Positions 1 through 64,000 of a DNA stretch of 64,000 bases are shown here, piece by piece; position 1 is the first letter of the stretch, and each line of letters begins with the position of its first letter. A model generated the notes under the pieces. That model did not search any database and had not been told where the DNA came from. It saw nothing but the letters and a program-made list of their open reading frames with translations. Where the stretch lies: assembly GCF_013403245.1 (NCBI RefSeq), contig NZ_JACBNQ010000007.1, positions 62,001 to 126,000 on the forward strand. The letters are read 5' to 3'. This DNA is from Sedimentibacter hydroxybenzoicus DSM 7310 (lineage in GTDB: Bacteria > Bacillota > Clostridia > Tissierellales > Sedimentibacteraceae). Position numbers and translations under genes: made by a program.

Positions 1-677
1 GACCTGCACATTCTGAGGTATCCCAGTTCAACATAGTTTTTAAATCCAAGCTTTACGGCAATTTCATTTCTCGTTTTAACTAATTTATCATAGATAGAAT
101 CAAATTTTTCTTCATTTTTCTTAAAGAAGCTGCTCCATTTTTCATAGGCTTCCTTTCTTACACTTCTGTCCATGGATTCCATATATGGCTGCATTTGCGA
201 TAAATTAAGAACTTTTCCGTCATGTTCAATTTTAGCGGATGATATTAATTTGGAGTATTCGCTGGCAAGCTTATTTTCTTCTTGCATGAGAGGAACAACC
301 TCATCAGAAAATGTTTTTATTTCCATTTCAGCCAGAGTAAACAGCTGAGGTTTAACCCTTGCTTTTAATTCTTCTTTAAATCCAGAATTTAATAATGCTT
401 TATAAAACTCAACTCTGAGTCCGTGAAGCTTCGGCATCGTCATATCTATGTATTCATTTTCTTTGTCATAAAATTCATCGGCAGTATTAATAGAATTCCT
501 TATCAGTACAAGCTGAGCCATAGTTTCGGTTTCTTTCTGAAGCTCGTTTATCTTTTGTAAATAACGGTATTGCTCTTCCGCATCCTTCGAACCGTTAAAT
601 TTGCTCAATAGCTCCATATATTGAGATTTGACATTTTCATATTCAGGTCGAACATATTCGTAATCTTTAAATTGCAT
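1..677 (-). CDS. M3 family oligoendopeptidase, 5' part only
   Basis: This is the first 225 codons of a minus-strand gene that leaves the window at its left edge. Translation gives an N-terminal helical region and ends in a segment reading ELGYLRM, which is typical of the region before the catalytic domain of M3 oligoendopeptidases (PepF-like zinc peptidases that cut short peptides in the cytoplasm). The HExxH zinc motif would lie outside the window, so activity cannot be judged. The ATG at 677 is preceded by an AGAGGTG ribosome site. The family call rests on the N-terminal pattern only. Confidence 0.75.
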   Translation of the reverse strand, partial: MQFKDYEYVRPEYENVKSQYMELLSKFNGSKDAEEQYRYLQKINELQKETETMAQLVLIRNSINTADEFYDKENEYIDMTMPKLHGLRVEFYKALLNSGFKEELKARVKPQLFTLAEMEIKTFSDEVVPLMQEENKLASEYSKLISSAKIEHDGKVLNLSQMQPYMESMDRSVRKEAYEKWSSFFKKNEEKFDSIYDKLVKTRNEIAVKLGFKNYVELGYLRMCR

Positions 678-788
678 ACCACACCTCTTTTTGCTTTATA
701 TAATCATATTATACCAAAAATTGATAAAAATACAATGAAAAATATGTCATATGATAAACCTGTATAAATGTTACTGTGTTTAAACAGT

Positions 789-903
789 CTCATTCACCAA
801 TTTACCTGCTCCTTGCGTCGCATAAATTGGGAATTCGTTGTATTTGACCTACCGCTGGTTGTTCTGCGCTCTCGCTTGAACAAACAGGGTTAGGGCATAA
901 AAA
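789..903 (+). repeat. dispersed hairpin repeat, copy 1
   Basis: About 115 bp of noncoding sequence that aligns by eye with the reverse complement of 24271-24386, and in its 3' part with the reverse complement of 42537-42579. Shared blocks are AATTTrCC, a TTG/GTCGCA block, GACCTACC and GGGTTAGGGC. Between the last two blocks lies an imperfect hairpin (855-864 with 878-887). The hairpin sequence differs between copies while its position is kept. Confidence 0.6.
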
Positions 904-907
904 TACA

Positions 908-937
908 TTGCAGTTATTGAAATAAGTATGTTATAAT
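908..937 (+). promoter_or_regulatory. sigma-70 type promoter for DUF512-der unit
   Basis: TTGCAG at 908-913 and a perfect TATAAT at 932-937 are separated by 18 bases, about 50 bases before the DUF512 gene. The -10 box is strong and the -35 box has one mismatch. Confidence 0.55.
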
Positions 938-992
938 GTAATGAACTTTTTCAACAACCTACAGATTGAGGAAAAATATATAAGGATGCAAC

Positions 993-2288
993 ATGAAAAA
1001 TATTATAGTAAAGGTTTTAAAAAATTCCATTGCCGAAGAACTTGAGCTTGAGCCCGGCGATGAGCTTATTTCGGTGAACAACTGCAGTATAAAGGATTAT
1101 ATAGATTATAAGTATCAAATATCGGACGATTTTGTTTTGTTTGAAATAAAAAAACAAAACGGTGAAATCTGGGAGCTCGAAATAGAAAAGGAATACGATG
1201 AGGATATCGGAATAGTATTTGAAAACCCTTTGATGGATAACATTAAGGTGTGTTCAAATAAATGTATTTTTTGTTTCATAGACCAGATGCCTAAGGGTAT
1301 GAGAAAAACTCTTTATTTAAAAGATGACGATACGAGACTATCATTTCTTTACGGCAATTTTATAACATTGACCAACTTGACGGAGGATGAAATAGACAGA
1401 ATCGTAAAATACAGAATAAGTCCTATTAAAGTTTCGGTTCACACTACGGATTCAGAGCTCAGAAAATACATGATGGGCAACGATAAGGACATAAATATCC
1501 TGGAATATTTGAAAAAATTAATTGATGCGGGAATAACCGTTGATTGTCAGATAGTCTTAGTGAGGGATGTAAATGACAAGGAACAATTAAGTAAGACAAT
1601 CAATGATTTGTCTTCGCTGCATCCGGGCTTAAGGAGCGTTGCTGTAGTGCCTGTGGGGCTGACTAAGTTCAGAGAAAGATTGTTGGAACTGAAGCCCTTT
1701 GACATGGAAAGCTCAACAGATGTAGTAAGACAGATAACAGAAATTCAGAAAAAGCTGCTGAAGAAATTAGGAACGAGATTTATATTCATAGCAGATGAAT
1801 TTTATATCCAAGGCGGGAATGATTTTCCGTCGTATGAAAGCTACGAGGATTTTGACCAGCTTGAAAACGGCATAGGAATGTGCAGATTGTTCAAGCAGCA
1901 AATTGAAGATTTGATAGGTGAATATGAGGGAAGCGAACCAGTTGCAGAGGAAATTACATTTGTTACCGGAGTTGCCGCTTATGAATTGCTGACAGAGATA
2001 TCAGAAAAAATTATGAAATCAATACCTGTTAAAATTAATGTAGTAAAAATTAAAAATAATTTTTTCGGAGAAAGAATAACAGTATCCGGGTTAACAACAG
2101 GTAAGGATATTATAGAGCAATTAAAGGATAATAATTATAAAAATATAATAATTCCTAAAAATATGATTAATGACAACAATGTTATGCTTGATGATTTAAC
2201 AATAGAAGATTTAGAGAGGGAATTAAATACGGAAGTGACTGTATGTGAAGTTGACGGTGCAAGTTTGCTGAATTTAATTACCAGATAA
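993..2288 (+). CDS. DUF512 radical-SAM-like protein
   Basis: This 431-residue protein begins with a PDZ-like stretch (about residues 1-65, with [11 protein letters not shown]) followed by a radical-SAM-type cluster motif, C87-x3-C91-x2-C94-F, and the C-terminal DUF512 region. Such proteins are predicted [4Fe-4S]/S-adenosylmethionine enzymes, but no reaction is established. The gene sits 11 bases before der, a common Clostridia arrangement, which suggests a ribosome- or translation-related role by association only. AAGGATG precedes the ATG. Family assignment is firm, function open. Confidence 0.9.
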
Positions 2289-2299
2289 CGGAGGATATA

Positions 2300-3625
2300 A
2301 TGGCGAAGCCGATAGTAACGATTGTAGGAAGACCTAACGTAGGAAAATCAACACTTTTTAATAGAATAGCAGGAAAGAGAATATCAATAGTAGAAGATAC
2401 TCCCGGAGTAACAAGGGACAGAATCTATGCAGAATGTGAATGGCTGGATAATCATTTTACATTGATTGATACAGGCGGTATAGAGCCGGATACAATAGAC
2501 ACAATTTTTGCGCAGATGAGAGTTCAGGCAGAGGTTGCAATCGAAATGGCCGATGTTGTGTTGTTTATGGTTGACGGTAAAGAAGGCGTTACGGCTGCAG
2601 ATACAGAAGTTGCCCAGATGCTGAGAAAGGCAAAAAAGGAAGTAATTTTGGTTGTTAATAAAATGGATAAATTCGTTAACAACGATAATATTTATGAATT
2701 TTATAATTTAGGAATAGGCGATCCCGTATCCATATCTTCATCAGAAGCATTGGGTATCGGTGATTTGCTCGATGAAATTATATTCAGATTCGATGAAACA
2801 ATGAATACGGGAGAAGAGGACGACAGTATAAAAATTGCCGTAATCGGAAAGCCGAATGCAGGAAAATCATCAATCATAAACAAAATAATAGGTGAAGACA
2901 GAGTTATTGTAAGTGATATCCCCGGAACCACAAGAGATGCAATAGATACCAAATTTGAAATCAACGGACAAAAATACACCATTATCGATACGGCAGGTAT
3001 AAGAAAGAAGAGCAAGGTTTTAGAAAGTGTTGAGAAGTACAGTGTCCTCAGAGCATTTACAGCTGTTGAAAGAGCAGATGTATGCTTGCTTGTAATAGAT
3101 GCTGATAAGGGTGTAACAGAACAGGATATAAGGATAGCAGGTTATTCTCACGAAAATAATAAGGGTATGATTATTGTTGTAAACAAGTGGGATTTAATTG
3201 AAAAGGATAACAGTACATTTAAAGAATTCCAGGAGGACGTGAGAAAGGCTCTTGCATATGCAACCTATGCTCCCATTTTAACTGTTTCAGCCCTGACCGG
3301 TCAAAGGGTCAATAAGGTTTTGGATGCAGTTGATGAAGTATATAACTTCAGAAATTTAAGAGTTTCAACAGGTGTATTAAATGATATTTTAACGGAAGCT
3401 GTACTTATGAATCAGCCGAGAACGGTAAAAGGCAAGAGGTTAAAAATTTATTACGCTACTCAGGTTGCGGTAAATCCGCCGAAGTTTTTAGTCTTTGTAA
3501 ATGACAGTACCATAGTTCATTTTTCATACGAAAGATATTTAGAAAACAAAATACGTGAATCCTTTGAATACAAGGGAACACCGATTGTAATAGAATTCAG
3601 AAGCAAAAACGAGAAGAAGTTGTAA
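2300..3625 (+). CDS. der: ribosome biogenesis GTPase Der (EngA)
   Basis: Der is a double GTPase needed for maturation of the 50S ribosomal subunit. The 441-residue protein has two G domains: GRPNVGKST near residue 10 with DTGG and NKMD, and GKPNAGKSS near residue 183 with DTAG and NKWD, then a KH-like C-terminal domain. Length matches the family. It starts at an ATG with GGAGG just upstream and is followed after 11 bases by plsY, so it is probably cotranscribed with its neighbours. Confidence 0.97.
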
Positions 3626-3636
3626 CCGGAGGGACC

Positions 3637-4218
3637 ATGAAATATTTTATTATCGCAATCATATCGTATTTATTAGGAAACATTTCAACTGCCTATATAT
3701 TAGGTAAGATTTTTACAAAAAAAGACGTGAGAGATTACGGAAGCGGAAGTGCAGGAGCAACAAACGCATTAAGAACATTCGGCAAGAAAATAGGTGCAAT
3801 GGTTTTATTGGGAGATGTATTAAAAGGAGTAATTGCAGTTGTAATCGGGAAAAATATCGGAGCCGATATAGGAGCTTATTTAGCGGGAGCCTTTGTAATA
3901 ATCGGGCATAACTGGCCGGCATTATTAGGCTTTAAAGGTGGTAAGGGTGTTGCTACAACCATAGGTGTAGTATTGATGATTAATATTAAATTAGCCTTAA
4001 CCTGCGTTCTGTTAGGAATAATAATTATAGCTATAACAAGAATGGTATCTTTGGGGTCGGTATCCGGAATGGCGTTGGCACCGGTTGTTGCAATCGTATT
4101 TACAAAACCTTTTGATTTAGCATTTTTCATATTCTGCTTATTCGTAGCAGGAATGTCCATATATCGACATAAGGATAATATTAAAAGAATAATGAATGGA
4201 ACAGAAAGAAAGATATAG
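3637..4218 (+). CDS. plsY: glycerol-3-phosphate acyltransferase PlsY
   Basis: PlsY transfers the acyl group of acyl-phosphate to glycerol 3-phosphate, the first step of membrane phospholipid synthesis. The 193-residue protein is strongly hydrophobic with several membrane spans and carries the conserved GSGSAGATN loop (about residues 36-44) and the GGKGVATT glycine motif (about 100-107). It lies between der and gpsA. The pairing with gpsA makes sense because GpsA supplies its glycerol 3-phosphate substrate. CGGAGGG precedes the ATG. Confidence 0.96.
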   Translation: MKYFIIAIISYLLGNISTAYILGKIFTKKDVRDYGSGSAGATNALRTFGKKIGAMVLLGDVLKGVIAVVIGKNIGADIGAYLAGAFVIIGHNWPALLGFKGGKGVATTIGVVLMINIKLALTCVLLGIIIIAITRMVSLGSVSGMALAPVVAIVFTKPFDLAFFIFCLFVAGMSIYRHKDNIKRIMNGTERKI

Positions 4219-4226
4219 GAGATGAT

Positions 4227-5231
4227 GTGTTGAACAGAAAAATAACGCTGCTTGGCGGAGGAAGCTGGGGAACAGCTCTTGCGAAGCTTTTATCGGAAAA
4301 CGGACATCAGGTTACTGTATGGCTGAGAGATGAAAACCAATGTATAGAATTGAATAGAGAAAGAGTCAATAAAAAATATCTTCCTAAAATTCAAATTCCC
4401 GATAATATTATATTTACTTCAAATATAAACGGAGCCGTAAAGGATGCAGAGATGCTTTTAATAGTAACGCCAACACAAAAAATCAGGAGCGTTTTGAAGC
4501 AAATCGATACGGAACATAAAAAAGATAAAATAATTATAAATGCTTCAAAAGGTATTGAAATAGGAACCTTGTGCTTAGTTTCAGACATAGTAAAGGAAGA
4601 AACCACCGATTGTACATTTGCGGTATTATCCGGTCCATCCCATGCAGAGGAAGTGGGGCTTTCTTTGCCGACGGCTATCACAGTAGCATGTGATGACAAG
4701 AAAATATCGGAAAAAATTCAGGATACCTTTATGTCATCTTATTTCAGAGTTTATACCAATGAAGATGTAATAGGTGCAGAGCTTGGAGGAGCGTTAAAAA
4801 ACATTATAGCTCTTGGAGCCGGCATATCAGACGGCATAGGATACGGTGACAATGCAAAGGCAGCCTTAATTAACAGAGGTATAGTTGAAATAGCACGATT
4901 AGGCATTGCTATGGGAGCGGATGTACATACATTTTATGGTTTAACGGGCATAGGAGATTTGATAGTAACGTGCACCAGCAAGCATTCAAGAAATTATAAC
5001 GCCGGAAATCTCATAGGTCAGGGATTAAAAAAAGACGAAGCAATTAAAAAAATCGGTATGGTAGTAGAAGGAATCCCGACTACATACGCAGCATATGAGC
5101 TTTCCAAAAAATTAGACGTAGATATGCCCATAGTAGGTGCAATGTATGATGTGCTGGAAAATGATGCGGATGTAAAAGAAACTGTAAACAAGCTTATGCT
5201 GAGAGACAAAAAGGACGAAAAAATGCTTTGA
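4227..5231 (+). CDS. gpsA: NAD(P)H glycerol-3-phosphate dehydrogenase
   Basis: GpsA reduces dihydroxyacetone phosphate to sn-glycerol 3-phosphate for lipid synthesis. The 334-residue protein has the N-terminal dinucleotide motif LGGGSWGTALA, the central SGPSHAEEV segment and the helical C-terminal domain with LGGALKNIIALGAG. It follows plsY by 8 bases. Two starts are possible, GTG at 4227 or TTG at 4230; AGGAG at 4217-4221 is 5 or 8 bases away, and the TTG would give a start more like other GpsA proteins. Confidence 0.96.
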   Translation: MLNRKITLLGGGSWGTALAKLLSENGHQVTVWLRDENQCIELNRERVNKKYLPKIQIPDNIIFTSNINGAVKDAEMLLIVTPTQKIRSVLKQIDTEHKKDKIIINASKGIEIGTLCLVSDIVKEETTDCTFAVLSGPSHAEEVGLSLPTAITVACDDKKISEKIQDTFMSSYFRVYTNEDVIGAELGGALKNIIALGAGISDGIGYGDNAKAALINRGIVEIARLGIAMGADVHTFYGLTGIGDLIVTCTSKHSRNYNAGNLIGQGLKKDEAIKKIGMVVEGIPTTYAAYELSKKLDVDMPIVGAMYDVLENDADVKETVNKLMLRDKKDEKML

Positions 5232-5282
5232 AGATTAATTTTAGGGTATAATTTATATCAATGAAATTATATTGGAGGAGTT

Positions 5283-6125
5283 ATGGCTATAAAAGAAGTA
5301 AAAAAGATTGTAACCGGAAGCAGGGCTGTAGACGGTGCGGGAGTGAAATTAGTCAGAGTTTTAGGACATAATGACGTTGAGGATTTCGACCCGTTTTTAA
5401 TGTTTGATGCTTTTGATTCAGTTAACCCTGAGGATTATATAAAGGGATTTCCGTGGCACCCTCACAGAGGAATTGAAACGATAACGTATTTAATAAACGG
5501 CAATATAGAACATGGCGACAGCTTGGGTAACAAGGGAAGCATATTAGACGGATGCTGTCAATGGATGACTGCAGGAAGCGGCATAATGCATCAGGAGATG
5601 CCGAAAGTATCAGACCGTATGTTAGGTGCACAGCTTTGGCTTAACATGCCGAAAGAATTTAAAATGGCAGAACCGAAGTATTGTGACATCACTGATGACA
5701 TGGTTCCGACTGTTGTTGAAGGAAATAATACCATTAAGGTCATTTCCGGAAACTACAAGGATAAAACAAGCTCAGTTTATGGAGATTACGTTAAGATGAC
5801 GTATCTTGACGTACAGATGAAGAATAATTCAGAGTGGGAGTTCAATGTAAATCCTGAGGACACCGTATTTATTTATATAGTTGAAGGAGAGGGGTTCTTT
5901 GGCAGCTTAAATACTAAGTATGAAAGCAAAAGAGCCGTTTTATTTTCTGAAGGCGATATATTTAAAGCAAGAACAGGAGATTCGGAATTAAGATTTTTCC
6001 TGTATGCTGCAAAGCCGTTGAAGGAACCCATTGCGTGGGGCGGTCCCATTGTTATGAATACGAAAGAAGAATTAAATCACGCGTTCAGTGAATTAAGAGA
6101 CGGAACATTCATAAAGCATGAATAA
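5283..6125 (+). CDS. pirin family cupin protein
   Basis: Pirins are bicupin metal proteins; some bacterial members are quercetin dioxygenases, others have regulatory or unknown roles. In this 280-residue protein the metal ligands are visible in the N-terminal cupin: H59 and H61 in HPHRGIET, and H103 and E105 in MHQEMP. The C-terminal cupin continues to about residue 260. GGAGG precedes the ATG. It overlaps nothing and is separated from gpsA by about 50 bases, with a possible promoter in the gap. The substrate cannot be told from sequence. Confidence 0.9.
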   Translation: MAIKEVKKIVTGSRAVDGAGVKLVRVLGHNDVEDFDPFLMFDAFDSVNPEDYIKGFPWHPHRGIETITYLINGNIEHGDSLGNKGSILDGCCQWMTAGSGIMHQEMPKVSDRMLGAQLWLNMPKEFKMAEPKYCDITDDMVPTVVEGNNTIKVISGNYKDKTSSVYGDYVKMTYLDVQMKNNSEWEFNVNPEDTVFIYIVEGEGFFGSLNTKYESKRAVLFSEGDIFKARTGDSELRFFLYAAKPLKEPIAWGGPIVMNTKEELNHAFSELRDGTFIKHE

Positions 6126-6150
6126 CCACATTAATTGGAGAGATAAAATA

Positions 6151-6480
6151 ATGATTACATTTGATGATTTTGCAAAGATAGATATAAGAGTGGGAGAAAT
6201 TATAAAGGCAGAGGTTTTTGAGAAGGCAAGACGACCGGCTTATAAGCTGTACGTCGATTTTGGAGAAGAAATCGGAATTAAAAAGTCCAGTGCTCAGATT
6301 ACCGACCTGTATGAAATTAACGATCTGATCGGAAAACAGGTTCTTGCCGTAGTAAACTTCCCACCAAGACAAATTGCTGATTTTATGTCGGAAGTTCTCG
6401 TTTTAGGAACCTATTCCAAGGACGGAGTAGTCTTAATCCAACCCGAACGAACCGTCCAAAACGGCGACAAATTAGGATAA
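6151..6480 (+). CDS. CsaA-like tRNA-binding domain protein
   Basis: This 109-residue protein is a stand-alone tRNA-binding OB fold of the CsaA type, with the FAKIDIRVGEI opening and the later VNFPPRQIADFMSEVLVLG segment. CsaA proteins have been described as export-related chaperones; other stand-alone domains bind tRNA-like structures. The reading frame is open upstream to 6118, inside the end of the pirin gene, but TTGGAGAG at 6135-6142 and the family's usual length favour the ATG at 6151. It probably shares a transcript with the pirin gene. Confidence 0.9.
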   Translation: MITFDDFAKIDIRVGEIIKAEVFEKARRPAYKLYVDFGEEIGIKKSSAQITDLYEINDLIGKQVLAVVNFPPRQIADFMSEVLVLGTYSKDGVVLIQPERTVQNGDKLG

Positions 6481-6484
6481 AAAA

Positions 6485-6507
6485 CCAGAGGGGACGGTTC
6501 TCTCTGG
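6485..6507 (+). other. short hairpin with GGGGACGGTTCT core
   Basis: CCAGAG (6485-6490) pairs with CTCTGG (6502-6507) around a GGGACGGTT loop, followed by ACATTTTT. It may be a first terminator after the CsaA-like gene. Confidence 0.35.
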
Positions 6508-6550
6508 ACATTTTTGGTACTCATTTAATTCATTTAAAAGTTAAATAAAA

Positions 6551-6584
6551 AATCACCAAGCAATAAATTTATTGCTTGGTGATT
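6551..6584. terminator. bidirectional rho-independent terminator
   Basis: A perfect dyad with 17-base arms (6551-6567 and 6568-6584), rich in CACC/GGTG, runs into TTTTTTT on the plus strand and into A-rich sequence that reads as U on the minus strand. It separates the convergent CsaA-like gene and the small exported-protein gene. Confidence 0.9.
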
Positions 6585-6594
6585 TTTTTGATTG

Positions 6595-6834
6595 TTATAC
6601 CCATTCCCACTCTGTCAGCCATTTGCCCCACGTAAGTGACCATAAACGTTTTTGTATTTGCCCATCTACAACTCGAAATCTCCATTCGGTTTCTTCGGCA
6701 AATATAACAACATCTCCGTTTGTACTATTAATATTTACTTCCTGAGCATGTGCCATATATCCCGTGTTTGACAAGGCAGTCACCATAAGCAATATAAGTG
6801 ATAAAAAACGAATAATAATTTTTTTAAATTTCAA
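6595..6834 (-). CDS. small exported protein behind M56 peptidase
   Basis: A roughly 79-residue product with a clear signal peptide: basic start (KFKKIIIRF), hydrophobic core (LSLILLMVTAL), and probable cleavage near AHAQ. The mature part of about 50 residues is rich in tryptophan (EETEWRF, LWSLTWGKWLTEWEWV). AGGAGG at 6845-6850 is 8 bases from the TTG at 6834, which I prefer over the GTG at 6843 that almost touches the ribosome site. It follows the M56 gene by 25 bases, so it is probably the third gene of that unit. No family is recognised. Confidence 0.65.
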   Translation of the reverse strand: MKFKKIIIRFLSLILLMVTALSNTGYMAHAQEVNINSTNGDVVIFAEETEWRFRVVDGQIQKRLWSLTWGKWLTEWEWV

Positions 6835-6859
6835 ACAACACACCTCCTTTTATGAAAAA

Positions 6860-7996
6860 TTATTTAACAGGTAATGATGAGAATTGTTCATCATCTCTAT
6901 TTTCAATAAAACCTATATATTTATTATCTATATACAAAGAATAAGTACCATCTTCATTAAGAACTAAATATGAGTTTTCGGGAAAGATGGCAAAACTTTC
7001 TTCGTGTGTCTTTTCTACTGTAGGATGATACAATGGTTGTACAACAAATCCATATGAAGCAACAACAGACAGTAATATAAAAGCACAAAGTATAACAGAG
7101 GACAGCATATTTCTTTTTTTACATGAGAGATAATTCAATATAAGCTCAAATCTTTGAGTCATATTTTCATTTCCGTTTATAGAAACCAACTGGGTGCTGC
7201 CCACCGCAGAACGTAGTTTATGCAGACTTTTGTTATTTGCATACTTAATGACTTTTATAATACTTTCTAAATAAATTAAGTGATTTTCATGCTCCATCCG
7301 GGAAATAATACTTAAATCGCAGCGAAGTTCAAGTGTTTGACTCAATTCATTTTTCAAAATATGAACAAAAGGATTCCACCAGAATACTACACTGATTAAG
7401 CTTACAAATAGCTTTGTCCACGCATCCTTATGTAAGAAATGAATCCATTCATGCATGAGTATGTTTTTCAAATCCATATCCGAAAAATATGTATACGGAA
7501 GATAAATAACCGGCTTGAAAAATCCCGCAATCATAGGTACAGAAATTTCATTGGATTGTACAATTTTAACCTTAGTATTCTTACTGCTTTCCGTTGTAAT
7601 TTTATTCATGCATGAAATTATGCGCTTGTCCTGTGTTTCTATGAGAGAGTTTGCAAGCTTGTTAAGAAAAATCAACTGACGTATATATTTCTGCAAGTAA
7701 TATATACTGCCGGCTATCCAAACACCAATCAGTAATTCATAAACATGTATTTCAAAGATTTCTGATGTAAAGAAATCCAAAATTGAAGGATAAATAATTT
7801 CTGAGCGCAATACCTTAGTAAAGGGTAATTCAACAAAAAAAATCAGTCGAAAAATACATGCTGCTATCAAAAATATTACGGGAATAATACCGAAGCGAAA
7901 TAAAAAAATATTACGCGGCCGGATAACAGCAATTAAAAAGATATATATGTTGAATAAGAGCAAGGATGTAACAAATGAAAAAACGGTAATTGTCAT
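6860..7996 (-). CDS. BlaR1/MecR1-type M56 membrane peptidase
   Basis: This 378-residue membrane protein has several N-terminal hydrophobic spans and the M56 zinc motif HEWIH (H182, E183, H186), then a further span near residues 298-320 and a short outside tail. M56 proteins sense a signal and, directly or indirectly, cause cleavage of a BlaI-type repressor. It lacks the penicillin-binding sensor domain of true BlaR1, so the signal is probably not a beta-lactam. It overlaps the blaI-like gene by 4 bases (ATGA), meaning tight translational coupling. Confidence 0.9.
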   Translation of the reverse strand: MTITVFSFVTSLLLFNIYIFLIAVIRPRNIFLFRFGIIPVIFLIAACIFRLIFFVELPFTKVLRSEIIYPSILDFFTSEIFEIHVYELLIGVWIAGSIYYLQKYIRQLIFLNKLANSLIETQDKRIISCMNKITTESSKNTKVKIVQSNEISVPMIAGFFKPVIYLPYTYFSDMDLKNILMHEWIHFLHKDAWTKLFVSLISVVFWWNPFVHILKNELSQTLELRCDLSIISRMEHENHLIYLESIIKVIKYANNKSLHKLRSAVGSTQLVSINGNENMTQRFELILNYLSCKKRNMLSSVILCAFILLSVVASYGFVVQPLYHPTVEKTHEESFAIFPENSYLVLNEDGTYSLYIDNKYIGFIENRDDEQFSSLPVK

Positions 7997-8397
7997 TTTT
8001 CCTCGTCCCTTTTAGCCTGAAGGATTGCCTCCAGCTTATCAAGAGTTTCATCGTCAATATCTTCCGTAATAAGTGCAGAAACAATATTTGTTATTGCGGC
8101 AGATTTTGAATTAAGATAAGGCATTCCCTGCTTAAGGAGCATTACCTGATATTCGTCCTGTGTAAGTGCGGCAGTATAAGTACGGCCATAATTCTTCCCG
8201 GTTCTTGTGTAACCGTCAACCTTAACTGCTCCTTTTTCAAGTAAGCTGTTCAATAAAATATGAATAGAGCTTTTTTTCCATGAGCTCCCCTTAGAAAGGT
8301 CAATAATTTCAGAGCGTGACAATCCCTTGTCCTGTGACCACAAAACTTCCATAACTTCCTGTTCATTTTTTGTTAATGTAAATGATATTTTATCCAC
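7993..8397 (-). CDS. BlaI/MecI family repressor
   Basis: A 134-residue winged-helix protein of the BlaI/MecI/CopY family (LTKNEQEVMEVLWSQ at the start, recognition region KGSSWKKSSIHILLNSLLEKG, C-terminal dimerisation helices). Such repressors bind their own promoter as dimers and are inactivated by cleavage triggered by the partner M56 protein encoded directly downstream. The AT-rich segment 8409-8458 upstream contains several short dyads that could hold the operator, but no clear BlaI box is seen. Confidence 0.92.
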   Translation of the reverse strand: MDKISFTLTKNEQEVMEVLWSQDKGLSRSEIIDLSKGSSWKKSSIHILLNSLLEKGAVKVDGYTRTGKNYGRTYTAALTQDEYQVMLLKQGMPYLNSKSAAITNIVSALITEDIDDETLDKLEAILQAKRDEEK

Positions 8398-8551
8398 GAA
8401 AACACTCCAATATAATTATATTTAATATAATTTGTTTATATATAATATTATATAAGTATTTTCATTAAAGTCAATTACTATTTGTAAAAATAAGTTGTTT
8501 TTAAAATAATTCATATTATGACTATATAATATTTTCTTTGACAGCCTATGA

Positions 8552-8647
8552 CAATCCCCGGATGGATTAATAATCGCATACGAATACACAGAGGCAGGCA
8601 ACCATGTAAAAATAACCGATGTGGACGGAAAAGTTACCAGATATTGA
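8552..8647 (+). pseudogene. remnant of a YD-repeat (Rhs-like) gene
   Basis: An open frame of about 31 codons bounded by stops encodes IAYEYTEAGNH and KITDVDGKVTRY, which has the Y-x-Y-D/T-x-x-G-N plus T-D-x-D-G-K pattern of YD/Rhs repeats. There is no start or ribosome site and nothing similar on either side, so this is best read as a leftover of a deleted large surface or toxin gene. Confidence 0.4.
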
Positions 8648-8719
8648 AACTTATAGTGTATCCTTACAATCTAAATTAGCAGCTAAAATTTTATATATTT
8701 AACTTGAAACTTAGAAATT

Positions 8720-8837
8720 TTGACAGAAGCCTAAAATTTTGTTAAAATATCATTAATTGATAGCGAAAAAGAACCATTTTTTCACTGGTTTAAAAGGGAT
8801 ATCGCTTACTGCATTTAAGAATGAAGGTTATTAATTT
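8720..8837 (+). promoter_or_regulatory. promoter and structured leader of the EFR1-type gene
   Basis: TTGACA (8720-8725) and TAAAAT (8743-8748) are spaced by 17 bases. The predicted leader of about 80 bases contains an inner hairpin (AACCA 8772-8776 with TGGTT 8786-8790) enclosed by AGCGA (8762-8766) and TCGCT (8812-8816). No known riboswitch class was recognised. Confidence 0.5.
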
Positions 8838-9626
8838 ATGATTAGAAATTTAAACTTGTTGTATTTCAGTGCGACGGATACAACTAAAAAAGTAATTAAA
8901 TCAATAGCTAAAGGTTTTAATGAAGATGCTAAGGAATATGATATTACTCTGCCTGAAAATAGGATGAATAGTTTAAATTTTAAAGAAAATGAAATAATAA
9001 TTATCGGAGTACCCGTATATGCTGGAAGAGTACCGGAATTTTTATCAGAATATTTTTTAGAAAAAATTCACGGGAATAATACATATGCGGTTTTTATTGT
9101 AGTTTATGGAAACCGTGCCTATGATGATGCACTTTTAGAATTAAAAGATATATTTGAGAACAACGGCTTTATAGGTGTTGCCGGTGGAGCTTTTATCGGA
9201 GAGCATTCTTATACAGAAAGGTTAGCAACAGGACGACCTGATGACGGTGATTTAAATATTGCCTATAAATTTGGCAAGGATATTAGTGAAAAAATAAATA
9301 ATATTGGTACGTTTACTCAGAAGTTAAAAGTCAAAGGTAATTATCCGTACAGAAAGGGCATGGTATATGAACCGGTAATGATTGATACTGATGAAAGCTG
9401 CATTAACTGCGGCATATGTTCAATGCATTGCCCTACGGGTGCCATTGATAAATATGATAATAAAAGTATTGATATTTTTAAATGTATAAGGTGCTGCAGT
9501 TGTATAAAAAGATGCCCTGTTAATGCAAAAGATATAAATTATGACCCGCATAAAAAGTTTCTTATAGAATTTATAAGTAAATACAGTTCGGTCAGGCAGG
9601 AGCCTGAACTTTTTAGTACTTACTAA
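8838..9626 (+). CDS. EFR1-type flavodoxin-ferredoxin protein
   Basis: A 262-residue fusion of an N-terminal flavodoxin-like fold (LLYFSATDTTKKV at residues 8-20, the phosphate-binding loop region) and a C-terminal double ferredoxin domain with clusters C188-C191-C194-C198-P and C216-C219-C222-C226-P. This is the EFR1 layout common in anaerobes; it probably passes electrons between flavin and ferredoxin partners in the cytoplasm. It has its own promoter and leader and converges with the Nudix gene with a 4-base overlap of their ends. Confidence 0.9.
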   Translation: MIRNLNLLYFSATDTTKKVIKSIAKGFNEDAKEYDITLPENRMNSLNFKENEIIIIGVPVYAGRVPEFLSEYFLEKIHGNNTYAVFIVVYGNRAYDDALLELKDIFENNGFIGVAGGAFIGEHSYTERLATGRPDDGDLNIAYKFGKDISEKINNIGTFTQKLKVKGNYPYRKGMVYEPVMIDTDESCINCGICSMHCPTGAIDKYDNKSIDIFKCIRCCSCIKRCPVNAKDINYDPHKKFLIEFISKYSSVRQEPELFSTY

Positions 9627-10144
9627 TCAATTTTAATTGAACCGTATTGCTTACGATTATCAAAAAGTAGCTGTATTAAGCTTTTATAATATGGTATAAA
9701 TTGTCCGTCATCTATCATAGAAAATATTTCTTCTTTGGTTGCCCACTTAACCTTCTGGACTTCTTCATACTGAAGTGACAGCTCATTGATATCCACATCT
9801 TGCTCGATCAGATAATAATCATCAAAACCCTTGCTAAAGTTAACTGTAATATGAGGCCTGATATTTGTTAAATCTATTTTTAATCCTATTTCCTCAAGTA
9901 GCTCTCTTTCAGCAGCACTTTGACTGTCATCGCCTTGTATGGCACTTCCGCCTACAGTTACATCCCACATATTCGACCAGCCTTTTTTGAAAGGCTGTCT
10001 TTGCTGAATCAGCATTTCACCCTTAGAATTAAAAATACAAATATGTACAACTAAATGATAACAGTTTTCTTCGAAAGCATCTCCTCTATACATAGTTTTA
10101 TTTGTTTTATTTCGATCAATATCATATACATCCCAAAGTTCCAT
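9623..10144 (-). CDS. Nudix hydrolase, isopentenyl-diphosphate isomerase-like
   Basis: This 173-residue protein carries a Nudix box starting at GGSAIQGDDSQ and ending at RELLEEIGL, with the N-terminal pattern WDVYDIDRNKT and the LLIQQRQPFKKGWSNMWDV-like segment seen in YfcD/IPP-isomerase-like Nudix proteins. Nudix enzymes cleave diphosphates linked to another group; the substrate of this subgroup is generally not known. The start at 10144 follows a weak GGTTGGATG site. No operon partner is visible. Confidence 0.9.
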   Translation of the reverse strand: MELWDVYDIDRNKTNKTMYRGDAFEENCYHLVVHICIFNSKGEMLIQQRQPFKKGWSNMWDVTVGGSAIQGDDSQSAAERELLEEIGLKIDLTNIRPHITVNFSKGFDDYYLIEQDVDINELSLQYEEVQKVKWATKEEIFSMIDDGQFIPYYKSLIQLLFDNRKQYGSIKID

Positions 10145-10228
10145 TTTTCATCCAACCTATTCTTTATTTAAAATCAACAAATATTATTGTAACTTATTTA
10201 TTGGTTAAAAGCAAATATTAGATTACAT

Positions 10229-10286
10229 GTTTTTATTCTATTAATACTTTGGAAATTATGTTAAAATAAGGATAATAGTTTTTTGA
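10229..10286 (+). promoter_or_regulatory. orphan copy of the alcohol dehydrogenase promoter
   Basis: TTGGAA (10249-10254) and GATAAT (10271-10276) with a 16-base spacer lie in a block of about 50 bp that is nearly identical to the promoter block at 11158-11213 in front of the iron alcohol dehydrogenase. No reading frame follows this copy; 10287-10399 holds only short frames interrupted by stops. It looks like the leftover of a duplication. Confidence 0.55.
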
Positions 10287-10399
10287 GTTTTACGAATATT
10301 ATAGGGGATAAAGTATACAACAAGATAATATACGCTTCAGGATTAGCATTGCTCAAATAGCGCTCAGTACAGAAACATTGTGGACTATCTGATATTAAG

Positions 10400-10999
10400 T
10401 TAAATGTCACACAATTTAGCAACATATAAATTCGAGCGTATATTGGCTTTGACTATTTTAACATTACTGAATTTCTCATTCAGTTCTTGTTTTATTGTTT
10501 TAATAAAATTAAAGTAATCACCGCCTTCCAGCCATTCAGCAATATCGGTAATTAACCCCCGATGTTCATTATAATCATAAATTACAACTAAATGCTTTGT
10601 AATTCTTTTCATTTCATCATACATTATTTGTCGTTCATTTTTATTAAGACCGTGAGCAACAAAGGAAGATATGGAAACATCAAAACTTTTATCCCCAAAA
10701 GGCAGACCTGTCAGTACATTTGATTCTATGAATTCAATTTCTTTATTTTTGGATTTCTTTTTTGCTATTTCAATCATTCTTTTTGCGGGATCAATTCCCG
10801 TCACAGATAAACCTTTCTCATGAAGCACATTGCATAAAGCTCCGGTGCCACAACCTATGTCTATTATATTTTTATAATTTGATAAATCCAATTCATCTTT
10901 AATATTTGTAAAAATAGTTGTAAAATTTCTAACCTGAATATTAAAAAAAAGCCCATATATTGATGAAATTTTATTAAATAGCATGTCCTTTGTTTTCAT
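10400..10999 (-). CDS. class I SAM-dependent methyltransferase
   Basis: A 199-residue protein with the S-adenosylmethionine-binding motif IDIGCGTGAL near residue 50, the GIDPAKRMIEIAKKK segment and the later VSISSFVAHGLN motif. Substrate is unknown. The open frame extends 10 codons upstream to 11029, but GAGGTGAT directly before the ATG at 10999 (MKTKDM) marks the likely start. The gene is on its own between two plus-strand regions, divergent from the alcohol dehydrogenase. Confidence 0.88.
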   Translation of the reverse strand: MKTKDMLFNKISSIYGLFFNIQVRNFTTIFTNIKDELDLSNYKNIIDIGCGTGALCNVLHEKGLSVTGIDPAKRMIEIAKKKSKNKEIEFIESNVLTGLPFGDKSFDVSISSFVAHGLNKNERQIMYDEMKRITKHLVVIYDYNEHRGLITDIAEWLEGGDYFNFIKTIKQELNEKFSNVKIVKANIRSNLYVAKLCDI

Positions 11000-11090
11000 G
11001 ATAATCACCTCGAATCGAAATCGTAACATGAAGCTATTATACCCTGTTATATAGCATTGTTATCATGGGAATTAAAATAATTCAGATTTG

Positions 11091-11144
11091 TGTCATCCTG
11101 AGCGATAGCGAAGGATCTCATGTTTGTTGAAATGATGAGATTCT
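11091..11144 (+). repeat. dispersed GTCATCCTGAGCGA-type repeat, copy A
   Basis: GTCATCCTGAGCGATAGCGA followed by AGGATCTCA and, about 15 bases on, GAGATTCT. The reverse complement of 42640-42690 has the same blocks. GATCTCA and GAGATTC can pair, so the element may form a hairpin in RNA. Similar intergenic elements are widespread in Firmicutes. Confidence 0.6.
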
Positions 11145-11177
11145 ACATTACTTGTTTTTATTTATTCTGTTAATACT

Positions 11178-11205
11178 TTGAAAATTATGTTAAAATAAAG
11201 ATAAT
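11178..11205 (+). promoter_or_regulatory. promoter of the iron alcohol dehydrogenase
   Basis: TTGAAA (11178-11183) and GATAAT (11200-11205), spacer 16, directly upstream of the AGGAGG ribosome site of the dehydrogenase gene. Confidence 0.55.
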
Positions 11206-11225
11206 ATTTTTTTCAGGAGGTTTTT

Positions 11226-12392
11226 ATGAATAATTTTGCTTTGCCGTTTAGTTTCACTTTGCCTACAAAGATTGTGTACGGGCCTAAATGTATTGCTTCT
11301 TTAATTGATGAGTTGAAGTTAAACGATGGGGAGAGACCGATAATTATTACGGATAAAGGTGTAAGTAATGCGGGTATATTAGATAAAATAACTGCACTGC
11401 TAAAGCAGAATAATATTAATTACATAGTTTATGATGGTGTTGAACCAAATCCAAAAGATGTAAATGTTGAAGATGGAGCAAAAGCAGCAAGAGAATTTGG
11501 GGCAGATTCTATTATTGCAATAGGCGGGGGAAGCCCGATAGATTGTGCGAAATCTGTTGGAGTACTGATAGCTCACAATGGAGACAAAATAAAAGAATAT
11601 GAGGGAAAAACAGCCGCAACAAAACCACTGCCGCTTTTAATAACAATACCCACGACATCCGGTACAGGCAGTGAGCTTACTTTTTCTTCAGTTATAACAG
11701 ATACGGAAAACAATTATAAAATGACTGTTAAAAGTCAATACACAGCGGCAAAGGTAGCAATTTGCGATCCCGAGCTTACTTTATCACTACCGGCACATAT
11801 TACTGCTTCAACAGGCATGGATGCGTTAACTCATGCAATAGAAGCATACACTGCAACATGTGCAGAGCCCATAAGCGATGCTTTAGCATTATACGCAACA
11901 GAATTAATTTACAATAGTCTTGTAACAGCTGTTAATGATGGCAGTAATCTTGAAGCAAGAAGTGCAATGCTTTTGGGGAGTATGCTTGCAGGAATTGCAT
12001 TCAGTCATTCTGATGTAGCTTCAGTTCATTGTATAGCAGAATCATTAGGAGGAGTTTATGATTTGCCGCATGGAGTTTGCAATGCAATATTCCTTCCTCA
12101 TGTTATGGAATACAACATGGAATATTCGGTTGAAAGATATGCACGACTTGCCAAAGCAATGGGATTAAATTTTAACAGTGAATCAGAAGGGGCAAAAAAA
12201 GCAGTTGAAGCAGTTAAGAAATTGACTGTTGATGTTAATCTTCCGTTATTTTCAAGCTTAAATGTTAACACCGACGATTTTGAAAAAATAGCAGAAATGT
12301 CAGTCAAAAATATTTCAACTGAAAGCAATCCAAGACCAATGACAAAAAAGGATTATTTAATAGTAATTAAAAACGCATACGGACATAAATAG
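11226..12392 (+). CDS. iron-containing alcohol dehydrogenase
   Basis: A 388-residue group III (iron-dependent) alcohol dehydrogenase, which interconverts alcohols and aldehydes with NAD(P)H. Visible motifs are GGGSPIDCAK (nucleotide binding, about residues 97-106), PTTSGTGSELT, the GMDALTHAIEAY metal-binding helix and the downstream histidines in HSDVASVHCIAESLGG and LPHGVCNAIFLPHVM. Length is normal for the family. AGGAGG precedes the ATG. It appears monocistronic with its own promoter. The preferred alcohol cannot be deduced. Confidence 0.95.
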   Translation: MNNFALPFSFTLPTKIVYGPKCIASLIDELKLNDGERPIIITDKGVSNAGILDKITALLKQNNINYIVYDGVEPNPKDVNVEDGAKAAREFGADSIIAIGGGSPIDCAKSVGVLIAHNGDKIKEYEGKTAATKPLPLLITIPTTSGTGSELTFSSVITDTENNYKMTVKSQYTAAKVAICDPELTLSLPAHITASTGMDALTHAIEAYTATCAEPISDALALYATELIYNSLVTAVNDGSNLEARSAMLLGSMLAGIAFSHSDVASVHCIAESLGGVYDLPHGVCNAIFLPHVMEYNMEYSVERYARLAKAMGLNFNSESEGAKKAVEAVKKLTVDVNLPLFSSLNVNTDDFEKIAEMSVKNISTESNPRPMTKKDYLIVIKNAYGHK

Positions 12393-12461
12393 AATCAATA
12401 AATTTTTATTGGGGGACAGAAACTCGAAATTATATAAGATTATCAGGAAGGAGCTGGCAAA

Positions 12462-12710
12462 ATGAAGGATTTTATTGCAATATTTATAACATGCTTCGTA
12501 ATATGCTTAATTGTTATTTTTTTCTTTGGAGGACTCATATTTACTAATATATGGGCAATTATTGTTTTAATTTCTCTGATATTATCTATTATAGCCAAAA
12601 GCTTTATTAATCAGGGTGATGAGATTGAAGAATTAAAAAAGAAAATAGAACAAATATTGAGAGATGAACAAAATGACGATGGTGACGATGGAATGGGGCT
12701 ACAGTCATAA
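12462..12710 (+). CDS. small two-span membrane protein
   Basis: An 82-residue protein with two closely spaced hydrophobic segments (about residues 5-29 and 31-48) and a charged C-terminal tail rich in E, K and D (DEIEELKKKIEQILRDEQNDDGDDG) that may form a short coiled coil facing the cytoplasm. GAAGGAG precedes the ATG. A second tiny membrane protein follows 33 bases later. No family is recognised; the pair lies just upstream of the ECF sigma unit but is separated from it by an ECF-type promoter. Confidence 0.65.
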   Translation: MKDFIAIFITCFVICLIVIFFFGGLIFTNIWAIIVLISLILSIIAKSFINQGDEIEELKKKIEQILRDEQNDDGDDGMGLQS

Positions 12711-12743
12711 ATATAAATTAGATTTGCGAGATGAGGAAGTAAT

Positions 12744-12881
12744 ATGGAAATTATTTTTGTACTAATAAGCATTTTTGTAATATTTATGGTTGTGAAAGGA
12801 GCTGTACACCAAGGTACTTTTGATGCGCTTAAGGATTTTGAAGAGTATATGGATAAAAAAGAAAAAAATAAAATAGATTAG
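12744..12881 (+). CDS. very small membrane protein
   Basis: A 45-residue frame with one hydrophobic span at the N terminus (EIIFVLISIFVIFMVV) followed by a charged tail (DFEEYMDKKEKNKID). GAGGAAG lies at a good distance before the ATG. Its closeness to the 82-residue membrane protein and similar design (membrane anchor plus charged cytoplasmic tail) suggest a two-gene unit. Function unknown. Confidence 0.5.
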   Translation: MEIIFVLISIFVIFMVVKGAVHQGTFDALKDFEEYMDKKEKNKID

Positions 12882-12918
12882 TTACAAATATTCATATATC
12901 GAAAAATAAAATTTAGAG

Positions 12919-12944
12919 TGTAACCTAAACCCTGATATTTCGTT
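12919..12944 (+). promoter_or_regulatory. ECF-type promoter, likely autoregulated
   Basis: TGTAAC (12919-12924), a 16-base spacer and CGTT (12941-12944) match the TGAAAC-N16-CGT(A/C) pattern of ECF sigma promoters such as those of sigma-W. It stands 24 bases before the ECF sigma gene, so the sigma factor probably activates its own unit. An ACCTAA/TTAGGT dyad overlaps it. Confidence 0.65.
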
Positions 12945-12967
12945 TATTAGGTGAAAGGGGTGTCTCT

Positions 12968-13462
12968 GTGTTCAACGACCAGCTGGAAACATTATATATT
13001 AAATACCATAGAGAACTTTATCTTTATGCCTTTTCATTGTGTAAGGATTATCATTTGGCACAGGATTTGACCAGTGAAACATTCTTTAAAGCTATATTGT
13101 CACTCGATGATAATGTAACATATATAAAATATTGGCTTTTCAGAGTTTGTAAAAACCTATTCATTGATAATGCAAGAAAAGATAAAGAATACAGTAATAC
13201 TGAAGGATTGGAAGATACACTAACCTCAGCGATAACGCCTTTAGACAGATTAATAGAGAGCGAAGATAAAAAGCATCTGTATAATCAGGTTATAAATCTT
13301 CACCACACGTATAGAGAAATTCTTATCCTTTATTATTATTGTGACTTTACCCTTAATGAAATTTGTAAAACTACAGGTATTACAACAGGTTCTGCAAAGA
13401 CACTTCTTTTCAGAGCCAGAAAAAAATTAAAAATTAAGTTGGAGGGTAAAAATGAAATATAA
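12968..13462 (+). CDS. ECF-type RNA polymerase sigma factor
   Basis: A 164-residue sigma-70 family protein with only regions 2 and 4. Region 2 covers about residues 5-60 (YIKYHRELYLYAFSLC, QDLTSETFFKAI) and region 4 about 105-160 (YREILILYYYCDFTLNEI, GSAKTLLFRARKKLK). It starts at GTG 12968, 8 bases after AAAGGGGTG. Its 3' end overlaps the membrane-bound partner gene by 11 bases, as usual for ECF sigma/anti-sigma pairs. It probably directs transcription of this three-gene unit and perhaps other targets. Confidence 0.93.
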   Translation: MFNDQLETLYIKYHRELYLYAFSLCKDYHLAQDLTSETFFKAILSLDDNVTYIKYWLFRVCKNLFIDNARKDKEYSNTEGLEDTLTSAITPLDRLIESEDKKHLYNQVINLHHTYREILILYYYCDFTLNEICKTTGITTGSAKTLLFRARKKLKIKLEGKNEI

Positions 13463-14636
13463 AGAATTATTGGAGCGATATAAAAATGGCTCGGCATCCG
13501 AAGAAGAAAAGCTCATCATAGAACAGGATATAGAAAAATACGAAGTGATAGAGGAATATTTATCGGATATTATGGATGAAGACCTCGCGGATTTAACTGA
13601 GCTGCCTGAGGTTGAAAAAAATACCGATGAAACTATAAAGCTCAAAAAGAGCGTAAATAAAAGATTAAATAAAGTAGTGTTAACTTCCGTTGCTTTAATG
13701 CTATCATTAGTGTTTATAGTATTTTTCATAATATCACCGTTTGTTGACAACCTTTACTATAATCCTTCTCAGGTATCAGTCGGCAAATACGATAAAGATA
13801 TTGATTTTGATATGAAAGCAATTACGGAACTGAATATGCCCGGATACACTGTAAGTAGTGTCTACGTTGAAAAACAGGGATTTGGAACGTATGAAACAAG
13901 TTATAGATACAGAAATATTTTCACGGATGAAGATTATAGAGTCAGTTCCAAAATAAAACGCGGTGAAATATACGCTACCAACCAAGACAGCTATGATAGT
14001 ATTTTTATGTTTTGGGATATTCAACGTCCTAACAGAGAAAAGAAATATACTGATGAAAAAAAAGAACGAGTTTTAAATCACGTTAAGCAATTAAATCCTG
14101 TTTCCTATGTTTCAGCAGGAATTACCTTCGAAAATGATTTGACAATGGAGGAACTGAACAATTTAGAATCAAAATATCCGGATGTTGAATTTATATGGGC
14201 AGGAATACGAACAGATTCACCGGATAAGGAAGTTATGGATTTAATAGGCATTCAACTGCTCAGCAGTAATGAAGTTCATCTGGATGATGGTGTTGAAGAT
14301 AGGTATAAGGCTTTTACCATTTTAAAATGGCTTGTTAATCCTGTTGGTTCAGGTAATAGTGATTTACCGATAGTAGCACAAGCATATGAACTTCATTATA
14401 AAAGCTTGCTGCAATATGTTATAGACAGAGAAGAAGCATCCAATGTAATTGAACGCAGACCGTGGAAAAATGAATTCTATCAAACGGCATTAAATTATGC
14501 AGAAGAAAACGGCGTAAAAACCTATGGAGTCCTTGTATTTGCTGAAGCAAAGGATTTAATAGAATTGGTTGAAAACGAGCAAATAAAGCTTGTTGAGTTT
14601 AATGAGGCAGTGGTATCTAAAAGAAACATTCAATAG
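13452..14636 (+). CDS. anti-sigma factor with sigma-regulator N and C domains
   Basis: A 394-residue single-span membrane protein. Residues 1-70 are cytoplasmic and acidic (LLERYKNGSASEEEKLIIEQ), residues 74-95 form the membrane span, and about 300 residues lie outside. The layout fits proteins with sigma-factor-regulator N-terminal and C-terminal domains, which hold an ECF sigma inactive until an outside signal arrives. No zinc-binding HxxxCxxC motif is present. GGAGG and an overlap of 11 bases with the sigma gene imply coupling. Confidence 0.82.
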   Translation: MKYKELLERYKNGSASEEEKLIIEQDIEKYEVIEEYLSDIMDEDLADLTELPEVEKNTDETIKLKKSVNKRLNKVVLTSVALMLSLVFIVFFIISPFVDNLYYNPSQVSVGKYDKDIDFDMKAITELNMPGYTVSSVYVEKQGFGTYETSYRYRNIFTDEDYRVSSKIKRGEIYATNQDSYDSIFMFWDIQRPNREKKYTDEKKERVLNHVKQLNPVSYVSAGITFENDLTMEELNNLESKYPDVEFIWAGIRTDSPDKEVMDLIGIQLLSSNEVHLDDGVEDRYKAFTILKWLVNPVGSGNSDLPIVAQAYELHYKSLLQYVIDREEASNVIERRPWKNEFYQTALNYAEENGVKTYGVLVFAEAKDLIELVENEQIKLVEFNEAVVSKRNIQ

Positions 14637-14644
14637 GAGGTAGT

Positions 14645-15628
14645 ATGAATAAGCTTTTAAAGAACAAAATGACATCTCTTTGTATTATCATAGCGACTAT
14701 CATGCTTATTACATCATGTTCGGATACGGCAGATGAAAAGCAATATCAATTTCCTTTAACTGTGGAGGACATAGAGGCGGTATTAGCCGAGCAGGGAATA
14801 GATATGTATGTGGAAGACAGCAGCACTATTGATGAAACAACAAGGGGTCCTTCTATGAAGGATACCATAATAAACATTACAACATTGAGAAATTCAGATA
14901 ATGTGATGCTTGGAGTCAGTTCTCAGATAAGAAACAATCACAGGTATATGAATTTAACATGGCATTTTCCAAGGATGCTGTCCTCTGAACAGGTTGATGA
15001 GTTTTTTCATAATGAGCTGTTAAAGCATTTTGAGCTTGCCGGTATTTTTTATGGAAATAAAAAAGAACTGGACAAGGAATTGAAAATACTGCTGAATTAT
15101 TATCTGGAGGGAGATAATTATAACAATAACTCCCAATGGAATAAAAGGGTTGGCAATGATCATCTGACAGTAAAAAGAAGTATCAACACCTTATCAACCA
15201 TATCCATGATGATTCTGCCCAATGAATTATATGAAGATTATTTAAAATCCTCAAATGATTTTTTGAAAGAAAGTGCCATGGATGAAGGTATTGTAATACG
15301 CGAAAGCTCCATTGCCGAAATGGTAAAAATGGCAGCAGAAGATGATACAGTTAAGCACTTTGAAATAAACGGACATTTGGAAAACATTAAAGTAAATAAA
15401 GCAGCTCCAGAGAAATTGACCAACATGGAATCAAGATATTTAGTACCTAACAAGGAAACATATTTGAACGCTAAATTAGTTGACGGCACAGGCGGCATAG
15501 ATGTATTTTTACAAATGACTTCACTTAATAAGGATGAATTAAGCAAGGAACGTATTCACAATGTTGTGGTTTTGTATAATGATGGTGAACCTCTATATGT
15601 TGTTCGTTTCAGTACAATAAATCAGTGA
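14645..15628 (+). CDS. lipoprotein of the ECF sigma unit, unknown function
   Basis: A 327-residue lipoprotein: N-terminal KNKMTSLCIIIATIMLITSC with the lipobox ITSC, then SDTADEKQYQFPLT. The mature part has no motif I recognise. AGGAGG precedes the ATG and the gene follows the anti-sigma gene by 8 bases, so it is very likely in the same operon and may be a sensor or an output of the stress response. A function cannot be assigned. Confidence 0.8.
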   Translation: MNKLLKNKMTSLCIIIATIMLITSCSDTADEKQYQFPLTVEDIEAVLAEQGIDMYVEDSSTIDETTRGPSMKDTIINITTLRNSDNVMLGVSSQIRNNHRYMNLTWHFPRMLSSEQVDEFFHNELLKHFELAGIFYGNKKELDKELKILLNYYLEGDNYNNNSQWNKRVGNDHLTVKRSINTLSTISMMILPNELYEDYLKSSNDFLKESAMDEGIVIRESSIAEMVKMAAEDDTVKHFEINGHLENIKVNKAAPEKLTNMESRYLVPNKETYLNAKLVDGTGGIDVFLQMTSLNKDELSKERIHNVVVLYNDGEPLYVVRFSTINQ

Positions 15629-15657
15629 AATTATTCATTTAGGGATGAGACAAACAT

Positions 15658-15689
15658 AAGAAATAGGCTCTGTCACAACAAATGGTTGA
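15658..15689 (+). repeat. left end of IS1595-like element with target duplication
   Basis: The 8-bp target duplication AAGAAATA (15658-15665) is followed by a 24-bp terminal inverted repeat (15666-15689) starting GGCTCTGTCACAACA. It matches the right-end repeat at 22 of 24 positions. Confidence 0.93.
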
Positions 15690-15826
15690 AATTTAATGGT
15701 TTTTAGCAGAGCGTATTGCTATGCTCTGCTAAGTTGGGTTTTATGCCACAATTGAAAAGATTGAGTTTTAACTATTAGTGATGATTATGCTTCATTTATT
15801 AGAATTATTGCTTCTATGTAATATTA

Positions 15827-16642
15827 TTAAATATGAAACCAGTAATATGGTTTCTTCTTCATAAATAGAAATCCTGCTTTTTGTACTGTTTTCTTCGATG
15901 CAACATTAGAATCGACACAATTCCACTGTGCCACTAATTGATTATCCACACATTCGTTTACATAGCATTTGGTCAGAGCAGAAGCCAAGCCTTTTTTTCT
16001 ATGTTGTTCTTCCGTTTCAATATCAATTGGAATAATCTTATGGAATCTGGCAGTTCCAACGATAACGGCTACAATTCTCTTTTGATAAAGTGCCACAAAA
16101 GCCACGCTCTTATTTAAGAAATCATGATAAGAACCCCATGATCCCAATAGTCGTTCCTCCAGAAACTTTCTATTTTCATATTTTCCTTGTTCTAATTGAG
16201 CAATAAACTTTGCATCAATCTTTGCAATCAAATATTCGTTAGATATCTGCATTTTGGTAACAATTTTAGTTGCTTTTCGATAGAAAAATTCATCTTCTCT
16301 TTCTATTATTCTATCAGAAAACATTTTCAACATATATTCCTGCATTCTTATGCTTTCTGTAGAGAACTCAAAACAATACTCATTCTTTTCTCTCAATTTT
16401 GGGAATAAATCTTCTATTAGGAAATTATAAAACTGTTTATATACCGACTCTTCTTGTGGTTCACCCAGTATTGAGTAATCACCCACAGCAAATGAGTACG
16501 CCATAGCCAGTGAAGGATTTTTTGTATCATCAACCCACAGATGTCCCTTACATTCACCTGCCACTATTCCTGAAAAGCTTGGGCTATCTTCATATAAAAC
16601 AGCTTTCATATTACTGCTCTCTAATTTTTCTACTTTTATCAT
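15827..16642 (-). CDS. GNAT acetyltransferase, cargo of IS1595-like element
   Basis: A 271-residue protein of the longer GNAT_acetyltran type. The C-terminal half carries the acetyl-CoA-binding pattern (IDIETEEQHRKKGLASALTK near residue 215-235, then WNCVDSNVASKKTVQKAGF). The substrate is unknown; related proteins often modify small molecules. Its ATG overlaps the stop of the transposase remnant in an ATGA, so it is probably translated from the transposase message. Position inside intact terminal repeats marks it as mobile cargo. Confidence 0.85.
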   Translation of the reverse strand: MIKVEKLESSNMKAVLYEDSPSFSGIVAGECKGHLWVDDTKNPSLAMAYSFAVGDYSILGEPQEESVYKQFYNFLIEDLFPKLREKNEYCFEFSTESIRMQEYMLKMFSDRIIEREDEFFYRKATKIVTKMQISNEYLIAKIDAKFIAQLEQGKYENRKFLEERLLGSWGSYHDFLNKSVAFVALYQKRIVAVIVGTARFHKIIPIDIETEEQHRKKGLASALTKCYVNECVDNQLVAQWNCVDSNVASKKTVQKAGFLFMKKKPYYWFHI

Positions 16643-16857
16643 TTGTTATCCCTTTCAATAATAAATCTAATAAAATTTATATGACCAATACAACCACAAT
16701 GAGGGCATACAAGACCTCCAGTAAAGCGTTCATCACTGATTAGTTGCTCAATTTCACTTACTTTTGGTCTTTCAACCAGTAAAATAGTTTTTAACTGTTT
16801 CTGCTCAATTGGGGAAAGACTTTTTATCAAGACTAAAATATCTGCTACGGTTGCCAT
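16639..16857 (-). pseudogene. IS1595-type transposase N-terminal remnant
   Basis: A 72-codon frame whose C-terminal part reads ERFTGGLVCPHCGCIGHI, the opening of the N-terminal zinc ribbon of IS1595-family transposases (x-x-G-x-x-CPxCG). The second cysteine pair and the whole DDE domain are missing; the frame ends in FIRFIIERDNK and runs into the GNAT gene. AAGGAG precedes the ATG at 16857. It may survive as a translated leader for the GNAT gene or as a DNA-binding fragment. Confidence 0.8.
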
Positions 16858-16931
16858 GTATACTACTCCTTCCATATTTTTGTCTTATTATAGCACAAAA
16901 ATCGGAAGAAATCAAACAAATGTTCGATTTA

Positions 16932-16963
16932 TCAACTATATGTTGTGACAGAGCCAAGAAATA
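16932..16963 (-). repeat. right end of IS1595-like element with target duplication
   Basis: The 24-bp inverted repeat (16932-16955, ending TGTTGTGACAGAGCC) is followed by AAGAAATA (16956-16963), identical to the duplication before the left end. Confidence 0.93.
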
Positions 16964-17019
16964 AAAGATTCAGATTGTGGGTACTGAAAAAAAGGTAATT
17001 TTCAGCACCCTGAATCTTT
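16964..17019. terminator. long hairpin terminator next to the insertion
   Basis: AAAGATTCAG (16964-16973) pairs with CTGAATCTTT (17010-17019), with an inner GAAAA/TTTTC stem. It covers the end of the hexapeptide gene. The IS1595-like element inserted just left of it. Confidence 0.65.
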
Positions 17020-17989
17020 ATATAGTCCATGTAGGCTTGCTTTGGATATCTTGATTCATTCCGGTATTTTTCGCCGGATATCCTTCCAAAATTTCATTGT
17101 CATCAAAAATACTTCTTTGTTTAACCAGCGTGCCTGCTTTGACAAGAGTGTTTTTGCCTAATTTGCTGTAATCACAGATTATGGAGCCTGATTCAATAAT
17201 GCTGTTTGCTCCTATGGTTGTACCGTGTATCATGCAGCCCGGTCCGATTATTACATTGTCTTCGATAACGAGCTCATTGTCCGGCAGTAAATGAAGAACA
17301 GAGTTTTCTAATATCCGGACATTATTTCCTATTTTGACAGGACCGTGAGAATTTCCGATAATTCTTACGCCGGACGCAATTATGGAGTTGTTTCCTATTC
17401 TGACATTTCCGGTTATTTCAGCCGAATCATATATAAATGCTGATTCTGATATAGTTGGATTTATGCCGTTATATTCATATAATTTTCCCATTGTACTACC
17501 TCTCTTTGATTCATAATCAACGATATTTTCCACAAAGCTGCTTAATGCAATGTTATTACCTCTCATTTTAGCAATCATATTTTTATCATCGTCTGTTAGT
17601 TTTCTGATAATTCTTCCGGGTCTTCCCACAACTACGGATTCATCAGGTATGACCATTCCTTCCGGTATAATTGTACCTTCGCCAAAAATACACATATTAC
17701 CGATTTTAGAATTCGGCAGGAACATTACACAGTTTCCTATTTCGCATAGATTGCCTACCTCTGCGCCAATGGCTATGCACTTGTGTCCAAAAACCGTCTT
17801 GCTTCCAACTTTTAAGGGGTGTTCTTTAGTACCTATAAGTACAGAATTTTCAAGAATCCATGTATCATTTTCTATTATGATAGAATCATCAACAGACCTG
17901 AGCAATGATCCTTGAGCAGCATATACATTGTTACCTAATCTAAGCTTACCGATTAATCTTGCAGAGTCATCTATTTTTAAATTTGTCAT
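17018..17989 (-). CDS. tandem hexapeptide (gamma-carbonic-anhydrase-like) protein
   Basis: A 323-residue protein built of two left-handed beta-helix domains, each with many [LIV]-G-x4 repeats: about residues 1-150 (ARLIGKLRLGNNVYAAQGSL, FGEGTIIPEGMVIPDESVVVGRPGR) and about 165-315 (ESAFIYDSAEITGNVRIGNN, EGYPAKNTG). Single-domain relatives are gamma-carbonic-anhydrase-like or acyltransferase proteins of about 160-180 residues, so this looks like a fused duplication. AGGAGTGG lies before the ATG at 17989, preferred over an upstream ATG at 18031. Enzyme activity cannot be assigned. Confidence 0.85.
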   Translation of the reverse strand: MTNLKIDDSARLIGKLRLGNNVYAAQGSLLRSVDDSIIIENDTWILENSVLIGTKEHPLKVGSKTVFGHKCIAIGAEVGNLCEIGNCVMFLPNSKIGNMCIFGEGTIIPEGMVIPDESVVVGRPGRIIRKLTDDDKNMIAKMRGNNIALSSFVENIVDYESKRGSTMGKLYEYNGINPTISESAFIYDSAEITGNVRIGNNSIIASGVRIIGNSHGPVKIGNNVRILENSVLHLLPDNELVIEDNVIIGPGCMIHGTTIGANSIIESGSIICDYSKLGKNTLVKAGTLVKQRSIFDDNEILEGYPAKNTGMNQDIQSKPTWTI

Positions 17990-18109
17990 ATCCCACTCCT
18001 TTATTTTAAATGAATACTTGAATTGTTTCAAATATTTGGTATTATTATATTATATCATATAGTTTAATTAAAATAAAGGATTCTTATAATTAGAGGTATA
18101 GAGGTACAA

Positions 18110-18616
18110 ATGAAGATTGCAATAATTGGATACAGCGGATCCGGTAAATCTACCTTGGCAGGACGGCTGGGAGAACTTTATAACTGCCCTGTTTTATATT
18201 TGGATAAAATTCAATTCGAATCAAATTGGAAAGAGCGGGATGAAGAGTCAGCTAAATCAATGGTAAAAAGGTTTTTAAATGAAAATAACGATTGGATAAT
18301 AGACGGAAATTATACTAAGTTTTATAGAGACCGAAGAATGAAAGAAGCAGAAATAATTATATTTATGAATTATTCAAGGAGAGTGTGCTTGTTTCAAGCT
18401 TATATGCGATACCTGAAGTATAAGGGAAAAACACGTGAAAGCATGGCTCCTGATTGTAACGAAAAACTTGATTTTGAATTTGTGAAATGGATTTTATTAG
18501 ATGGCAGATCAAAAGAAAAGAAAAATCAATATATTGAAACAATAAAAAAATATAGTTATAAAATTGTTATACTGAAAACCAGAAAGGAAACGGAAGCATT
18601 TTTAAAAAAATTATGA
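18110..18616 (+). CDS. P-loop kinase-like protein (FlaR/topology modulation type)
   Basis: A 168-residue protein with the Walker A motif GYSGSGKST at residues 6-14 and the pattern LYLDKIQFESNWKERDEE, then W-I-I-D-G-N-Y, typical of the small kinase-like family often named DNA topology modulation protein FlaR. The true substrate is not established for the family. The next gene begins at its stop codon, so the two are probably cotranscribed. Confidence 0.85.
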   Translation: MKIAIIGYSGSGKSTLAGRLGELYNCPVLYLDKIQFESNWKERDEESAKSMVKRFLNENNDWIIDGNYTKFYRDRRMKEAEIIIFMNYSRRVCLFQAYMRYLKYKGKTRESMAPDCNEKLDFEFVKWILLDGRSKEKKNQYIETIKKYSYKIVILKTRKETEAFLKKL

Positions 18617-18633
18617 TGAGGCAGGTAAAAGAT

Positions 18634-19197
18634 ATGAGGCGAAAAGACAGGGAAATGAGCAAAGAATTTGGAATTGAGGTTATAGATAAGGCAGTCTACG
18701 GAGTTGTTTCCATGATTGATGAAAATAATGAACCTTATGGAATACCGCTTTCCATAGTCAGGGACGGAAATAATTTATATTTTCATTCTGCTTTAGATGG
18801 TAAAAAAGTAAGAATATTTGAGAAAAATCCTGTTGTAAATGTAGCTTTTGTGGGACAAGTAAATGTACCGGAAATTCTGACGGCAGAGGAATTAACGGAA
18901 ATTGTAAAAGACAAATCCAAGGCAGGTACGCTTATAAGCAAGGTATTTACAACAGAGTATGAGTCGGCTGTTGTAAAAGGAAAAATAAAATTAGTAGAAG
19001 ATAAAGAAGAAAAATTAAAAGCAATAAAGCTTTTGTGTGAAAAATATACACCGGCAAAAATGGATTTCTTCAACTTAGCGATTGAATCCGGATTGCAAAT
19101 AGTTAATGTATACAAAATAGAAATCGATGAGATAACAGCCAAAAGAAAAAAGTATGATGTACAGGGCGAAGAAATGAAATGGGGCAGAATGGAGTAA
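18634..19197 (+). CDS. pyridoxamine 5'-phosphate oxidase-like flavoprotein
   Basis: A 187-residue protein of the split-barrel FMN-binding family (NimA-like): MRRKDREMSKEFGIEVIDKA, then GVVSMIDENNEPYGIPLS and LYFHSALDGKK. Members reduce nitro-compounds or flavins, or have unknown substrates. The frame is open up to 18613, overlapping the previous stop; AGGCAGGT before ATG 18634 makes the later start at least as likely. It lies in a run of small accessory genes on the plus strand. Confidence 0.85.
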   Translation: MRRKDREMSKEFGIEVIDKAVYGVVSMIDENNEPYGIPLSIVRDGNNLYFHSALDGKKVRIFEKNPVVNVAFVGQVNVPEILTAEELTEIVKDKSKAGTLISKVFTTEYESAVVKGKIKLVEDKEEKLKAIKLLCEKYTPAKMDFFNLAIESGLQIVNVYKIEIDEITAKRKKYDVQGEEMKWGRME

Positions 19198-19219
19198 ATA
19201 ATTACGTGAGGTGGAGAAA

Positions 19220-19762
19220 ATGAGATATTATAAAAAATTAACAGGTAAGAAAGTGTATTTATCACCTATGAATGTAGAAGATGCAGAAGTTTATGTTAAA
19301 TGGCTTAATGACTTCGATGTGACAGATGGGTTGGGTAATTCTAACAGAGTTGTATCCCTGGAAGACGAAAGGGAATGGATTTCTCAAAATTCGGGACAGA
19401 ATCAATTTGCAATAGTAAGGTTAGAAGATGATAAATTAATAGGCAATTGTGGAATTCACGGGCTTGATCAATCGAAGCAATGTGCGGAAGTTGGGCTGTT
19501 TATAGGAGACGAAGAAAACCGTAACAAGGGATACGGGCAGGATGTACTTAACTTATTATTGAATTATGGTTTTAATTATTTGAATTTAAATAATATTATG
19601 TTAAAAGTTTTTTCATTTAATGAAGCGGCAATAAATTGTTATAAAAAGGTTGGATTTAGGGAAATAGGCAGAAGAAGAAAATCCTATTATTTAAGGGGTA
19701 AATTTTATGATGATGTGTATATGGATATATTGAGAGAAGAGTATCATCAATTCGATAAATAA
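19220..19762 (+). CDS. GNAT acetyltransferase (RimJ/RimL type)
   Basis: A 180-residue acetyltransferase of the RimJ/RimL-like group: KKVYLSPMNVEDAE at the start, IGNCGIHGLDQSKQ, and the acetyl-CoA site region GLFIGDEENRNKGYGQD, ending with NCYKKVGFREIGRRR. Substrate unknown. GAGGTGGAG directly precedes ATG 19220; an in-frame GTG at 19211 lies inside that ribosome site and is unlikely to be used. Confidence 0.9.
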   Translation: MRYYKKLTGKKVYLSPMNVEDAEVYVKWLNDFDVTDGLGNSNRVVSLEDEREWISQNSGQNQFAIVRLEDDKLIGNCGIHGLDQSKQCAEVGLFIGDEENRNKGYGQDVLNLLLNYGFNYLNLNNIMLKVFSFNEAAINCYKKVGFREIGRRRKSYYLRGKFYDDVYMDILREEYHQFDK

Positions 19763-19796
19763 TGGGGAAGTTAATCAATTAATGGGGGATTAGAAC

Positions 19797-20942
19797 ATGA
19801 TAGAAAGCGAAAAAACTTTAAAGAAATTATCATTGCCGTTATTTTTAATATCTTTGCCATTAACCGTAATGAGTATTTTATTACCTATGTATACAACTGC
19901 TTTGGGGTTAACTCCACTGCAGGTAACGGGACTTTTTTCTGTGTTTTCACTTGGGCTTGTCGTTATGCGTCTTTTTATAGGCTACGTATCAGATAAAGTA
20001 GGGAGAAAACCCGTATTTATTTTGGGATTAATCATTTATACCTTGTCATATTTTATATATTCCAATGCTAAAATTATATCTTTGATTTACATTGGAAGAG
20101 GATTGCAGGCTATTGCTGCTGCCTTTATTAGTATTTCCTCATATAGTATGATTGCAGATTTGAATATGAAGAAAAATGCACATAATTTCGGCAAGGTAGA
20201 CAGTTATTCCGAAAAGGGAGGCTTGTTAGGAGTATTACTATGCTTTTATGTTTTAAATACTCCCGAGTTGATTGATGGCTGGTCAAAATTATTTTTAATA
20301 TGTGCTGTTGCTTCAATCATTGCAGTTGTTTATTCAATATTTTTTTTAAATGAGACTAAATCAATAGGCAATAATGATTTTTCTAACATTTCTTTACCAT
20401 CCTCAAAAAATAATATTATATTATTCAATTTAATCATTAGAATTTTTACAAGCAGTATTTTTTCAATCTTTGTTTTATATTTACAGAAAAGGTTTAATTC
20501 AAATTTATTGGAAATTGGAGTTGCATTTTTACTTCCTACAGTGATGATTGCGTTTGCATATCCAATGATAGGTAAAATCAGCGATAGTATTGGTAGCAGA
20601 AAGACCTTGGTTTGTTCCTTAAGTGTGTTGGTAATTATTTTATTAATATTGCCGTATATGAATAATATATATTTATATGGAATAGCTTGGACGGTTTATT
20701 ATATTACCGTATCCTTGTTTGATGTAACAATAAACAGTTTATTTGTAGAAAACATAACCGGAGAAATCAGGGGAAGCGCTGTAGGTAAATTTACAATGGG
20801 GTCTAATATTGGATCTTTTATCGGACCATTAATTGGTGGTTTTGCTTTTCAGGAAATCGGTATTCAAGTTCCGTTTTTTATCAGTTCTATCGGATTTGCC
20901 ATATTGTTAATGCTTTATATTAAAAGGGTCAGTGTTAACTGA
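19797..20942 (+). CDS. MFS transporter
   Basis: A 381-residue integral membrane protein with about 12 hydrophobic spans and the MFS loop signature GYVSDKVGRKPV between spans 2 and 3 (about residues 62-73), with a weaker copy GKISDSIGSRKT after span 7. It is probably a drug or metabolite exporter; the substrate is not visible. Its 3' end overlaps a minus-strand gene by 36 bases. Confidence 0.9.
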   Translation: MIESEKTLKKLSLPLFLISLPLTVMSILLPMYTTALGLTPLQVTGLFSVFSLGLVVMRLFIGYVSDKVGRKPVFILGLIIYTLSYFIYSNAKIISLIYIGRGLQAIAAAFISISSYSMIADLNMKKNAHNFGKVDSYSEKGGLLGVLLCFYVLNTPELIDGWSKLFLICAVASIIAVVYSIFFLNETKSIGNNDFSNISLPSSKNNIILFNLIIRIFTSSIFSIFVLYLQKRFNSNLLEIGVAFLLPTVMIAFAYPMIGKISDSIGSRKTLVCSLSVLVIILLILPYMNNIYLYGIAWTVYYITVSLFDVTINSLFVENITGEIRGSAVGKFTMGSNIGSFIGPLIGGFAFQEIGIQVPFFISSIGFAILLMLYIKRVSVN

Positions 20943-21299
20943 CCCACAGGCTGCTATTGTATTAAGACTACTCCATGGTTCCCAAGTAACACTACTTTTA
21001 GTTGACAGAGAACCTTTAATCTTACTAACATCAAGTTCATTGTTGATAATAGGATTCACATCAGCAATTACTCCTTCATCTAAAAAAGGTTGTCCGTTAT
21101 ATTCCATAGCAGGGTGAATAACTTTTCCATCGAGTGATTTTACATGCGCAACAATTCTGTCTAATACTAAGCCTAGTTCTTCAGAAACATAAGTTTCTGA
21201 AACTAGTTTTTCACTAGCAAATGCATTAAATGGAATAAAACTCAATACTAAGCTTACAACCAACAAATACGTAATTAGTTTTCTCTTTGTTTTTTTCAT
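20907..21299 (-). CDS. secreted protein, possibly truncated
   Basis: A 130-residue product with a strong signal peptide (KKTKRKLITYLLVVSLVLSFIPFNAFAS). The mature part (EKLVSETYVSEELGLVLDRI...) matches no family I know. The C-terminal 11 codons lie inside the convergent MFS gene, an unusual overlap, and the sequence ends abruptly (SVNTDPFNIKH), so the 3' end may have been lost and replaced. A good ribosome site is present (AAAGGGATTG region). Confidence 0.6.
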   Translation of the reverse strand: MKKTKRKLITYLLVVSLVLSFIPFNAFASEKLVSETYVSEELGLVLDRIVAHVKSLDGKVIHPAMEYNGQPFLDEGVIADVNPIINNELDVSKIKGSLSTKSSVTWEPWSSLNTIAACGSVNTDPFNIKH

Positions 21300-21359
21300 A
21301 ATTCAATCCCTTTTTTTTGTTATAATTAAGATAAAAATATTAAGAAAAGAGGTTTATGT

Positions 21360-21701
21360 ATGTATTACAAATTTCAGAAAGAACTTAAGCTTTTAACTAT
21401 ACTTTTAGTAATTACTATAATATTTATTGTTATTGGATTTGGAGTTGAATTTTCTATTCTATTCTTTATATACAGTGCGACTTTACTTGTGCTTCCAGTA
21501 TGTTTTAAAGATAACAACATATCTTTAAAAATAAAGGTAGGTGCCTCTTTTAGTGTTGTATTAGTTAGTGTCTTAGCTTTTATATATTTTTCTGTGAGGC
21601 AGAGAGTTATATATTTATATATATTCTGTTTTTTTATATCTATACTATTTAGTGTAATATCTAATTTTAGAAACAAACGTAATCAAATTAAGAAATACTA
21701 A
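21360..21701 (+). CDS. small multi-span membrane protein
   Basis: A 113-residue hydrophobic protein with about four predicted spans (LLTILLVITIIFIVIGFG; ILFFIYSATLLVLPV; VGASFSVVLVSVLAFIYF; YLYIFCFFISILFSVI) and a basic C terminus. AAGAGG lies before the ATG. No family recognised. It converges on a lipoprotein gene across a 30-bp palindrome. Confidence 0.6.
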   Translation: MYYKFQKELKLLTILLVITIIFIVIGFGVEFSILFFIYSATLLVLPVCFKDNNISLKIKVGASFSVVLVSVLAFIYFSVRQRVIYLYIFCFFISILFSVISNFRNKRNQIKKY

Positions 21702-21706
21702 GCCTA

Positions 21707-21736
21707 AATTAAGGTCAGCGTACGCTGACCTTAATT
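21707..21736. terminator. perfect 30-bp palindrome between convergent genes
   Basis: The arms 21707-21721 and 21722-21736 are exactly complementary, with GGTCAGCGTACGCTGACC at the centre. It lies just after the membrane-protein gene and covers the stop of the minus-strand lipoprotein gene. There is no T-run, so it may act as a bidirectional terminator only after partial folding. Confidence 0.55.
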
Positions 21737-22102
21737 AACTATATTAACATAAACAGCTTCTCCCTGCATAGGGTAGGATTCAGCTAATACTCCAGTATGC
21801 CAAACCTCGACCTTTTGTCCTTTTTTTAATGAAGAGAAATCCGTTACGGTCCCGTTATCATTAATTGTAGTATCCTTTGTAACTTTGAAAAAAGCAGCAT
21901 ACTTTCCTGCTTCAAACCATTCGTCGTATGAAATATCTACATTTTCTATATCTGAAACTACTAAAATTCTTTGACTTTCAGCATCCACCTCATAAATTAA
22001 GCCGATAGCATCAGGATCTCTGTCAGGTAATTTATCTGAAGCAGCTGTACAACCTGCTAAAATAAAGATTGTAATTAAGCATAACACTAATATTTTTTTC
22101 AT
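21731..22102 (-). CDS. DUF3221-like lipoprotein
   Basis: A 123-residue lipoprotein: KKILVLCLITIFILAGC with lipobox LAGC, then an aspartate-rich linker. The mature domain (GLIYEVDAESQRILVVSDI, then KKGQKVEVWHTGVLAESYP and QGEAVYVNI) fits the DUF3221 beta-barrel family, whose role is unknown. AGGAG is 3 bases from a first ATG (22108) and 9 bases from the second (22102), so the second is chosen. Confidence 0.8.
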   Translation of the reverse strand: MKKILVLCLITIFILAGCTAASDKLPDRDPDAIGLIYEVDAESQRILVVSDIENVDISYDEWFEAGKYAAFFKVTKDTTINDNGTVTDFSSLKKGQKVEVWHTGVLAESYPMQGEAVYVNIVN

Positions 22103-22220
22103 AATCATCTTCTCCTTTTTAGGATTAGACGATATTTACTAAATTTTGTTCCAAGAAATGAAAATAGAATTATTTACTCTATTTCATATTGCACTTACAG
22201 TATAAGCGACTGACACCAAA

Positions 22221-22472
22221 TCAGAAGATTTGTGTCGTCTGCTTATCTTTAAAATTATTTTCCCTATCGTATTCATTAGTGATGTCTTTTTTCATGCTTT
22301 TTAATGATTGTTCTCTTTTCATGTTTTTAATTTGAAGGTCTGTTTTTATGACATCATCGTAGATTTGATCCATTAATTTTTCTGTTTCTCTGTAATTTTC
22401 CTCTGTATTTTTAATATCATTTTTCATTTTATTGATTGTATCTCTTATGTCTTCTGAATTATGTTTGCTCAT
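22221..22472 (-). CDS. tlp: small acid-soluble spore protein, Tlp family
   Basis: An 83-residue, very hydrophilic helical protein. The end KNMKREQSLKSMKKDITNEYD matches the conserved tail of Tlp spore proteins (K-N-x-x-R-R-E-x-S-I-x-x-M-R-x-E-I-K-D-E), and the early part DIRDTINKMKNDIKNTEENY fits its amphipathic helix. Tlp proteins accumulate in the spore core. AAGGAG is 8 bases before ATG 22472. A sigma-G promoter lies 30 bases upstream, which independently supports spore expression. A hairpin at 22212-22236 follows the gene. Confidence 0.8.
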   Translation of the reverse strand: MSKHNSEDIRDTINKMKNDIKNTEENYRETEKLMDQIYDDVIKTDLQIKNMKREQSLKSMKKDITNEYDRENNFKDKQTTQIF

Positions 22473-22501
22473 AATATGCTCCTTTTTTAAAGTATATAAA
22501 A

Positions 22502-22531
22502 TATTATGTGCTATTTTTAAGATAACATTCA
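22502..22531 (-). promoter_or_regulatory. sigma-G (forespore) promoter of tlp
   Basis: On the minus strand TGAATG (22531-22526), 17 bases, then CATAATA (22508-22502) match the sigma-G pattern TGhATr-N17/18-CATwhTA without mismatch. Confidence 0.7.
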
Positions 22532-22641
22532 TATCATTAGTGCGGGTCGATGACTTTGTAATAAATCTCTGACATCCATTTTTATCAGTATAAATTTTAT
22601 TGCATTTATGTTTATATTAAAATATATTTTTGAATATTATG

Positions 22642-22670
22642 GAATAAAGAAAGTGAACAAGGCATATAAA
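22642..22670 (+). promoter_or_regulatory. sigma-E (mother-cell) promoter of spoIVA
   Basis: GAATAAA (22642-22648), 14 bases, and CATATAAA (22663-22670) fit the sigma-E pattern GhATAhT-N13/15-CATAhAhT with one mismatch in each box. The transcript would start near 22677, downstream of the only upstream ATG of the spoIVA frame (22608). Confidence 0.65.
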
Positions 22671-22715
22671 TTAATTGTATACGATATTGCATATTTCGCA
22701 GGAGGAGGGATTATT

Positions 22716-24194
22716 ATTACTAATTTAGATATATATGAGGATATAGCAAAAAGAACGAAGGGCGAAATATATTTAGGCGTAGTGGGACCTGTAAGGACAG
22801 GAAAATCGACCTTTATCAGAAAATTTTCTGAAAATGTAATGCTGCCAAATATAGAGGATGACTACATAAGGGAAAGAGCTAAGGATGAAATGCCGCAAAG
22901 CGGTACAGGCAAGACTGTCACAACAACAGAACCGAAATTTGTACCCGGCAATGCGGTAAATGTAACATTCAAAGAAAACATAAATGCAAAACTAAGGTTA
23001 ATTGACTGCGTAGGTTATATGATTCCCGGCGCAATCGGCAACATGGAAGGTGAAATACCAAGGTTGGTAAGCACACCGTGGAATGAGGATCCTATTCCTT
23101 TTGCCGAAGCAGCAGAAATAGGAACAAGAAAGGTAATTAAAGATCATTCAACTATAGGAATTTTAATTACGACTGACGGAAGTATAACGGATATTAACAG
23201 AGACAATTATATTATGGCAGAAGAAAGAGTAGTAAAAGAATTGAAAGAAATTGACAAACCATTCGTAATTATATTAAATACTACTCATCCGCAAGATGAA
23301 AATACTCAAGCATTGTCGGTGCAGTTAAAAGAAAAGTATGATGCACCTGTACAGGTATTAGATTTGATGAACTTAAAGACAGAAGACATAGATAAGGTTT
23401 TGGAAGAAGTGTTATATGAATTCCCGATTAAGGAAATTAATGTTGAATTGCCAAAATGGTTTGACGGACTTACGTATGACTATTCATTGAAAAAAGATTT
23501 AATAGATACACTAAGGAACGATTTTGAAGACTATTATAAATTAAGTGATTTTAGTGCTGATGATATATTCTCTTCAGAAAATGACTTCATCGAAGATTTT
23601 TATGTAAAAGATATTGAGCTCGGATCAGGCTGCATAAATATGAGAATTGATTTGGATAATTCATATTATTACAAGGTTATCAGTGAATTATCCGGAGAAG
23701 AAATTACCGGTGAGCACCAAATACTTAAGCTTATCGGGGATTTATCAAAAGCTAAGGACAGCTACAGACGCGTTGAAGCAGCGATAAATGATGCAAAATC
23801 AAATGGATACGGCTACGTATCACCGGGCATATCAGATATGGTTATTGACAAACCTGAAGTATTTAAGGAAGGCAGCAGATACGGTATTAAAATTAAAGCT
23901 CAGGCGCCGTCTCTTCATATTTTCAATGCCGGAATTAATACAGAAGTAGCACCTATAATAGGTACCAAAGCTCAAAGTGAAGATTTAATAAATCATTTAT
24001 CAGAGCAGATGAAGGATAATCCCGAGTGTATTTGGGATGCTGAAATATTCGGAAAGACTATGTACAGTTTAGTTGATGAGCAATTGGAATCAAAGCTTAC
24101 AGCAATGCCTGAAAATGCAAGAAAGAAGCTTAAAAGGACAATTGAAAAGATTGTTAATGACGGCTCGGGAAGCATCATATTCCTAATAATTTAA
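22716..24194 (+). CDS. spoIVA: stage IV sporulation protein A, likely AUU start
   Basis: SpoIVA is the ATPase that polymerises on the forespore to form the base of the spore coat. The Walker A motif GPVRTGKST lies at residues 24-32 and the protein continues with the family's long C-terminal region. The frame is open from ATG 22608, but that ATG has no ribosome site and lies upstream of the sigma-E transcription start. AGGAGG (22703-22708) is 7 bases before ATT 22716. Starting there gives M-TNLDIYEDIAKRT, matching the usual family opening, and 492 residues, the length known for B. subtilis SpoIVA. Confidence 0.93.
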   Translation: MTNLDIYEDIAKRTKGEIYLGVVGPVRTGKSTFIRKFSENVMLPNIEDDYIRERAKDEMPQSGTGKTVTTTEPKFVPGNAVNVTFKENINAKLRLIDCVGYMIPGAIGNMEGEIPRLVSTPWNEDPIPFAEAAEIGTRKVIKDHSTIGILITTDGSITDINRDNYIMAEERVVKELKEIDKPFVIILNTTHPQDENTQALSVQLKEKYDAPVQVLDLMNLKTEDIDKVLEEVLYEFPIKEINVELPKWFDGLTYDYSLKKDLIDTLRNDFEDYYKLSDFSADDIFSSENDFIEDFYVKDIELGSGCINMRIDLDNSYYYKVISELSGEEITGEHQILKLIGDLSKAKDSYRRVEAAINDAKSNGYGYVSPGISDMVIDKPEVFKEGSRYGIKIKAQAPSLHIFNAGINTEVAPIIGTKAQSEDLINHLSEQMKDNPECIWDAEIFGKTMYSLVDEQLESKLTAMPENARKKLKRTIEKIVNDGSGSIIFLII

Positions 24195-24209
24195 CAATTT
24201 AATAATATA

Positions 24210-24274
24210 GAGATTCTTCTTAGGTTGGATGGATATGTCATTTCAAAACCTGAATTTGAAGAATCTCATTTTTT
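24210..24274 (+). terminator. rho-independent terminator of spoIVA
   Basis: GAGATTCTTC (24210-24219) pairs with GAAGAATCTC (24258-24267), with an inner TTAGGTT/AACCTGA stem, followed by ATTTTTTTA. Confidence 0.85.
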
Positions 24275-24386
24275 TATGGTGCTATCACCATTTTTTAGAG
24301 CGTTAGCGAAAAAAAATGGATGGTAGACCTAATGCAGCGCAATCCAAACTTGTGCGACCAAAGGTAGCGGGCAAATTTGTGATGAA
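24271..24386 (-). repeat. dispersed hairpin repeat, copy 2
   Basis: The reverse complement of this segment aligns with 789-903: CAAATTTGCCCGCT, GGTCGCACAAGTTTGG, AGGTCTACC, then a hairpin with ATTTTTT arms, and CATAAAAA at the end. The hairpin arms differ in sequence from copy 1 but keep the same position. Confidence 0.6.
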
Positions 24387-24513
24387 GCCTGCGATACCAC
24401 TTAGACTAACCCCAATATAGTATATATTTGTAACAAAACATATATTATTGTCATAATTATAAAAATTTTTTCATATAAAGTTGTAATAAATTTGGAATTT
24501 CAGCATATAAAGC

Positions 24514-24543
24514 TTGCAAATTAAAAGAAAATTGTGGTATAAT
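24514..24543 (+). promoter_or_regulatory. sigma-70 type promoter for the HlyD-sepF-lspA run
   Basis: TTGCAA (24514-24519) and TATAAT (24538-24543) with an 18-base spacer, 50 bases before the HlyD-like gene. The genes from there to pyrR follow with short gaps, so this may drive a long operon. Confidence 0.6.
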
Positions 24544-24596
24544 ACATTATCTTCTAATCAATTTAGGTTTGTATATAAATTAAAGGTAGTGTTTAA

Positions 24597-25844
24597 ATGG
24601 CAAAAAGAAAAAACTTCGGTATTAAAAATTTTTTCTTTTCTTTAATAGCTGTATGTATAGTTATTTATATATTTCAAAGCTTACACGGTTCTGTTGAAAC
24701 AATAGTTGCTGAAAAGGGAGATTTGGAGAACATAATTCAAGCTGAAGGAATAATTGTCAAGGATGAAAAAATTTATAATGCAACTCTTGACGGAAGTGTT
24801 ACATATTATTACGAAGAAGGTACAAAAGTAAAACAAGGTCAGCTCATTGCAAATTTAAATACTGATTCTAATTCGGTACAAATAAATAAACAAATAGCCG
24901 AAATTGAAGCTGCAATAAACTCAAAGAAGAAAAATTCAGAAAGTGTGGCAGCAACAGAATCATTAGCCTTATATGAGGATAACATACAGGCAAGTATTTT
25001 AAAGAGCGAATTGGACAATATGTACAATATAGTCGGACAAGTTGATAATAATGGTGCTTTAATTGTTAATCAGGGTATATATGATTCATATGATATTAAT
25101 CAGCTTGAAAATATGAAAAAAGACCTCGAAAAAAGCATTTCAACAAATAAAGTTTCGTATTATTCAGCTAAGTCCGGAATTATAACATATAAAATAGACG
25201 GCTTAGAGGAAGCATATAATATAGAGGATGTATATAATTTAACTGCAAGCAGCACGTTAAAGAAAGAATATACTACATCCGATAAATTTAATAAGGAAAC
25301 TGTTTCAGCAAACGAAGGCATCTTAAAAATTATCAGAAATTTTGATTATTATATTGCAGCCACAGTTGACAATGAAAAGGCTAAATTATTTACTGAAAAT
25401 AAATACATAAAAACAAGAATTCATTCAGACGGACAGTACCATGAGGTTTGGGGCTTCATTAAAAAAATAAATTATGGCAGTGAACAATCAGTACTAATAT
25501 TATATTTTGATGATTATTTTTACAAAATTTATGATAAACGCTATGTAGATTTGGAATTAATAACCGATATATATGAAGGAATAAAAATAAATACGAAATC
25601 ATTAACCGAAAAAGATGGTATGACGGGTGTTTATGTGCAGGATGCAAGCAACATAATAAAATTTTTTCCTGTTGAAATTATAGGAATGGATGAAAATTTC
25701 ACCATAGTTGCATTGGGAGAATACGTCGAAAAAGATGAAAGAAGAATAATTAAGATAGACGAGAAAAACTATTTTACGGTTAAAATATTTGACAAGGTCA
25801 TATTAGAGCCGGAAATGGTATACGAAGGACAAATAGCAGATTAG
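24597..25844 (+). CDS. HlyD-like membrane-anchored protein
   Basis: A 415-residue protein with a single N-terminal span (FFFSLIAVCIVIYIFQSL, about residues 12-29) and a biotinyl-lipoyl/HlyD-like domain (VAEKGDLENIIQAEGIIVKDE, then VTYYYEEGTKVKQGQLIANL). A short coiled coil (IAEIEAAINSKKKNSE) follows. The family is common in Clostridia directly upstream of yggS-sepF, which suggests a role at the division site or envelope rather than in a transporter; no ABC or RND partner is nearby. The function is unproven. Confidence 0.8.
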   Translation: MAKRKNFGIKNFFFSLIAVCIVIYIFQSLHGSVETIVAEKGDLENIIQAEGIIVKDEKIYNATLDGSVTYYYEEGTKVKQGQLIANLNTDSNSVQINKQIAEIEAAINSKKKNSESVAATESLALYEDNIQASILKSELDNMYNIVGQVDNNGALIVNQGIYDSYDINQLENMKKDLEKSISTNKVSYYSAKSGIITYKIDGLEEAYNIEDVYNLTASSTLKKEYTTSDKFNKETVSANEGILKIIRNFDYYIAATVDNEKAKLFTENKYIKTRIHSDGQYHEVWGFIKKINYGSEQSVLILYFDDYFYKIYDKRYVDLELITDIYEGIKINTKSLTEKDGMTGVYVQDASNIIKFFPVEIIGMDENFTIVALGEYVEKDERRIIKIDEKNYFTVKIFDKVILEPEMVYEGQIAD

Positions 25845-25853
25845 GAGATTATT

Positions 25854-26558
25854 GTGAGTATTAAGGAAAATATTGATGGAATTTTAGAAAGAATTGCTGA
25901 CGTCTGTGAGCGTTCAGGCAGAAATCCTGATGATATTACTCTGATAGCTGTTTCTAAAACTGTAAATGCCGATAGAGCAAGAGAAGCAGTTGAAGCCGGC
26001 ATCGTGAATCTTGGAGAAAACAGAGTACAGGAATTAACAGATAAATACGAAAAGCTCTCAGATACAGAAGTTAAATGGCATATGATTGGTCATTTGCAAA
26101 AAAACAAGGTAAAGTACATAATCGATAAAGTTGAGCTGATTCATTCTGTAGAAAGTATAGAATTAGCCAATGAAATAAATAAAAGAGCAGAAAAAAACAA
26201 CCTGAAAGTAAATATCTTAGTAGAATTGAATATAGGTGAAGAGGAAAGCAAATTCGGCATAAGTGAAGAAAGTGTTTATGATTTTGTTAAATCCTTAGAA
26301 CAGTTTGAAAACATTAATGTTTTAGGAATTATGACAGTTGCGCCCTTTGCCGAAGACCCTGAAGAAATCAGATGGGTATTAAAAAAAATGAAAGTAATAT
26401 TTGATAAACTATCAAGTATGAATATAAAAAATTCCAACATGAAGTTTTTATCCATGGGAATGACTAATGACTTTGAAATTGCTATTGAAGAAGGCGCCAA
26501 TATTATCAGAATAGGGACCGCAGTATTTGGCGAAAGAACATATAAGGAGGAAGAGTAA
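25854..26558 (+). CDS. PLP homeostasis protein YggS family
   Basis: A 234-residue single-domain alanine-racemase-fold protein that binds pyridoxal phosphate and buffers its level; it has no known catalytic turnover. The PLP lysine is K35 in LIAVSKTV, and GENRVQE, WHMIGHLQKNK and the C-terminal MGMTNDFEIAIEEGANIIRIGTA-like segment are conserved. It starts at GTG 25854 after AGGAG. Its place before sepF is a standard Firmicute order. Confidence 0.95.
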   Translation: MSIKENIDGILERIADVCERSGRNPDDITLIAVSKTVNADRAREAVEAGIVNLGENRVQELTDKYEKLSDTEVKWHMIGHLQKNKVKYIIDKVELIHSVESIELANEINKRAEKNNLKVNILVELNIGEEESKFGISEESVYDFVKSLEQFENINVLGIMTVAPFAEDPEEIRWVLKKMKVIFDKLSSMNIKNSNMKFLSMGMTNDFEIAIEEGANIIRIGTAVFGERTYKEEE

Positions 26559-26987
26559 ATGGGAGTAATGGAAAAGGTAAAGGATTTTATCGGCATCACG
26601 GATTTAGATGAAGATTATGAAGAGGAGGATGTTGTTGAGGATAATGGCAGCAGCATAGGAAGAATGGAAACCTTCAGTAGAAAAAGCAATGTAATTAAGG
26701 TTCATTCTAATACCGATATGAAAGTCTTTATTTGTGAGCCCAATAAGTATGAGGATTGCACAAAGGCAGTTGATGAAATCAAAAACAGAAAAGTTGTAGT
26801 TCTTAATATCGAAGGTATGGAATTAGAGGACCAAAAACAAATTTTTGAATTTATCAAGGGTGCTGTATATGCACTTGAAGCAAGCATCCAAAAAATATCA
26901 AATGGAATATTTGTATTAGCTCCTTGCAATGTACAAATTGACGGCAGATTAAGCGACAGATATGAAAGGAATTTTTATTTTAAATAA
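26559..26987 (+). CDS. sepF: cell division protein SepF
   Basis: SepF is a membrane-anchored partner of FtsZ at the septum. The 142-residue protein has the N-terminal amphipathic helix that binds membrane (MEKVKDFIGI), an acidic linker (DLDEDYEEEDVVEDN) and the C-terminal SepF domain (about residues 50-135, VFICEPNKYEDC, VVVLNIEGMELEDQKQIFEF). It begins directly after the yggS stop and is followed by yggT after 9 bases. Confidence 0.94.
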   Translation: MGVMEKVKDFIGITDLDEDYEEEDVVEDNGSSIGRMETFSRKSNVIKVHSNTDMKVFICEPNKYEDCTKAVDEIKNRKVVVLNIEGMELEDQKQIFEFIKGAVYALEASIQKISNGIFVLAPCNVQIDGRLSDRYERNFYFK

Positions 26988-26996
26988 GGAGCATAT

Positions 26997-27254
26997 ATGT
27001 TTTATACAATTAGAATCGCTCTTGTATCACTATTAAGGATCGTTGATTATTTAATACTGATAAGAGTATTGTTATCATTTTTCCCAACCCTACGATCATC
27101 AAAAATATCCTACTTTATCTATCAAATGACAGAGCCTATTCTGGCTCCATGCAGAGCAATTTTAGATAGACTGGGATTAGGCATGGGAATGTTTGATTTC
27201 TCACCGATATTGGCATTTTTATTATTGAATGTAATTCGTAATATAATAATATAA
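26997..27254 (+). CDS. YggT family membrane protein
   Basis: An 85-residue membrane protein with two spans, the family motif LRIVDYLILIRVLLSFFP in the first half and YQMTEPILAPCRAIL between spans. YggT proteins are linked to osmotic stress or envelope assembly but have no firm function. It sits between sepF and the ylmH-like gene, the usual Firmicute position. AAGGAG lies just before the ATG. Confidence 0.9.
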   Translation: MFYTIRIALVSLLRIVDYLILIRVLLSFFPTLRSSKISYFIYQMTEPILAPCRAILDRLGLGMGMFDFSPILAFLLLNVIRNIII

Positions 27255-27273
27255 ATGCAGGTAATTAGTAATT

Positions 27274-28059
27274 ATGAAAAATTTCAATAAATATTATGAT
27301 TTTATAAAAGACGAAGAAACAAAAAATTCAGTCAGAAAAATTGCTGATAAGGCAATGTTCGTAAGCAAAAATTATATTGCGGCAGTGACTGAATTTATGA
27401 ATCCATACGTTGCAGATTTATGTGTGCCTATAATTAAAAATTATAATATAAAATATGAACCTTTCCCCTCATTTATACACGGTGAGAGGAAAGTTTTCAT
27501 TTTATACCCTGAATACCTTGAAGACATAGATAAAGATGAATTCATAACTGCATTAAGAATACATAATAAATCTAAATTCAAGAAATTAAATCATAAGGAT
27601 TATCTGGGAGCTTTAATGTCTTTGGGTATAGACAGAAATAAAACAGGAGATATATATGTGTATGATGATTATGCAGATATAGTATTACACAATGATATAT
27701 CTGATTATATTATATACAATTTGGATAAAATAGGACATAATAAAATAGAAGTAGAAAAAATAAAGACAGATGATGTAAATTTTAAAGAACAGGAACATGT
27801 ATTGTTAAATATAACAAGTTCATCAATGAGGCTGGACAATATTGTTAAGAATGTTACCAATACATCAAGAGAGACAGCTTCAAACATGGTGAAGTCGGGA
27901 AATGTAAAGGTTAATTGGCAGGTTGAAGAAAGAATAGCGCGGGAATTACTTGAAAATGACATGATTTCAATCAGCAGATACGGACGGTTTAAAGTTTACA
28001 GGCACAACGGATTAACAAAGAGCGGAAAAAATAAAATTGAAATCAAGCACTATGTTTAA
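27274..28059 (+). CDS. YlmH-like S4-domain RNA-binding protein
   Basis: A 261-residue protein with an N-terminal YlmH domain (KIADKAMFVSKNYIA, FPSFIHGERKVFILYPEY) and a C-terminal S4 RNA-binding domain (about residues 180-245, SSMRLDNIVKNVTNTSRETA, SGNVKVNW). Relatives bind ribosomal material and have been tied to cell division and ribosome rescue. It belongs to the sepF-yggT-ylmH run; 19 bases separate it from yggT. Confidence 0.9.
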   Translation: MKNFNKYYDFIKDEETKNSVRKIADKAMFVSKNYIAAVTEFMNPYVADLCVPIIKNYNIKYEPFPSFIHGERKVFILYPEYLEDIDKDEFITALRIHNKSKFKKLNHKDYLGALMSLGIDRNKTGDIYVYDDYADIVLHNDISDYIIYNLDKIGHNKIEVEKIKTDDVNFKEQEHVLLNITSSSMRLDNIVKNVTNTSRETASNMVKSGNVKVNWQVEERIARELLENDMISISRYGRFKVYRHNGLTKSGKNKIEIKHYV

Positions 28060-28071
28060 TGAGGAGAATTT

Positions 28072-28540
28072 ATGAATTTTTTAATAGGCTTAATATTTGT
28101 ATCCTCAATCTTGGCAGATCAGGTTACAAAAGCATTGGCTGTCAATATACTTAAGGATGGCAGTTCAATAAAAATAATCGGAAATTTTTTGCGCTTTACT
28201 TATGCAGAAAACAGGGGAGCGGCATTTAGCATACTACAAAATCAAAGATGGTTTTTTATAACCGTAACAATTGTTATGCTGATTGTTTTAGCATATATAT
28301 TCTTTAAAACAAAGAACATTAATAAGCTATCAAGATTGGCAATAGCAATGATTGCGGGAGGAGCCATAGGTAATTTTATAGACAGGCTGATGCTTGGTTA
28401 CGTTATAGATTTTATAGACGTTAGATTTGGCAGCTTTTACAACTTTCCGATATTCAATATTGCTGACAGCTTTGTTGTATGCGGAACGATACTTATGATA
28501 TTTTTAATTCTTTTTAATAAATTTGAAAAGAGTGAAGATA

Positions 28541-28548
<8 letters not shown>
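28072..28548 (+). CDS. lspA: lipoprotein signal peptidase II
   Basis: LspA removes the signal peptide of lipoproteins after lipidation, acting in the membrane as an aspartyl protease. The 158-residue protein has four spans and the conserved boxes AENRGAAFS (residues 45-53), GNFIDRL with catalytic D104, and FNIADSFV with catalytic D132. Several lipoproteins with lipoboxes in this window (for example at 14645, 22102 and 60271) would be its substrates. It overlaps the next gene start by 8 bases. Confidence 0.97.
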
Positions 28549-30054
<1,506 letters not shown>

Positions 30055-30056
30055 TC

Positions 30057-31397
30057 ATGACAGATTTAACAGAAGGAAATATTTCCAGGCAGATAATCCG
30101 ATTAGCATTTCCTTTGCTGATAGGAAATATTATTCAGCAGTTTTATAATACCATCAATATGATGATAGTTGGCCGCTATGTTGGCGAGAATGCTTTTGCC
30201 GCCGTTGGTGTAAGCGGCAGCGTAATGAATTTTTTTATTGCCGTAATTATAGGCTTATGCGTGGGATTTTCTATCCTTTTTGCAAGCTCTTACGGTGCGA
30301 AGGATTATGACAAGCTTAGAAAGACAATTTTTATGACTGCCGTCATAGGGCTTGGAATGGCAGTGATTTTGTCTTTAACGGGATTTATATTTGTTAAAGA
30401 AATTTTACATGCTATAAAGACTCCCGAGCCGTTATTCAATGAAGGTGTAATATATTTAAGAATAATATTTACAGGTATGGTATTTTGTGTTTTCTATAAT
30501 TTGAATGCAAGCATATTGCAGGCAATAGGAAAGACGAATATCATGCTTTTTGTTTTGCTGATTTCCATGATATGCAATCTGCTTCTAAATTACACATTCG
30601 TAGCAATTCTTCGGTTGGAAGTTAAAGGAGCTGCTCTTGCAACTATATCATCACAAGCCATATCTGCAGCAATGTGTATATTTTATATCAGAAGATTTAT
30701 ACCTAAGCTTAAAATATCTAAAGCCGATATGGTTTGGGATAAAAAAATATTCGCCATTTCATTTAAATTCGGATTCACATCATCTCTGCAGCAATCGAGC
30801 TTATATTTCGGTAAGCTGTTGGTGCAAAGTGCTATTAATGCTTTAGGAACAGCAGCCGTTATGGCTTATACCGCAGACATACTCATAGAACAATTATTAC
30901 TTGCATTCGGAGACAGCGGTGCGGCGGCTATAGCAGTCTTTGTGGCTCAAAATTACGGACATAACGAAATTGAAAGGGTAAAAAGCGGATTGATAAAGGG
31001 CTTGAAGCTAATGGTAACTACCGGTGTTATATTGAGCGGATTACTGTTTATATTAAAGCCCGTGGTACTGTCCTTGCTTATAAGCAGGACAAATATAGAG
31101 GTAACAAATTTAGCATTGGGATATCTCGGTATTATGTGTATTTTTTATCCGTTATCCTTTGTTGCAAACTCATACCAGGGATATTTCCGTGGTATAGGAA
31201 TGATTCATTTTGCATTTATAGCCACATTTTCTCAGATAGTCATCAGAGTAATTTTAATCCACAATCTGACTGCGCTTATGCATCTGAATGCTGTAGCTTT
31301 ATCAACAGGCATCGGATGGATTGCAATGATATCAATTCAATCGGCATCATTTTATAAAATAAAAAGATCTGAATTTAAGAATACCTTAAATTCATAG
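30057..31397 (+). CDS. MATE family efflux transporter
   Basis: A 446-residue transporter with about 12 membrane spans in two related halves, with the MATE-typical LIGNIIQQFYNTINMMIVGRY in the first half and GKLLVQSAINALGTAAVMAY at the start of the second. Members export drugs or metabolites using sodium or proton gradients; the substrate is not visible here. It starts 2 bases after pyrR stops, so it may be the last gene of the long operon. Confidence 0.93.
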   Translation: MTDLTEGNISRQIIRLAFPLLIGNIIQQFYNTINMMIVGRYVGENAFAAVGVSGSVMNFFIAVIIGLCVGFSILFASSYGAKDYDKLRKTIFMTAVIGLGMAVILSLTGFIFVKEILHAIKTPEPLFNEGVIYLRIIFTGMVFCVFYNLNASILQAIGKTNIMLFVLLISMICNLLLNYTFVAILRLEVKGAALATISSQAISAAMCIFYIRRFIPKLKISKADMVWDKKIFAISFKFGFTSSLQQSSLYFGKLLVQSAINALGTAAVMAYTADILIEQLLLAFGDSGAAAIAVFVAQNYGHNEIERVKSGLIKGLKLMVTTGVILSGLLFILKPVVLSLLISRTNIEVTNLALGYLGIMCIFYPLSFVANSYQGYFRGIGMIHFAFIATFSQIVIRVILIHNLTALMHLNAVALSTGIGWIAMISIQSASFYKIKRSEFKNTLNS

Positions 31398-31509
31398 TAT
31401 AATGGACGTTTGTAAATATATGGCACATAAACTAAAGTGTATTATCGGTTAATATGTAAACAATAAATATATCCTTTAAACAATGATAAGCAAAGAAAGG
31501 AGTATATTT

Positions 31510-31692
31510 ATGGGAAAGAAACAAAGGAAAGTTTCACCGGAAGCAAAAAAAGCATTCGATATTTTCAAAATGGAAGTAGCAAATGATTTAGGTATTCACA
31601 ATTTTAACAATATGTCTCGCTCCGAATACCCTGTATACACAAAACCAGAAAATGAAAACAACAAATACTATAATCATGACCTATTGTATTAA
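31510..31692 (+). CDS. short alpha/beta-type spore protein
   Basis: A 60-residue protein whose first half (VSPEAKKAFDIFKMEVANDLGI) is the first conserved block of alpha/beta-type small acid-soluble spore proteins, which coat spore DNA; the germination protease normally cuts in EVAxEL. The second conserved block (GSVGGEMV-like) is absent and replaced by a polar tail with no similarity. It may be a divergent or degenerate family member. AAAGGAG precedes ATG 31510, and a terminator follows at once. Confidence 0.7.
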   Translation: MGKKQRKVSPEAKKAFDIFKMEVANDLGIHNFNNMSRSEYPVYTKPENENNKYYNHDLLY

Positions 31693-31698
31693 GAACGA

Positions 31699-31731
31699 AG
31701 CTGTTACGTAAAACATGTAACAGCTATTTAT
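31699..31731 (+). terminator. rho-independent terminator of the spore-protein gene
   Basis: AGCTGTTAC (31699-31707) pairs with GTAACAGCT (31717-31725), followed by ATTTATTTTT. Confidence 0.88.
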
Positions 31732-31922
31732 TTTTCAAATTAATATATAGATTATCATATATGCTGATAATAAAAATTTTCTTCTGATAGTACAAGATGT
31801 TCGAATATATGTGATATTTACAAATTAAAACAATTACATTAAAATGTTAATATACGACATGTAATAATAATATATAGCTGAATTATAAAATATAATGTAT
31901 AATATCATTAGGGGGTGGGTTT

Positions 31923-32663
31923 ATGATAAATATAGTATTGTGTGACGATAGCACTGAATTTTGCAATAGAATTACTAAGCTGTTGAAAGAAAGAATTGAA
32001 TTTGATAAAAAAATTTATTTATTTAACAAATATGATGATAGGTTTAAAGATTATATAGAAAACAATGCTAAACAAACTATTTTTATTCTGGATATTGATT
32101 TGAAAAATAAAGATACGGACGGATATGGCATTGCGAAAAAAATACGAAAGCTGCGAAATTATGATGATGAAATAATATTTCTTACAAATTATACTAATAT
32201 GTCACCATCAATCATAAAGCACAAAATACAACCTATCGACTTTATAATAAAATCGGATTATTGCATAAATGATTTGTTAACAGCCATAAAAAAAGGTAAA
32301 GAAGAGATTGAGCTAAGAGAAGAAGAAACTGATACGGGTGTTTTGATTGTTTATGAAAATAAGGCACTTTACAAATTGAGATATAAGCATATTATATATA
32401 TCAACCTTCTTGAGAATTCAAGGAGCGTTTTAATAAAAATGCATCCTACTCACATAAAAAATGAATTATATATTGTTTCTTCCATAAATTCCATTATGAA
32501 AAAGCTGGACAAGCGGTTTTTCCAAATTTCAAGGACTTCCATAATAAATAAGGATTATTTAGATTTTGCTGACCCATATGAGAAAAGAGTGGGTTTAAAG
32601 TATAATCATATATTGGAAGGAAGCGAAGAAAGAATAAGGGAGCTGTTAAAATGGATAAAATAA
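31923..32663 (+). CDS. agrA: AgrA-like LytTR response regulator
   Basis: A 246-residue response regulator with an N-terminal receiver (VLCDDS at residues 5-10; phosphoacceptor D57 in FILDID) and a C-terminal LytTR DNA-binding domain (about residues 135-245, with YINLLENSRSVLI and ISRTSIINKDYLDF). This is the AgrA layout: phosphorylated protein binds direct repeats spaced by two helical turns. The gene precedes agrC and overlaps it by 13 bases, the reverse of the staphylococcal agrC-agrA order. It is preceded by AGGGGGTG. Confidence 0.88.
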   Translation: MINIVLCDDSTEFCNRITKLLKERIEFDKKIYLFNKYDDRFKDYIENNAKQTIFILDIDLKNKDTDGYGIAKKIRKLRNYDDEIIFLTNYTNMSPSIIKHKIQPIDFIIKSDYCINDLLTAIKKGKEEIELREEETDTGVLIVYENKALYKLRYKHIIYINLLENSRSVLIKMHPTHIKNELYIVSSINSIMKKLDKRFFQISRTSIINKDYLDFADPYEKRVGLKYNHILEGSEERIRELLKWIK

Positions 32664-33952
32664 TAGCCGGAGCTGTGGGGAGCTTTATTTCATGCTATGT
32701 TTGTACTATGTTAATTACCGGAAGGCTATTATACAGACAAGAGCATTTAAAAATTGTAAATTATATTATTATACTTGCTGCAGTTCCACTTCTTAGAATT
32801 GGAGGCAGCTTCAATATAATATATAAAATTATATATGTGATAAGCATATATACTATAATCATAAATTTAATTTATAAAAAAGGTTTTATATTTTCCTCAA
32901 TTATTTGTGTTTTGGCGTACTCCATCGGATTGTTGTGTGATGTAATAAATTCATTTATATATTTGACAATTTTTAACATAGACATTGTCTATATAAAGCA
33001 ACATCCTTATCTGACTTACAGTATGTACTTTACATTTTTTTTAATAGTATTGATAATATCAAGATTTATTAGATATGGAAATCTTTTCGATGAAATTGAA
33101 GACTTTATTTTTAAGAAAAATTTATTTTCGGCAATTCAGTACATTTCATTTTTTGTTTTATTTACAGTCATACTTGCTTACATAATATCTGTACAGCCTT
33201 ATCTCAGCAAACAGCATTTACTGTCGACGGCTTTATTGGTACTGTTTATAATAATGAATATAACATATTTCATTCAAATTAAAATATCGACAAAATCAAA
33301 ATATGACTATGATAACATATATAATTATACCAATGAGGTGGAGAAATTAGCAAAACAGCTATCTGCACAGGAACATGAATATAAAAATCGTTTGATAGGA
33401 ATAGAGGCTCTTGTTGAAAACAAACAATATGATGATTCATTGGAATTTATTAACGACATATTGTCAGTTCAAAATAAGAAAGTCAATTTGAATTTAACCA
33501 ATTATGACAATATATATGATGTCATATTAAAAAAGTTGTTGATTGAAAAGACAGCCAGAGCATTAGGAGAAGGAATAAAAATTAATACAGATATCAGAAC
33601 ACAAATAAAGGATATTAATGTTCCAAACATTGTATTAAATGATATTGTAAGTATAATTTTTGATAATGCAATAGATGCTTCCTCTAAATCTAAAGAAAGA
33701 ATTATTGATATAATGATAGATGAGGATGAGGATGAAATTAATATAATTATTGCCAATACGTATTCAAAGATTATAGAAGAAGTGGTAATATATCATGATT
33801 GGTATTTCTCTAAAGGTATATTCAAAGGAAATGGTCTTTCTATATTGAAACAGATCGAAAAAGATAATCTCAATATTATAATTGATACATCAATCACCGA
33901 AGATTTATTTATTCAGGAAATAAATATATTTAATGCGAAAGAAACCATATAA
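32651..33952 (+). CDS. agrC: AgrC-like sensor histidine kinase
   Basis: A 433-residue sensor kinase with six or seven N-terminal spans (residues 1-210), a coiled coil, the phosphorylated histidine H242 in EHEYKNRL, and a GHKL ATPase domain (N-box FDNAIDAS, G-box GNGLSIL). This is the AgrC type that senses a cyclic peptide made by AgrB from AgrD. It is cotranscribed with agrA and converges on agrD-agrB. The peptide-binding specificity cannot be read from sequence. Confidence 0.88.
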   Translation: MDKIIAGAVGSFISCYVCTMLITGRLLYRQEHLKIVNYIIILAAVPLLRIGGSFNIIYKIIYVISIYTIIINLIYKKGFIFSSIICVLAYSIGLLCDVINSFIYLTIFNIDIVYIKQHPYLTYSMYFTFFLIVLIISRFIRYGNLFDEIEDFIFKKNLFSAIQYISFFVLFTVILAYIISVQPYLSKQHLLSTALLVLFIIMNITYFIQIKISTKSKYDYDNIYNYTNEVEKLAKQLSAQEHEYKNRLIGIEALVENKQYDDSLEFINDILSVQNKKVNLNLTNYDNIYDVILKKLLIEKTARALGEGIKINTDIRTQIKDINVPNIVLNDIVSIIFDNAIDASSKSKERIIDIMIDEDEDEINIIIANTYSKIIEEVVIYHDWYFSKGIFKGNGLSILKQIEKDNLNIIIDTSITEDLFIQEINIFNAKETI

Positions 33953-33970
33953 TACGGTCTCTTTCGCATT
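33932..33970. terminator. bidirectional terminator between agrC and agrD
   Basis: AATGCGAAAGA (33932-33942) pairs exactly with TCTTTCGCATT (33960-33970). It covers the last codons of agrC and ends 4 bases before the agrD stop, and so can serve both convergent transcripts. Confidence 0.75.
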
Positions 33971-33973
33971 AGA

Positions 33974-34141
33974 CTATTTTTGAGTTTTAATATCTTGGAT
34001 TTCTTTTTCTAAAAGACATTTTGGTACTTTTGTTTGTTCCCATATAAAGTCGGGACATTTGGATGAAGAATTAATGGCGGTGTTAGTAAATAAAGAAAAT
34101 ATTTTTTTTGAAATTTTATTGTTGTTAAATAAATTTTTCAT
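33974..34141 (-). CDS. agrD: AgrD-like cyclic autoinducer precursor
   Basis: A 55-residue peptide: amphipathic N-terminal helix (KKIFSLFTNTAINSSS), a core with C29 followed by PDFIW, and a C-terminal recognition tail EQTKVPKCLLEKEI. The core closely resembles the staphylococcal pattern of Cys-(D)-F-I-x followed by acidic-x-x-V-P-K. AgrB would cut after W34 and close a thiolactone between C29 and the new C terminus. A second cysteine, C42, lies in the tail and should be removed. AAGGAG precedes ATG 34141, which lies inside the end of agrB. Confidence 0.82.
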   Translation of the reverse strand: MKNLFNNNKISKKIFSLFTNTAINSSSKCPDFIWEQTKVPKCLLEKEIQDIKTQK

Positions 34142-34712
34142 AGTTTTTATACTCCTTTTTAAATAATATGTATAATACAGGGCTGGTATTAAACCCTATA
34201 AATATCAGCGATAAAATAAGCATATTAGATAATTGCTCATCTGTAAAAAATGATAAAACAAAATATAAAACGGATGTGAAGATTGATTGTACTTTTAGTT
34301 TTAATCGTTTTTTTTTATTTACCAATGGTCTTTCCTCTGTATCAGCAGGAGCATATAGAGTAAATAAAATTATTGAAATAATTGCAATAATAGTTTTCGA
34401 CAAAGGATTAAGTGAAAACTTTGATAGATATACTATACCGAAGATATTTATAAAGGTAATTAAAATACAAGAGAAAAATGTATCTGCATGGAAGCCGTAT
34501 GAGAATCTTTTTAAGACTGCTATTAGCAAGAAAACTATACTTGTTTCTGCAAAAATATCAAGAATAATAGAAACCGCAAGTAATATTAAAAGCTTAGAAA
34601 TATTAAAGTAATATATTTGAATACCATATCTCAACACTTCTTCATCATATGTATTCATATCTTTATTTTTTTTTATATAATCAACAATTTTGTTTTCAAA
34701 ATATGATTCCAT
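34125..34712 (-). CDS. agrB: AgrB-like peptide-processing membrane protease
   Basis: AgrB is the membrane cysteine protease that trims and cyclises AgrD. The 195-residue protein has about five spans and the catalytic pair H75 and C82 in RFSYGFHADTFFSC, with the same 7-residue spacing as in S. aureus AgrB (H77, C84). It overlaps agrD by 17 bases, so the two are translated together. The promoter should lie in 34713-34860, where LytTR-type repeats occur. Confidence 0.92.
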   Translation of the reverse strand: MESYFENKIVDYIKKNKDMNTYDEEVLRYGIQIYYFNISKLLILLAVSIILDIFAETSIVFLLIAVLKRFSYGFHADTFFSCILITFINIFGIVYLSKFSLNPLSKTIIAIISIILFTLYAPADTEERPLVNKKKRLKLKVQSIFTSVLYFVLSFFTDEQLSNMLILSLIFIGFNTSPVLYILFKKEYKNYEKFI

Positions 34713-34781
34713 AAGCCATCCTGTTTGTTGTTAAATTTAATATGATTAAATATTAACATATTTTGAGATAATGATAATAAA

Positions 34782-34852
34782 TTCTGCACGAAATCCCTTG
34801 TTTTTTTGCACGAAAGGATTTTATGCAGAAATTTAAGGATTTCATGTAGAAA
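34782..34852. promoter_or_regulatory. three agr-type boxes, two in 21-bp tandem
   Basis: On the minus strand the 18-mer TTTCTrCATrAAATCCTT occurs at 34852-34835 and 34831-34814, exactly 21 bp apart start to start. A third copy, TTCTGCACGAAATCCC, lies inverted at 34782-34797. Two sites one 21-bp period apart is the known arrangement for AgrA-type LytTR regulators. The boxes lie between agrB and the plus-strand genes, so they could control both directions. Confidence 0.7.
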
Positions 34853-34947
34853 ATAAGACATAATATTATTTATTTTGTATAATTAATTTGGAAATACAGA
34901 AGCAAAAGTATTTATTTAATAAGAATTATATGGGGGAGGAGATTCCG

Positions 34948-34974
34948 ATGGGAGTTCTATTTGGTTTTAGATAA
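34948..34974 (+). other. 8-codon reading frame with very strong ribosome site
   Basis: GGGGGAGGAG is followed by ATG at 34948 and the frame MGVLFGFR-stop. From 35015 to about 35098 a second sequence reads like a broken signal peptide (MRKFNII-stop, then in another frame RKLIALTAIFALCILYYIR). The first may be a leader peptide or a signal peptide gene, the second a remnant. Both are downstream of the agr-type boxes on the plus strand. Confidence 0.35.
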
Positions 34975-35125
34975 GCTAATAATAAAACAGATTAATAAAA
35001 AAAGAGTAAATAAAATGAGAAAATTTAATATCATATAGAAAACTAATTGCGTTAACTGCGATTTTTGCTCTATGTATATTGTATTATATACGATGATTGC
35101 ACATTAATAAAGGGATGATGAAGAA

Positions 35126-36268
35126 ATGAAAAAAGTTCAACTTATAATTTGTATTTTGTTGATATTTAGCACAATCTCTGCAATCGTTATCTCGGACTGC
35201 TATTCATATAATAAATCGAATCCACTTTTGAATAAGCAATGGTACTTGCAAAATAATGGTAATAAGGATGCGATAACTGAAAGTGCAGATTATCGCGATT
35301 ATTTAGAAATGAAATGTGGAGCAGATATCTCTGCTACTGAAATGTGGAAAATTCTACTGTCCCATGAATACAATCAGAACGTAATAGTTGCAGTAATAGA
35401 TACGGGTGTTGACTATTTACATGAAGATCTACAAGATTCAATATGGATAAATACTGATGAAATTCCTGGTGATGGTAAGGATAATGATAATAATGGTTAT
35501 ATTGATGATATTCATGGCTATAACTTTTGTAACGATAATGCGAATGTTCTGGAAGTGCAACAGAATGCAGGTGAAAATGGTCATGGTACTATGTGTGCAG
35601 GTATTATATCTGCATCTGACAATAATGTTGGAATATTAGGAATTGCAGGATATACAAATATAAGCATAATGTCTCTTAAGGTTCTTGATAGTGAAGAAGA
35701 AATAAACTCTGGAAATGTAAGCAGTATTATTAAAGCTGTTAAATATGCCGAAGCAAATGGTGCACAAATTTGCAATCTAAGCTTATGTATAGCAGAGTAT
35801 GATGATGAATTAAAGGAGACAATGGAAGAATCCGACATGTTGTTTGTTGTCCCTGCGGGAAATGGGTCAGGTCGTGGTATTGATATTAGTAAAAAACACG
35901 TCTTTCCAGCTTCATACAAATTGGACAATATGATTGTTGTCGCAAATATGAATTATAATGGTAGATTAAACAAAAGCTCCAATTATGGACTTGATTATGT
36001 AGATGTTGCTGCTCCGGGTACTTGCATAATAAGTACATATCCTCAAAATTCATATAAATATGCCAGTGGCACATCGATGTCTACCGCTGTTGTTACGGGT
36101 ATCGCAGCAGTATTATATGGAACAACTAATGATATGACAGCAGGAAAAGCAAAAGATTTGATATGTTTATCTGTTGATATAAATGAAGATTTAATTATGC
36201 GAATTACATCTGGTGGCTCAGTGAATGGTGAAAATGCACTAAAAATGGTATTGGGTTTTAAACAATGA
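35126..36268 (+). CDS. secreted S8 (subtilisin-like) serine protease
   Basis: A 380-residue exported protease. Signal peptide residues 1-28 (VQLIICILLIFSTISAIVIS); catalytic triad D92 (AVIDTGVD), H153 (NGHGTMCAG) and S317 (SGTSMST); oxyanion N246 (PAGNGSG). A loop DGKDNDNNGYIDD near residues 116-128 looks calcium-binding. There is no I9 propeptide. GGGATG-rich sequence precedes the ATG. It lies 410 bases from agrB, downstream of the agr-type boxes and in front of a second secreted protein, which suggests quorum control and a shared task. Confidence 0.93.
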   Translation: MKKVQLIICILLIFSTISAIVISDCYSYNKSNPLLNKQWYLQNNGNKDAITESADYRDYLEMKCGADISATEMWKILLSHEYNQNVIVAVIDTGVDYLHEDLQDSIWINTDEIPGDGKDNDNNGYIDDIHGYNFCNDNANVLEVQQNAGENGHGTMCAGIISASDNNVGILGIAGYTNISIMSLKVLDSEEEINSGNVSSIIKAVKYAEANGAQICNLSLCIAEYDDELKETMEESDMLFVVPAGNGSGRGIDISKKHVFPASYKLDNMIVVANMNYNGRLNKSSNYGLDYVDVAAPGTCIISTYPQNSYKYASGTSMSTAVVTGIAAVLYGTTNDMTAGKAKDLICLSVDINEDLIMRITSGGSVNGENALKMVLGFKQ

Positions 36269-36279
36269 AAGGGGTACTT

Positions 36280-37152
36280 ATGAAAAAAATAATATCTATA
36301 GTTCTCTCTATTTGCATGATTTTATGCGCATTGCCTATTCAGGCATTTGCTAAGAATTTAAGTATTGAAGAATCATTAGCAAATATTGTGGGAAAAGATT
36401 TGGTTACACCTAGACTAATTGAAAAAGCAAAAAATGATATTGACAATCTTGAAAGTGTTGGTTTTGAATCGAACAGATTAAATATCGAGAAGGTTAGTAA
36501 GTCTGGAGAAATCACATATAAATTTAGGCTTACAGACGAAATTGAAAGCAGGATAACAGCAATAGAAGATAGTCAGGGTTCTTTGGTTCTTAATATTTAT
36601 GAGGGGACGAAGCATAATGAGCTTGTTTACTTGAGTGATGGCGGATTGCTTGTTGATGGAAATAGGGTAGAAATTTCATTTGAAGTTATTAATGAAAAAA
36701 AAGAAGTAGCACAAAATACTGAATGCATTGCATTTGCAAATGCTAGATATTCTCAGTATTCCACCTCGCCTTTTGTTTCATCATCAACGTATACTGATTT
36801 TATAAAAAGTTATAAAGCAAACAAAAATGCATGGGGAGTTGAAACTATTGTAAATTTGACAGCCACAGTAGTTGCAGCAATTTTGTCCGCAAGCATAAGT
36901 GGAATAAGCGTAGGTGGAAGCATAGCGATTTCAATTTTTGCTTATACAGCTTCGGCTATGATAAACTACGTGTACATATATGGAATGGAAGATGCATATT
37001 GGTCATATGAATTTGACAAATATGAAAGTACAGAGTCTTGGAGTCTTGAACGCCACTATAAGTATACTGGAGCATGTTATTCTCGAAGGAATCAAGATCC
37101 AAATGGTGCTAAATTTCCTCATACGTTCTATGAGTTCAATTTTTTTAGTTAA
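36280..37152 (+). CDS. secreted protein with long hydrophobic segment, possible bacteriocin-like partner
   Basis: A 290-residue product with a signal peptide (KKIISIVLSICMILCALPIQAFA, cut near residue 24), a hydrophilic domain to residue about 185, a Gly/Ala/Ser-rich hydrophobic stretch at about 190-235 (LTATVVAAILSASISGISVG, then IAISIFAYTASAMINYVYIY) and an aromatic C terminus with cysteines C149 and C266. The glycine-rich membrane segment resembles membrane-active bacteriocins in style only; no family is recognised. AAAGGGGT precedes ATG 36280, 11 bases after the protease stop. It might be a substrate of the protease. Confidence 0.7.
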   Translation: MKKIISIVLSICMILCALPIQAFAKNLSIEESLANIVGKDLVTPRLIEKAKNDIDNLESVGFESNRLNIEKVSKSGEITYKFRLTDEIESRITAIEDSQGSLVLNIYEGTKHNELVYLSDGGLLVDGNRVEISFEVINEKKEVAQNTECIAFANARYSQYSTSPFVSSSTYTDFIKSYKANKNAWGVETIVNLTATVVAAILSASISGISVGGSIAISIFAYTASAMINYVYIYGMEDAYWSYEFDKYESTESWSLERHYKYTGACYSRRNQDPNGAKFPHTFYEFNFFS

Positions 37153-37227
37153 ATCACGGACAATTCTATAACAAATATTATGTTATAAAATTATAGATAG
37201 AATACTATCTGTGCTATCGGATGTATT

Positions 37228-37262
37228 TATGATATTCCAGTATTCGTTACTGGAATATCATA
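37228..37262. terminator. hairpin terminator after the secreted-protein gene
   Basis: TATGATATTCCAGT (37228-37241) pairs perfectly with ACTGGAATATCATA (37249-37262), followed by TTGTTGATTTTT. Confidence 0.75.
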
Positions 37263-37310
37263 TTGTTGATTTTTGTTTTGAATTGTTAATATAATGGGAC
37301 ATGATTTGTT

Positions 37311-38492
37311 TTGAAGATTATTCAGGGGGTGTTTGTCATACTTAAGTATAAATATTTCTTTCTCCCATATGATGAAGCTGAAATAGAAGCTATAGAAGGC
37401 TGGCTGGAATCGATGGCTGCCCAGGGGTTTAAGCTTGCACGTATTAAAGGGAGTCGTTTTGGTTTTGAAGAGTCGTCAACCAATAAAGTACGCTATTGTA
37501 TTTATCCCACCATGGATGATGCATCTTTCGATATGCCCGGATGGAAATATGTAGGTAAACTTTCGCTGTATTTTAACGTTTTTATATCAGAAGATAATAA
37601 TGACACCGATAAGCCGGATGTTGACCCTATATGCATGGAAGTTGCATTAAAAAAACAAGTATTTAAACGTAGGTATAGAGGTATACTATTCTTTTTGCTT
37701 GCTGCTTTATTGCTGATACTTTTTATTAGACTGAATTTTAGTTCGGGTGGCTTTATAAAAATGCTTGTTGATTATGATGTATTGCTGCCAGTGGGAATAC
37801 TGGCTGGATTTATAGGTGCTGTGCTATCGGTATTTCTGTATGTTGTTGCACATATAAATAGGAAGAAAAGAATCAATTCGCCTATGGAGCGCAAGAAGCA
37901 GCCTGTGGTAAAAACACACAGAATATTTGAATGGTGTCTGATTGCAATAATTGTTATAAGTGTTTTTGTTATTATAGTACAGCTTGAAAACGCAAAGCGG
38001 ATTGAGACTATTCCGTTGGATAAATATACTTTCAGCATAAAACTTCCTCTCATGGAGCAGATTTCTCCTAATGAGTGGTCTGCAGCGGAAGCAATTATAC
38101 ACAATTCCGATCTAAGAAGCAGATACTCGGTAACAGAAGAAAGCCGCTATGTGGCTCCAACGATATTATATGTCAGGCAGTCTGTAGACACAGTACAGGG
38201 CATATCGAATGTTTATGAGGAGCCGTTTAGATACGGTGTTAATTATTATGAAATGATAAACGAAGACTTAGCAGTTAGATATGAAGAAGAGCTCCGCAGT
38301 AATTTAGATTCTGATGAAATGACTAACATATATGTTGATGGTTTTGACAGTGCAACGTATTTTTTGAAAGGGAAAACAGAAAACATTGTACTCAGAGCCG
38401 GAAATGTTGTTATAACCGCAATCTACTACGGTTCAGGCAGCTTGCTTGATTCAGTTCATCAGTTTTCGTCTGCAGCTCCCTATATTCAATAA
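37311..38492 (+). CDS. DUF2812 membrane protein
   Basis: A DUF2812 protein: the soluble N-terminal domain (KYKYFFLPYDEAEIEAIEGW, LESMAAQGFKLARIKGSRFGFE) is followed by two spans (about residues 124-141 and 154-180), a third at about 207-225 and an outside C-terminal domain. DUF2812 genes often pair with PadR regulators, but none is next to this one. The start is unclear: the frame opens at TTG 37311, yet the only good ribosome site (AGGGGGTG, 37324-37331) precedes codons GTC, ATA and CTT rather than a normal start. Confidence 0.7.
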   Translation: MKIIQGVFVILKYKYFFLPYDEAEIEAIEGWLESMAAQGFKLARIKGSRFGFEESSTNKVRYCIYPTMDDASFDMPGWKYVGKLSLYFNVFISEDNNDTDKPDVDPICMEVALKKQVFKRRYRGILFFLLAALLLILFIRLNFSSGGFIKMLVDYDVLLPVGILAGFIGAVLSVFLYVVAHINRKKRINSPMERKKQPVVKTHRIFEWCLIAIIVISVFVIIVQLENAKRIETIPLDKYTFSIKLPLMEQISPNEWSAAEAIIHNSDLRSRYSVTEESRYVAPTILYVRQSVDTVQGISNVYEEPFRYGVNYYEMINEDLAVRYEEELRSNLDSDEMTNIYVDGFDSATYFLKGKTENIVLRAGNVVITAIYYGSGSLLDSVHQFSSAAPYIQ

Positions 38493-38619
38493 TTTCTTAA
38501 GAGTGTCAAGGGGGCGGCAGACTGCGCAAAAACACCGAAGGTATCAAAGTAAATATACCATAAGAGCATTGAAAAATCAACGGCTTTATGGTATTGTTTA
38601 AAGAAAAAAAGATGTTAAA

Positions 38620-39286
38620 AATGCAAAGATTGTACCGGTACGTGCCTTCCTGAAATATCCACGAGGTTTAATACTATTCAGTCCAAAGGCTTAGGGCATC
38701 CGCTCTTAAACAATGAAAACAGAGTTTGTAATGATTTGGACCTAAACAATAATATCCTGATTATTTCCGGATCAAATATGTCCGGGAAAACAACATTTAT
38801 GAGAACCGTGGGAATTAATATGGTTTTGGCACAAACAGGAAGCTAAGCTATGCATGTGCAGATCGGATGAGATTTTCCATGATGAAAGTAATGACTTCTA
38901 TGCGCACAATTGATGCTTTAACAGAAGGTGTTTCCACTTTCTATGCAGAAATAAAGAGAATTAAGGATATAATAGATTATTTTCAAGTAAATGAGAATCT
39001 ATTATTTTTGATTGATGAAATATTTCGAGGTACAAATTCTGTTGGCAGGTTGAAAGGAGCCGAAGAGGTTCTCTAAAAGCTTTGTAAGCTTGGAGTGTGT
39101 GGCATTATTACGACTCATGATTTAGAGGTGTGTAAATTGGAAGATACATACCCACGAATTAAAAATTATTGTTTTTATGAACAATATTCCGGTAATGATA
39201 TAATCTTTGATTATAAAATGAAAAATGGAGTATCAAAAACAACTAACGCACAATATCTTCTTAGAAAAGTTGGTATTATTGAGTAA
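38620..39286 (+). pseudogene. MutS-family ATPase pseudogene, C-terminal part
   Basis: Fragments of a MutS-like mismatch-repair family protein: CLPEIS and KGLGHPLL, the Walker A region SGSNMSGKTTFMRTVGINMV, then after a frameshift near 38845 MKVMTSMRTIDALTEGVSTF and the Walker B LLFLIDEIFRGTNS, an in-frame stop at 39074, and finally GIITTHDLEVCKLE to a stop at 39284. The N-terminal two thirds are gone. One frameshift, one nonsense mutation and the missing domain mean it cannot make a working protein. Confidence 0.85.
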
Positions 39287-39549
39287 CTAATACAGATAGG
39301 CAAAGTAATTCCGGTGACGGACCTTAAAATAGTATAAGGAGTTAATAAGGAGAAGATTCGAAGACACTCTTTTTATTTTGCATCCTTTGGATAAAAAGTT
39401 TTTGCAATAAATAGTCCGCAATAGCGGACAATCAATGGGAGGGAGCTAGAATAGATAAAAAAGAGTTGCTATTATAAAGAAAGATGTGAGTACTATGTAA
39501 TTCCTTGAAAATTCATATATAACTCTTGTCTTTTAAATTTATATATATA

Positions 39550-40149
39550 TCATGAGTTGAATACTTTTTTCTTTTTTAATGTTGTTACTGCGAAAGAAAA
39601 AATACCGCTGAATAACAAACTGAAATAATAGCTTATACCTCTCCATAATAACATTGCTGCCGACAAAATGCTTGAGGGAAACAAATGTCCAAGCAACAGT
39701 ATAAAACCAATCTCGCTTGCACCTGCTGTACCGGGAGTAGGTATAAATGATACTGCCATGTACAGAAATGATTGTAAGCATATTATATCAAGTATGTTGG
39801 ATTTATCTAAATTAAATGATTTATAAATAAAGAATGTTGTGCTGAAAAATACCGTGAGCTGGATGAAGGTTAGGGCAAACATTTTAATTGTAAACCGGTG
39901 GTTTTCTTTCAGTTTACTGATACTGTCCCTATATTCTGTGATGAATTTTTCAGTTTTACACATCATCTTTTTTACATCCTTAATAAGATGAATTTTATAT
40001 AGCAGGTTAAATAATGCTTTGCATATTTTTAATAAAATCTGCTGATTGAATGCAATTAATAAAATTGCACTCAGCATAATCATATTTAATGTGAGTCCTG
40101 TAATTATAAATGCGGAAGCTCCGCCGTAATAATTGGTCAGAAGCTTCAT
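39550..40149 (-). pseudogene. flippase-like / LPG-synthase membrane domain, 5'-truncated
   Basis: The 199-residue frame contains the C-terminal half of the lysylphosphatidylglycerol-synthase-type membrane domain (flippase-like), with the signature FIPTPGTAGASEIGF and the final spans. Full proteins are about 320-350 residues; the first part, with its own spans and glycine motifs, is missing upstream (40150-40376 has no matching frame). It sits in a decayed stretch beside the mutS remnant, so it is probably not functional. Confidence 0.65.
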
Positions 40150-40320
40150 TTTACAGACAGCAAGAAAAAAAGTATAAATGGTTACACCAATCTGAAAAAG
40201 TTATCGCTTGCTTAAATAAAGCATAAGATTACATTAAATTTTGGTTAAAGAATATTAGACCAACCTGCAGATGAAATTGATGAATTGACGGCAATGATGG
40301 GGCGCGAGATTAGTAAAATT

Positions 40321-40358
40321 AAGGGGCAGACCATTTGCAGGTATGCCCCTTGAGTTTT
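40321..40358. terminator. hairpin terminator
   Basis: AAGGGGCA (40321-40328) pairs with TGCCCCTT (40344-40351), followed by GAGTTTTTA. It ends a short remnant with no gene of its own and faces the end of the DUF4491 gene. Confidence 0.7.
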
Positions 40359-40376
40359 TATGCTGGAATCTGAATC

Positions 40377-40679
40377 TTAATTTGACTGTTCTTCCTTTTT
40401 CTTTTTGGGGTTGGCAGGAAACCACCCCTTTTTAACTCGTTCCTCCTGATGAAATATTTCGAGGATACTCCACAGAGACGAAAAACCCGTTATTCCCAAT
40501 ACAGCCGATAAGGTAGTGTTCTCAATGAAAAAAGATAATACTAAAAATACTACTCCTGCTAACAGAAAAGCTGGCCAGATTTTTTTACCTATGTAGTATT
40601 CTGCTTTTATAACTATGGGGTGAAACACTCCTATTATTACAAAAGACACAAGCCCTATTATAAATCCCTTAAAATTCAT
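40377..40679 (-). CDS. DUF4491 membrane protein
   Basis: A 100-residue protein of the DUF4491 family with three spans (FKGFIIGLVSFVIIGVFHPI; IWPAFLLAGVVFLVLSFF; LSAVLGITGFSSLWSILEI), the motif HQEERVKKGWFPANP and a lysine-rich tail. The family is common in Firmicutes and Bacteroidetes; the role is unknown. It follows rqcH on the minus strand after 27 bases and is probably cotranscribed with it. AGGAG precedes the ATG. Confidence 0.85.
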   Translation of the reverse strand: MNFKGFIIGLVSFVIIGVFHPIVIKAEYYIGKKIWPAFLLAGVVFLVLSFFIENTTLSAVLGITGFSSLWSILEIFHQEERVKKGWFPANPKKKKEEQSN

Positions 40680-40706
40680 ATATTTCTCCTGTTCCGATTT
40701 TATTAT

Positions 40707-42473
40707 TTATATCTGTCTGATTCCCGTAACTTCCGGCTTTACAAGCATCGAAAAGTTGGTGTCGTAAATTACGAAGCCGGGCTTTGCATTTGACGGTTTT
40801 CTGACGTTTATTTTTTTTGTGTAATCAACTTCAACCGTACCCGAGTTTTTGCCTTTGCTGTAATATGCCGCAATCTTTGCCGCTTCTATATACTCGTCAT
40901 CAGTTAATTCATCGCCGTTTGTTCTTATGATTACGTGAGAACCGGGAATATTTTTGGCATGGAACCAGAAATCTTCTTTTTTCGCTGTTTTAAAAGTAAG
41001 GGCATCATTTTGCAAATTATTTCTTCCTACCAGTATTTCATGCCCTGCGGATGAAATATACGTTATAAAATCAGGTTTAAATTCCTTTTCTTTTTTAACC
41101 TTGGATTTTCTTTTCATTATGCCTTCGGCAATCAACTCGTTGTATATTTCGTCCAAATCATCTATAGTTTCGCAAGCTTCTATAGAATACAATATATTTT
41201 CCAGATATTGAATTTCATTTAATGATTCACCAATTAATTTATGAAGCTCTTCCTCTGCCTTTTTAAGCTTGTTGTATCTTTTAAAAAACTTCTGACTGTT
41301 TTGAGATAAATTGAGTCTTGGATCTAACGGAATGGTTATTTCCTTTTGCTCAGGGTCATAATAGTTTAAAACCTTTAATTTATGGTTTTCAGGTTTTTGA
41401 TGCAGGTTTGCAAGAATCAGTTCACCGTAAATTTTATATTTATCTCTGTCCTCGGCATTTAAAAGCTCGTTTCTTTGCTTTTCAACCTTTTTTCGATTAC
41501 GTTCAATTTTTGTATTCATGCTTTTAATTAAGCTTGCAACCCTTTGCTTAATTTTATTTTTATTATCCAATTCATAGTAATAATCATCAAATAAGCTTCC
41601 GGGACTTTCATAATTCTTTTTGCTATAGGATCTGAGATAATCAACATCTATGCAGTAAAAGCCGTATTGCTCATTGTTTTCATCTAAATAAATATTATAT
41701 GAGAAATCATTATTATTTATTTTTTTTATAATCTGATTGAAAGCATCCCACATATTTTCTTTTTGTTCCGGTGTAAGCTCTCCTATATATGTGCTTTCGT
41801 TTAAATTTGTGATATAACACATTTCTCTGCTTATAAAAGGGCTCAGCCCTATGAAGCTTTTGTAAAAGAAATTGTAAATAAGCGTCCCATCATTTGAGTT
41901 ATCAATCGCACTGAAAAATACATCCTTATTTATTTCAAAAGGATTAATTTTATCTTGCTGTGGGGGAGTTACATACTTTATCCCGGGATAAATTTGTCGT
42001 ACCGAACTTATATTTTCAGCAACCCTTTTTATAGAATCTATTATAACGCGCGTATCTGTATTTATAAAAATTATGTTGCTGTGTTTTCCCATTATTTCAA
42101 TAATCAATGATTTATGTACCGTAGTATCTAATTCATCCTTGCACTCGAAAGCAATTTCCAATATCCTGTCAAAATTTATTTGTTTTATATCCGTAACGTG
42201 AGCACCGCTCAGATGCTTTCTTAAAAGCATACAAAACATAGGCGGTTCTTGCGGATTTTTTCTTGTTACGCTTGTTAAATGCAGGCGCGGACTGCTGCTT
42301 GCTGCAGTCATTAAAAGTTTATGATTTTCCCCTCCGTTTCTTATTGCTATTATTATTTCATTTTTATCCGGTTGGTAAATTTTATCCACCCTTCCGCCGA
42401 TTAATTTATTATGTAAATCGTGTTTTATACTGTTTAAAAATATACCATCTAAAGACATTACGTAATCCTCCAT
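40707..42473 (-). CDS. rqcH: Rqc2 homolog RqcH (NFACT protein)
   Basis: RqcH binds stalled 50S subunits and adds alanine tails that mark incomplete proteins for degradation. The 588-residue protein has the NFACT-N domain (MSLDGIFLNSIKHDLHNKL, EIMGKHSNIIFIN), a long coiled coil (about residues 310-420) and the C-terminal NFACT-R domain with FWFHAKNIPGSHVIIR. Older names are FbpA or fibronectin-binding protein. The frame opens at 42473; a start at the ATG giving MSLDGIFLN (five codons in) is also possible. Confidence 0.94.
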   Translation of the reverse strand: MEDYVMSLDGIFLNSIKHDLHNKLIGGRVDKIYQPDKNEIIIAIRNGGENHKLLMTAASSSPRLHLTSVTRKNPQEPPMFCMLLRKHLSGAHVTDIKQINFDRILEIAFECKDELDTTVHKSLIIEIMGKHSNIIFINTDTRVIIDSIKRVAENISSVRQIYPGIKYVTPPQQDKINPFEINKDVFFSAIDNSNDGTLIYNFFYKSFIGLSPFISREMCYITNLNESTYIGELTPEQKENMWDAFNQIIKKINNNDFSYNIYLDENNEQYGFYCIDVDYLRSYSKKNYESPGSLFDDYYYELDNKNKIKQRVASLIKSMNTKIERNRKKVEKQRNELLNAEDRDKYKIYGELILANLHQKPENHKLKVLNYYDPEQKEITIPLDPRLNLSQNSQKFFKRYNKLKKAEEELHKLIGESLNEIQYLENILYSIEACETIDDLDEIYNELIAEGIMKRKSKVKKEKEFKPDFITYISSAGHEILVGRNNLQNDALTFKTAKKEDFWFHAKNIPGSHVIIRTNGDELTDDEYIEAAKIAAYYSKGKNSGTVEVDYTKKINVRKPSNAKPGFVIYDTNFSMLVKPEVTGIRQI

Positions 42474-42536
42474 TCATTCCTATGAACAAACGCAATAGTC
42501 CGCCTCTGTCATTCAGAGGGCTTTAGCTCGAAAGAA

Positions 42537-42579
42537 GCCCTAACCCTATTTTTAGTTTTTTTAAAAATAGTGGTAGGTC
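42537..42579 (-). repeat. dispersed hairpin repeat, partial copy 3
   Basis: On the minus strand GACCTACC and AGGGTTAGGGC flank a perfect hairpin (CTATTTTTA 42546-42554 with TAAAAATAG 42562-42570). The 5' half of the element seen in copies 1 and 2 is not recognisable here. Confidence 0.5.
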
Positions 42580-42639
42580 TTTATCAACTAATTCCAAAAA
42601 TATATGACCGTAGGGAGTAATTATTTTTGAATTAGACTG

Positions 42640-42690
42640 AGAATCTCATATTTTGAAGTGCTGAGATCCCTCGCTTCACTCGGAATGACG
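42640..42690 (-). repeat. dispersed GTCATTCCGAGTGA-type repeat, copy B
   Basis: On the minus strand CGTCATTCCGAGTGAAGCGA is followed by GGGATCTCAG and GAGATTCTC, the same block order as at 11091-11144. Confidence 0.6.
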
Positions 42691-42888
42691 AGTACGGGGT
42701 TATTCATATAATTAATATTGTAACTCAAAAAACAATTAATGTCATGAAATATTTTTTCTATCGTTCACCTATCATTACCTATTGTTGTGCTATTGTTCTC
42801 CTACTGTTCTCAATATTTCTATTTACTAATTTGATTTTAGTGTTATAATAAGATAATAATATAGTAACATCAATAACAGGAGTATGAA

Positions 42889-43776
42889 ATGGCGAATATA
42901 TTTAGTATGACCGGTTACGGCAAGGGTGAACATAATGACGGAAAAAGAATAATAACGGCTGAAATAAAGACAATTAATAACAGATATTGTGATATAAATA
43001 TAAAAACTCCGAGACATTTGCGCTTTTTTGAAGATAATATAAGAAAAATCTTGAAAAACAGCGTACAAAGGGGTAGAATAGATGTATATATCAATATAGA
43101 CTATTTAAACGAGTCTGATACTGTCATTGTTCCTAATCTATGCTTGGCAAAGCAATACAAAGATGCCATTGACGAAGTTAAAAAGGATTTAAACATTTCA
43201 AGTAATGTTTCATTAGATACAATTATTAAATTTCAGGATGTACTTGTAGCAAAGGAAGATGCGGATGATGAGGATGAACTTCGCATCTGTGTGGAATCCG
43301 CTATTCAAAATGCAGTTAAAAGCTTGCTGCAGATGAGACTGGCAGAAGGCAGTCAGCTTGAAAAAGATATAAAATCAAGCATGGATAAAATTCTTGTATC
43401 AATATCTGATATAGAAAAAAATTCCGAAACAATTGTATCTGATTATAAAAATAAATTTGAATTAAGAATTAAAGAGCTTTTGGGAAGTTCACATGAGCTG
43501 GATGAGAACAGATTATACAACGAAATAGTTTTTTATGCTGATAAAAGTGACATTAATGAAGAAATCGTAAGATTCAAATCACATATGAAGCAATTGAATA
43601 ATGTCTTGGCAGAAGGTGGTCAGGTAGGCAGAAAGTTAGATTTTATTATACAAGAGCTGAACAGGGAAATAAATACAATCGGGTCTAAAATCGGAAATCT
43701 TGATATAATACAAATGGTAATAGAAATTAAAAACCTATTGGAGAAAATCAGAGAACAAATACAAAATATAGAGTAG
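42889..43776 (+). CDS. YicC/YloC family endoribonuclease
   Basis: A 295-residue protein with the N-terminal YicC domain ([26 protein letters not shown]) and the C-terminal DUF1732 domain ([34 protein letters not shown]). YicC proteins are metal-dependent endoribonucleases that help degrade small RNAs. It heads the yicC-remA-gmk-rpoZ run, a standard Firmicute order, with a TATAAT-like box at 42843. Confidence 0.94.
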
Positions 43777-43787
43777 GAGATATATTA

Positions 43788-44045
43788 ATGGCAAACAATA
43801 CTATTAACATAGGGTTTGGAAACATAGCGCTGTCTAACAGAATTATAGCAATTGTAAGTCCCGAATCAGCACCTATTAAGCGTGTAATACAAGAAACCCG
43901 TGAAAAAGGAAAGCTTATTGATGCTACGTATGGAAGAAAAACAAGAGCAGTAATAATTACAGATTGTGAGTATGTAATTTTATCCGCAATACAGCCGGAT
44001 ACCATGGCACAAAGATTTGAACACAACAACCACAATATAAAGTAA
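43788..44045 (+). CDS. remA: extracellular matrix regulator RemA (DUF370)
   Basis: An 85-residue DUF370 protein. In B. subtilis RemA is a DNA-binding regulator that activates biofilm matrix operons. Conserved stretches are [27 protein letters not shown] and [19 protein letters not shown]. It lies between yicC and gmk, as usual. AGGAG is positioned before the ATG. No matrix genes are in the window. Confidence 0.95.
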
Positions 44046-44057
44046 TGAGGTGTAAGG

Positions 44058-44663
44058 ATGGACAACGGATTATTGGTGGTTATATCAGGTCCTTCGGGAG
44101 CAGGTAAAGGCACGATATGTAAACGGCTCAGGGAAGTAATGAAGGATTTGAAGGTTTCTGTTTCCGCCACTACTCGTCAGCCAAGATGGGGAGAAATCGA
44201 AGGCGAAAGTTATTTCTTTATTGATGAAGAGGACTTTATAAATAGAATTAATAATGATGAATTCCTTGAATATGCTAAAGTTTATGGAAACTTCTATGGA
44301 ACTCCGAAAAAGGAAGTATTTAAACAGCTTGAAGCAGGAAATGATATAATACTTGAAATTGATATTCAGGGAGCTTTGCAGGTTAAAAAGAATTATCCAA
44401 GAGGAGTTTTCATTTTTATATTGCCGCCTTCCATTACAGAACTTAAAAACAGAATTGAAGGACGCGGAACGGATTCTAAGGAAGTAATTCTTGAAAGAAT
44501 GAAGAGTGTTTATGAAGAACTTAATTATGCTTTTGAGTATGATTATGTAGTATTAAATGATGAAGTTGAATCTGCAGTAGAAAAAATAATATGTATAATT
44601 AAATCCGAAAAAAACAGAGCTATCAGAAAAAAAGCAATAATCAACAAAATCAGAGAGGTATAG
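44058..44663 (+). CDS. gmk: guanylate kinase
   Basis: Guanylate kinase phosphorylates GMP to GDP. The 201-residue protein shows the P-loop GPSGAGKGT near residue 10, the GMP-binding TTRQPRWGEIEGESYFF segment and the Walker-B-like IILEIDIQGALQV. Length and position (remA-gmk-rpoZ) are typical. AGGTG precedes the ATG and rpoZ starts just after its stop. Confidence 0.97.
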   Translation: MDNGLLVVISGPSGAGKGTICKRLREVMKDLKVSVSATTRQPRWGEIEGESYFFIDEEDFINRINNDEFLEYAKVYGNFYGTPKKEVFKQLEAGNDIILEIDIQGALQVKKNYPRGVFIFILPPSITELKNRIEGRGTDSKEVILERMKSVYEELNYAFEYDYVVLNDEVESAVEKIICIIKSEKNRAIRKKAIINKIREV

Positions 44664-44664
44664 T

Positions 44665-44952
44665 ATGAAGAGAATTTCGATTGATGAATTAATAGATATG
44701 GTGGATAGTAGATATTCGTTGGTAACAATTATATCTAAAAGAGCAAGACAAATAATTGACGGCTCAGAGGTAATGGTAAAAACTAATACAATTAAACCGG
44801 TTGGAATTGCAATTGAAGAATTTCACGAATATAAATACGAGCCGATTTATGATTATGACAAATATAAAAAAGCTCTTGAAGAAAATGCAGCAAATGAATC
44901 AGTAGAGGAAGCTGCTTCTGACGAAGAAAAAGATAATATTGGCGAAGAATAA
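44665..44952 (+). CDS. rpoZ: RNA polymerase omega subunit
   Basis: Omega helps assemble RNA polymerase by holding the beta-prime subunit. The 95-residue protein has the conserved core IDELIDMVDSRYSLVTIISKRARQI and ends in an acidic tail (EEAASDEEKDNIGEE). It begins one base after the gmk stop and is followed by a terminator, so it ends the yicC operon. Confidence 0.95.
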   Translation: MKRISIDELIDMVDSRYSLVTIISKRARQIIDGSEVMVKTNTIKPVGIAIEEFHEYKYEPIYDYDKYKKALEENAANESVEEAASDEEKDNIGEE

Positions 44953-44970
44953 TTAAAATTATGAAGTAAC

Positions 44971-45000
44971 AATAATCAGTCTACGACTGATTATTTAATT
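44971..45000 (+). terminator. terminator of the yicC-rpoZ operon
   Basis: AATAATCAGTC (44971-44981) pairs exactly with GACTGATTATT (44985-44995), followed by TAATTTT. Confidence 0.8.
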
Positions 45001-45037
45001 TTACACTATAGCTTTATACTATAGCTGAGAGGCAGAC

Positions 45038-47449
45038 ATGTATAAAAAATTTGTGCAATTAATACTAAACAATAATTCTAAAAGCATCGATCAGCTTTTT
45101 ACTTACGGTGTTCCGGATGCTTTAGCAGATGCTGTGGAAATTGGTAAAAGAGTGAAGGTAAACTTCGGTAATAACAAACACATGATTGATGCATTGATTG
45201 TATCAATTGATTGCTCATGCCAGATTCCCGAGCATAAAATTAAGACAATCATTGACGTACTTGATGATGTTCCTGTTGTCAGCGAAGAAATGATAAAACT
45301 TATCTTTTGGATAAGAGAAAGATATATATGCAAATATTCTGATGCTATTCGTCTGCTGATTCCCGCAGCTATTAAATATGAGCACAACATAGTTGTTAAA
45401 GCTAAAGAAATTAACAATATTTCATTGAGCGACAAAGAAAAAGAACTGTATAATTTCATCAAAGATAATCCTCTGGAATTAAAAAATTTAAAAAAGCACT
45501 ATACCTATAATGATATATTTACAGTTATAGATAATCTGAAGGATAAAGATGCAATTGAAATAATAAGTAAGGACAAGTTAAAAGGAAAGGAAGCTTATGA
45601 AAAATATGTTTCATTAATTGAGGACAAAAATATTAATGAATATGATATAAATAAAACTAAAAATCAAGTTAATGTTATAAATTATTTGAAAGAGAATAAA
45701 TTGGTAAATATAAAGAAGCTGTCTGAGGATTTAGGTATATCACCGTCAGTAATCAATAACTTAATAAAAAAAGATATATTAAAAGAAGAATATATTCTGT
45801 ACCAAATTGAAGAAAAGAATGTTATAAAAAATGAATTAAAACTAAATGAAGAGCAAAAAAACGCATGCGAAAGTATAATTTCATCCGACAATAAAGTATT
45901 TTTGCTCCATGGTGTGACAGGCAGCGGAAAAACCGAAGTTTATATGAATATAATAGAACATTATATCAATGAAAATAAACAATCCATCATGCTTGTTCCT
46001 GAAATATCCCTGACTGCCCAAACCATAGACAGATTTGAAAAAAGATTCGGCAATAAAATAGCGGTGTTTCATTCGAAATTAAGCAAGAAAGAAAAGCTTA
46101 TACAATGGACAAAGGTGCATAACAAGGAAGTAGATGTTGTAATCGGAGCACGTTCTGCTGTTTTTTCACCCATCAAGGATTTAGGCGCTATAATTATAGA
46201 CGAGGAGCATGAAGACAGCTATATTTCTTCAACCTCTCCCAAATATAATACAATTGAAGTTGCTATAAAAATGGCTCATAATTTAAACAGCAAGGTGGTA
46301 CTCGGCTCTGCAACGCCATCTATAAATACGTACTATATGGCTCAGAAGGGTCAGATTGAAATAATAGAGTTAAAAAACAGAGTGAATAATCAAATGCCTG
46401 ATATGAAAATAATAGATATGAGCAGCGAATTAGATAAAGGAAATAACACTCTCATAAGCGAAGAGCTGTATGAAAGCATGAAAAAAACTTTATTTAATAA
46501 AGAGCAGGCAATTTTATTTTTAAATAAAAGAGGTTATTCAGGATTTGTAACATGCAAAAAATGCGGTCATGTAGTTAAATGCGACCGTTGCGACGTGTCT
46601 ATGACCTACCACATCAAAGGCAATATGCTTAAATGCCATTATTGCGGCAGGACGAAACGAATGATGTACGAGTGTCCTAAATGCGGAAGTAAAAAAATTG
46701 AGCAGTTCAGCGCAGGAACTCAGCATGTGGAAAGATTGGTGAAGCAACTGTTTCCCAATGCAGTAACAGAACGTATGGATGTTGATTCAATGACAGACAG
46801 GGACTGTTATGAAAATATATACAGACGCTTCAAAAATGGAAGCATCGATATATTAATCGGAACTCAGATGCTTGCCAAGGGATTTGACTTTCCCAATGTT
46901 ACTACGGTTGGAGTGTTGGTAGCTGATGCAATTTTAAATCTGCCCTTTTACAATGCCAGCGAAAAGACATTTCAGCTTATAACTCAGGTAAGCGGCAGAG
47001 CAGGAAGAGGCAGCAAGACGGGAAATGTATTTATTCAGACCTATGAGCCCAACAATTTTATAATAAATGCAGCTAAGAACAACAATTATGAATTATTTAT
47101 AAATGAAGAGCTGAAATTAAGAAAAGAATTTGCATTTCCGCCATTTATTAATATAATAAATATATGCCTCATATCAAAAAATGAGGATTTAGTTATAAAG
47201 ACGGCAAATGAAAAGTATGAAGAAATAAAAGAAGCCGTTAAAGATATGGTTAAGGAAAGAAGTTTATTATTATATAGACCTATACCACATTCGATTTACA
47301 AGATTAATGACGAATACAGAATCAACTTATTTATAAAGGCATCACGAAGTAAAATGGCTGAGTTAAAAAAAATATTGAGAAGTGTATACATGGACAAAGA
47401 CATAGAATATATAAAAGTAAGTATAAATATTAATACCGATACGGTTTAG
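45038..47449 (+). CDS. priA: primosomal protein N' (PriA helicase)
   Basis: PriA reloads the replisome at stalled forks. The 803-residue protein has the N-terminal DNA-binding domain (SIDQLFTYGVPDAL), a winged-helix insert, Walker A GVTGSGKTEVYM, Walker B DEEH, and a zinc-binding region with paired cysteines (CKKCGHVVKCDRC, CHYCGRTKRMMYECPKC) between helicase halves, then TQMLAKGFDFPNVT and QVSGRAGRG. Complete. It is followed by def after 15 bases. Confidence 0.97.
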   Translation: MYKKFVQLILNNNSKSIDQLFTYGVPDALADAVEIGKRVKVNFGNNKHMIDALIVSIDCSCQIPEHKIKTIIDVLDDVPVVSEEMIKLIFWIRERYICKYSDAIRLLIPAAIKYEHNIVVKAKEINNISLSDKEKELYNFIKDNPLELKNLKKHYTYNDIFTVIDNLKDKDAIEIISKDKLKGKEAYEKYVSLIEDKNINEYDINKTKNQVNVINYLKENKLVNIKKLSEDLGISPSVINNLIKKDILKEEYILYQIEEKNVIKNELKLNEEQKNACESIISSDNKVFLLHGVTGSGKTEVYMNIIEHYINENKQSIMLVPEISLTAQTIDRFEKRFGNKIAVFHSKLSKKEKLIQWTKVHNKEVDVVIGARSAVFSPIKDLGAIIIDEEHEDSYISSTSPKYNTIEVAIKMAHNLNSKVVLGSATPSINTYYMAQKGQIEIIELKNRVNNQMPDMKIIDMSSELDKGNNTLISEELYESMKKTLFNKEQAILFLNKRGYSGFVTCKKCGHVVKCDRCDVSMTYHIKGNMLKCHYCGRTKRMMYECPKCGSKKIEQFSAGTQHVERLVKQLFPNAVTERMDVDSMTDRDCYENIYRRFKNGSIDILIGTQMLAKGFDFPNVTTVGVLVADAILNLPFYNASEKTFQLITQVSGRAGRGSKTGNVFIQTYEPNNFIINAAKNNNYELFINEELKLRKEFAFPPFINIINICLISKNEDLVIKTANEKYEEIKEAVKDMVKERSLLLYRPIPHSIYKINDEYRINLFIKASRSKMAELKKILRSVYMDKDIEYIKVSININTDTV

Positions 47450-47464
47450 ATACAAGGAGGAATT

Positions 47465-47917
47465 ATGGCTTTAAGAAATTTAAGATATGACGGAGATGAA
47501 ATATTGAGGAAAAAAAGCAAGGAAATCAGTTCTATAGATGATAGAATTCTGATGCTTCTTGATGATATGGTTGATACAATGTATGAAAATGATGGAGTTG
47601 GCTTGGCAGCGCCGCAGGTGGGAATATTAAAACGTGCCGTAGTAATAGATGTGGAAGACGGAAACATATATAAAATGATTAATCCAAGGGTATTAAGTAT
47701 ATCTGACGAAGAGCAAACTGCACAGGAGGGATGCTTGAGTGTGCCCGAAACAAAGGGAATGGTTTCGAGACCGATAAAGGTTACCGCTGAATACACAGAT
47801 GTAGAAGGAAACTTGGTAACCATCGAGGCTGAAGGGTTACTGGCAAGAGCAATCTGCCATGAGGTAGATCATTTAAACGGAATATTGTTTACAGACAAAA
47901 TAATAAAAAGTAATTAA
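47465..47917 (+). CDS. def: peptide deformylase
   Basis: Deformylase removes the N-formyl group from new proteins. The 150-residue metalloenzyme has the three motifs GVGLAAPQVG, EGCLSVPE and CHEVDHLNG, which supply the metal ligands and catalytic glutamate. AAGGAGG precedes the ATG. The priA-def-fmt order is the standard one, and fmt, which makes the formyl group, follows 9 bases later. Confidence 0.97.
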   Translation: MALRNLRYDGDEILRKKSKEISSIDDRILMLLDDMVDTMYENDGVGLAAPQVGILKRAVVIDVEDGNIYKMINPRVLSISDEEQTAQEGCLSVPETKGMVSRPIKVTAEYTDVEGNLVTIEAEGLLARAICHEVDHLNGILFTDKIIKSN

Positions 47918-47926
47918 GGTGGAATT

Positions 47927-48856
47927 ATGAACGTTATATTTATGGGAACACCTGGATTTGCTGTACCTACCTTGAAAAAGCTTTATGAAAACGGATATGA
48001 AATAAAGCTTGTGGTTACACAGCCCGATAAACCGTCAGGAAGAGGAAAAAAGCTCAAGAAATCAGAGGTAAAAGAAGCAGCTGAGGAGTTAGGATTGTCT
48101 GTTTTCCAGCCTGATAAAATAAAAAAACAAGAAAACATAGATATATTGAAATCATATGCTCCTGACGTAATTGTTGTAGTTGCTTACGGACAAATATTGA
48201 ACAAGGAGATTTTAACGATGCCTAAATACGGCTGCATCAATGTTCACGCTTCACTTTTGCCTGAACTTAGGGGAGCAGCTCCGTTAAACTGGGCAATAAT
48301 AAACGGTGAAACGATGACCGGGGTTACAACCATGCAAATGGACGTTGGTTTAGACACCGGTGATATGCTTTTAAAATCCGAAATAGAAATTGCTGAAAAT
48401 ATGACTGTAGGAGAGCTTCATGATATTTTGATGCACAAAGGTGCAGACTTACTGATTGAAACATTAAATAAGCTGGAAAAAAACAAAATAGTTCCGCAAA
48501 AACAGGATGATTCACTTTCAAGCTATGCACCGATGTTTAATAACGAAAATCGTAAAATAAATTGGAGCTTAACAGCAAAAAATATCCATGATTTAGTCAG
48601 AGGACTGTCACCATGGCCAACAGCATACTTTACCATGGATGATAAAACTATTAAGGTGTTTAAAGCATCCCATACAAACGACAATCCTGATTATGAAACA
48701 GGCTGCGTAATAAAAGCAAACGATGAGGGTATCTTTGTCAAAGCCAAAAAAGGAACAGTAATACTCAAAGAAATTCAAATGCCAGGCAAAAACAAAATGA
48801 CGGTGGAAGCATATCTGAGAGGAAACAAATTTCCGGAACATATTATCTTACCATAA
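47927..48856 (+). CDS. fmt: methionyl-tRNA formyltransferase
   Basis: Fmt formylates initiator methionyl-tRNA using 10-formyl-tetrahydrofolate. The 309-residue protein has [11 protein letters not shown] at the N terminus, the formyl-transfer motif [21 protein letters not shown] with the catalytic histidine and asparagine region, and [11 protein letters not shown]. The C-terminal domain is complete. In many Clostridia rsmB and other translation genes come next; here the order is broken by the sigma-54-controlled oxidation cluster. Confidence 0.97.
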
Positions 48857-48885
48857 ATATACAAGATATGAGGGGAGTGAAAACG

Positions 48886-50595
48886 TTGACAGCACTAATG
48901 GAATCAGAAAAGGATGTTAATGAAATTGCTAAAGCTATCGCATCAGCTTTAAAAATTGACGTGGAAATTGTTGATACAGAACTCATAAGGGTAGCAGTTG
49001 TAGGAAAACTTGAGTATATGAAAGGAAAAAAATTGTTTACATCCGGTTTTAACTATAAAAGATCAATTAATACCGGAGAAAAGTTTATTATAGAATTACC
49101 GGGAGAAAATGAGCTTTGCGAAGGTTGTGAATGGCATGGCGATTGTATATATAAGATGGTTGTTTATGCTCCTATAAAAGGAAAGGATGAGGTTGTTGGT
49201 GTAATTTCATTAACAGCATTTAATGATGAGCAATATGAAATATTAAAAAACAATTTAAATGCAAACCTATCCTTTGTTGACATAATGGCAAATCTTATTT
49301 TTAGTAAGGTAATGGAAAATAGGATGCTTAAAGATACCCTTATTATGAAAGATAAGCTTAATCAAGTTATTAATTCAATAGACAGCGGTATTATAGCAAC
49401 TGATAATGAAGGAAGAATAACACACATAAATCAGGTAGGCATAGAAAAACTTAAACTGTTCAGTAAAGAAAATATCTTGGGTATTAAATTAAAAAATATA
49501 TTTCCTGCTCTTGAGTATGAAAAAATTTTAAATTCCAGAGAAAAAAATCTTAAAAAGCAGGAAATATGCAATTTAATAAATTCAAAGCATGATAAGTATA
49601 TAGTTAATATAAGAAAAGTATTTTTTAATAATGAACTGGAGGGAATAGTTCTTTCGTTTGAAAATTATAATAATGCCAAAAGCAGTGCTTATACGCTTGT
49701 CAGCGGAGATATACCTATAAGCACAGATGATATCATTGGGCACAGTGCAGCTATGAGCAATGTTAAAAAAATGACGTTAAGAATAGCAAAAAGCAATTCC
49801 ACAGTAATGTTAATAGGAGAAACAGGTACAGGAAAAGAGGTTTTTGCAAGAGCCATTCATTATCACAGCTTAAGGAGAGACAAGCCCTTTGTTACTATAA
49901 ATTGTAGTGCTATTCCCGATACTTTAATAGAAAGTGAGTTATTCGGGTATGAAAAAGGAGCATTTACCGGAGCTAATAAGCTTGGTAAGCCCGGAAAATT
50001 TGAGATAGCAAATGGCGGTACTTTATTCCTTGATGAAATTGAAGCATTACCTATACATATGCAGCCAAAATTACTTAGAGTGTTACAAGAAAAAGAAGTT
50101 ATCAGAGTAGGGTCAAATGAAACATTGCCTATCGATGTAAGAATTATTTCGGCAACAAATGCAAATCTTGAGAATGCAATAAAAAAGGGGGAATTTCGTG
50201 CAGATTTATATCATAGATTGAACGTTATTCCAATCGTTATCCCGCCGCTTAGAGAAAGAAGGGAAGACATCATTTTACTTACAAATTATTTTATCGATAA
50301 ATTTTCAAAAGTAATGGGAAGAAATATTAAAGGTATTGAAAAAGAGTTAGATACGCTTTTATTAAATTATCCATGGCCCGGTAATGTAAGAGAATTAAAA
50401 AATGCCATAGAATTTGCGATAAATCTTGAAGAGGGCGAATATATAACTATTAACAATATTCCGTTAACTATCAGAGAGTTTAGTGAACCTCAGGAAATTA
50501 AGGAACAAACATTGAAGGAAATTGAAAATTATCATATTAAGGAAGCCCTGAATAAATACGGATGGGATGAGAACGGCCGGCTTTTAGCAGCATAA
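48886..50595 (+). CDS. sigma-54-dependent transcriptional activator, DNA-binding helix cut off by TAA
   Basis: A 569-residue activator with an N-terminal sensor region (a cysteine cluster C78-x2-C81-x5-C87), a PAS domain (about 155-265) and an AAA+ sigma-54 interaction domain (Walker A GETGTGKE at 311-318, GAFTGA, Walker B GGTLFLDE). TTG 48886 is 8 bases after AGGGGAG; an in-frame ATG at 48868 lies before that site. The frame stops at 50593 inside the C-terminal Fis-type helix-turn-helix; the missing end is still encoded downstream. It should control the oxidation operon through the sigma-54 promoter at 50879. Confidence 0.88.
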
Positions 50596-50646
50596 AAATT
50601 AGGTATAAGCAGAGCTACTGTTTATAGGAAAATTAAAAATCTATAA
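50596..50646 (+). pseudogene. severed C-terminal HTH of the sigma-54 activator
   Basis: Directly after the TAA and in the same frame the sequence encodes KLGISRATVYRKIKNL-stop, the second half of a Fis-type helix-turn-helix (GxSRxTxYRKIK). Together with ENGRLLAA before the stop this would be a normal domain if the TAA were AAA or another sense codon. Confidence 0.85.
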
Positions 50647-50684
50647 CATCTCAACTTGACATGTTGGTATCAAGTTGAGATGTT
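50645..50684. promoter_or_regulatory. perfect palindrome, likely activator binding site
   Basis: AACATCTCAACTTGA (50645-50659) pairs exactly with TCAAGTTGAGATGTT (50670-50684) around 10 bases. No T-run follows. A half-site, TCAAATTGAGATG, recurs at 50739-50751. The distance of 195-235 bp to the sigma-54 promoter is typical for enhancer-like sites. It could also be a weak terminator for the activator gene. Confidence 0.6.
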
Positions 50685-50830
50685 AACGATATCATTAGTT
50701 TTTTGATAAATACAGCAAGAACACTTTGTGAACATGTGTCAAATTGAGATGAAAAATTAATTCTTTAATGCTTTGAATTAGTTTTTTTTATTATAAAAAT
50801 ATATATTAAAAAAAACAAAGCTTAATTTTT

Positions 50831-50849
50831 AAACGTAAAACGAACGTTT
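50831..50849. promoter_or_regulatory. short inverted repeat near the sigma-54 promoter
   Basis: AAACGT (50831-50836) and ACGTTT (50844-50849) flank 7 bases, 30 bp upstream of the -24 box. Possible binding site for IHF-like or regulatory protein; no family is suggested. Confidence 0.3.
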
Positions 50850-50878
50850 CCAATATATAATTTTATTTTTAATAGCAG

Positions 50879-50895
50879 TTGGTATAGATTTTGCT
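50879..50895 (+). promoter_or_regulatory. sigma-54 (-24/-12) promoter
   Basis: TTGGTATAGATTTTGCT matches the YTGGCACG-N4-TTGCW pattern with intact GG and GC dinucleotides in exact spacing. It is 65 bases before the first gene of the oxidation operon and downstream of a sigma-54 activator gene. Confidence 0.8.
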
Positions 50896-50959
50896 AATTA
50901 TAACTTATAGCAACTTCGTAAAATGATACGAAAAATAAAATTATTTTGGAGGATATAGT

Positions 50960-52084
50960 ATGAAAGGCAAAAGAACAACTTTTCTTTATTTGTCAGAACC
51001 GGACATGATTAAAGCAGGAGTGCTTGACGGTAAACAATGTGTTCAGGCTATCGATGACATGTTTAAGGTTGTAGGGGAAGGCGATTATATTATGGGAGGC
51101 TTAAGTGGAAATGAACATGGACAACGTATATATTTCCCACCGGAAAAGCTGTTTCCTAATATGCCCGTTGCCGGTCCCGATCGTCGTTTTATGGCTATGA
51201 TAGCCTATCTTGGTGGTAAATTCAATGTTTGTGCAGAAAAATGGTATGGTTCTAATATTGAAAATAGCAAGCACGGTCTTCCAAGATCAGTCCTGATTGT
51301 TGTTTTAAATGATGTAGAAACAGGTGAGCCCTTAACAATTATGTCAGCTAATCTTCTGAGTGCAATGAGAACAGGTGCTGTTCCGGCAGTCGGTGCAAAA
51401 TATCTTGCAAGTAAAAATGCAAAAATTGCTGCCTGTATAGGTGCCGGCGTTATAAGCAAGGCTACTATAACCTGTATGAAAGCCGCCCTTCCTCAACTGG
51501 AAAAAGCTTTGGTTTATGATTTATTTACCGAAAAATCAAAAGATTTTTGTGAAGAAATGAGCGAAAAACTGGGATTTCAATTTGAAGTTGCTGATTCAAT
51601 GGAAGAAGCAGTCAGAGCAGCCGACGTAATAACTATTGCAACAGCCGGGAAAAGCAAACCAATACTTAAAAAAGAATGGGTTAAGCCAAATGCTTTTATT
51701 GCTACACAAGGTACTGCTGATATCCCTGATGATTTATTTACCTCTTCCCGTATAGTATTTGATGAAACACAGATGCATAAATCCTGGAAAGAGGAAGAGG
51801 AAGCAATTCCGGAGGAACATGCTTCCAAGCGTCTTGGTTTCCCAGGTGCAGGGGTATTCCGTTTATGTGATGAAGGTAAAATAAATCTGTCAGATATTTG
51901 TGATCTAAGTAAAATAGCTTATGGAACAGAACAGGGCAGAACAAATGAAGATGAAAGATTTATATTAATAGTAGGAGGAATGCCTGTAGAAGATGCTGCA
52001 TGGGGTCGTGTTCTTTTTGATAATGCGGTTAAAATGGGAATAGGGCAAGAATTGGTTCTTTGGGAAGAGGCATATTGGAGGTAA
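50960..52084 (+). CDS. ornithine cyclodeaminase / mu-crystallin family protein
   Basis: A 374-residue member of the ornithine cyclodeaminase/mu-crystallin superfamily: NAD(P)-binding Rossmann core with IGAGVISKATITCMKAA (about residues 159-175) and the substrate-side stretch LLSAMRTGAVPAVGAKYL. Family members deaminate or reduce cyclic or linear imines (ketimine reductases, alanine dehydrogenases). The N-terminal region is longer than in classical ornithine cyclodeaminase. As first gene of a sigma-54-controlled operon it may reduce or hydrolyse an imine from the dehydrogenase encoded downstream; this is inference. GGAGG precedes the ATG. Confidence 0.85.
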   Translation: MKGKRTTFLYLSEPDMIKAGVLDGKQCVQAIDDMFKVVGEGDYIMGGLSGNEHGQRIYFPPEKLFPNMPVAGPDRRFMAMIAYLGGKFNVCAEKWYGSNIENSKHGLPRSVLIVVLNDVETGEPLTIMSANLLSAMRTGAVPAVGAKYLASKNAKIAACIGAGVISKATITCMKAALPQLEKALVYDLFTEKSKDFCEEMSEKLGFQFEVADSMEEAVRAADVITIATAGKSKPILKKEWVKPNAFIATQGTADIPDDLFTSSRIVFDETQMHKSWKEEEEAIPEEHASKRLGFPGAGVFRLCDEGKINLSDICDLSKIAYGTEQGRTNEDERFILIVGGMPVEDAAWGRVLFDNAVKMGIGQELVLWEEAYWR

Positions 52085-52204
52085 AACTTTATAAAAGGTT
52101 AACGTTTTACTACCGGAAGAAGAGGCGAAAATTAACGAATTAATAATGGTTACAGTAACAAATTGTAAATTGATTATAACTATCTTATATAAGGAGTGAA
52201 AATA

Positions 52205-53701
52205 ATGCAAGATACAACATTAAGGCTAATAGTGCTTATAGGTTATTTAGTTTTTCTAATGGGCGTCGGACTTTATCAGGGTTCAAAGGCGAAGTCTTCC
52301 GCTGACTACAACATGGGCGGTCGTAACATACCCGGATGGGCAGCAGCCCTTTCAGAAAGAGCAACAGCTGAATCGGCATGGTGTCTTGTGGGCTTTCCGG
52401 GTTTTGCTTATTCGGCCGGATTAGTGACCATCTGGACAGCTCTCGGCTTAGCTCTGGGAAACATTATTGCTTGGACTGCAATAGCTAAGAGGATGCGAAA
52501 GGAAGCGGAACGCTACGATGCTCAGACATATGTGGACTGGATTGCAAAAAGGCACAATAAGAGCAAGGCTGCGACTGTGGTACGTCTTGTGGGAAGCTTT
52601 ATTATAATTTTTATGTTCGCGTTTTATGTTGAGGCGCAGATTATTGGCGGGGGTAAAACTCTTAATGCACTTTTTGGCTTGAATCCAACTACCGGTATTC
52701 TGCTTACGATGGCTATAATTGTACCCTACACCGTATGGGGTGGCTTTCAGAGCGTTGTTTATACAGACTGTATTCAATCAATTATCATGATATTTACATT
52801 AGTTATAGTACCGGTAATCGGAATTATTTACATAGCAAATGCTCCGGCAGGAACTGTTTATGCTCATTCGATAGTGGAAGCCCTGAAAATATCCGGTCCC
52901 ACTTATAGCAACTGGTCCTATGGACTTAAGGGCATTTTGGCAGGTATGGCCATAGCCAGCGAATTTGCCTGGATTGTTGCTTACCTTGGAGGGTTACCGC
53001 ATCTTACGGTTCGTTTCATGTCTATCAGAGATGATAAGCAGTATAAGATTGGCAGAAACATTGCTTGTATCTGGACTGTTGTAGGCTACACAGGTGCAGT
53101 CCTTATCGGTCTGGTGGGTCTTGCAATATTTGGACCCGGTGCTTTCAGTGACGCTGAATTGATTATGCCCACTGTTTGCTTAACGGTTCTGCCTCCTTTC
53201 CTGGCTGCGCTTTGTGTAACGGGAGCCATAGCAGCTATGATTTCAACGGCAGACTCCATGTTAATCGTAACATCTTCTGAGTTTTGTGAAAATATTTTGA
53301 AGCCGGCAATTCTGAAAGGCAAATCCATTGAACCGAAGAAGGAGCTTTTCATCTCCAGATGTGTTACGGTTGTGGTTGGTCTTGCAGCTACCGTTCTGCC
53401 GTTTATTATACCATCAAACATGATTCACAATATAGTATCATTTGCTTGGGCAGGCATGGGAAATCCTTTCGCCGTTGTTACTTGCTGCACCCTGTTTTGG
53501 GATAAGTACACAGGTAAGGCAGCTGTATGGACTATGGTTGTAGGCTTCCTTGGTACTGTTTTATGGCAGATTTCACCTATGAACGCATACTTGAATTCAC
53601 GTCTTGTGGGTGTAATCCCTGCTTTGATCGCAGCTTATGTTGCAACGAAGCTGACGTACAAAACAGACGGACATGATGCTGTGGAAATTACTGCAAACTA
53701 A
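52205..53701 (+). CDS. sodium:solute symporter family transporter
   Basis: A 498-residue integral membrane protein of the sodium:solute symporter family (PutP-like), with about 13 spans, YNMGGRNIPGWAAALSERA near the start and the sodium-binding region CVTGAIAAMISTADSMLIV. It probably imports the substrate of the operon with sodium. AAGGAG (52191-52196) is well placed for ATG 52205; an in-frame GTG overlaps that site. It is 120 bases downstream of the cyclodeaminase-like gene. Confidence 0.92.
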   Translation: MQDTTLRLIVLIGYLVFLMGVGLYQGSKAKSSADYNMGGRNIPGWAAALSERATAESAWCLVGFPGFAYSAGLVTIWTALGLALGNIIAWTAIAKRMRKEAERYDAQTYVDWIAKRHNKSKAATVVRLVGSFIIIFMFAFYVEAQIIGGGKTLNALFGLNPTTGILLTMAIIVPYTVWGGFQSVVYTDCIQSIIMIFTLVIVPVIGIIYIANAPAGTVYAHSIVEALKISGPTYSNWSYGLKGILAGMAIASEFAWIVAYLGGLPHLTVRFMSIRDDKQYKIGRNIACIWTVVGYTGAVLIGLVGLAIFGPGAFSDAELIMPTVCLTVLPPFLAALCVTGAIAAMISTADSMLIVTSSEFCENILKPAILKGKSIEPKKELFISRCVTVVVGLAATVLPFIIPSNMIHNIVSFAWAGMGNPFAVVTCCTLFWDKYTGKAAVWTMVVGFLGTVLWQISPMNAYLNSRLVGVIPALIAAYVATKLTYKTDGHDAVEITAN

Positions 53702-53717
53702 GTGTAACAAAATTAAT

Positions 53718-53761
53718 TACAATTTTAGGATTAAGTGCAAAACACTGAACCTAAAATTGTA
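53718..53761 (+). terminator. intra-operon hairpin
   Basis: TACAATTTTAGG (53718-53729) pairs exactly with CCTAAAATTGTA (53750-53761), with an inner AGTG/CACT stem. It lacks a long T-run. It may attenuate or stabilise the message between the transporter and the dehydrogenase genes. Confidence 0.5.
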
Positions 53762-53818
53762 GTTATTTAAAGACTTTCGGACTTTATGTAAGTACTATAA
53801 GATTATTAGGAGGGCAAA

Positions 53819-54127
53819 ATGCGAATAAAACAACATCCGGTACTAACCAGTATTGTAAAAAAAGAGGTGGAGTTTACCTTCGAAGGAAAAACCTATAAAG
53901 GATATGAAGGTGAGCCCATAGCTGCTGCTTTGCATGTCAATGGCGTAAGGGTTTTAAGACATGATCACCGCCCAAGAGGTTTCTTTTGTGCAATTGGAAA
54001 CTGTTCTTCCTGTTTGATGGAAGTTGATGGAGAACCAAATGTAAGAGTTTGCGTTGAAGAGTTAAGAGAAGGAATGGTTATTAAAATGCAAGAAGGAAAA
54101 GGAAAATTAAAAGGTGGTGAAGCATAA
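53819..54127 (+). CDS. 2Fe-2S subunit of HcnABC-like dehydrogenase
   Basis: A 102-residue protein with a plant-type [2Fe-2S] motif, C57-x4-C62-x2-C65-x12-C78 (FFCAIGNCSSC, VRVCVEE). It matches the small N-terminal subunit of multi-subunit amino-acid or amine dehydrogenases (HcnA, opine oxidase, and the start of sarcosine oxidase alpha). AGGAGGG precedes the ATG. Its stop overlaps the next start by one base (TAATG), so the two subunits are translated together. Confidence 0.88.
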   Translation: MRIKQHPVLTSIVKKEVEFTFEGKTYKGYEGEPIAAALHVNGVRVLRHDHRPRGFFCAIGNCSSCLMEVDGEPNVRVCVEELREGMVIKMQEGKGKLKGGEA

Positions 54128-55200
54128 TGTTACATACAGAGATAGCAATAATAGGCGGCGGGCCGGCCGGAATGTGTGCGGCAATAGCTGCTGCAGGTCA
54201 GGGTGCAAGAGTGACTTTATTTGACAGAGGAAAAAAATTAGGCGGTCAATTAGTTAAACAAACACATAGATTTTTTGGTTCCGAAAAAGAATATGCAGGT
54301 ATCAGAGGAATAGATATTGCTAAAATTTTATGTGATGAAGTAGAAAAAAATAAGTTAATAGACGTAAAAACTGATACAACGATACTTGCTATCTACAATG
54401 ATGGTGTCATCACTTATGAAGAAGGGAAAAATTACAAAAGAATTACAAGCGAAAAAACTATAATTGCTACAGGTGCTTCAGAAAAAATGCTTTTGTTTGA
54501 AAATAATGATTTACCCGGAGTATATGGTGCAGGAGCAGTTCAGACTCTAATGAATGAACACGGTATAGTACCGGGAAATAAAGTATTAATGATTGGTGCC
54601 GGAAATATAGGTCTTATTGTATCTTATCAATTAATGCAAGCCGGTGTAAAGGTGGAAGCTATTATAGATGCATCTCCAAATATAGGAGGATACTTAGTTC
54701 ACGCTTCTAAAGTAAAACGTTTAGGTGTGCCTATACTTACTTCTCATACAATAAAAAGAGCATTAGGAAAGGAATCTGTTGAGGGTGCAGTTATCTGCGA
54801 ATTAGATGAAAAGTGGCAGCCTGTTTCGGGAACGGAAAAGGAATTAGATGTGGATGTAATATGCCTTGCAGTAGGATTATCTCCTCAAAGTGAACTGTTA
54901 AGACATACCGGCTGCGAAGTGAAGTATGTTCCAGGTCTTGGAGGATACGTTCCAATGCGGGACGGAAATCTTCAGACTACCGTTAATGGTATTTATGTTG
55001 CAGGGGATACGGCAGAAGTAGAAGAGGCAAGCAGTGCCATGGTTGAAGGAACAATAGCAGGTCTTTCAGCCGCAGAATCTTTGGGATACGGAAAAAATAT
55101 TTCTGAACTGAAAAAAAGCTTTATAAGTGATCTTGATAGTTTAAGATCGGGTGCAGTAGGTGAAAAAATAAGATCTGGTATACAAAAACTGGGCTGTTAG
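54127..55200 (+). CDS. FAD/NAD(P)-dependent oxidoreductase subunit (HcnB-like)
   Basis: A 357-residue flavoprotein with an N-terminal FAD-binding motif IIGGGPAGMCAAIAAAGQG, a central second Rossmann motif IGAGNIGLIVSYQL and the late YVAGDTAEVEEASSAM FAD motif. The GGQLVKQTHRFFG segment is typical of HcnB / sarcosine-oxidase-alpha-like subunits that pass electrons within the dehydrogenase complex. It would pair with the 2Fe-2S protein before it and the DAO subunit at 55975. Confidence 0.9.
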   Translation: MLHTEIAIIGGGPAGMCAAIAAAGQGARVTLFDRGKKLGGQLVKQTHRFFGSEKEYAGIRGIDIAKILCDEVEKNKLIDVKTDTTILAIYNDGVITYEEGKNYKRITSEKTIIATGASEKMLLFENNDLPGVYGAGAVQTLMNEHGIVPGNKVLMIGAGNIGLIVSYQLMQAGVKVEAIIDASPNIGGYLVHASKVKRLGVPILTSHTIKRALGKESVEGAVICELDEKWQPVSGTEKELDVDVICLAVGLSPQSELLRHTGCEVKYVPGLGGYVPMRDGNLQTTVNGIYVAGDTAEVEEASSAMVEGTIAGLSAAESLGYGKNISELKKSFISDLDSLRSGAVGEKIRSGIQKLGC

Positions 55201-55210
55201 GAGGTGCATT

Positions 55211-55702
55211 ATGTTTAAAAAAACCGGTGTAGCAACTAAAAATATGGTGGAGGAAAAACTGCCGTCAAAAGAAATAAGAGAAAAGGGACCATATGCAATA
55301 TTTGAATGTTTTCAGGAAATTCCATGCAATCCTTGCTCAACCGTATGTAAATCAAATGCGGTTAAAGACTTTGAAAATATAAATAATATTCCGGAAGTAG
55401 ATTGTGAGAATTGTACGGGCTGTGCTTTATGTGTAAGCATTTGTCCGGGACTTGCTTGTTTCGTAATTGATGAAACATATTCAGATAACGAAGTTTTGAT
55501 AAAATTGCCTTATGAATTTTTACCTTTACCTGAAGTAAATAGCATCGTAGATGCTTTAGACCGGGAGGGAAGAGTTGTCGGTAAGGCCAAGGTTCTAAAG
55601 GTACAAGATAATAAAAAGCTTGACCATACCAATATAATTACTATTTCAGTTCCTAAAGAAATATTTCTCGATGTCAGAAACATAGGATTGGAGGAGAAAT
55701 AA
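55211..55702 (+). CDS. ferredoxin-type electron transfer subunit
   Basis: A 163-residue protein with a first cysteine group C39-x2-C42-x3-C46 (PCNPCSTVCKSNAV) and a full [4Fe-4S] motif C68-x2-C71-x2-C74-x3-C78-P, with C65 as likely fourth ligand of the first cluster. The C-terminal half (residues 85-160) has no iron motif and may bind the partner. It probably carries electrons from the flavoprotein subunits to ferredoxin. AGGAGGTG precedes the ATG. Confidence 0.82.
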   Translation: MFKKTGVATKNMVEEKLPSKEIREKGPYAIFECFQEIPCNPCSTVCKSNAVKDFENINNIPEVDCENCTGCALCVSICPGLACFVIDETYSDNEVLIKLPYEFLPLPEVNSIVDALDREGRVVGKAKVLKVQDNKKLDHTNIITISVPKEIFLDVRNIGLEEK

Positions 55703-55703
55703 T

Positions 55704-55982
55704 ATGGACGAAAAAAATATATATTTATGTCGTTGTGAAAACTTTACGTTGAAAGAATTACATGATCTTTTGGATTCCGGAATTACGTCCATGGAAGAAA
55801 TTAAGAGACTTTCTCGTGGTACTATGGGACCTTGTCAGGGAAAAACATGCAGAGATTTAATAGCTAAAGAAATTGCAAATTACCTGAATAAAGATATGTC
55901 GGAAATAGATATGCCTACTTATAGGGCTCCGGTAAAACCAGTTAAGCTCGGAGAAATTGCAGGAGGTAATAAAAATGCGTAA
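55704..55982 (+). CDS. BFD-like 2Fe-2S protein
   Basis: A 92-residue BFD-like [2Fe-2S] protein with the ligands C9-x-C11 and C44-x4-C49 (LCRCENFT, GPCQGKTCRDLI). In HcnABC-like and sarcosine-type dehydrogenases such a domain links the flavoprotein subunits. It starts one base after the ferredoxin gene ends, and its last 8 bases overlap the DAO gene start. Confidence 0.88.
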   Translation: MDEKNIYLCRCENFTLKELHDLLDSGITSMEEIKRLSRGTMGPCQGKTCRDLIAKEIANYLNKDMSEIDMPTYRAPVKPVKLGEIAGGNKNA

Positions 55983-57117
55983 AAAGGCAGATGTTGTTGT
56001 TATAGGCGGTGGGTCTATAGGTTGTTCAGTTGCCTATAACTTAGCTAAAAAAGGATTTAAAAATATTGTTTTACTGGAAAGAAAATATTTATCAAGTGGT
56101 TCGACCGGAAGGTGCGGTGCAGGAATAAGACAAATGTGGGGAACAGAAATGAATTGTCTTATTTCCAGAGGAAGTGCGGAAATTTTTAAAACATTAGGAG
56201 AAGAAACAGGTTTTGGTGATGTAGAATTCAGACAAAGCGGGTATTTATTAACTACATATGATCCGTCGCAAACGGAAAGATTAAGAAAGAATCTTGCGGT
56301 TCAGCATAAATTAGGTATAAATTCTCATATGATTACTCCGAAAGAAGCAAAGGAAATAGTGCCTTATGTTAATACCGAAGGAATGGATGCCGCATTTTTT
56401 TGTCAGGAGGATGGTCATATAAATCCATTTAAAGTAACATTTGCATTTGCAAAAGGGGCACAGGATTTAGGGGTGGAAATAAGCAGATATAATTCGGTAA
56501 CAGATATTAAATATAAAGACAGGAAAATAACCTCGATTGTTACGGAGGAAGGAGAAATTTTAACAGACGCAGTAGTAAATGCGGCTGGTGCATGGTGTAA
56601 AGAAATCGGTAAAATGATAGGCCTATCACACCCGGTTGAGCCGGAAAGACATCAGATTTTAATTACTGAGCCATTAGAAGATATGATGGGTCCATTGGTT
56701 ATGTCGTTTGCTCACGATTCATATATACAGCAGGTTCCGCACGGCGGGTTCATAATGGGTTATGGAAATCCTGACGAGCCAAAAAAAATTAATTTTAATC
56801 ATGACTGGAGTTTCTTGGAGCAAATGGCCAAAAAGGCTGTTTTTCAGCTTCCTGTCTTAAAGGATGTAAGATTTGTAAGACAATGGGCGGGTCATTATGA
56901 AATATCTCCTGATGGTCAGCCAATTTTAGGTTCTGTACCAGAAATGGATAATTATTTTATGGCATTGGGATGCGGTAAAGGATTTATGCTATCACCGATG
57001 ATAGGAAAACTAATAGCTGAAAAAATGGCGGGAGAAGCAACTTCATTGCCGATTGATTCATTAAGCATTGAAAGATTTGCTAAAGGCGAATTAATTGTAG
57101 AAACAGGTGTAGTTTAA
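55975..57117 (+). CDS. DAO-family FAD-dependent oxidoreductase (catalytic subunit)
   Basis: A 380-residue D-amino-acid-oxidase-fold flavoprotein with the N-terminal FAD motif VVVIGGGSIGCSVAYNLAKKG, GSTGRCGAGIRQ and the C-terminal GHYEISPDGQPILG and MALGCGKGFMLSPMIG segments. In HcnABC, sarcosine and proline dehydrogenase complexes this subunit oxidises the amine or amino acid. AGGAGGT lies before ATG 55975, preferred over an upstream in-frame ATG at 55957. The substrate cannot be deduced. Confidence 0.9.
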   Translation: MRKKADVVVIGGGSIGCSVAYNLAKKGFKNIVLLERKYLSSGSTGRCGAGIRQMWGTEMNCLISRGSAEIFKTLGEETGFGDVEFRQSGYLLTTYDPSQTERLRKNLAVQHKLGINSHMITPKEAKEIVPYVNTEGMDAAFFCQEDGHINPFKVTFAFAKGAQDLGVEISRYNSVTDIKYKDRKITSIVTEEGEILTDAVVNAAGAWCKEIGKMIGLSHPVEPERHQILITEPLEDMMGPLVMSFAHDSYIQQVPHGGFIMGYGNPDEPKKINFNHDWSFLEQMAKKAVFQLPVLKDVRFVRQWAGHYEISPDGQPILGSVPEMDNYFMALGCGKGFMLSPMIGKLIAEKMAGEATSLPIDSLSIERFAKGELIVETGVV

Positions 57118-57149
57118 TTCATAAAATAGATAGGAGTTGAGTTATTGTT

Positions 57150-57542
57150 ATGACTTTAAGGTTTGAAAACGAAACTTGTTCGGGATGCAAAGCTTGTCAG
57201 TTGGTATGTACTTTACATAATTTTAAAGAAATAAATCCATCAAAAGCCATGCTGAATGTTCATGGCAGGTTTCCGGCACCGGGAAAATACCATGTTGATG
57301 TTTGTAATCAGTGTGGTGAATGTGCTGAAGCATGTCCCGCAGAAGCCATAAAGTTCAAAGATGGTACATACATTATAGATTATGATATATGTATCGAGTG
57401 CTTAATATGTGTTGACGCATGTCCAACAAATGTAATGAAAGTAAATAAAGAAGATAATACTCCATATAAATGTAATAATTGCAGGCAATGTGTGGAAATA
57501 TGCCCAAGAGATGCTTTGATATTCGAACAGAAAGGAGCATAA
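57150..57542 (+). CDS. four-cluster ferredoxin, AOR electron partner
   Basis: A 130-residue protein with four [4Fe-4S] motifs: C10-C13-C16-C20, C52-C55-C58-C62-P, C81-C84-C87-C91-P and C108-C111-C114-C118-P. This is the HycB-like layout often found next to aldehyde:ferredoxin oxidoreductases. It would take electrons from the AOR encoded two bases downstream, or join it to the dehydrogenase chain. AGGAGT precedes the ATG at some distance. Confidence 0.88.
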   Translation: MTLRFENETCSGCKACQLVCTLHNFKEINPSKAMLNVHGRFPAPGKYHVDVCNQCGECAEACPAEAIKFKDGTYIIDYDICIECLICVDACPTNVMKVNKEDNTPYKCNNCRQCVEICPRDALIFEQKGA

Positions 57543-57544
57543 AT

Positions 57545-59419
57545 ATGATATACGGATATGCGGGTACTACTTTAAGGATTGATTTAACTGATGAAAAGAT
57601 AGTTAAAGAGCCTCTGAAACAAGAATGGGTTGATGGATATATAGGCGGAAGAGGTTTTACCGCAAAAATATTGTTTGACGAAAATCCTCCTGAGGTGGAT
57701 CCTTATGAAGGAGATAATATTTTCATAATAGCGATGGGTCCATTGAGCGGACATCTTTTACCTGCAAGCGGAAAGACCCATTTTTGTACTAAATCCCCGG
57801 CTACCGGAGGATATGGTGACAGCAACATGGGCGGACATTTCGGAGTTAATATGAAATATGCGGGATATGACGTTATGATTTTAAAAGGTAAGGCAAAACA
57901 ACAAAGCTATATCTTTATAGAAGATGATAATGTAGAAATACGACCTGCACAACAATATTGGGGCAAGGGCTCTACACAAGTAGAAGAAGAATTAAAAAAA
58001 GAGCTTGGAGAAGACTTTCAAATTTTGACAATAGGACCGGCAGGTGAAAATCTTGTTAAATTTGCATGTATATCCCATGATTTTGGAAGGCAGGCAGGAA
58101 GAATAGGAATAGGAGCTGTTCTTGGCTCCAAGAATATTAAAGCAATAGCAGTAAAGGGAACGAAAAGCATCCCTGTATTTGATCCGGCAGGACTTTTACA
58201 AAAGGGTAAAGAAACATACGCTGCATGCAGAGCAAAACCCGGGTTTACGGCATGGACTCCGCAGGGAACCGCCGGTATAACAGATTGGTGCAATAATGTA
58301 GGTGCTTTGCCCACAAGGAATTTTAAAACTTCATATTGTGATTATGCCGATAAAATAAATGGTCAGGCAATATTAAAAGAATTAAAGATAACTGACAAAG
58401 GTTGCTTCGCATGTCCTATACCATGCGGCAAATACGGCTTTGCTAAAACTAAATTAGGTAATGCATATGTGGAAGGTCCCGAGTACGAAACATTATCCCT
58501 TCTTGGAAGCAACTGTGAAGTTAAGGATATACATGAAATTGCATATTTAAATTATATTTGTGATGAATTAGGATTAGATACTTGTTCAGGCGGTGCTGTT
58601 GTAAGCTTTGCACTTGAATGTTATGAAAAGGGTTTAATTTCAAAAGAAGATATGGGAATGGATGTAAAATTCGGAGATTTGGAATCCATAGTACATATAC
58701 TAAAAATAATAACAGAAAGAAAAGGCATTGGGAATGCTTTAGCAGATGGAGTTAAGGCCGCTGCAGAGGTAGTCGGCAACGATAGTGACAAATTTGCAAT
58801 ACATGTTAAGGGGTTAGAATGGACCGGTTATGAAAGCAGAAATGCACCAGGTATGATGCTTGGGTATATGACTGCTGATATAGGAGCACATCATGGTCGC
58901 TGCTGGGTTTTAGGTAATGATGTGGCAGGATCCGCTGATGCAGGCAATGTAACTGATTTAATCACATCAGAACAAAATACAACTACATTATCAAAGGCAA
59001 AGCACGAGCATGTAGTACCGATAGTTTTAAAAAGCCAGCATACCCGTCCAGCATTTGATATATTAGGAACGTGCAGATTGCAATATATGGAGATAGGTCT
59101 TGAAACAGATTATTATGAGGATTTATTCTATACAATTACAGGGAAAAAAATAAAATGGGACGAGTTATTAAAATTATCCGAAAAAATATGGACCTTAAAC
59201 AGAATGTATAATTTTAGAGAAATCAGCGATTTTGGCAGAAAATATGATTATCCGCCTGCAAGATTTTATGAAGAGCCAATACCTGACGGACCTAACAAAG
59301 GACATTTTATAGCATTAGACGTTATAGAGCAAATGCTTGACGAATATTATTCTGCAAGAGGTTGGGATAATAATGGTTATCCAACCGAAGAAACCTTGAT
59401 AAATTTTGGATTAGCTTAA
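57545..59419 (+). CDS. tungsten aldehyde:ferredoxin oxidoreductase
   Basis: A 624-residue AOR, which oxidises aldehydes to acids and reduces ferredoxin with a tungstopterin and a [4Fe-4S] cluster. Visible are the pterin-binding YGDSNMGGHFG (residues 90-100), the cluster cysteines in CFACPIPCGKYG, the far cysteine in CDELGLDTCSGG and YMTADIGAHHGRCW. AAAGGAG is 8 bases before ATG 57545; the frame is open to 57479 inside the ferredoxin gene. With the MoaD-like gene next, the operon supplies its own cofactor sulfur carrier. Confidence 0.95.
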   Translation: MIYGYAGTTLRIDLTDEKIVKEPLKQEWVDGYIGGRGFTAKILFDENPPEVDPYEGDNIFIIAMGPLSGHLLPASGKTHFCTKSPATGGYGDSNMGGHFGVNMKYAGYDVMILKGKAKQQSYIFIEDDNVEIRPAQQYWGKGSTQVEEELKKELGEDFQILTIGPAGENLVKFACISHDFGRQAGRIGIGAVLGSKNIKAIAVKGTKSIPVFDPAGLLQKGKETYAACRAKPGFTAWTPQGTAGITDWCNNVGALPTRNFKTSYCDYADKINGQAILKELKITDKGCFACPIPCGKYGFAKTKLGNAYVEGPEYETLSLLGSNCEVKDIHEIAYLNYICDELGLDTCSGGAVVSFALECYEKGLISKEDMGMDVKFGDLESIVHILKIITERKGIGNALADGVKAAAEVVGNDSDKFAIHVKGLEWTGYESRNAPGMMLGYMTADIGAHHGRCWVLGNDVAGSADAGNVTDLITSEQNTTTLSKAKHEHVVPIVLKSQHTRPAFDILGTCRLQYMEIGLETDYYEDLFYTITGKKIKWDELLKLSEKIWTLNRMYNFREISDFGRKYDYPPARFYEEPIPDGPNKGHFIALDVIEQMLDEYYSARGWDNNGYPTEETLINFGLA

Positions 59420-59437
59420 AAAATTGAGGATTATGCT

Positions 59438-59686
59438 ATGAAAGTTACTTTAAAGCTATCTGAAAGCTTATTATCAATTTATAAAGAAACAGAAAAACCA
59501 TTACAAGAAATTATGGTGCTGAATTTAGAAAAACCATCTACCTTGCGAGAGATACTAATAAAAGCAGGTATTAACCCATTAATGGTACCAATGATAATCA
59601 TAAAAAACCAAAGATGTCAGTCTTTAGATTATTCAATTGAGAATGATGAAACAATTACCCTGATAGGTCCCTTAGCAGGGGGATAA
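59438..59686 (+). CDS. MoaD/ThiS-like sulfur carrier
   Basis: An 82-residue ubiquitin-fold protein ending in LIGPLAGG; the C-terminal Gly-Gly is the thiocarboxylation site of MoaD/ThiS. Its place directly after AOR strongly suggests it donates sulfur for the tungstopterin dithiolene. It is a little divergent in the N-terminal half (KVTLKLSESLLSIY). No moaE or moeB is nearby, so the partners must be encoded elsewhere. Confidence 0.88.
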   Translation: MKVTLKLSESLLSIYKETEKPLQEIMVLNLEKPSTLREILIKAGINPLMVPMIIIKNQRCQSLDYSIENDETITLIGPLAGG

Positions 59687-59737
59687 GCAATTACCGGGGA
59701 TCTCATCATTTGTAAGAGTAAAAATATGGCAGATTAC

Positions 59738-59766
59738 TTGACAATATTCATCAGTTGCAATATAAT
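59738..59766 (+). promoter_or_regulatory. consensus sigma-70 promoter of the antitoxin RNA
   Basis: TTGACA (59738-59743), 17 bases, TATAAT (59761-59766): a perfect consensus promoter. No reading frame follows before the terminator at 59866, as expected for a small RNA gene. Confidence 0.8.
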
Positions 59767-59772
59767 TGTTTT

Positions 59773-59866
59773 AAATAAAAGTAACTGCCGAATAAACGGT
59801 TAACTCCCTTGATTATCGGTAAAAATCAACCGCATCGTTCGGGAAAAACTTGGCGGTTGATTTTTT
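59773..59866 (+). ncRNA. antisense antitoxin RNA of a type I toxin-antitoxin pair
   Basis: Predicted small RNA of about 95 nt from the perfect promoter at 59738-59766 to a terminator (AATCAACCGC 59824-59833 with GCGGTTGATT 59853-59862, then TTTT). The same hairpin, read on the other strand, is the terminator of the convergent toxin message, so the two RNAs overlap at their 3' ends by at least about 45 bases. This is the arrangement of txpA/ratA and bsrG/SR4. Confidence 0.7.
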
Positions 59867-59897
59867 ATACTCCGAAATCCCTCTTATGTATAAAAAT

Positions 59898-59987
59898 CTA
59901 TTTCAGCTTGTCTTTAGACAAGGCAATAACTGATACTATCAACGCTCCGAATGCAAACATACATATCAAAGCTTCATAAGTAACCAA
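59898..59987 (-). CDS. putative holin-like type I toxin (TxpA/BsrG-like)
   Basis: A 29-residue peptide: VTYEALICMFAFGALIVSVI followed by ALSKDKLK. It has the family shape: a short start with a conserved YEAL/FEAL-type segment, one membrane span and a lysine-rich end. Such toxins damage the membrane when made in excess. GGGAGGTG precedes TTG 59987. In the message leader, CTCCCT (plus strand 60001-59996 side) can pair with AGGGAG and hide the ribosome site, which is common in type I toxins. Confidence 0.75.
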   Translation of the reverse strand: MVTYEALICMFAFGALIVSVIALSKDKLK

Positions 59988-60047
59988 ATTATCACCTCCC
60001 TTTTCAGGGAGCCAACCGCCTATCCGTCATGGCAATTCCTTTGACAA

Positions 60048-60076
60048 GTTATACCATAATATTACATTTAATTCAA
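60048..60076 (-). promoter_or_regulatory. promoter of the toxin message
   Basis: On the minus strand TTGAAT (60076-60071), 17 bases, TATAAC (60053-60048). The leader from about 60041 to 59988 includes the stem 60011-60006/60001-59996 that covers the ribosome site, and GGCGGTTG, which can pair with CAACCGCC near the 3' end of the same message. Confidence 0.65.
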
Positions 60077-60154
60077 TATATTTTAAACACTTTAAAAAAG
60101 CATTTTATATGCAATACTCGAAGCTTAGCAGTAATTTTTAATTATTGAAATCGA

Positions 60155-60183
60155 TTGCAAAAATATGAAGAATATGGTATTAT
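60155..60183 (+). promoter_or_regulatory. sigma-70 type promoter of the S41 peptidase gene
   Basis: TTGCAA (60155-60160), 17 bases, TATTAT (60178-60183), about 90 bases before the gene. Confidence 0.5.
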
Positions 60184-60270
60184 TTAAGTGTAATGTTGTT
60201 CAAAAACACACAAATTTTTTGTTAATAGGAAATTATATCTTATAAATATCATAAAGATTAGGGAGAAAAT

Positions 60271-61773
60271 ATGTATACAAGTAATAAAATGTTGAAAATA
60301 TTTTGCATTGTGATTGGATTATCTATGCTTTGTTCATGTGATAACACCTCTGAAAGGCAGCAAATATTTTATGATAAGGTTAAGGGAATAAACGTGAACC
60401 ACGCTCTTGAGACAAGCCGTATACCGAATATAAATATTAATGACTATACACCTAGGATAAAACCGCAGGAATTCCGGGAAGTCGGATTTACCGAAAAAGA
60501 GTTAGATAGCCTTACTGATTATGATAAACATGGAAATACTGTAGATAGTATTTCCTATGAACAGGCAGAAACAGATGTTGAACTTGTATTCCGTATTTTT
60601 AAAAATTGTTACTCTGCATATTATTATTTCGGCGGGGATGAAGCATTTGAAAAAGCAAAGGAACAGGTTATTTCAGACTGTAAACTTGCAGGGGAAAATT
60701 TAACAGTAGGTACTATGCAGGAATCCCTCAGAAAGCATCTCAACTTTGTAACGGATGGTCATTTTTTAGTAGATAATAAGCAAGTTTTTGGCAAGACAGA
60801 GTATTATTCAAATGAAGAAAGAACCTTTTTTAAAGATGAAAAGGGATATTATACTGAGCAAAAGGGGAAAAAACGGTATGTTTCTTCTGTAGAGGGAAGT
60901 AATGATGTAGAAAAATATATGAAGCTTTCAGTCAATGGTAAGGGAATACTTGTCCATAAGCTTGGTGTGTTATCCATTGACGAGATAGATATGGTGGATG
61001 TTGCATTTGAGGACAGTACGGAAAACTTTGAGTTGTCACTGCCGGAATTGAAAGATGTAAGCGGAGCAGGAATTTATTCATACGAAGAAATAAATAATGT
61101 TCCTGTAGTTGGTATGCGATCATTTATAGACCAATCTGCATGCGAGCAGTTCAACGGAGCAGCGGAAATAATTAAGAACAGTAAAGTATCAATTTTAGAT
61201 TTGCGAGGAAACTTAGGAGGACACGCATATAATGTTACAAGGTGGTTGAATATATATGATCCGGTATTGTCAGATTATTCTAAAGGAAATATATTTGCAG
61301 TACGCAATAGCAGAGCAAATTCTTACTTGGGACACATTCGATATAGGGCAGATCTTCCGGAAAGAAACGAGACGACTGCATCAAACAGTTTAGCTATATA
61401 CCGTACCGGTATTAATCGGTGGGAAATATCAGAAAACATGACATTTGAGCGAAGCGAAAACAATAACCTGCTATTTGTACTTGTTGATACTCATACATAT
61501 TCCGCCGGGGAATTGCTTATGTCTGCATTGCGGAATAAAGACAATGTTATTTTTGTGGGAACTAACAGTAATGGTTCATTGATGAGTGATGATGGAGTAA
61601 AAATTGTACTTCCAAATTCAAAAATTAATATTCAGTGTGGTTCGGTATTGAGATTCGACTATGATGAAACAGTGTTTTCGGAAGAAACCGGATTTCGCCC
61701 CGATATATGGGTTGGGACCGATTCCTTGGAGAATACTCTTAATTTGATTTCATATTATGGACTCAATAAATAA
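60271..61773 (+). CDS. S41 family peptidase lipoprotein
   Basis: A 500-residue lipoprotein: N-terminal KIFCIVIGLSMLCSC with lipobox LCSC. The C-terminal half is an S41 (tail-specific protease-like) domain with VSILDLRGNLGGHAYN and the catalytic-serine region TYSAGELLMSALRN, then VGTNSNGSLMSDDG. The N-terminal half is unassigned. S41 enzymes of this kind act outside the membrane on peptides. GGGAG precedes the ATG. Confidence 0.85.
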   Translation: MYTSNKMLKIFCIVIGLSMLCSCDNTSERQQIFYDKVKGINVNHALETSRIPNININDYTPRIKPQEFREVGFTEKELDSLTDYDKHGNTVDSISYEQAETDVELVFRIFKNCYSAYYYFGGDEAFEKAKEQVISDCKLAGENLTVGTMQESLRKHLNFVTDGHFLVDNKQVFGKTEYYSNEERTFFKDEKGYYTEQKGKKRYVSSVEGSNDVEKYMKLSVNGKGILVHKLGVLSIDEIDMVDVAFEDSTENFELSLPELKDVSGAGIYSYEEINNVPVVGMRSFIDQSACEQFNGAAEIIKNSKVSILDLRGNLGGHAYNVTRWLNIYDPVLSDYSKGNIFAVRNSRANSYLGHIRYRADLPERNETTASNSLAIYRTGINRWEISENMTFERSENNNLLFVLVDTHTYSAGELLMSALRNKDNVIFVGTNSNGSLMSDDGVKIVLPNSKINIQCGSVLRFDYDETVFSEETGFRPDIWVGTDSLENTLNLISYYGLNK

Positions 61774-61830
61774 TCCTAGTAATATTTATAGTATGTATAT
61801 GAGGAAATGTAGGAGAAGGAGGGGAAATAT

Positions 61831-62649
61831 TTGTCAAGACGGACTAAACTTTATTTAATTGGTATAATACTTGTTTTTATTCTAACATTGACGGCTTGCA
61901 ATAAAAATGTATCGGCGGACAATGATGAAAAATATGAGTCTGAAAAGATTAAAGAGACTGAAATTCAAAATAAAGACTCTATTAAGCTTCAGTTTGAAAA
62001 TGAAAATTTTACAGTTCATTCCTTTGACAAAGATAAAGAATGCATTGAAGATTTGGCGAAAGCGCTTGATGAAAATTATGATGCTATTACAAATAATTTA
62101 AGTGTTTCATTAAAAGATAAGGTGAAGGTTACAATTTATCCTAACATTAAATCATTTCATAATAATATTGGGATGCAAAATGCAGGTGATTGGTTAGTCG
62201 GTGTCGCATGGAGAAATGAAATTTATATGGTATCGCCTTTGAATCCCGGAAGTCAACATACTTATGATTCGTTAATGAAAGTGATAGTGCATGAATTTGT
62301 ACATGTAGTTCAATTTAATATTTATCCGTATCGTTATCCAAACCGATGGATGACTGATGGATTGGCTACCTATGCGGCTAAACAAATACCTGACAAGACA
62401 ATAATGAAAGATTTGATAGATGCAGGTAAAAATCCGTCTCTATCGGATATGAACAGTAAAGATTTTGAGAAAGTCAACGGCTATGATTTTTCATACACTG
62501 TGGTGGAATACCTCGTAAAAGAATATGGCTATGAAACAATTGTCGCTATGATAGAAACTCCTAAAAAGATGTATGAAATATTAGGAAAAAGCTTAGATGA
62601 ATTTGAAAATGACTGGATTAATTATTTGAAAGAAAACTGGGGAAGTTAA
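61831..62649 (+). CDS. lipoprotein with peptidase MA-like (gluzincin) domain
   Basis: A 272-residue lipoprotein: KLYLIGIILVFILTLTAC with lipobox LTAC. The mature part carries the zinc motif HEFVH in VIVHEFVHVVQFN and, about 30 residues later, WMTDGLATYAAKQ, where the glutamate-type third ligand is replaced by D/G sequence, the pattern of the peptidase MA family. It starts at TTG 61831 after AGGAGGGG. It follows the S41 gene by 57 bases and may share its transcript. Confidence 0.82.
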   Translation: MSRRTKLYLIGIILVFILTLTACNKNVSADNDEKYESEKIKETEIQNKDSIKLQFENENFTVHSFDKDKECIEDLAKALDENYDAITNNLSVSLKDKVKVTIYPNIKSFHNNIGMQNAGDWLVGVAWRNEIYMVSPLNPGSQHTYDSLMKVIVHEFVHVVQFNIYPYRYPNRWMTDGLATYAAKQIPDKTIMKDLIDAGKNPSLSDMNSKDFEKVNGYDFSYTVVEYLVKEYGYETIVAMIETPKKMYEILGKSLDEFENDWINYLKENWGS

Positions 62650-62672
62650 TAGAAATTTAAAGCATACACGAC

Positions 62673-62708
62673 GACCGTCCAACTGTACCTGGGCGGTTAA
62701 TTTTTTTC
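62673..62708 (+). terminator. rho-independent terminator
   Basis: GACCGTCC (62673-62680) pairs with GGGCGGTT (62691-62698; one G-T pair), followed by AATTTTTTT. It ends the S41/peptidase MA unit. Confidence 0.8.
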
Positions 62709-62789
62709 TCAAACAAGCTGTTTTTTATAAATAATTGTCCGATATATATCAAGGAAATGACTTAAAATGACATAATATCGGAGGTAACA

Positions 62790-64000
62790 ATGAAACAGCT
62801 TAGAAAAATAGGATTTCTTCTGCTTATGGCAGCAATATTCTTCACAGGTCCTGTGTATGCAGCAGGAGTATATATAAGCGAAAGCATTAACGGAATAAAT
62901 ATCAATCATGTGGATATAAAAATTGAGAACAATATAAAGCCTTTGGTTCTTAATGCAGGCAATCAGATGAACACAACAGATTCACTGGCAAATATGGCTA
63001 AAAATGCAGGGGCCTTTGCAGCAATAAATGGAACATATTTTGAAGCGTACGGCGGAACACCCGTTCCGTGGGGAACCTTGATTAAAAACAATAAAGTACT
63101 TCATATAAGCAATGGAGGCTCCGTTGTTGGAATAACATCCGAAGGCAGGCTCATAGTGGACAGACTTTCCTTTGAGTTTGAAGGATATGTAAATGGTGTA
63201 TACCGGGCTATCCCATGGAGGATAAACCATCATAGTCCCGAAGCGGAAGCAATAACAATTTTTACTCCCGAATACGGAACCACAGTAAATATGTCGGATG
63301 GAGCAAAGGCAGTGGTTGTTACAAATGGAAAGGTTACAGACATAGTGACCTGGGATTTTAACATTCCGGACGATGGCTTTGCAATTTTGTACAACTCCTC
63401 GTCTTCATATCTTGTTGATGAGCGTTATAAAATAAATGACGAGGTATATTACAAGGTGAAAATCAATACTACATTTACGAACCCGGAGGATTGGAATGAT
63501 ATAGTATGCGGATTGGGAGCGGGTCCCAGCCTGATAATAAACGGTGTGATAACGGCTGACGGACCGGCGGAAGGATTTGCTGATGCGAAAATAAATATAA
63601 ACAGTGCAGGAAGGTCGTTCATAGGAGCAAAAGCAGACGGAACCATAATAATCGGCAATATGGGTTCCGCAACAATAGCAAATGCTGCGGAGGCATGCAG
63701 AAGTATGGGACTCGTGAACGCAATGTGCCTTGACGGAGGCGGTTCCATAGCATTGTACTATCCTTCATACAATGTAAATATGTCCGGCAGAAAAATAAAT
63801 AACGCTCTGGCATTTATAGAAGAAAAGGAAGAATTAATAACGGCAGCACCAACATCATCTCCCGTTATAATAGACGGAAAAACAGTAACGCTTGATGTTT
63901 ACAATATTAACAACAATAACTATTTTAAGTTAAGGGATATTGCGATGCTTCTTAACAACAGTAAAAAGCAGTTTGGCGTTGAATGGGATGCAAGTAAAAA
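62790..64000 (+). CDS. phosphodiester glycosidase (NAGPA-domain) exported protein, 3' end outside window
   Basis: The first 403 codons of an exported protein. Signal peptide (KQLRKIGFLLLMAAIFFTGPVYA, cut near residue 24), then a phosphodiester glycosidase (NAGPA) domain to about residue 340 (AAINGTYFEAYGGTPVPWG, AGPSLIINGVITADGP, NAMCLDGGGSIALYYP), and the start of a copper-amine-oxidase-N-like stalk (VTLDVYNINNNNYFKLRDIA, MLLNNS). Such proteins act on cell-surface glycans or teichoic acids. GGAGGT precedes ATG 62790. The gene runs past the right edge. Confidence 0.88.
   Translation, partial: MKQLRKIGFLLLMAAIFFTGPVYAAGVYISESINGININHVDIKIENNIKPLVLNAGNQMNTTDSLANMAKNAGAFAAINGTYFEAYGGTPVPWGTLIKNNKVLHISNGGSVVGITSEGRLIVDRLSFEFEGYVNGVYRAIPWRINHHSPEAEAITIFTPEYGTTVNMSDGAKAVVVTNGKVTDIVTWDFNIPDDGFAILYNSSSSYLVDERYKINDEVYYKVKINTTFTNPEDWNDIVCGLGAGPSLIINGVITADGPAEGFADAKININSAGRSFIGAKADGTIIIGNMGSATIANAAEACRSMGLVNAMCLDGGGSIALYYPSYNVNMSGRKINNALAFIEEKEELITAAPTSSPVIIDGKTVTLDVYNINNNNYFKLRDIAMLLNNSKKQFGVEWDASK

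What the first reader, a model, noticed from the sequence alone, without database searches (positions are those of the whole stretch)
50879..59686. Sigma-54-controlled operon joining an HcnABC-like amine dehydrogenase to a tungsten aldehyde oxidoreductase
Nine genes in one direction after a near-consensus sigma-54 promoter encode a mu-crystallin/ornithine-cyclodeaminase-like protein, a sodium symporter, 2Fe-2S, FAD, ferredoxin, BFD-like and DAO subunits, a four-cluster ferredoxin, AOR and a MoaD-like carrier. Overlaps and short gaps suggest coupled translation from 53819 to 59686. From the families: the dehydrogenase would oxidise an amine or amino acid to an imine/aldehyde, AOR would oxidise the aldehyde to an acid, both feeding low-potential electrons to ferredoxin. 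I infer a complete amine-to-acid catabolic route with its own tungstopterin sulfur carrier. The substrate and the role of the cyclodeaminase-like protein are open.
Basis: partly seen in the sequence, partly recalled or inferred. Interest (0 to 1): 0.85.

Follow-up and report, generated by a model that had tools for sequence, protein, structure and literature searches.

The report
Proline-to-glutamate operon using a tungsten enzyme
An anaerobic bacterium appears to break down proline with a multi-part flavin enzyme followed by a tungsten-type aldehyde enzyme that stands where some related bacteria keep the ordinary second enzyme of proline breakdown, which would give this little-understood tungsten enzyme family a concrete and testable job.

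Summary
The genes are there: ten in one direction (not nine) behind a sigma-54 activator gene, three palindromic sites and a plausible sigma-54 promoter. The HcnABC-like dehydrogenase beside a ferredoxin and an aldehyde:ferredoxin oxidoreductase (AOR) is conserved. Of 82 other loci with at least 1.5 kb downstream of hcnC, 6 have the window's FOR-type AOR there, 16 another AOR type, 8 a pyrroline-5-carboxylate (P5C) dehydrogenase, all 8 over curated cut-offs, and 52 neither. The alternatives interleave on the HcnC tree. HcnC is closest in the PDB to the archaeal L-proline dehydrogenase subunit. All 24 linked AORs, but 6 of 46 others, carry both basic residues aligned with FOR Arg481/Arg492. I read the operon as proline to P5C/glutamate semialdehyde to glutamate, a tungsten-type enzyme in place of P5C dehydrogenase.

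The cyclodeaminase-like gene is not a conserved partner, and low-potential electrons from the dehydrogenase are unlikely. Against: this genome has a P5C dehydrogenase elsewhere, the activator gene has a stop in its DNA-binding domain, and nothing was assayed.

The parts
48868..50595 (+). sigma-54 activator (EBP) with AAA+ domain and GAFTGA, weak PAS-like match; ends at an in-frame TAA within the Fis-type helix-turn-helix
50647..50663 (.). palindromic putative activator site CATCTCAACTTGACATG
50666..50682 (.). putative activator site (3 mismatches to the palindrome)
50735..50751 (.). putative activator site (2 mismatches)
50880..50895 (+). sigma-54 (-24/-12) promoter candidate, 9 of 12 consensus positions
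50960..52084 (+). OCD/mu-crystallin family protein of NF004848 ('tyramine oxidase subunit B'); not a curated ornithine cyclodeaminase
52196..53701 (+). sodium:solute symporter; PutP is its best-scoring equivalog model but below cut-off (309 of 515.5)
53715..53764 (+). strong RNA hairpin between symporter and hcnA, no T-run
53819..54127 (+). HcnA-like [2Fe-2S] subunit (C-X4-C-X2-C-X12-C)
54127..55200 (+). HcnB-like FAD subunit with two GxGxxG motifs
55211..55702 (+). ferredoxin-like subunit (Fdx1); Pfam ferredoxin matches are below gathering scores
55704..55982 (+). BFD-like [2Fe-2S] subunit (SO_alpha_A3/Fer2_BFD)
55975..57117 (+). HcnC/DAO catalytic subunit, L-proline dehydrogenase type
57150..57542 (+). 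four-[4Fe-4S] ferredoxin, WorS-like
57545..59419 (+). FOR-type AOR (WorL): proposed glutamate-semialdehyde:ferredoxin oxidoreductase
59438..59686 (+). small protein, MoaD/ThiS- or WorX-like by position and size only; no family model matched

Best explanation
A sigma-54-type proline catabolism operon. HcnA-HcnB-Fdx1-BFD-HcnC is a heteromeric L-proline dehydrogenase of the archaeal dye-linked (PDH1) type and oxidises proline to P5C, which opens to glutamate-5-semialdehyde. Fdx4 and the FOR-type AOR form a two-subunit ferredoxin-dependent oxidoreductase that oxidises the semialdehyde to glutamate, taking the place that P5C dehydrogenase has in some relatives; the MoaD-like protein helps make its cofactor. 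The symporter brings in proline or a precursor. The OCD-like protein is a separable addition that may feed the same pool by reducing an imine or cyclising an amino acid. Shown here: gene content, recurrent HcnABC-Fdx4-AOR linkage, P5C dehydrogenase in the same position in relatives, basic residues in linked AORs. Inferred: substrates, reactions, metal, electron flow, regulation.
For: P5C dehydrogenase lies 21-314 bp downstream of hcnC in 8 of 82 loci, all over curated cut-offs (TIGR01237 767.9-769.6 against 659.65; TIGR01236 786-833.3 against 613.6). AOR stands there in 22 of 82 loci plus the window (6 FOR-type, 16 of a ~720-aa type). The labels interleave on a FastTree HcnC tree, 5 changes each (4, 4 and 3 forced by starred branches). 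HcnC: 274 bits to 1y56_B, next 158; two other HcnCs of this type 305.5 and 255.5 with next 153.5 and 130.8, an OCD-linked one only 152.4 with next 118.9; 1Y56 is L-proline dehydrogenase (PMC1949818 passages). Proline racemase over cut-off near hcnABC in L089, L219, L226 and related but below cut-off in L220, L232; a prolyl-tRNA synthetase gene nearby in 6 loci of one family (one scanned; the rest by similarity); ProC beside AOR in L175 (over cut-off) and L176 (84% identical), in genomes without an HcnC match at E <= 1e-60. AOR best PDB match is FOR, whose native substrate may be glutaric semi- or dialdehyde, with glutarate bound in 1B4N (PMC12096430 passages). Both basic residues in 24 of 24 linked AORs, 6 of 46 others. 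Sigma-54 sites of at least 10/12 upstream of hcnA in 15 of 83 loci against 54 of 4150 control windows.
Against: The window genome has a P5C dehydrogenase elsewhere (753 bits against 613.6, beside another AOR), and L220 has both AOR and P5C dehydrogenase. 52 of 82 loci have neither enzyme directly downstream of hcnC (one, L278, has the ~720-aa AOR upstream). The window's HcnC forms a clade only with L213 (68% identity), whose locus is flanked by MttB-like methyltransferase genes (below cut-off); an N-methylated substrate is possible for this clade. A relative close to archaeal L-ProDH (BjOpnDH2) does not use proline (PMC4575208, section 22). The window locus has no proline racemase, ProRS or ProC among the ten genes. 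The tree is a quick one with long-branch warnings, and many loci are near relatives. The activator is truncated and the window promoter scores 9/12. The role of FOR Arg481/Arg492 is recalled, not read.
Confidence: 0.72

Rival explanations
1. N-methyl amino acid route: HcnABC demethylates sarcosine, dimethylglycine or N-methylproline to formaldehyde and the FOR-type AOR oxidises formaldehyde to formate.
For: HcnC belongs to the SoxB/DMGDH-like superfamily; the nearest locus L213 is flanked by MttB-like methyltransferase genes (294 and 484 bits, cut-off 525); the AOR is nearest to formaldehyde:ferredoxin oxidoreductase.
Against: P5C dehydrogenase takes the AOR's place in 8 relatives; formaldehyde has no carboxylate for the conserved basic pair; FOR's lowest Km is for glutaric dialdehyde (PMC12096430).
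Confidence: 0.12
2. Amine route through a secondary amine: the OCD-like imine reductase joins an amine to a 2-oxo acid, HcnABC cleaves the product to an aldehyde, AOR oxidises it (a tyramine or biogenic amine pathway).
For: OCD is over the NF004848 cut-off (414.8 against 362). In 8 of the 10 other class genomes with this OCD type a different hcnABC lies in the same stretch, with a RidA-like gene in 6 stretches (below cut-off where scanned); in two proteobacterial plasmids the OCD gene is followed by a Rid-family gene and an FAD oxidoreductase, in one also an ALDH.
Against: Those HcnCs are a separate clade (100/100 support); the window's closest OCD relative (67%, L031) lies in a genome without an HcnC match at E <= 1e-20; no RidA among the ten genes; AOR residues suggest a carboxylated aldehyde.
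Confidence: 0.1
3. Hydroxyproline or opine catabolism with 2-oxoglutarate semialdehyde or an oxo acid as product.
For: D-hydroxyproline and opine dehydrogenases are in the same heteromeric family (PMC4575208); racemase/epimerase-family genes lie nearby in 6 loci.
Against: Five of the six score best as proline racemase (three over cut-off); L260 is nearest to trans-3-hydroxyproline dehydratase, under cut-off. Opine cleavage gives no aldehyde for an AOR.
Confidence: 0.06

Closest known systems
Dye-linked L-proline dehydrogenase PDH1 of Pyrococcus horikoshii (1Y56)
   Same: HcnC is closest to its beta subunit by over 100 bits; HcnB matches its alpha chain.
   Different: The alpha chain's first ~120 residues correspond to a separate HcnA-type subunit (PMC4575208), BFD is separate too, and a ferredoxin-like Fdx1 is added; activity untested.
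Heteromeric flavin dehydrogenases: HcnABC, D-hydroxyproline and opine dehydrogenases
   Same: Same subunit types and motifs (PMC4575208).
   Different: Extra ferredoxin subunit and an AOR in the operon; BFD cysteine spacing X32 instead of the printed X15~20.
Tungsten oxidoreductases: FOR (1B25) and Class II WorLS
   Same: Large subunit nearest to FOR, separate small subunit with four [4Fe-4S] motifs as in Class II, second-shell Glu, Tyr, His conserved.
   Different: Linked to a proline-type dehydrogenase; the 2026 classification's main text does not hold the words proline, semialdehyde or sarcosine (PMC13328260).
Proline dehydrogenase plus P5C dehydrogenase (PutA or RocA logic)
   Same: Same two-step proline to glutamate chemistry and, in 8 relatives, the same gene position.
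   Different: Second step proposed to reduce ferredoxin with a tungsten-type enzyme instead of NAD+ with an ALDH; the first enzyme is of another family.
OCD/mu-crystallin family, NF004848
   Same: Over the curated cut-off.
   Different: Window and L031 share a GTAD stretch that the other members aligned do not have in that form.

Membership tests
Heteromeric flavin amino acid dehydrogenases (HcnABC/OpnDH/D-HypDH/L-ProDH) | gamma-type [2Fe-2S] motif C-X4-C-X2-C-X11~12-C | tested here: met
   HcnA position 57; 33 of 33 HcnA hits in the loci carry it
Heteromeric flavin amino acid dehydrogenases (HcnABC/OpnDH/D-HypDH/L-ProDH) | GxGxxG in both flavin subunits and Arg-X-Trp in the beta subunit | tested here: met
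   HcnB 10 and 157, HcnC 11, RQW at 302; R-X-W in 54 of 57 HcnC hits
Heteromeric flavin amino acid dehydrogenases (HcnABC/OpnDH/D-HypDH/L-ProDH) | second [2Fe-2S] motif C-X-C-X15~20-C-X4-C | tested here: inconclusive
   Present with X32 spacing in a separate BFD subunit over the Pfam cut-offs PF17806 and PF04324; printed spacing not met
L-proline dehydrogenase, PDH1 type | closest solved relative is the PDH1 beta subunit by a clear margin | tested here: met
   274 bits against 158 next
L-proline dehydrogenase, PDH1 type | linked to P5C-handling enzymes | tested here: met
   8 of 82 loci of relatives with P5C dehydrogenase directly after hcnC; not in the window itself
L-proline dehydrogenase, PDH1 type | oxidises L-proline | not testable with these tools
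   needs enzyme assay
AOR/WOR, Class II (WorLS) | AFOR_N and AFOR_C domains plus a small subunit with four [4Fe-4S] clusters | tested here: met
   PF02730, PF01314; four CxxCxxCxxxC motifs in Fdx4
AOR/WOR, Class II (WorLS) | second-shell Glu, Tyr, His of aldehyde-oxidising members | tested here: met
   equivalents of FOR Glu308, Tyr416, His437 present (the last two numbers recalled); the conserved Thr was not checked
AOR/WOR, Class II (WorLS) | binds tungsten | not testable with these tools
   needs metal analysis
Ornithine cyclodeaminase | score over a curated ornithine cyclodeaminase model | tested here: not met
   116.1 of 417 (NF006379) and 89.3 of 350 (NF005762)
NF004848 'tyramine oxidase subunit B' | score over curated cut-off | tested here: met
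   414.8 against 362; the name's experimental basis was not found in print here
P5C dehydrogenase (TIGR01236/TIGR01237) | ALDH-fold protein over cut-off in the operon | tested here: not met
   none of the ten operon genes is an ALDH; one P5C dehydrogenase lies elsewhere in the genome at C33
Sigma-54 enhancer-binding activator | AAA+ domain with GAFTGA | tested here: met
Sigma-54 enhancer-binding activator | complete C-terminal helix-turn-helix | tested here: not met
   in-frame TAA after ...GRLLAA

The most novel reading that the evidence does not exclude
HcnA-B-Fdx1-BFD-HcnC and Fdx4-AOR work as one four-electron machine: high-potential electrons from proline and low-potential electrons from glutamate semialdehyde are merged (confurcated) on the HcnB flavin to reduce NAD+, making oxidation of proline to glutamate possible without oxygen or quinone; in the two genomes with AOR beside ProC the AOR may run backwards to make P5C from glutamate. 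Supported only indirectly: the repeated HcnB/Fdx1/AOR linkage, and NuoE/NuoF-like genes (with an [FeFe] hydrogenase in L093) downstream of AOR in L088, L092 and L093. NuoF-like and hydrogenase genes also follow hcnABC without AOR in L254, L257 and L264.
Probability: 0.2. Interest if true: 0.92.

Novelty: new variant of a known kind. Interest (0 to 1): 0.78.

Why it matters
A 2026 survey says that only five of 92 clades of tungsten oxidoreductases contain a member with a defined physiological role (PMC13328260, abstract). Here gene position points to a substrate for two AOR groups: glutamate semialdehyde, in place of P5C dehydrogenase. If right, anaerobes would gain reduced ferredoxin from proline, adding an oxidative proline pathway to the reductive Stickland one, and the proposal that FOR acts on a C5 semialdehyde could be tested in bacteria. 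I found no description of the arrangement in the held library, searched; subscription papers are mostly not held.

Tried and rejected
Considered and rejected: OCD-HcnABC-AOR as a conserved trio (only the window genome of 391 has both OCD at E <= 1e-55 and HcnC at E <= 1e-60). Ligand of the activator from its paralogs: of 30 matches in the genome the surroundings of two were read and neither points to one; the C1 paralog sits by what look by eye like purine-utilisation genes. Absence of P5C dehydrogenase from the genome: at first suggested by TIGR01237 (0 of 18 genomes over cut-off), then withdrawn because a TIGR01236 enzyme is present at C33. Read again, of the 14 hcnABC-AOR genomes only G000 has a hit of 300 bits or more to TIGR01237 (group-1 enzymes that I scanned score 323-356 there), and G210 has a 101-aa fragment; G265, with hcnABC but no AOR beside it, does have the enzyme. 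TIGR01236 itself was not searched in whole genomes. ProA (TIGR00407) is over cut-off in 110 of 148 class genomes but in 0 of the 8 hcnABC-AOR genomes of that sample; these come from three families, so I treat it as weak. UAS-like motif in related loci: none in 9 tested with up to 2 mismatches.

Rows dropped: L094 (G169, a distant HcnC) from the counts; 6 of 88 loci there have less than 1.5 kb downstream. Three class hits (G382, G418, G313) were held only as short loci (L059, L064, L065) and not examined further; 20 phylum places were not obtained. One of the 46 other AORs is cut off before the two basic positions. The loci were chosen by HcnC similarity and include near relatives, so they are not independent.


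Full report
Observation. The window holds ten co-directional genes from 50960 to 59686: OCD/mu-crystallin family, sodium:solute symporter, HcnA, HcnB, Fdx1, BFD, HcnC, four-cluster ferredoxin (Fdx4), AOR and a small MoaD-like protein (the last matches no model). Upstream lie a sigma-54 activator gene (48868-50595), three palindromic sites (50647-50663, 50666-50682, 50735-50751) and a -24/-12 candidate at 50880 with 9 of 12 consensus letters. The core TCAANTTGASATG occurs exactly four times in the 3.8-Mb genome, all within these sites; the motif was drawn from them. The activator gene has an in-frame TAA in its helix-turn-helix, so regulation may be lost or altered in this strain, or the stop is a sequencing error. 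A strong hairpin (z -7.4) lies between the symporter and hcnA.

The dehydrogenase. HcnA, HcnB and HcnC carry the family motifs published for the heteromeric HcnABC/opine/hydroxyproline/L-proline dehydrogenases (PMC4575208 section 22), apart from a longer spacing in BFD. HcnC scores 274 bits to 1y56_B, the beta subunit of P. horikoshii L-proline dehydrogenase, against 158 for the next protein. Two other HcnCs of this type behave alike, an OCD-linked one does not. On a tree the OCD-linked HcnCs form a separate clade with 100/100 support.

Conservation. In 391 class genomes HcnC (E <= 1e-60) occurs in 20, the OCD type (E <= 1e-55) in 11, the window-type AOR (E <= 1e-130) in 2. In 398 phylum genomes HcnC (E <= 1e-90) occurs in 85. 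I fetched longer neighbourhoods for 18 class and 70 phylum loci of this HcnC type, besides the window; 82 of these 88 have at least 1.5 kb downstream of hcnC. Directly downstream stand: FOR-type AOR with Fdx4 in 6 (L213, L214, L216, L220, L232, L270; 51-64% identity to the window AOR), a ~720-aa AOR type in 16 (about 28-29% identity), P5C dehydrogenase in 8, and neither in 52 (L278 among these has the ~720-aa type upstream). The eight P5C dehydrogenases are L217, L218, L251 (TIGR01237) and L224, L241, L252, L256, L260 (TIGR01236), each over its cut-off. The three kinds need 5 changes each on a FastTree HcnC tree (4, 4 and 3 forced by starred branches), which suggests repeated replacement; the tree is quick and warns of long branches. 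In L214 and L216 2-oxoacid:ferredoxin oxidoreductase-like genes follow the AOR; in L088, L092 and L093 NuoE/NuoF-like genes do, with an [FeFe] hydrogenase over cut-off in L093.

Why proline. Besides P5C dehydrogenase, proline-linked neighbours recur: proline racemase over cut-off in L089, L219, L226, and similar but below cut-off in L220 and L232, which also have the FOR-type AOR; a prolyl-tRNA synthetase gene within 4-7 kb in six loci of one family, which may be shared descent; ProC beside AOR in L175 and L176, two genomes of one genus with no HcnC match at E <= 1e-60. The window itself has only a PutP-like symporter (309 bits, below the 515.5 cut-off).

Why the AOR fits. Its best solved match is P. 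furiosus FOR. FOR has its lowest Km for glutaric dialdehyde and binds glutarate in 1B4N (PMC12096430, passages). Residues aligned with FOR Arg481 and Arg492 (whose role I recall, not read) are both basic in 24 of 24 hcn-linked AORs and in 6 of 46 other AORs. Those six include L175 and L176 (beside ProC) and L087 (beside an aminotransferase of a family that can make semialdehydes). This is partly shared descent: the window AOR group and the 720-aa group fall in one larger clade with 0.81 support.

Mechanism (inferred). Proline is taken up by the symporter and oxidised at the HcnC FAD to P5C, electrons passing over HcnB, BFD, HcnA and Fdx1. P5C opens to glutamate semialdehyde, which the AOR oxidises to glutamate, reducing Fdx4 and ferredoxin. 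The OCD-like protein is not part of the conserved unit: its closest relative found (67%, L031, Sporomusaceae) stands behind an activator gene and before what looks by eye like a glutamate symporter, in a genome with no HcnC match at E <= 1e-20.

Against. The window genome encodes a P5C dehydrogenase at C33 beside another AOR, so the operon AOR need not be its only enzyme for this step. The window's HcnC groups only with L213, whose locus is flanked by MttB-like genes (below cut-off), so an N-methylated substrate is possible here. BjOpnDH2, close to archaeal L-ProDH, is inactive on proline. Most loci (52 of 82) have neither enzyme directly downstream.

Verdict. No description was found in the held library; a 2026 classification of tungsten oxidoreductases (abstract, outline, sections 7, 9, 11 and word searches seen) has no mention of proline or semialdehyde in its main text.

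Noticed in passing
window 50593-50646: In-frame TAA inside the helix-turn-helix of the sigma-54 activator; the frame would otherwise run on to 50646. Real truncation or sequencing error.
   Followed up: partly
window 59898-59987 (-) and 59738-59880 (+): 29-aa Hol_Tox (PF16935, 31.9 bits over 23.3) small hydrophobic peptide, and on the other strand a 12/12 sigma-70 promoter followed by a hairpin with a T-run (seen by eye and by folding, not listed by the terminator scan): looks like a type I toxin-antitoxin pair.
   Followed up: partly
window 53715-53764: 15-bp RNA hairpin between symporter and hcnA, z -7.4; possible processing or attenuation site.
   Followed up: partly
L082 (G000:C20:5000-24900): Second hcnABC copy in the same genome, with a 10/12 sigma-54 site, next to an M24 peptidase-like gene (Xaa-Pro models, below cut-offs); no AOR found there.
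   Followed up: partly
L157 3686-5281: P5C dehydrogenase (TIGR01236 753 bits) of the window genome between another AOR and a gene that looks by eye like a beta-eliminating lyase.
   Followed up: partly
L175 7988-11535, L176 5568-9071: AOR (with Fdx4 called in L175) beside ProC in two genomes of one genus without an HcnC match; might run as a glutamate-reducing proline route.
   Followed up: partly
L072-L080: A separate recurrent cluster: OCD type, a distant hcnABC, and in part of the loci a RidA-like gene, an amino acid permease-like gene and a P-II-like gene.
   Followed up: partly
L213 3540-4958 and 13243-14682: MttB-like methyltransferase genes (below cut-off) on both sides of the closest relative of the window's hcnABC-AOR.
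   Followed up: no
L087 9054-12522: Window-type AOR with Fdx4, an aminotransferase and a ThiS-family protein, CoA-transferase subunit upstream: possibly another semialdehyde setting.
   Followed up: no
L181 7302-11076 (Peptoclostridium acidaminophilum): Sigma-54 regulator, AOR and MoaD/ThiS gene in a row on a large plasmid, as annotated.
   Followed up: no
class genomes: ProA is over cut-off in 110 of 148 genomes but in none of the 8 hcnABC-AOR genomes of that sample.
   Followed up: partly
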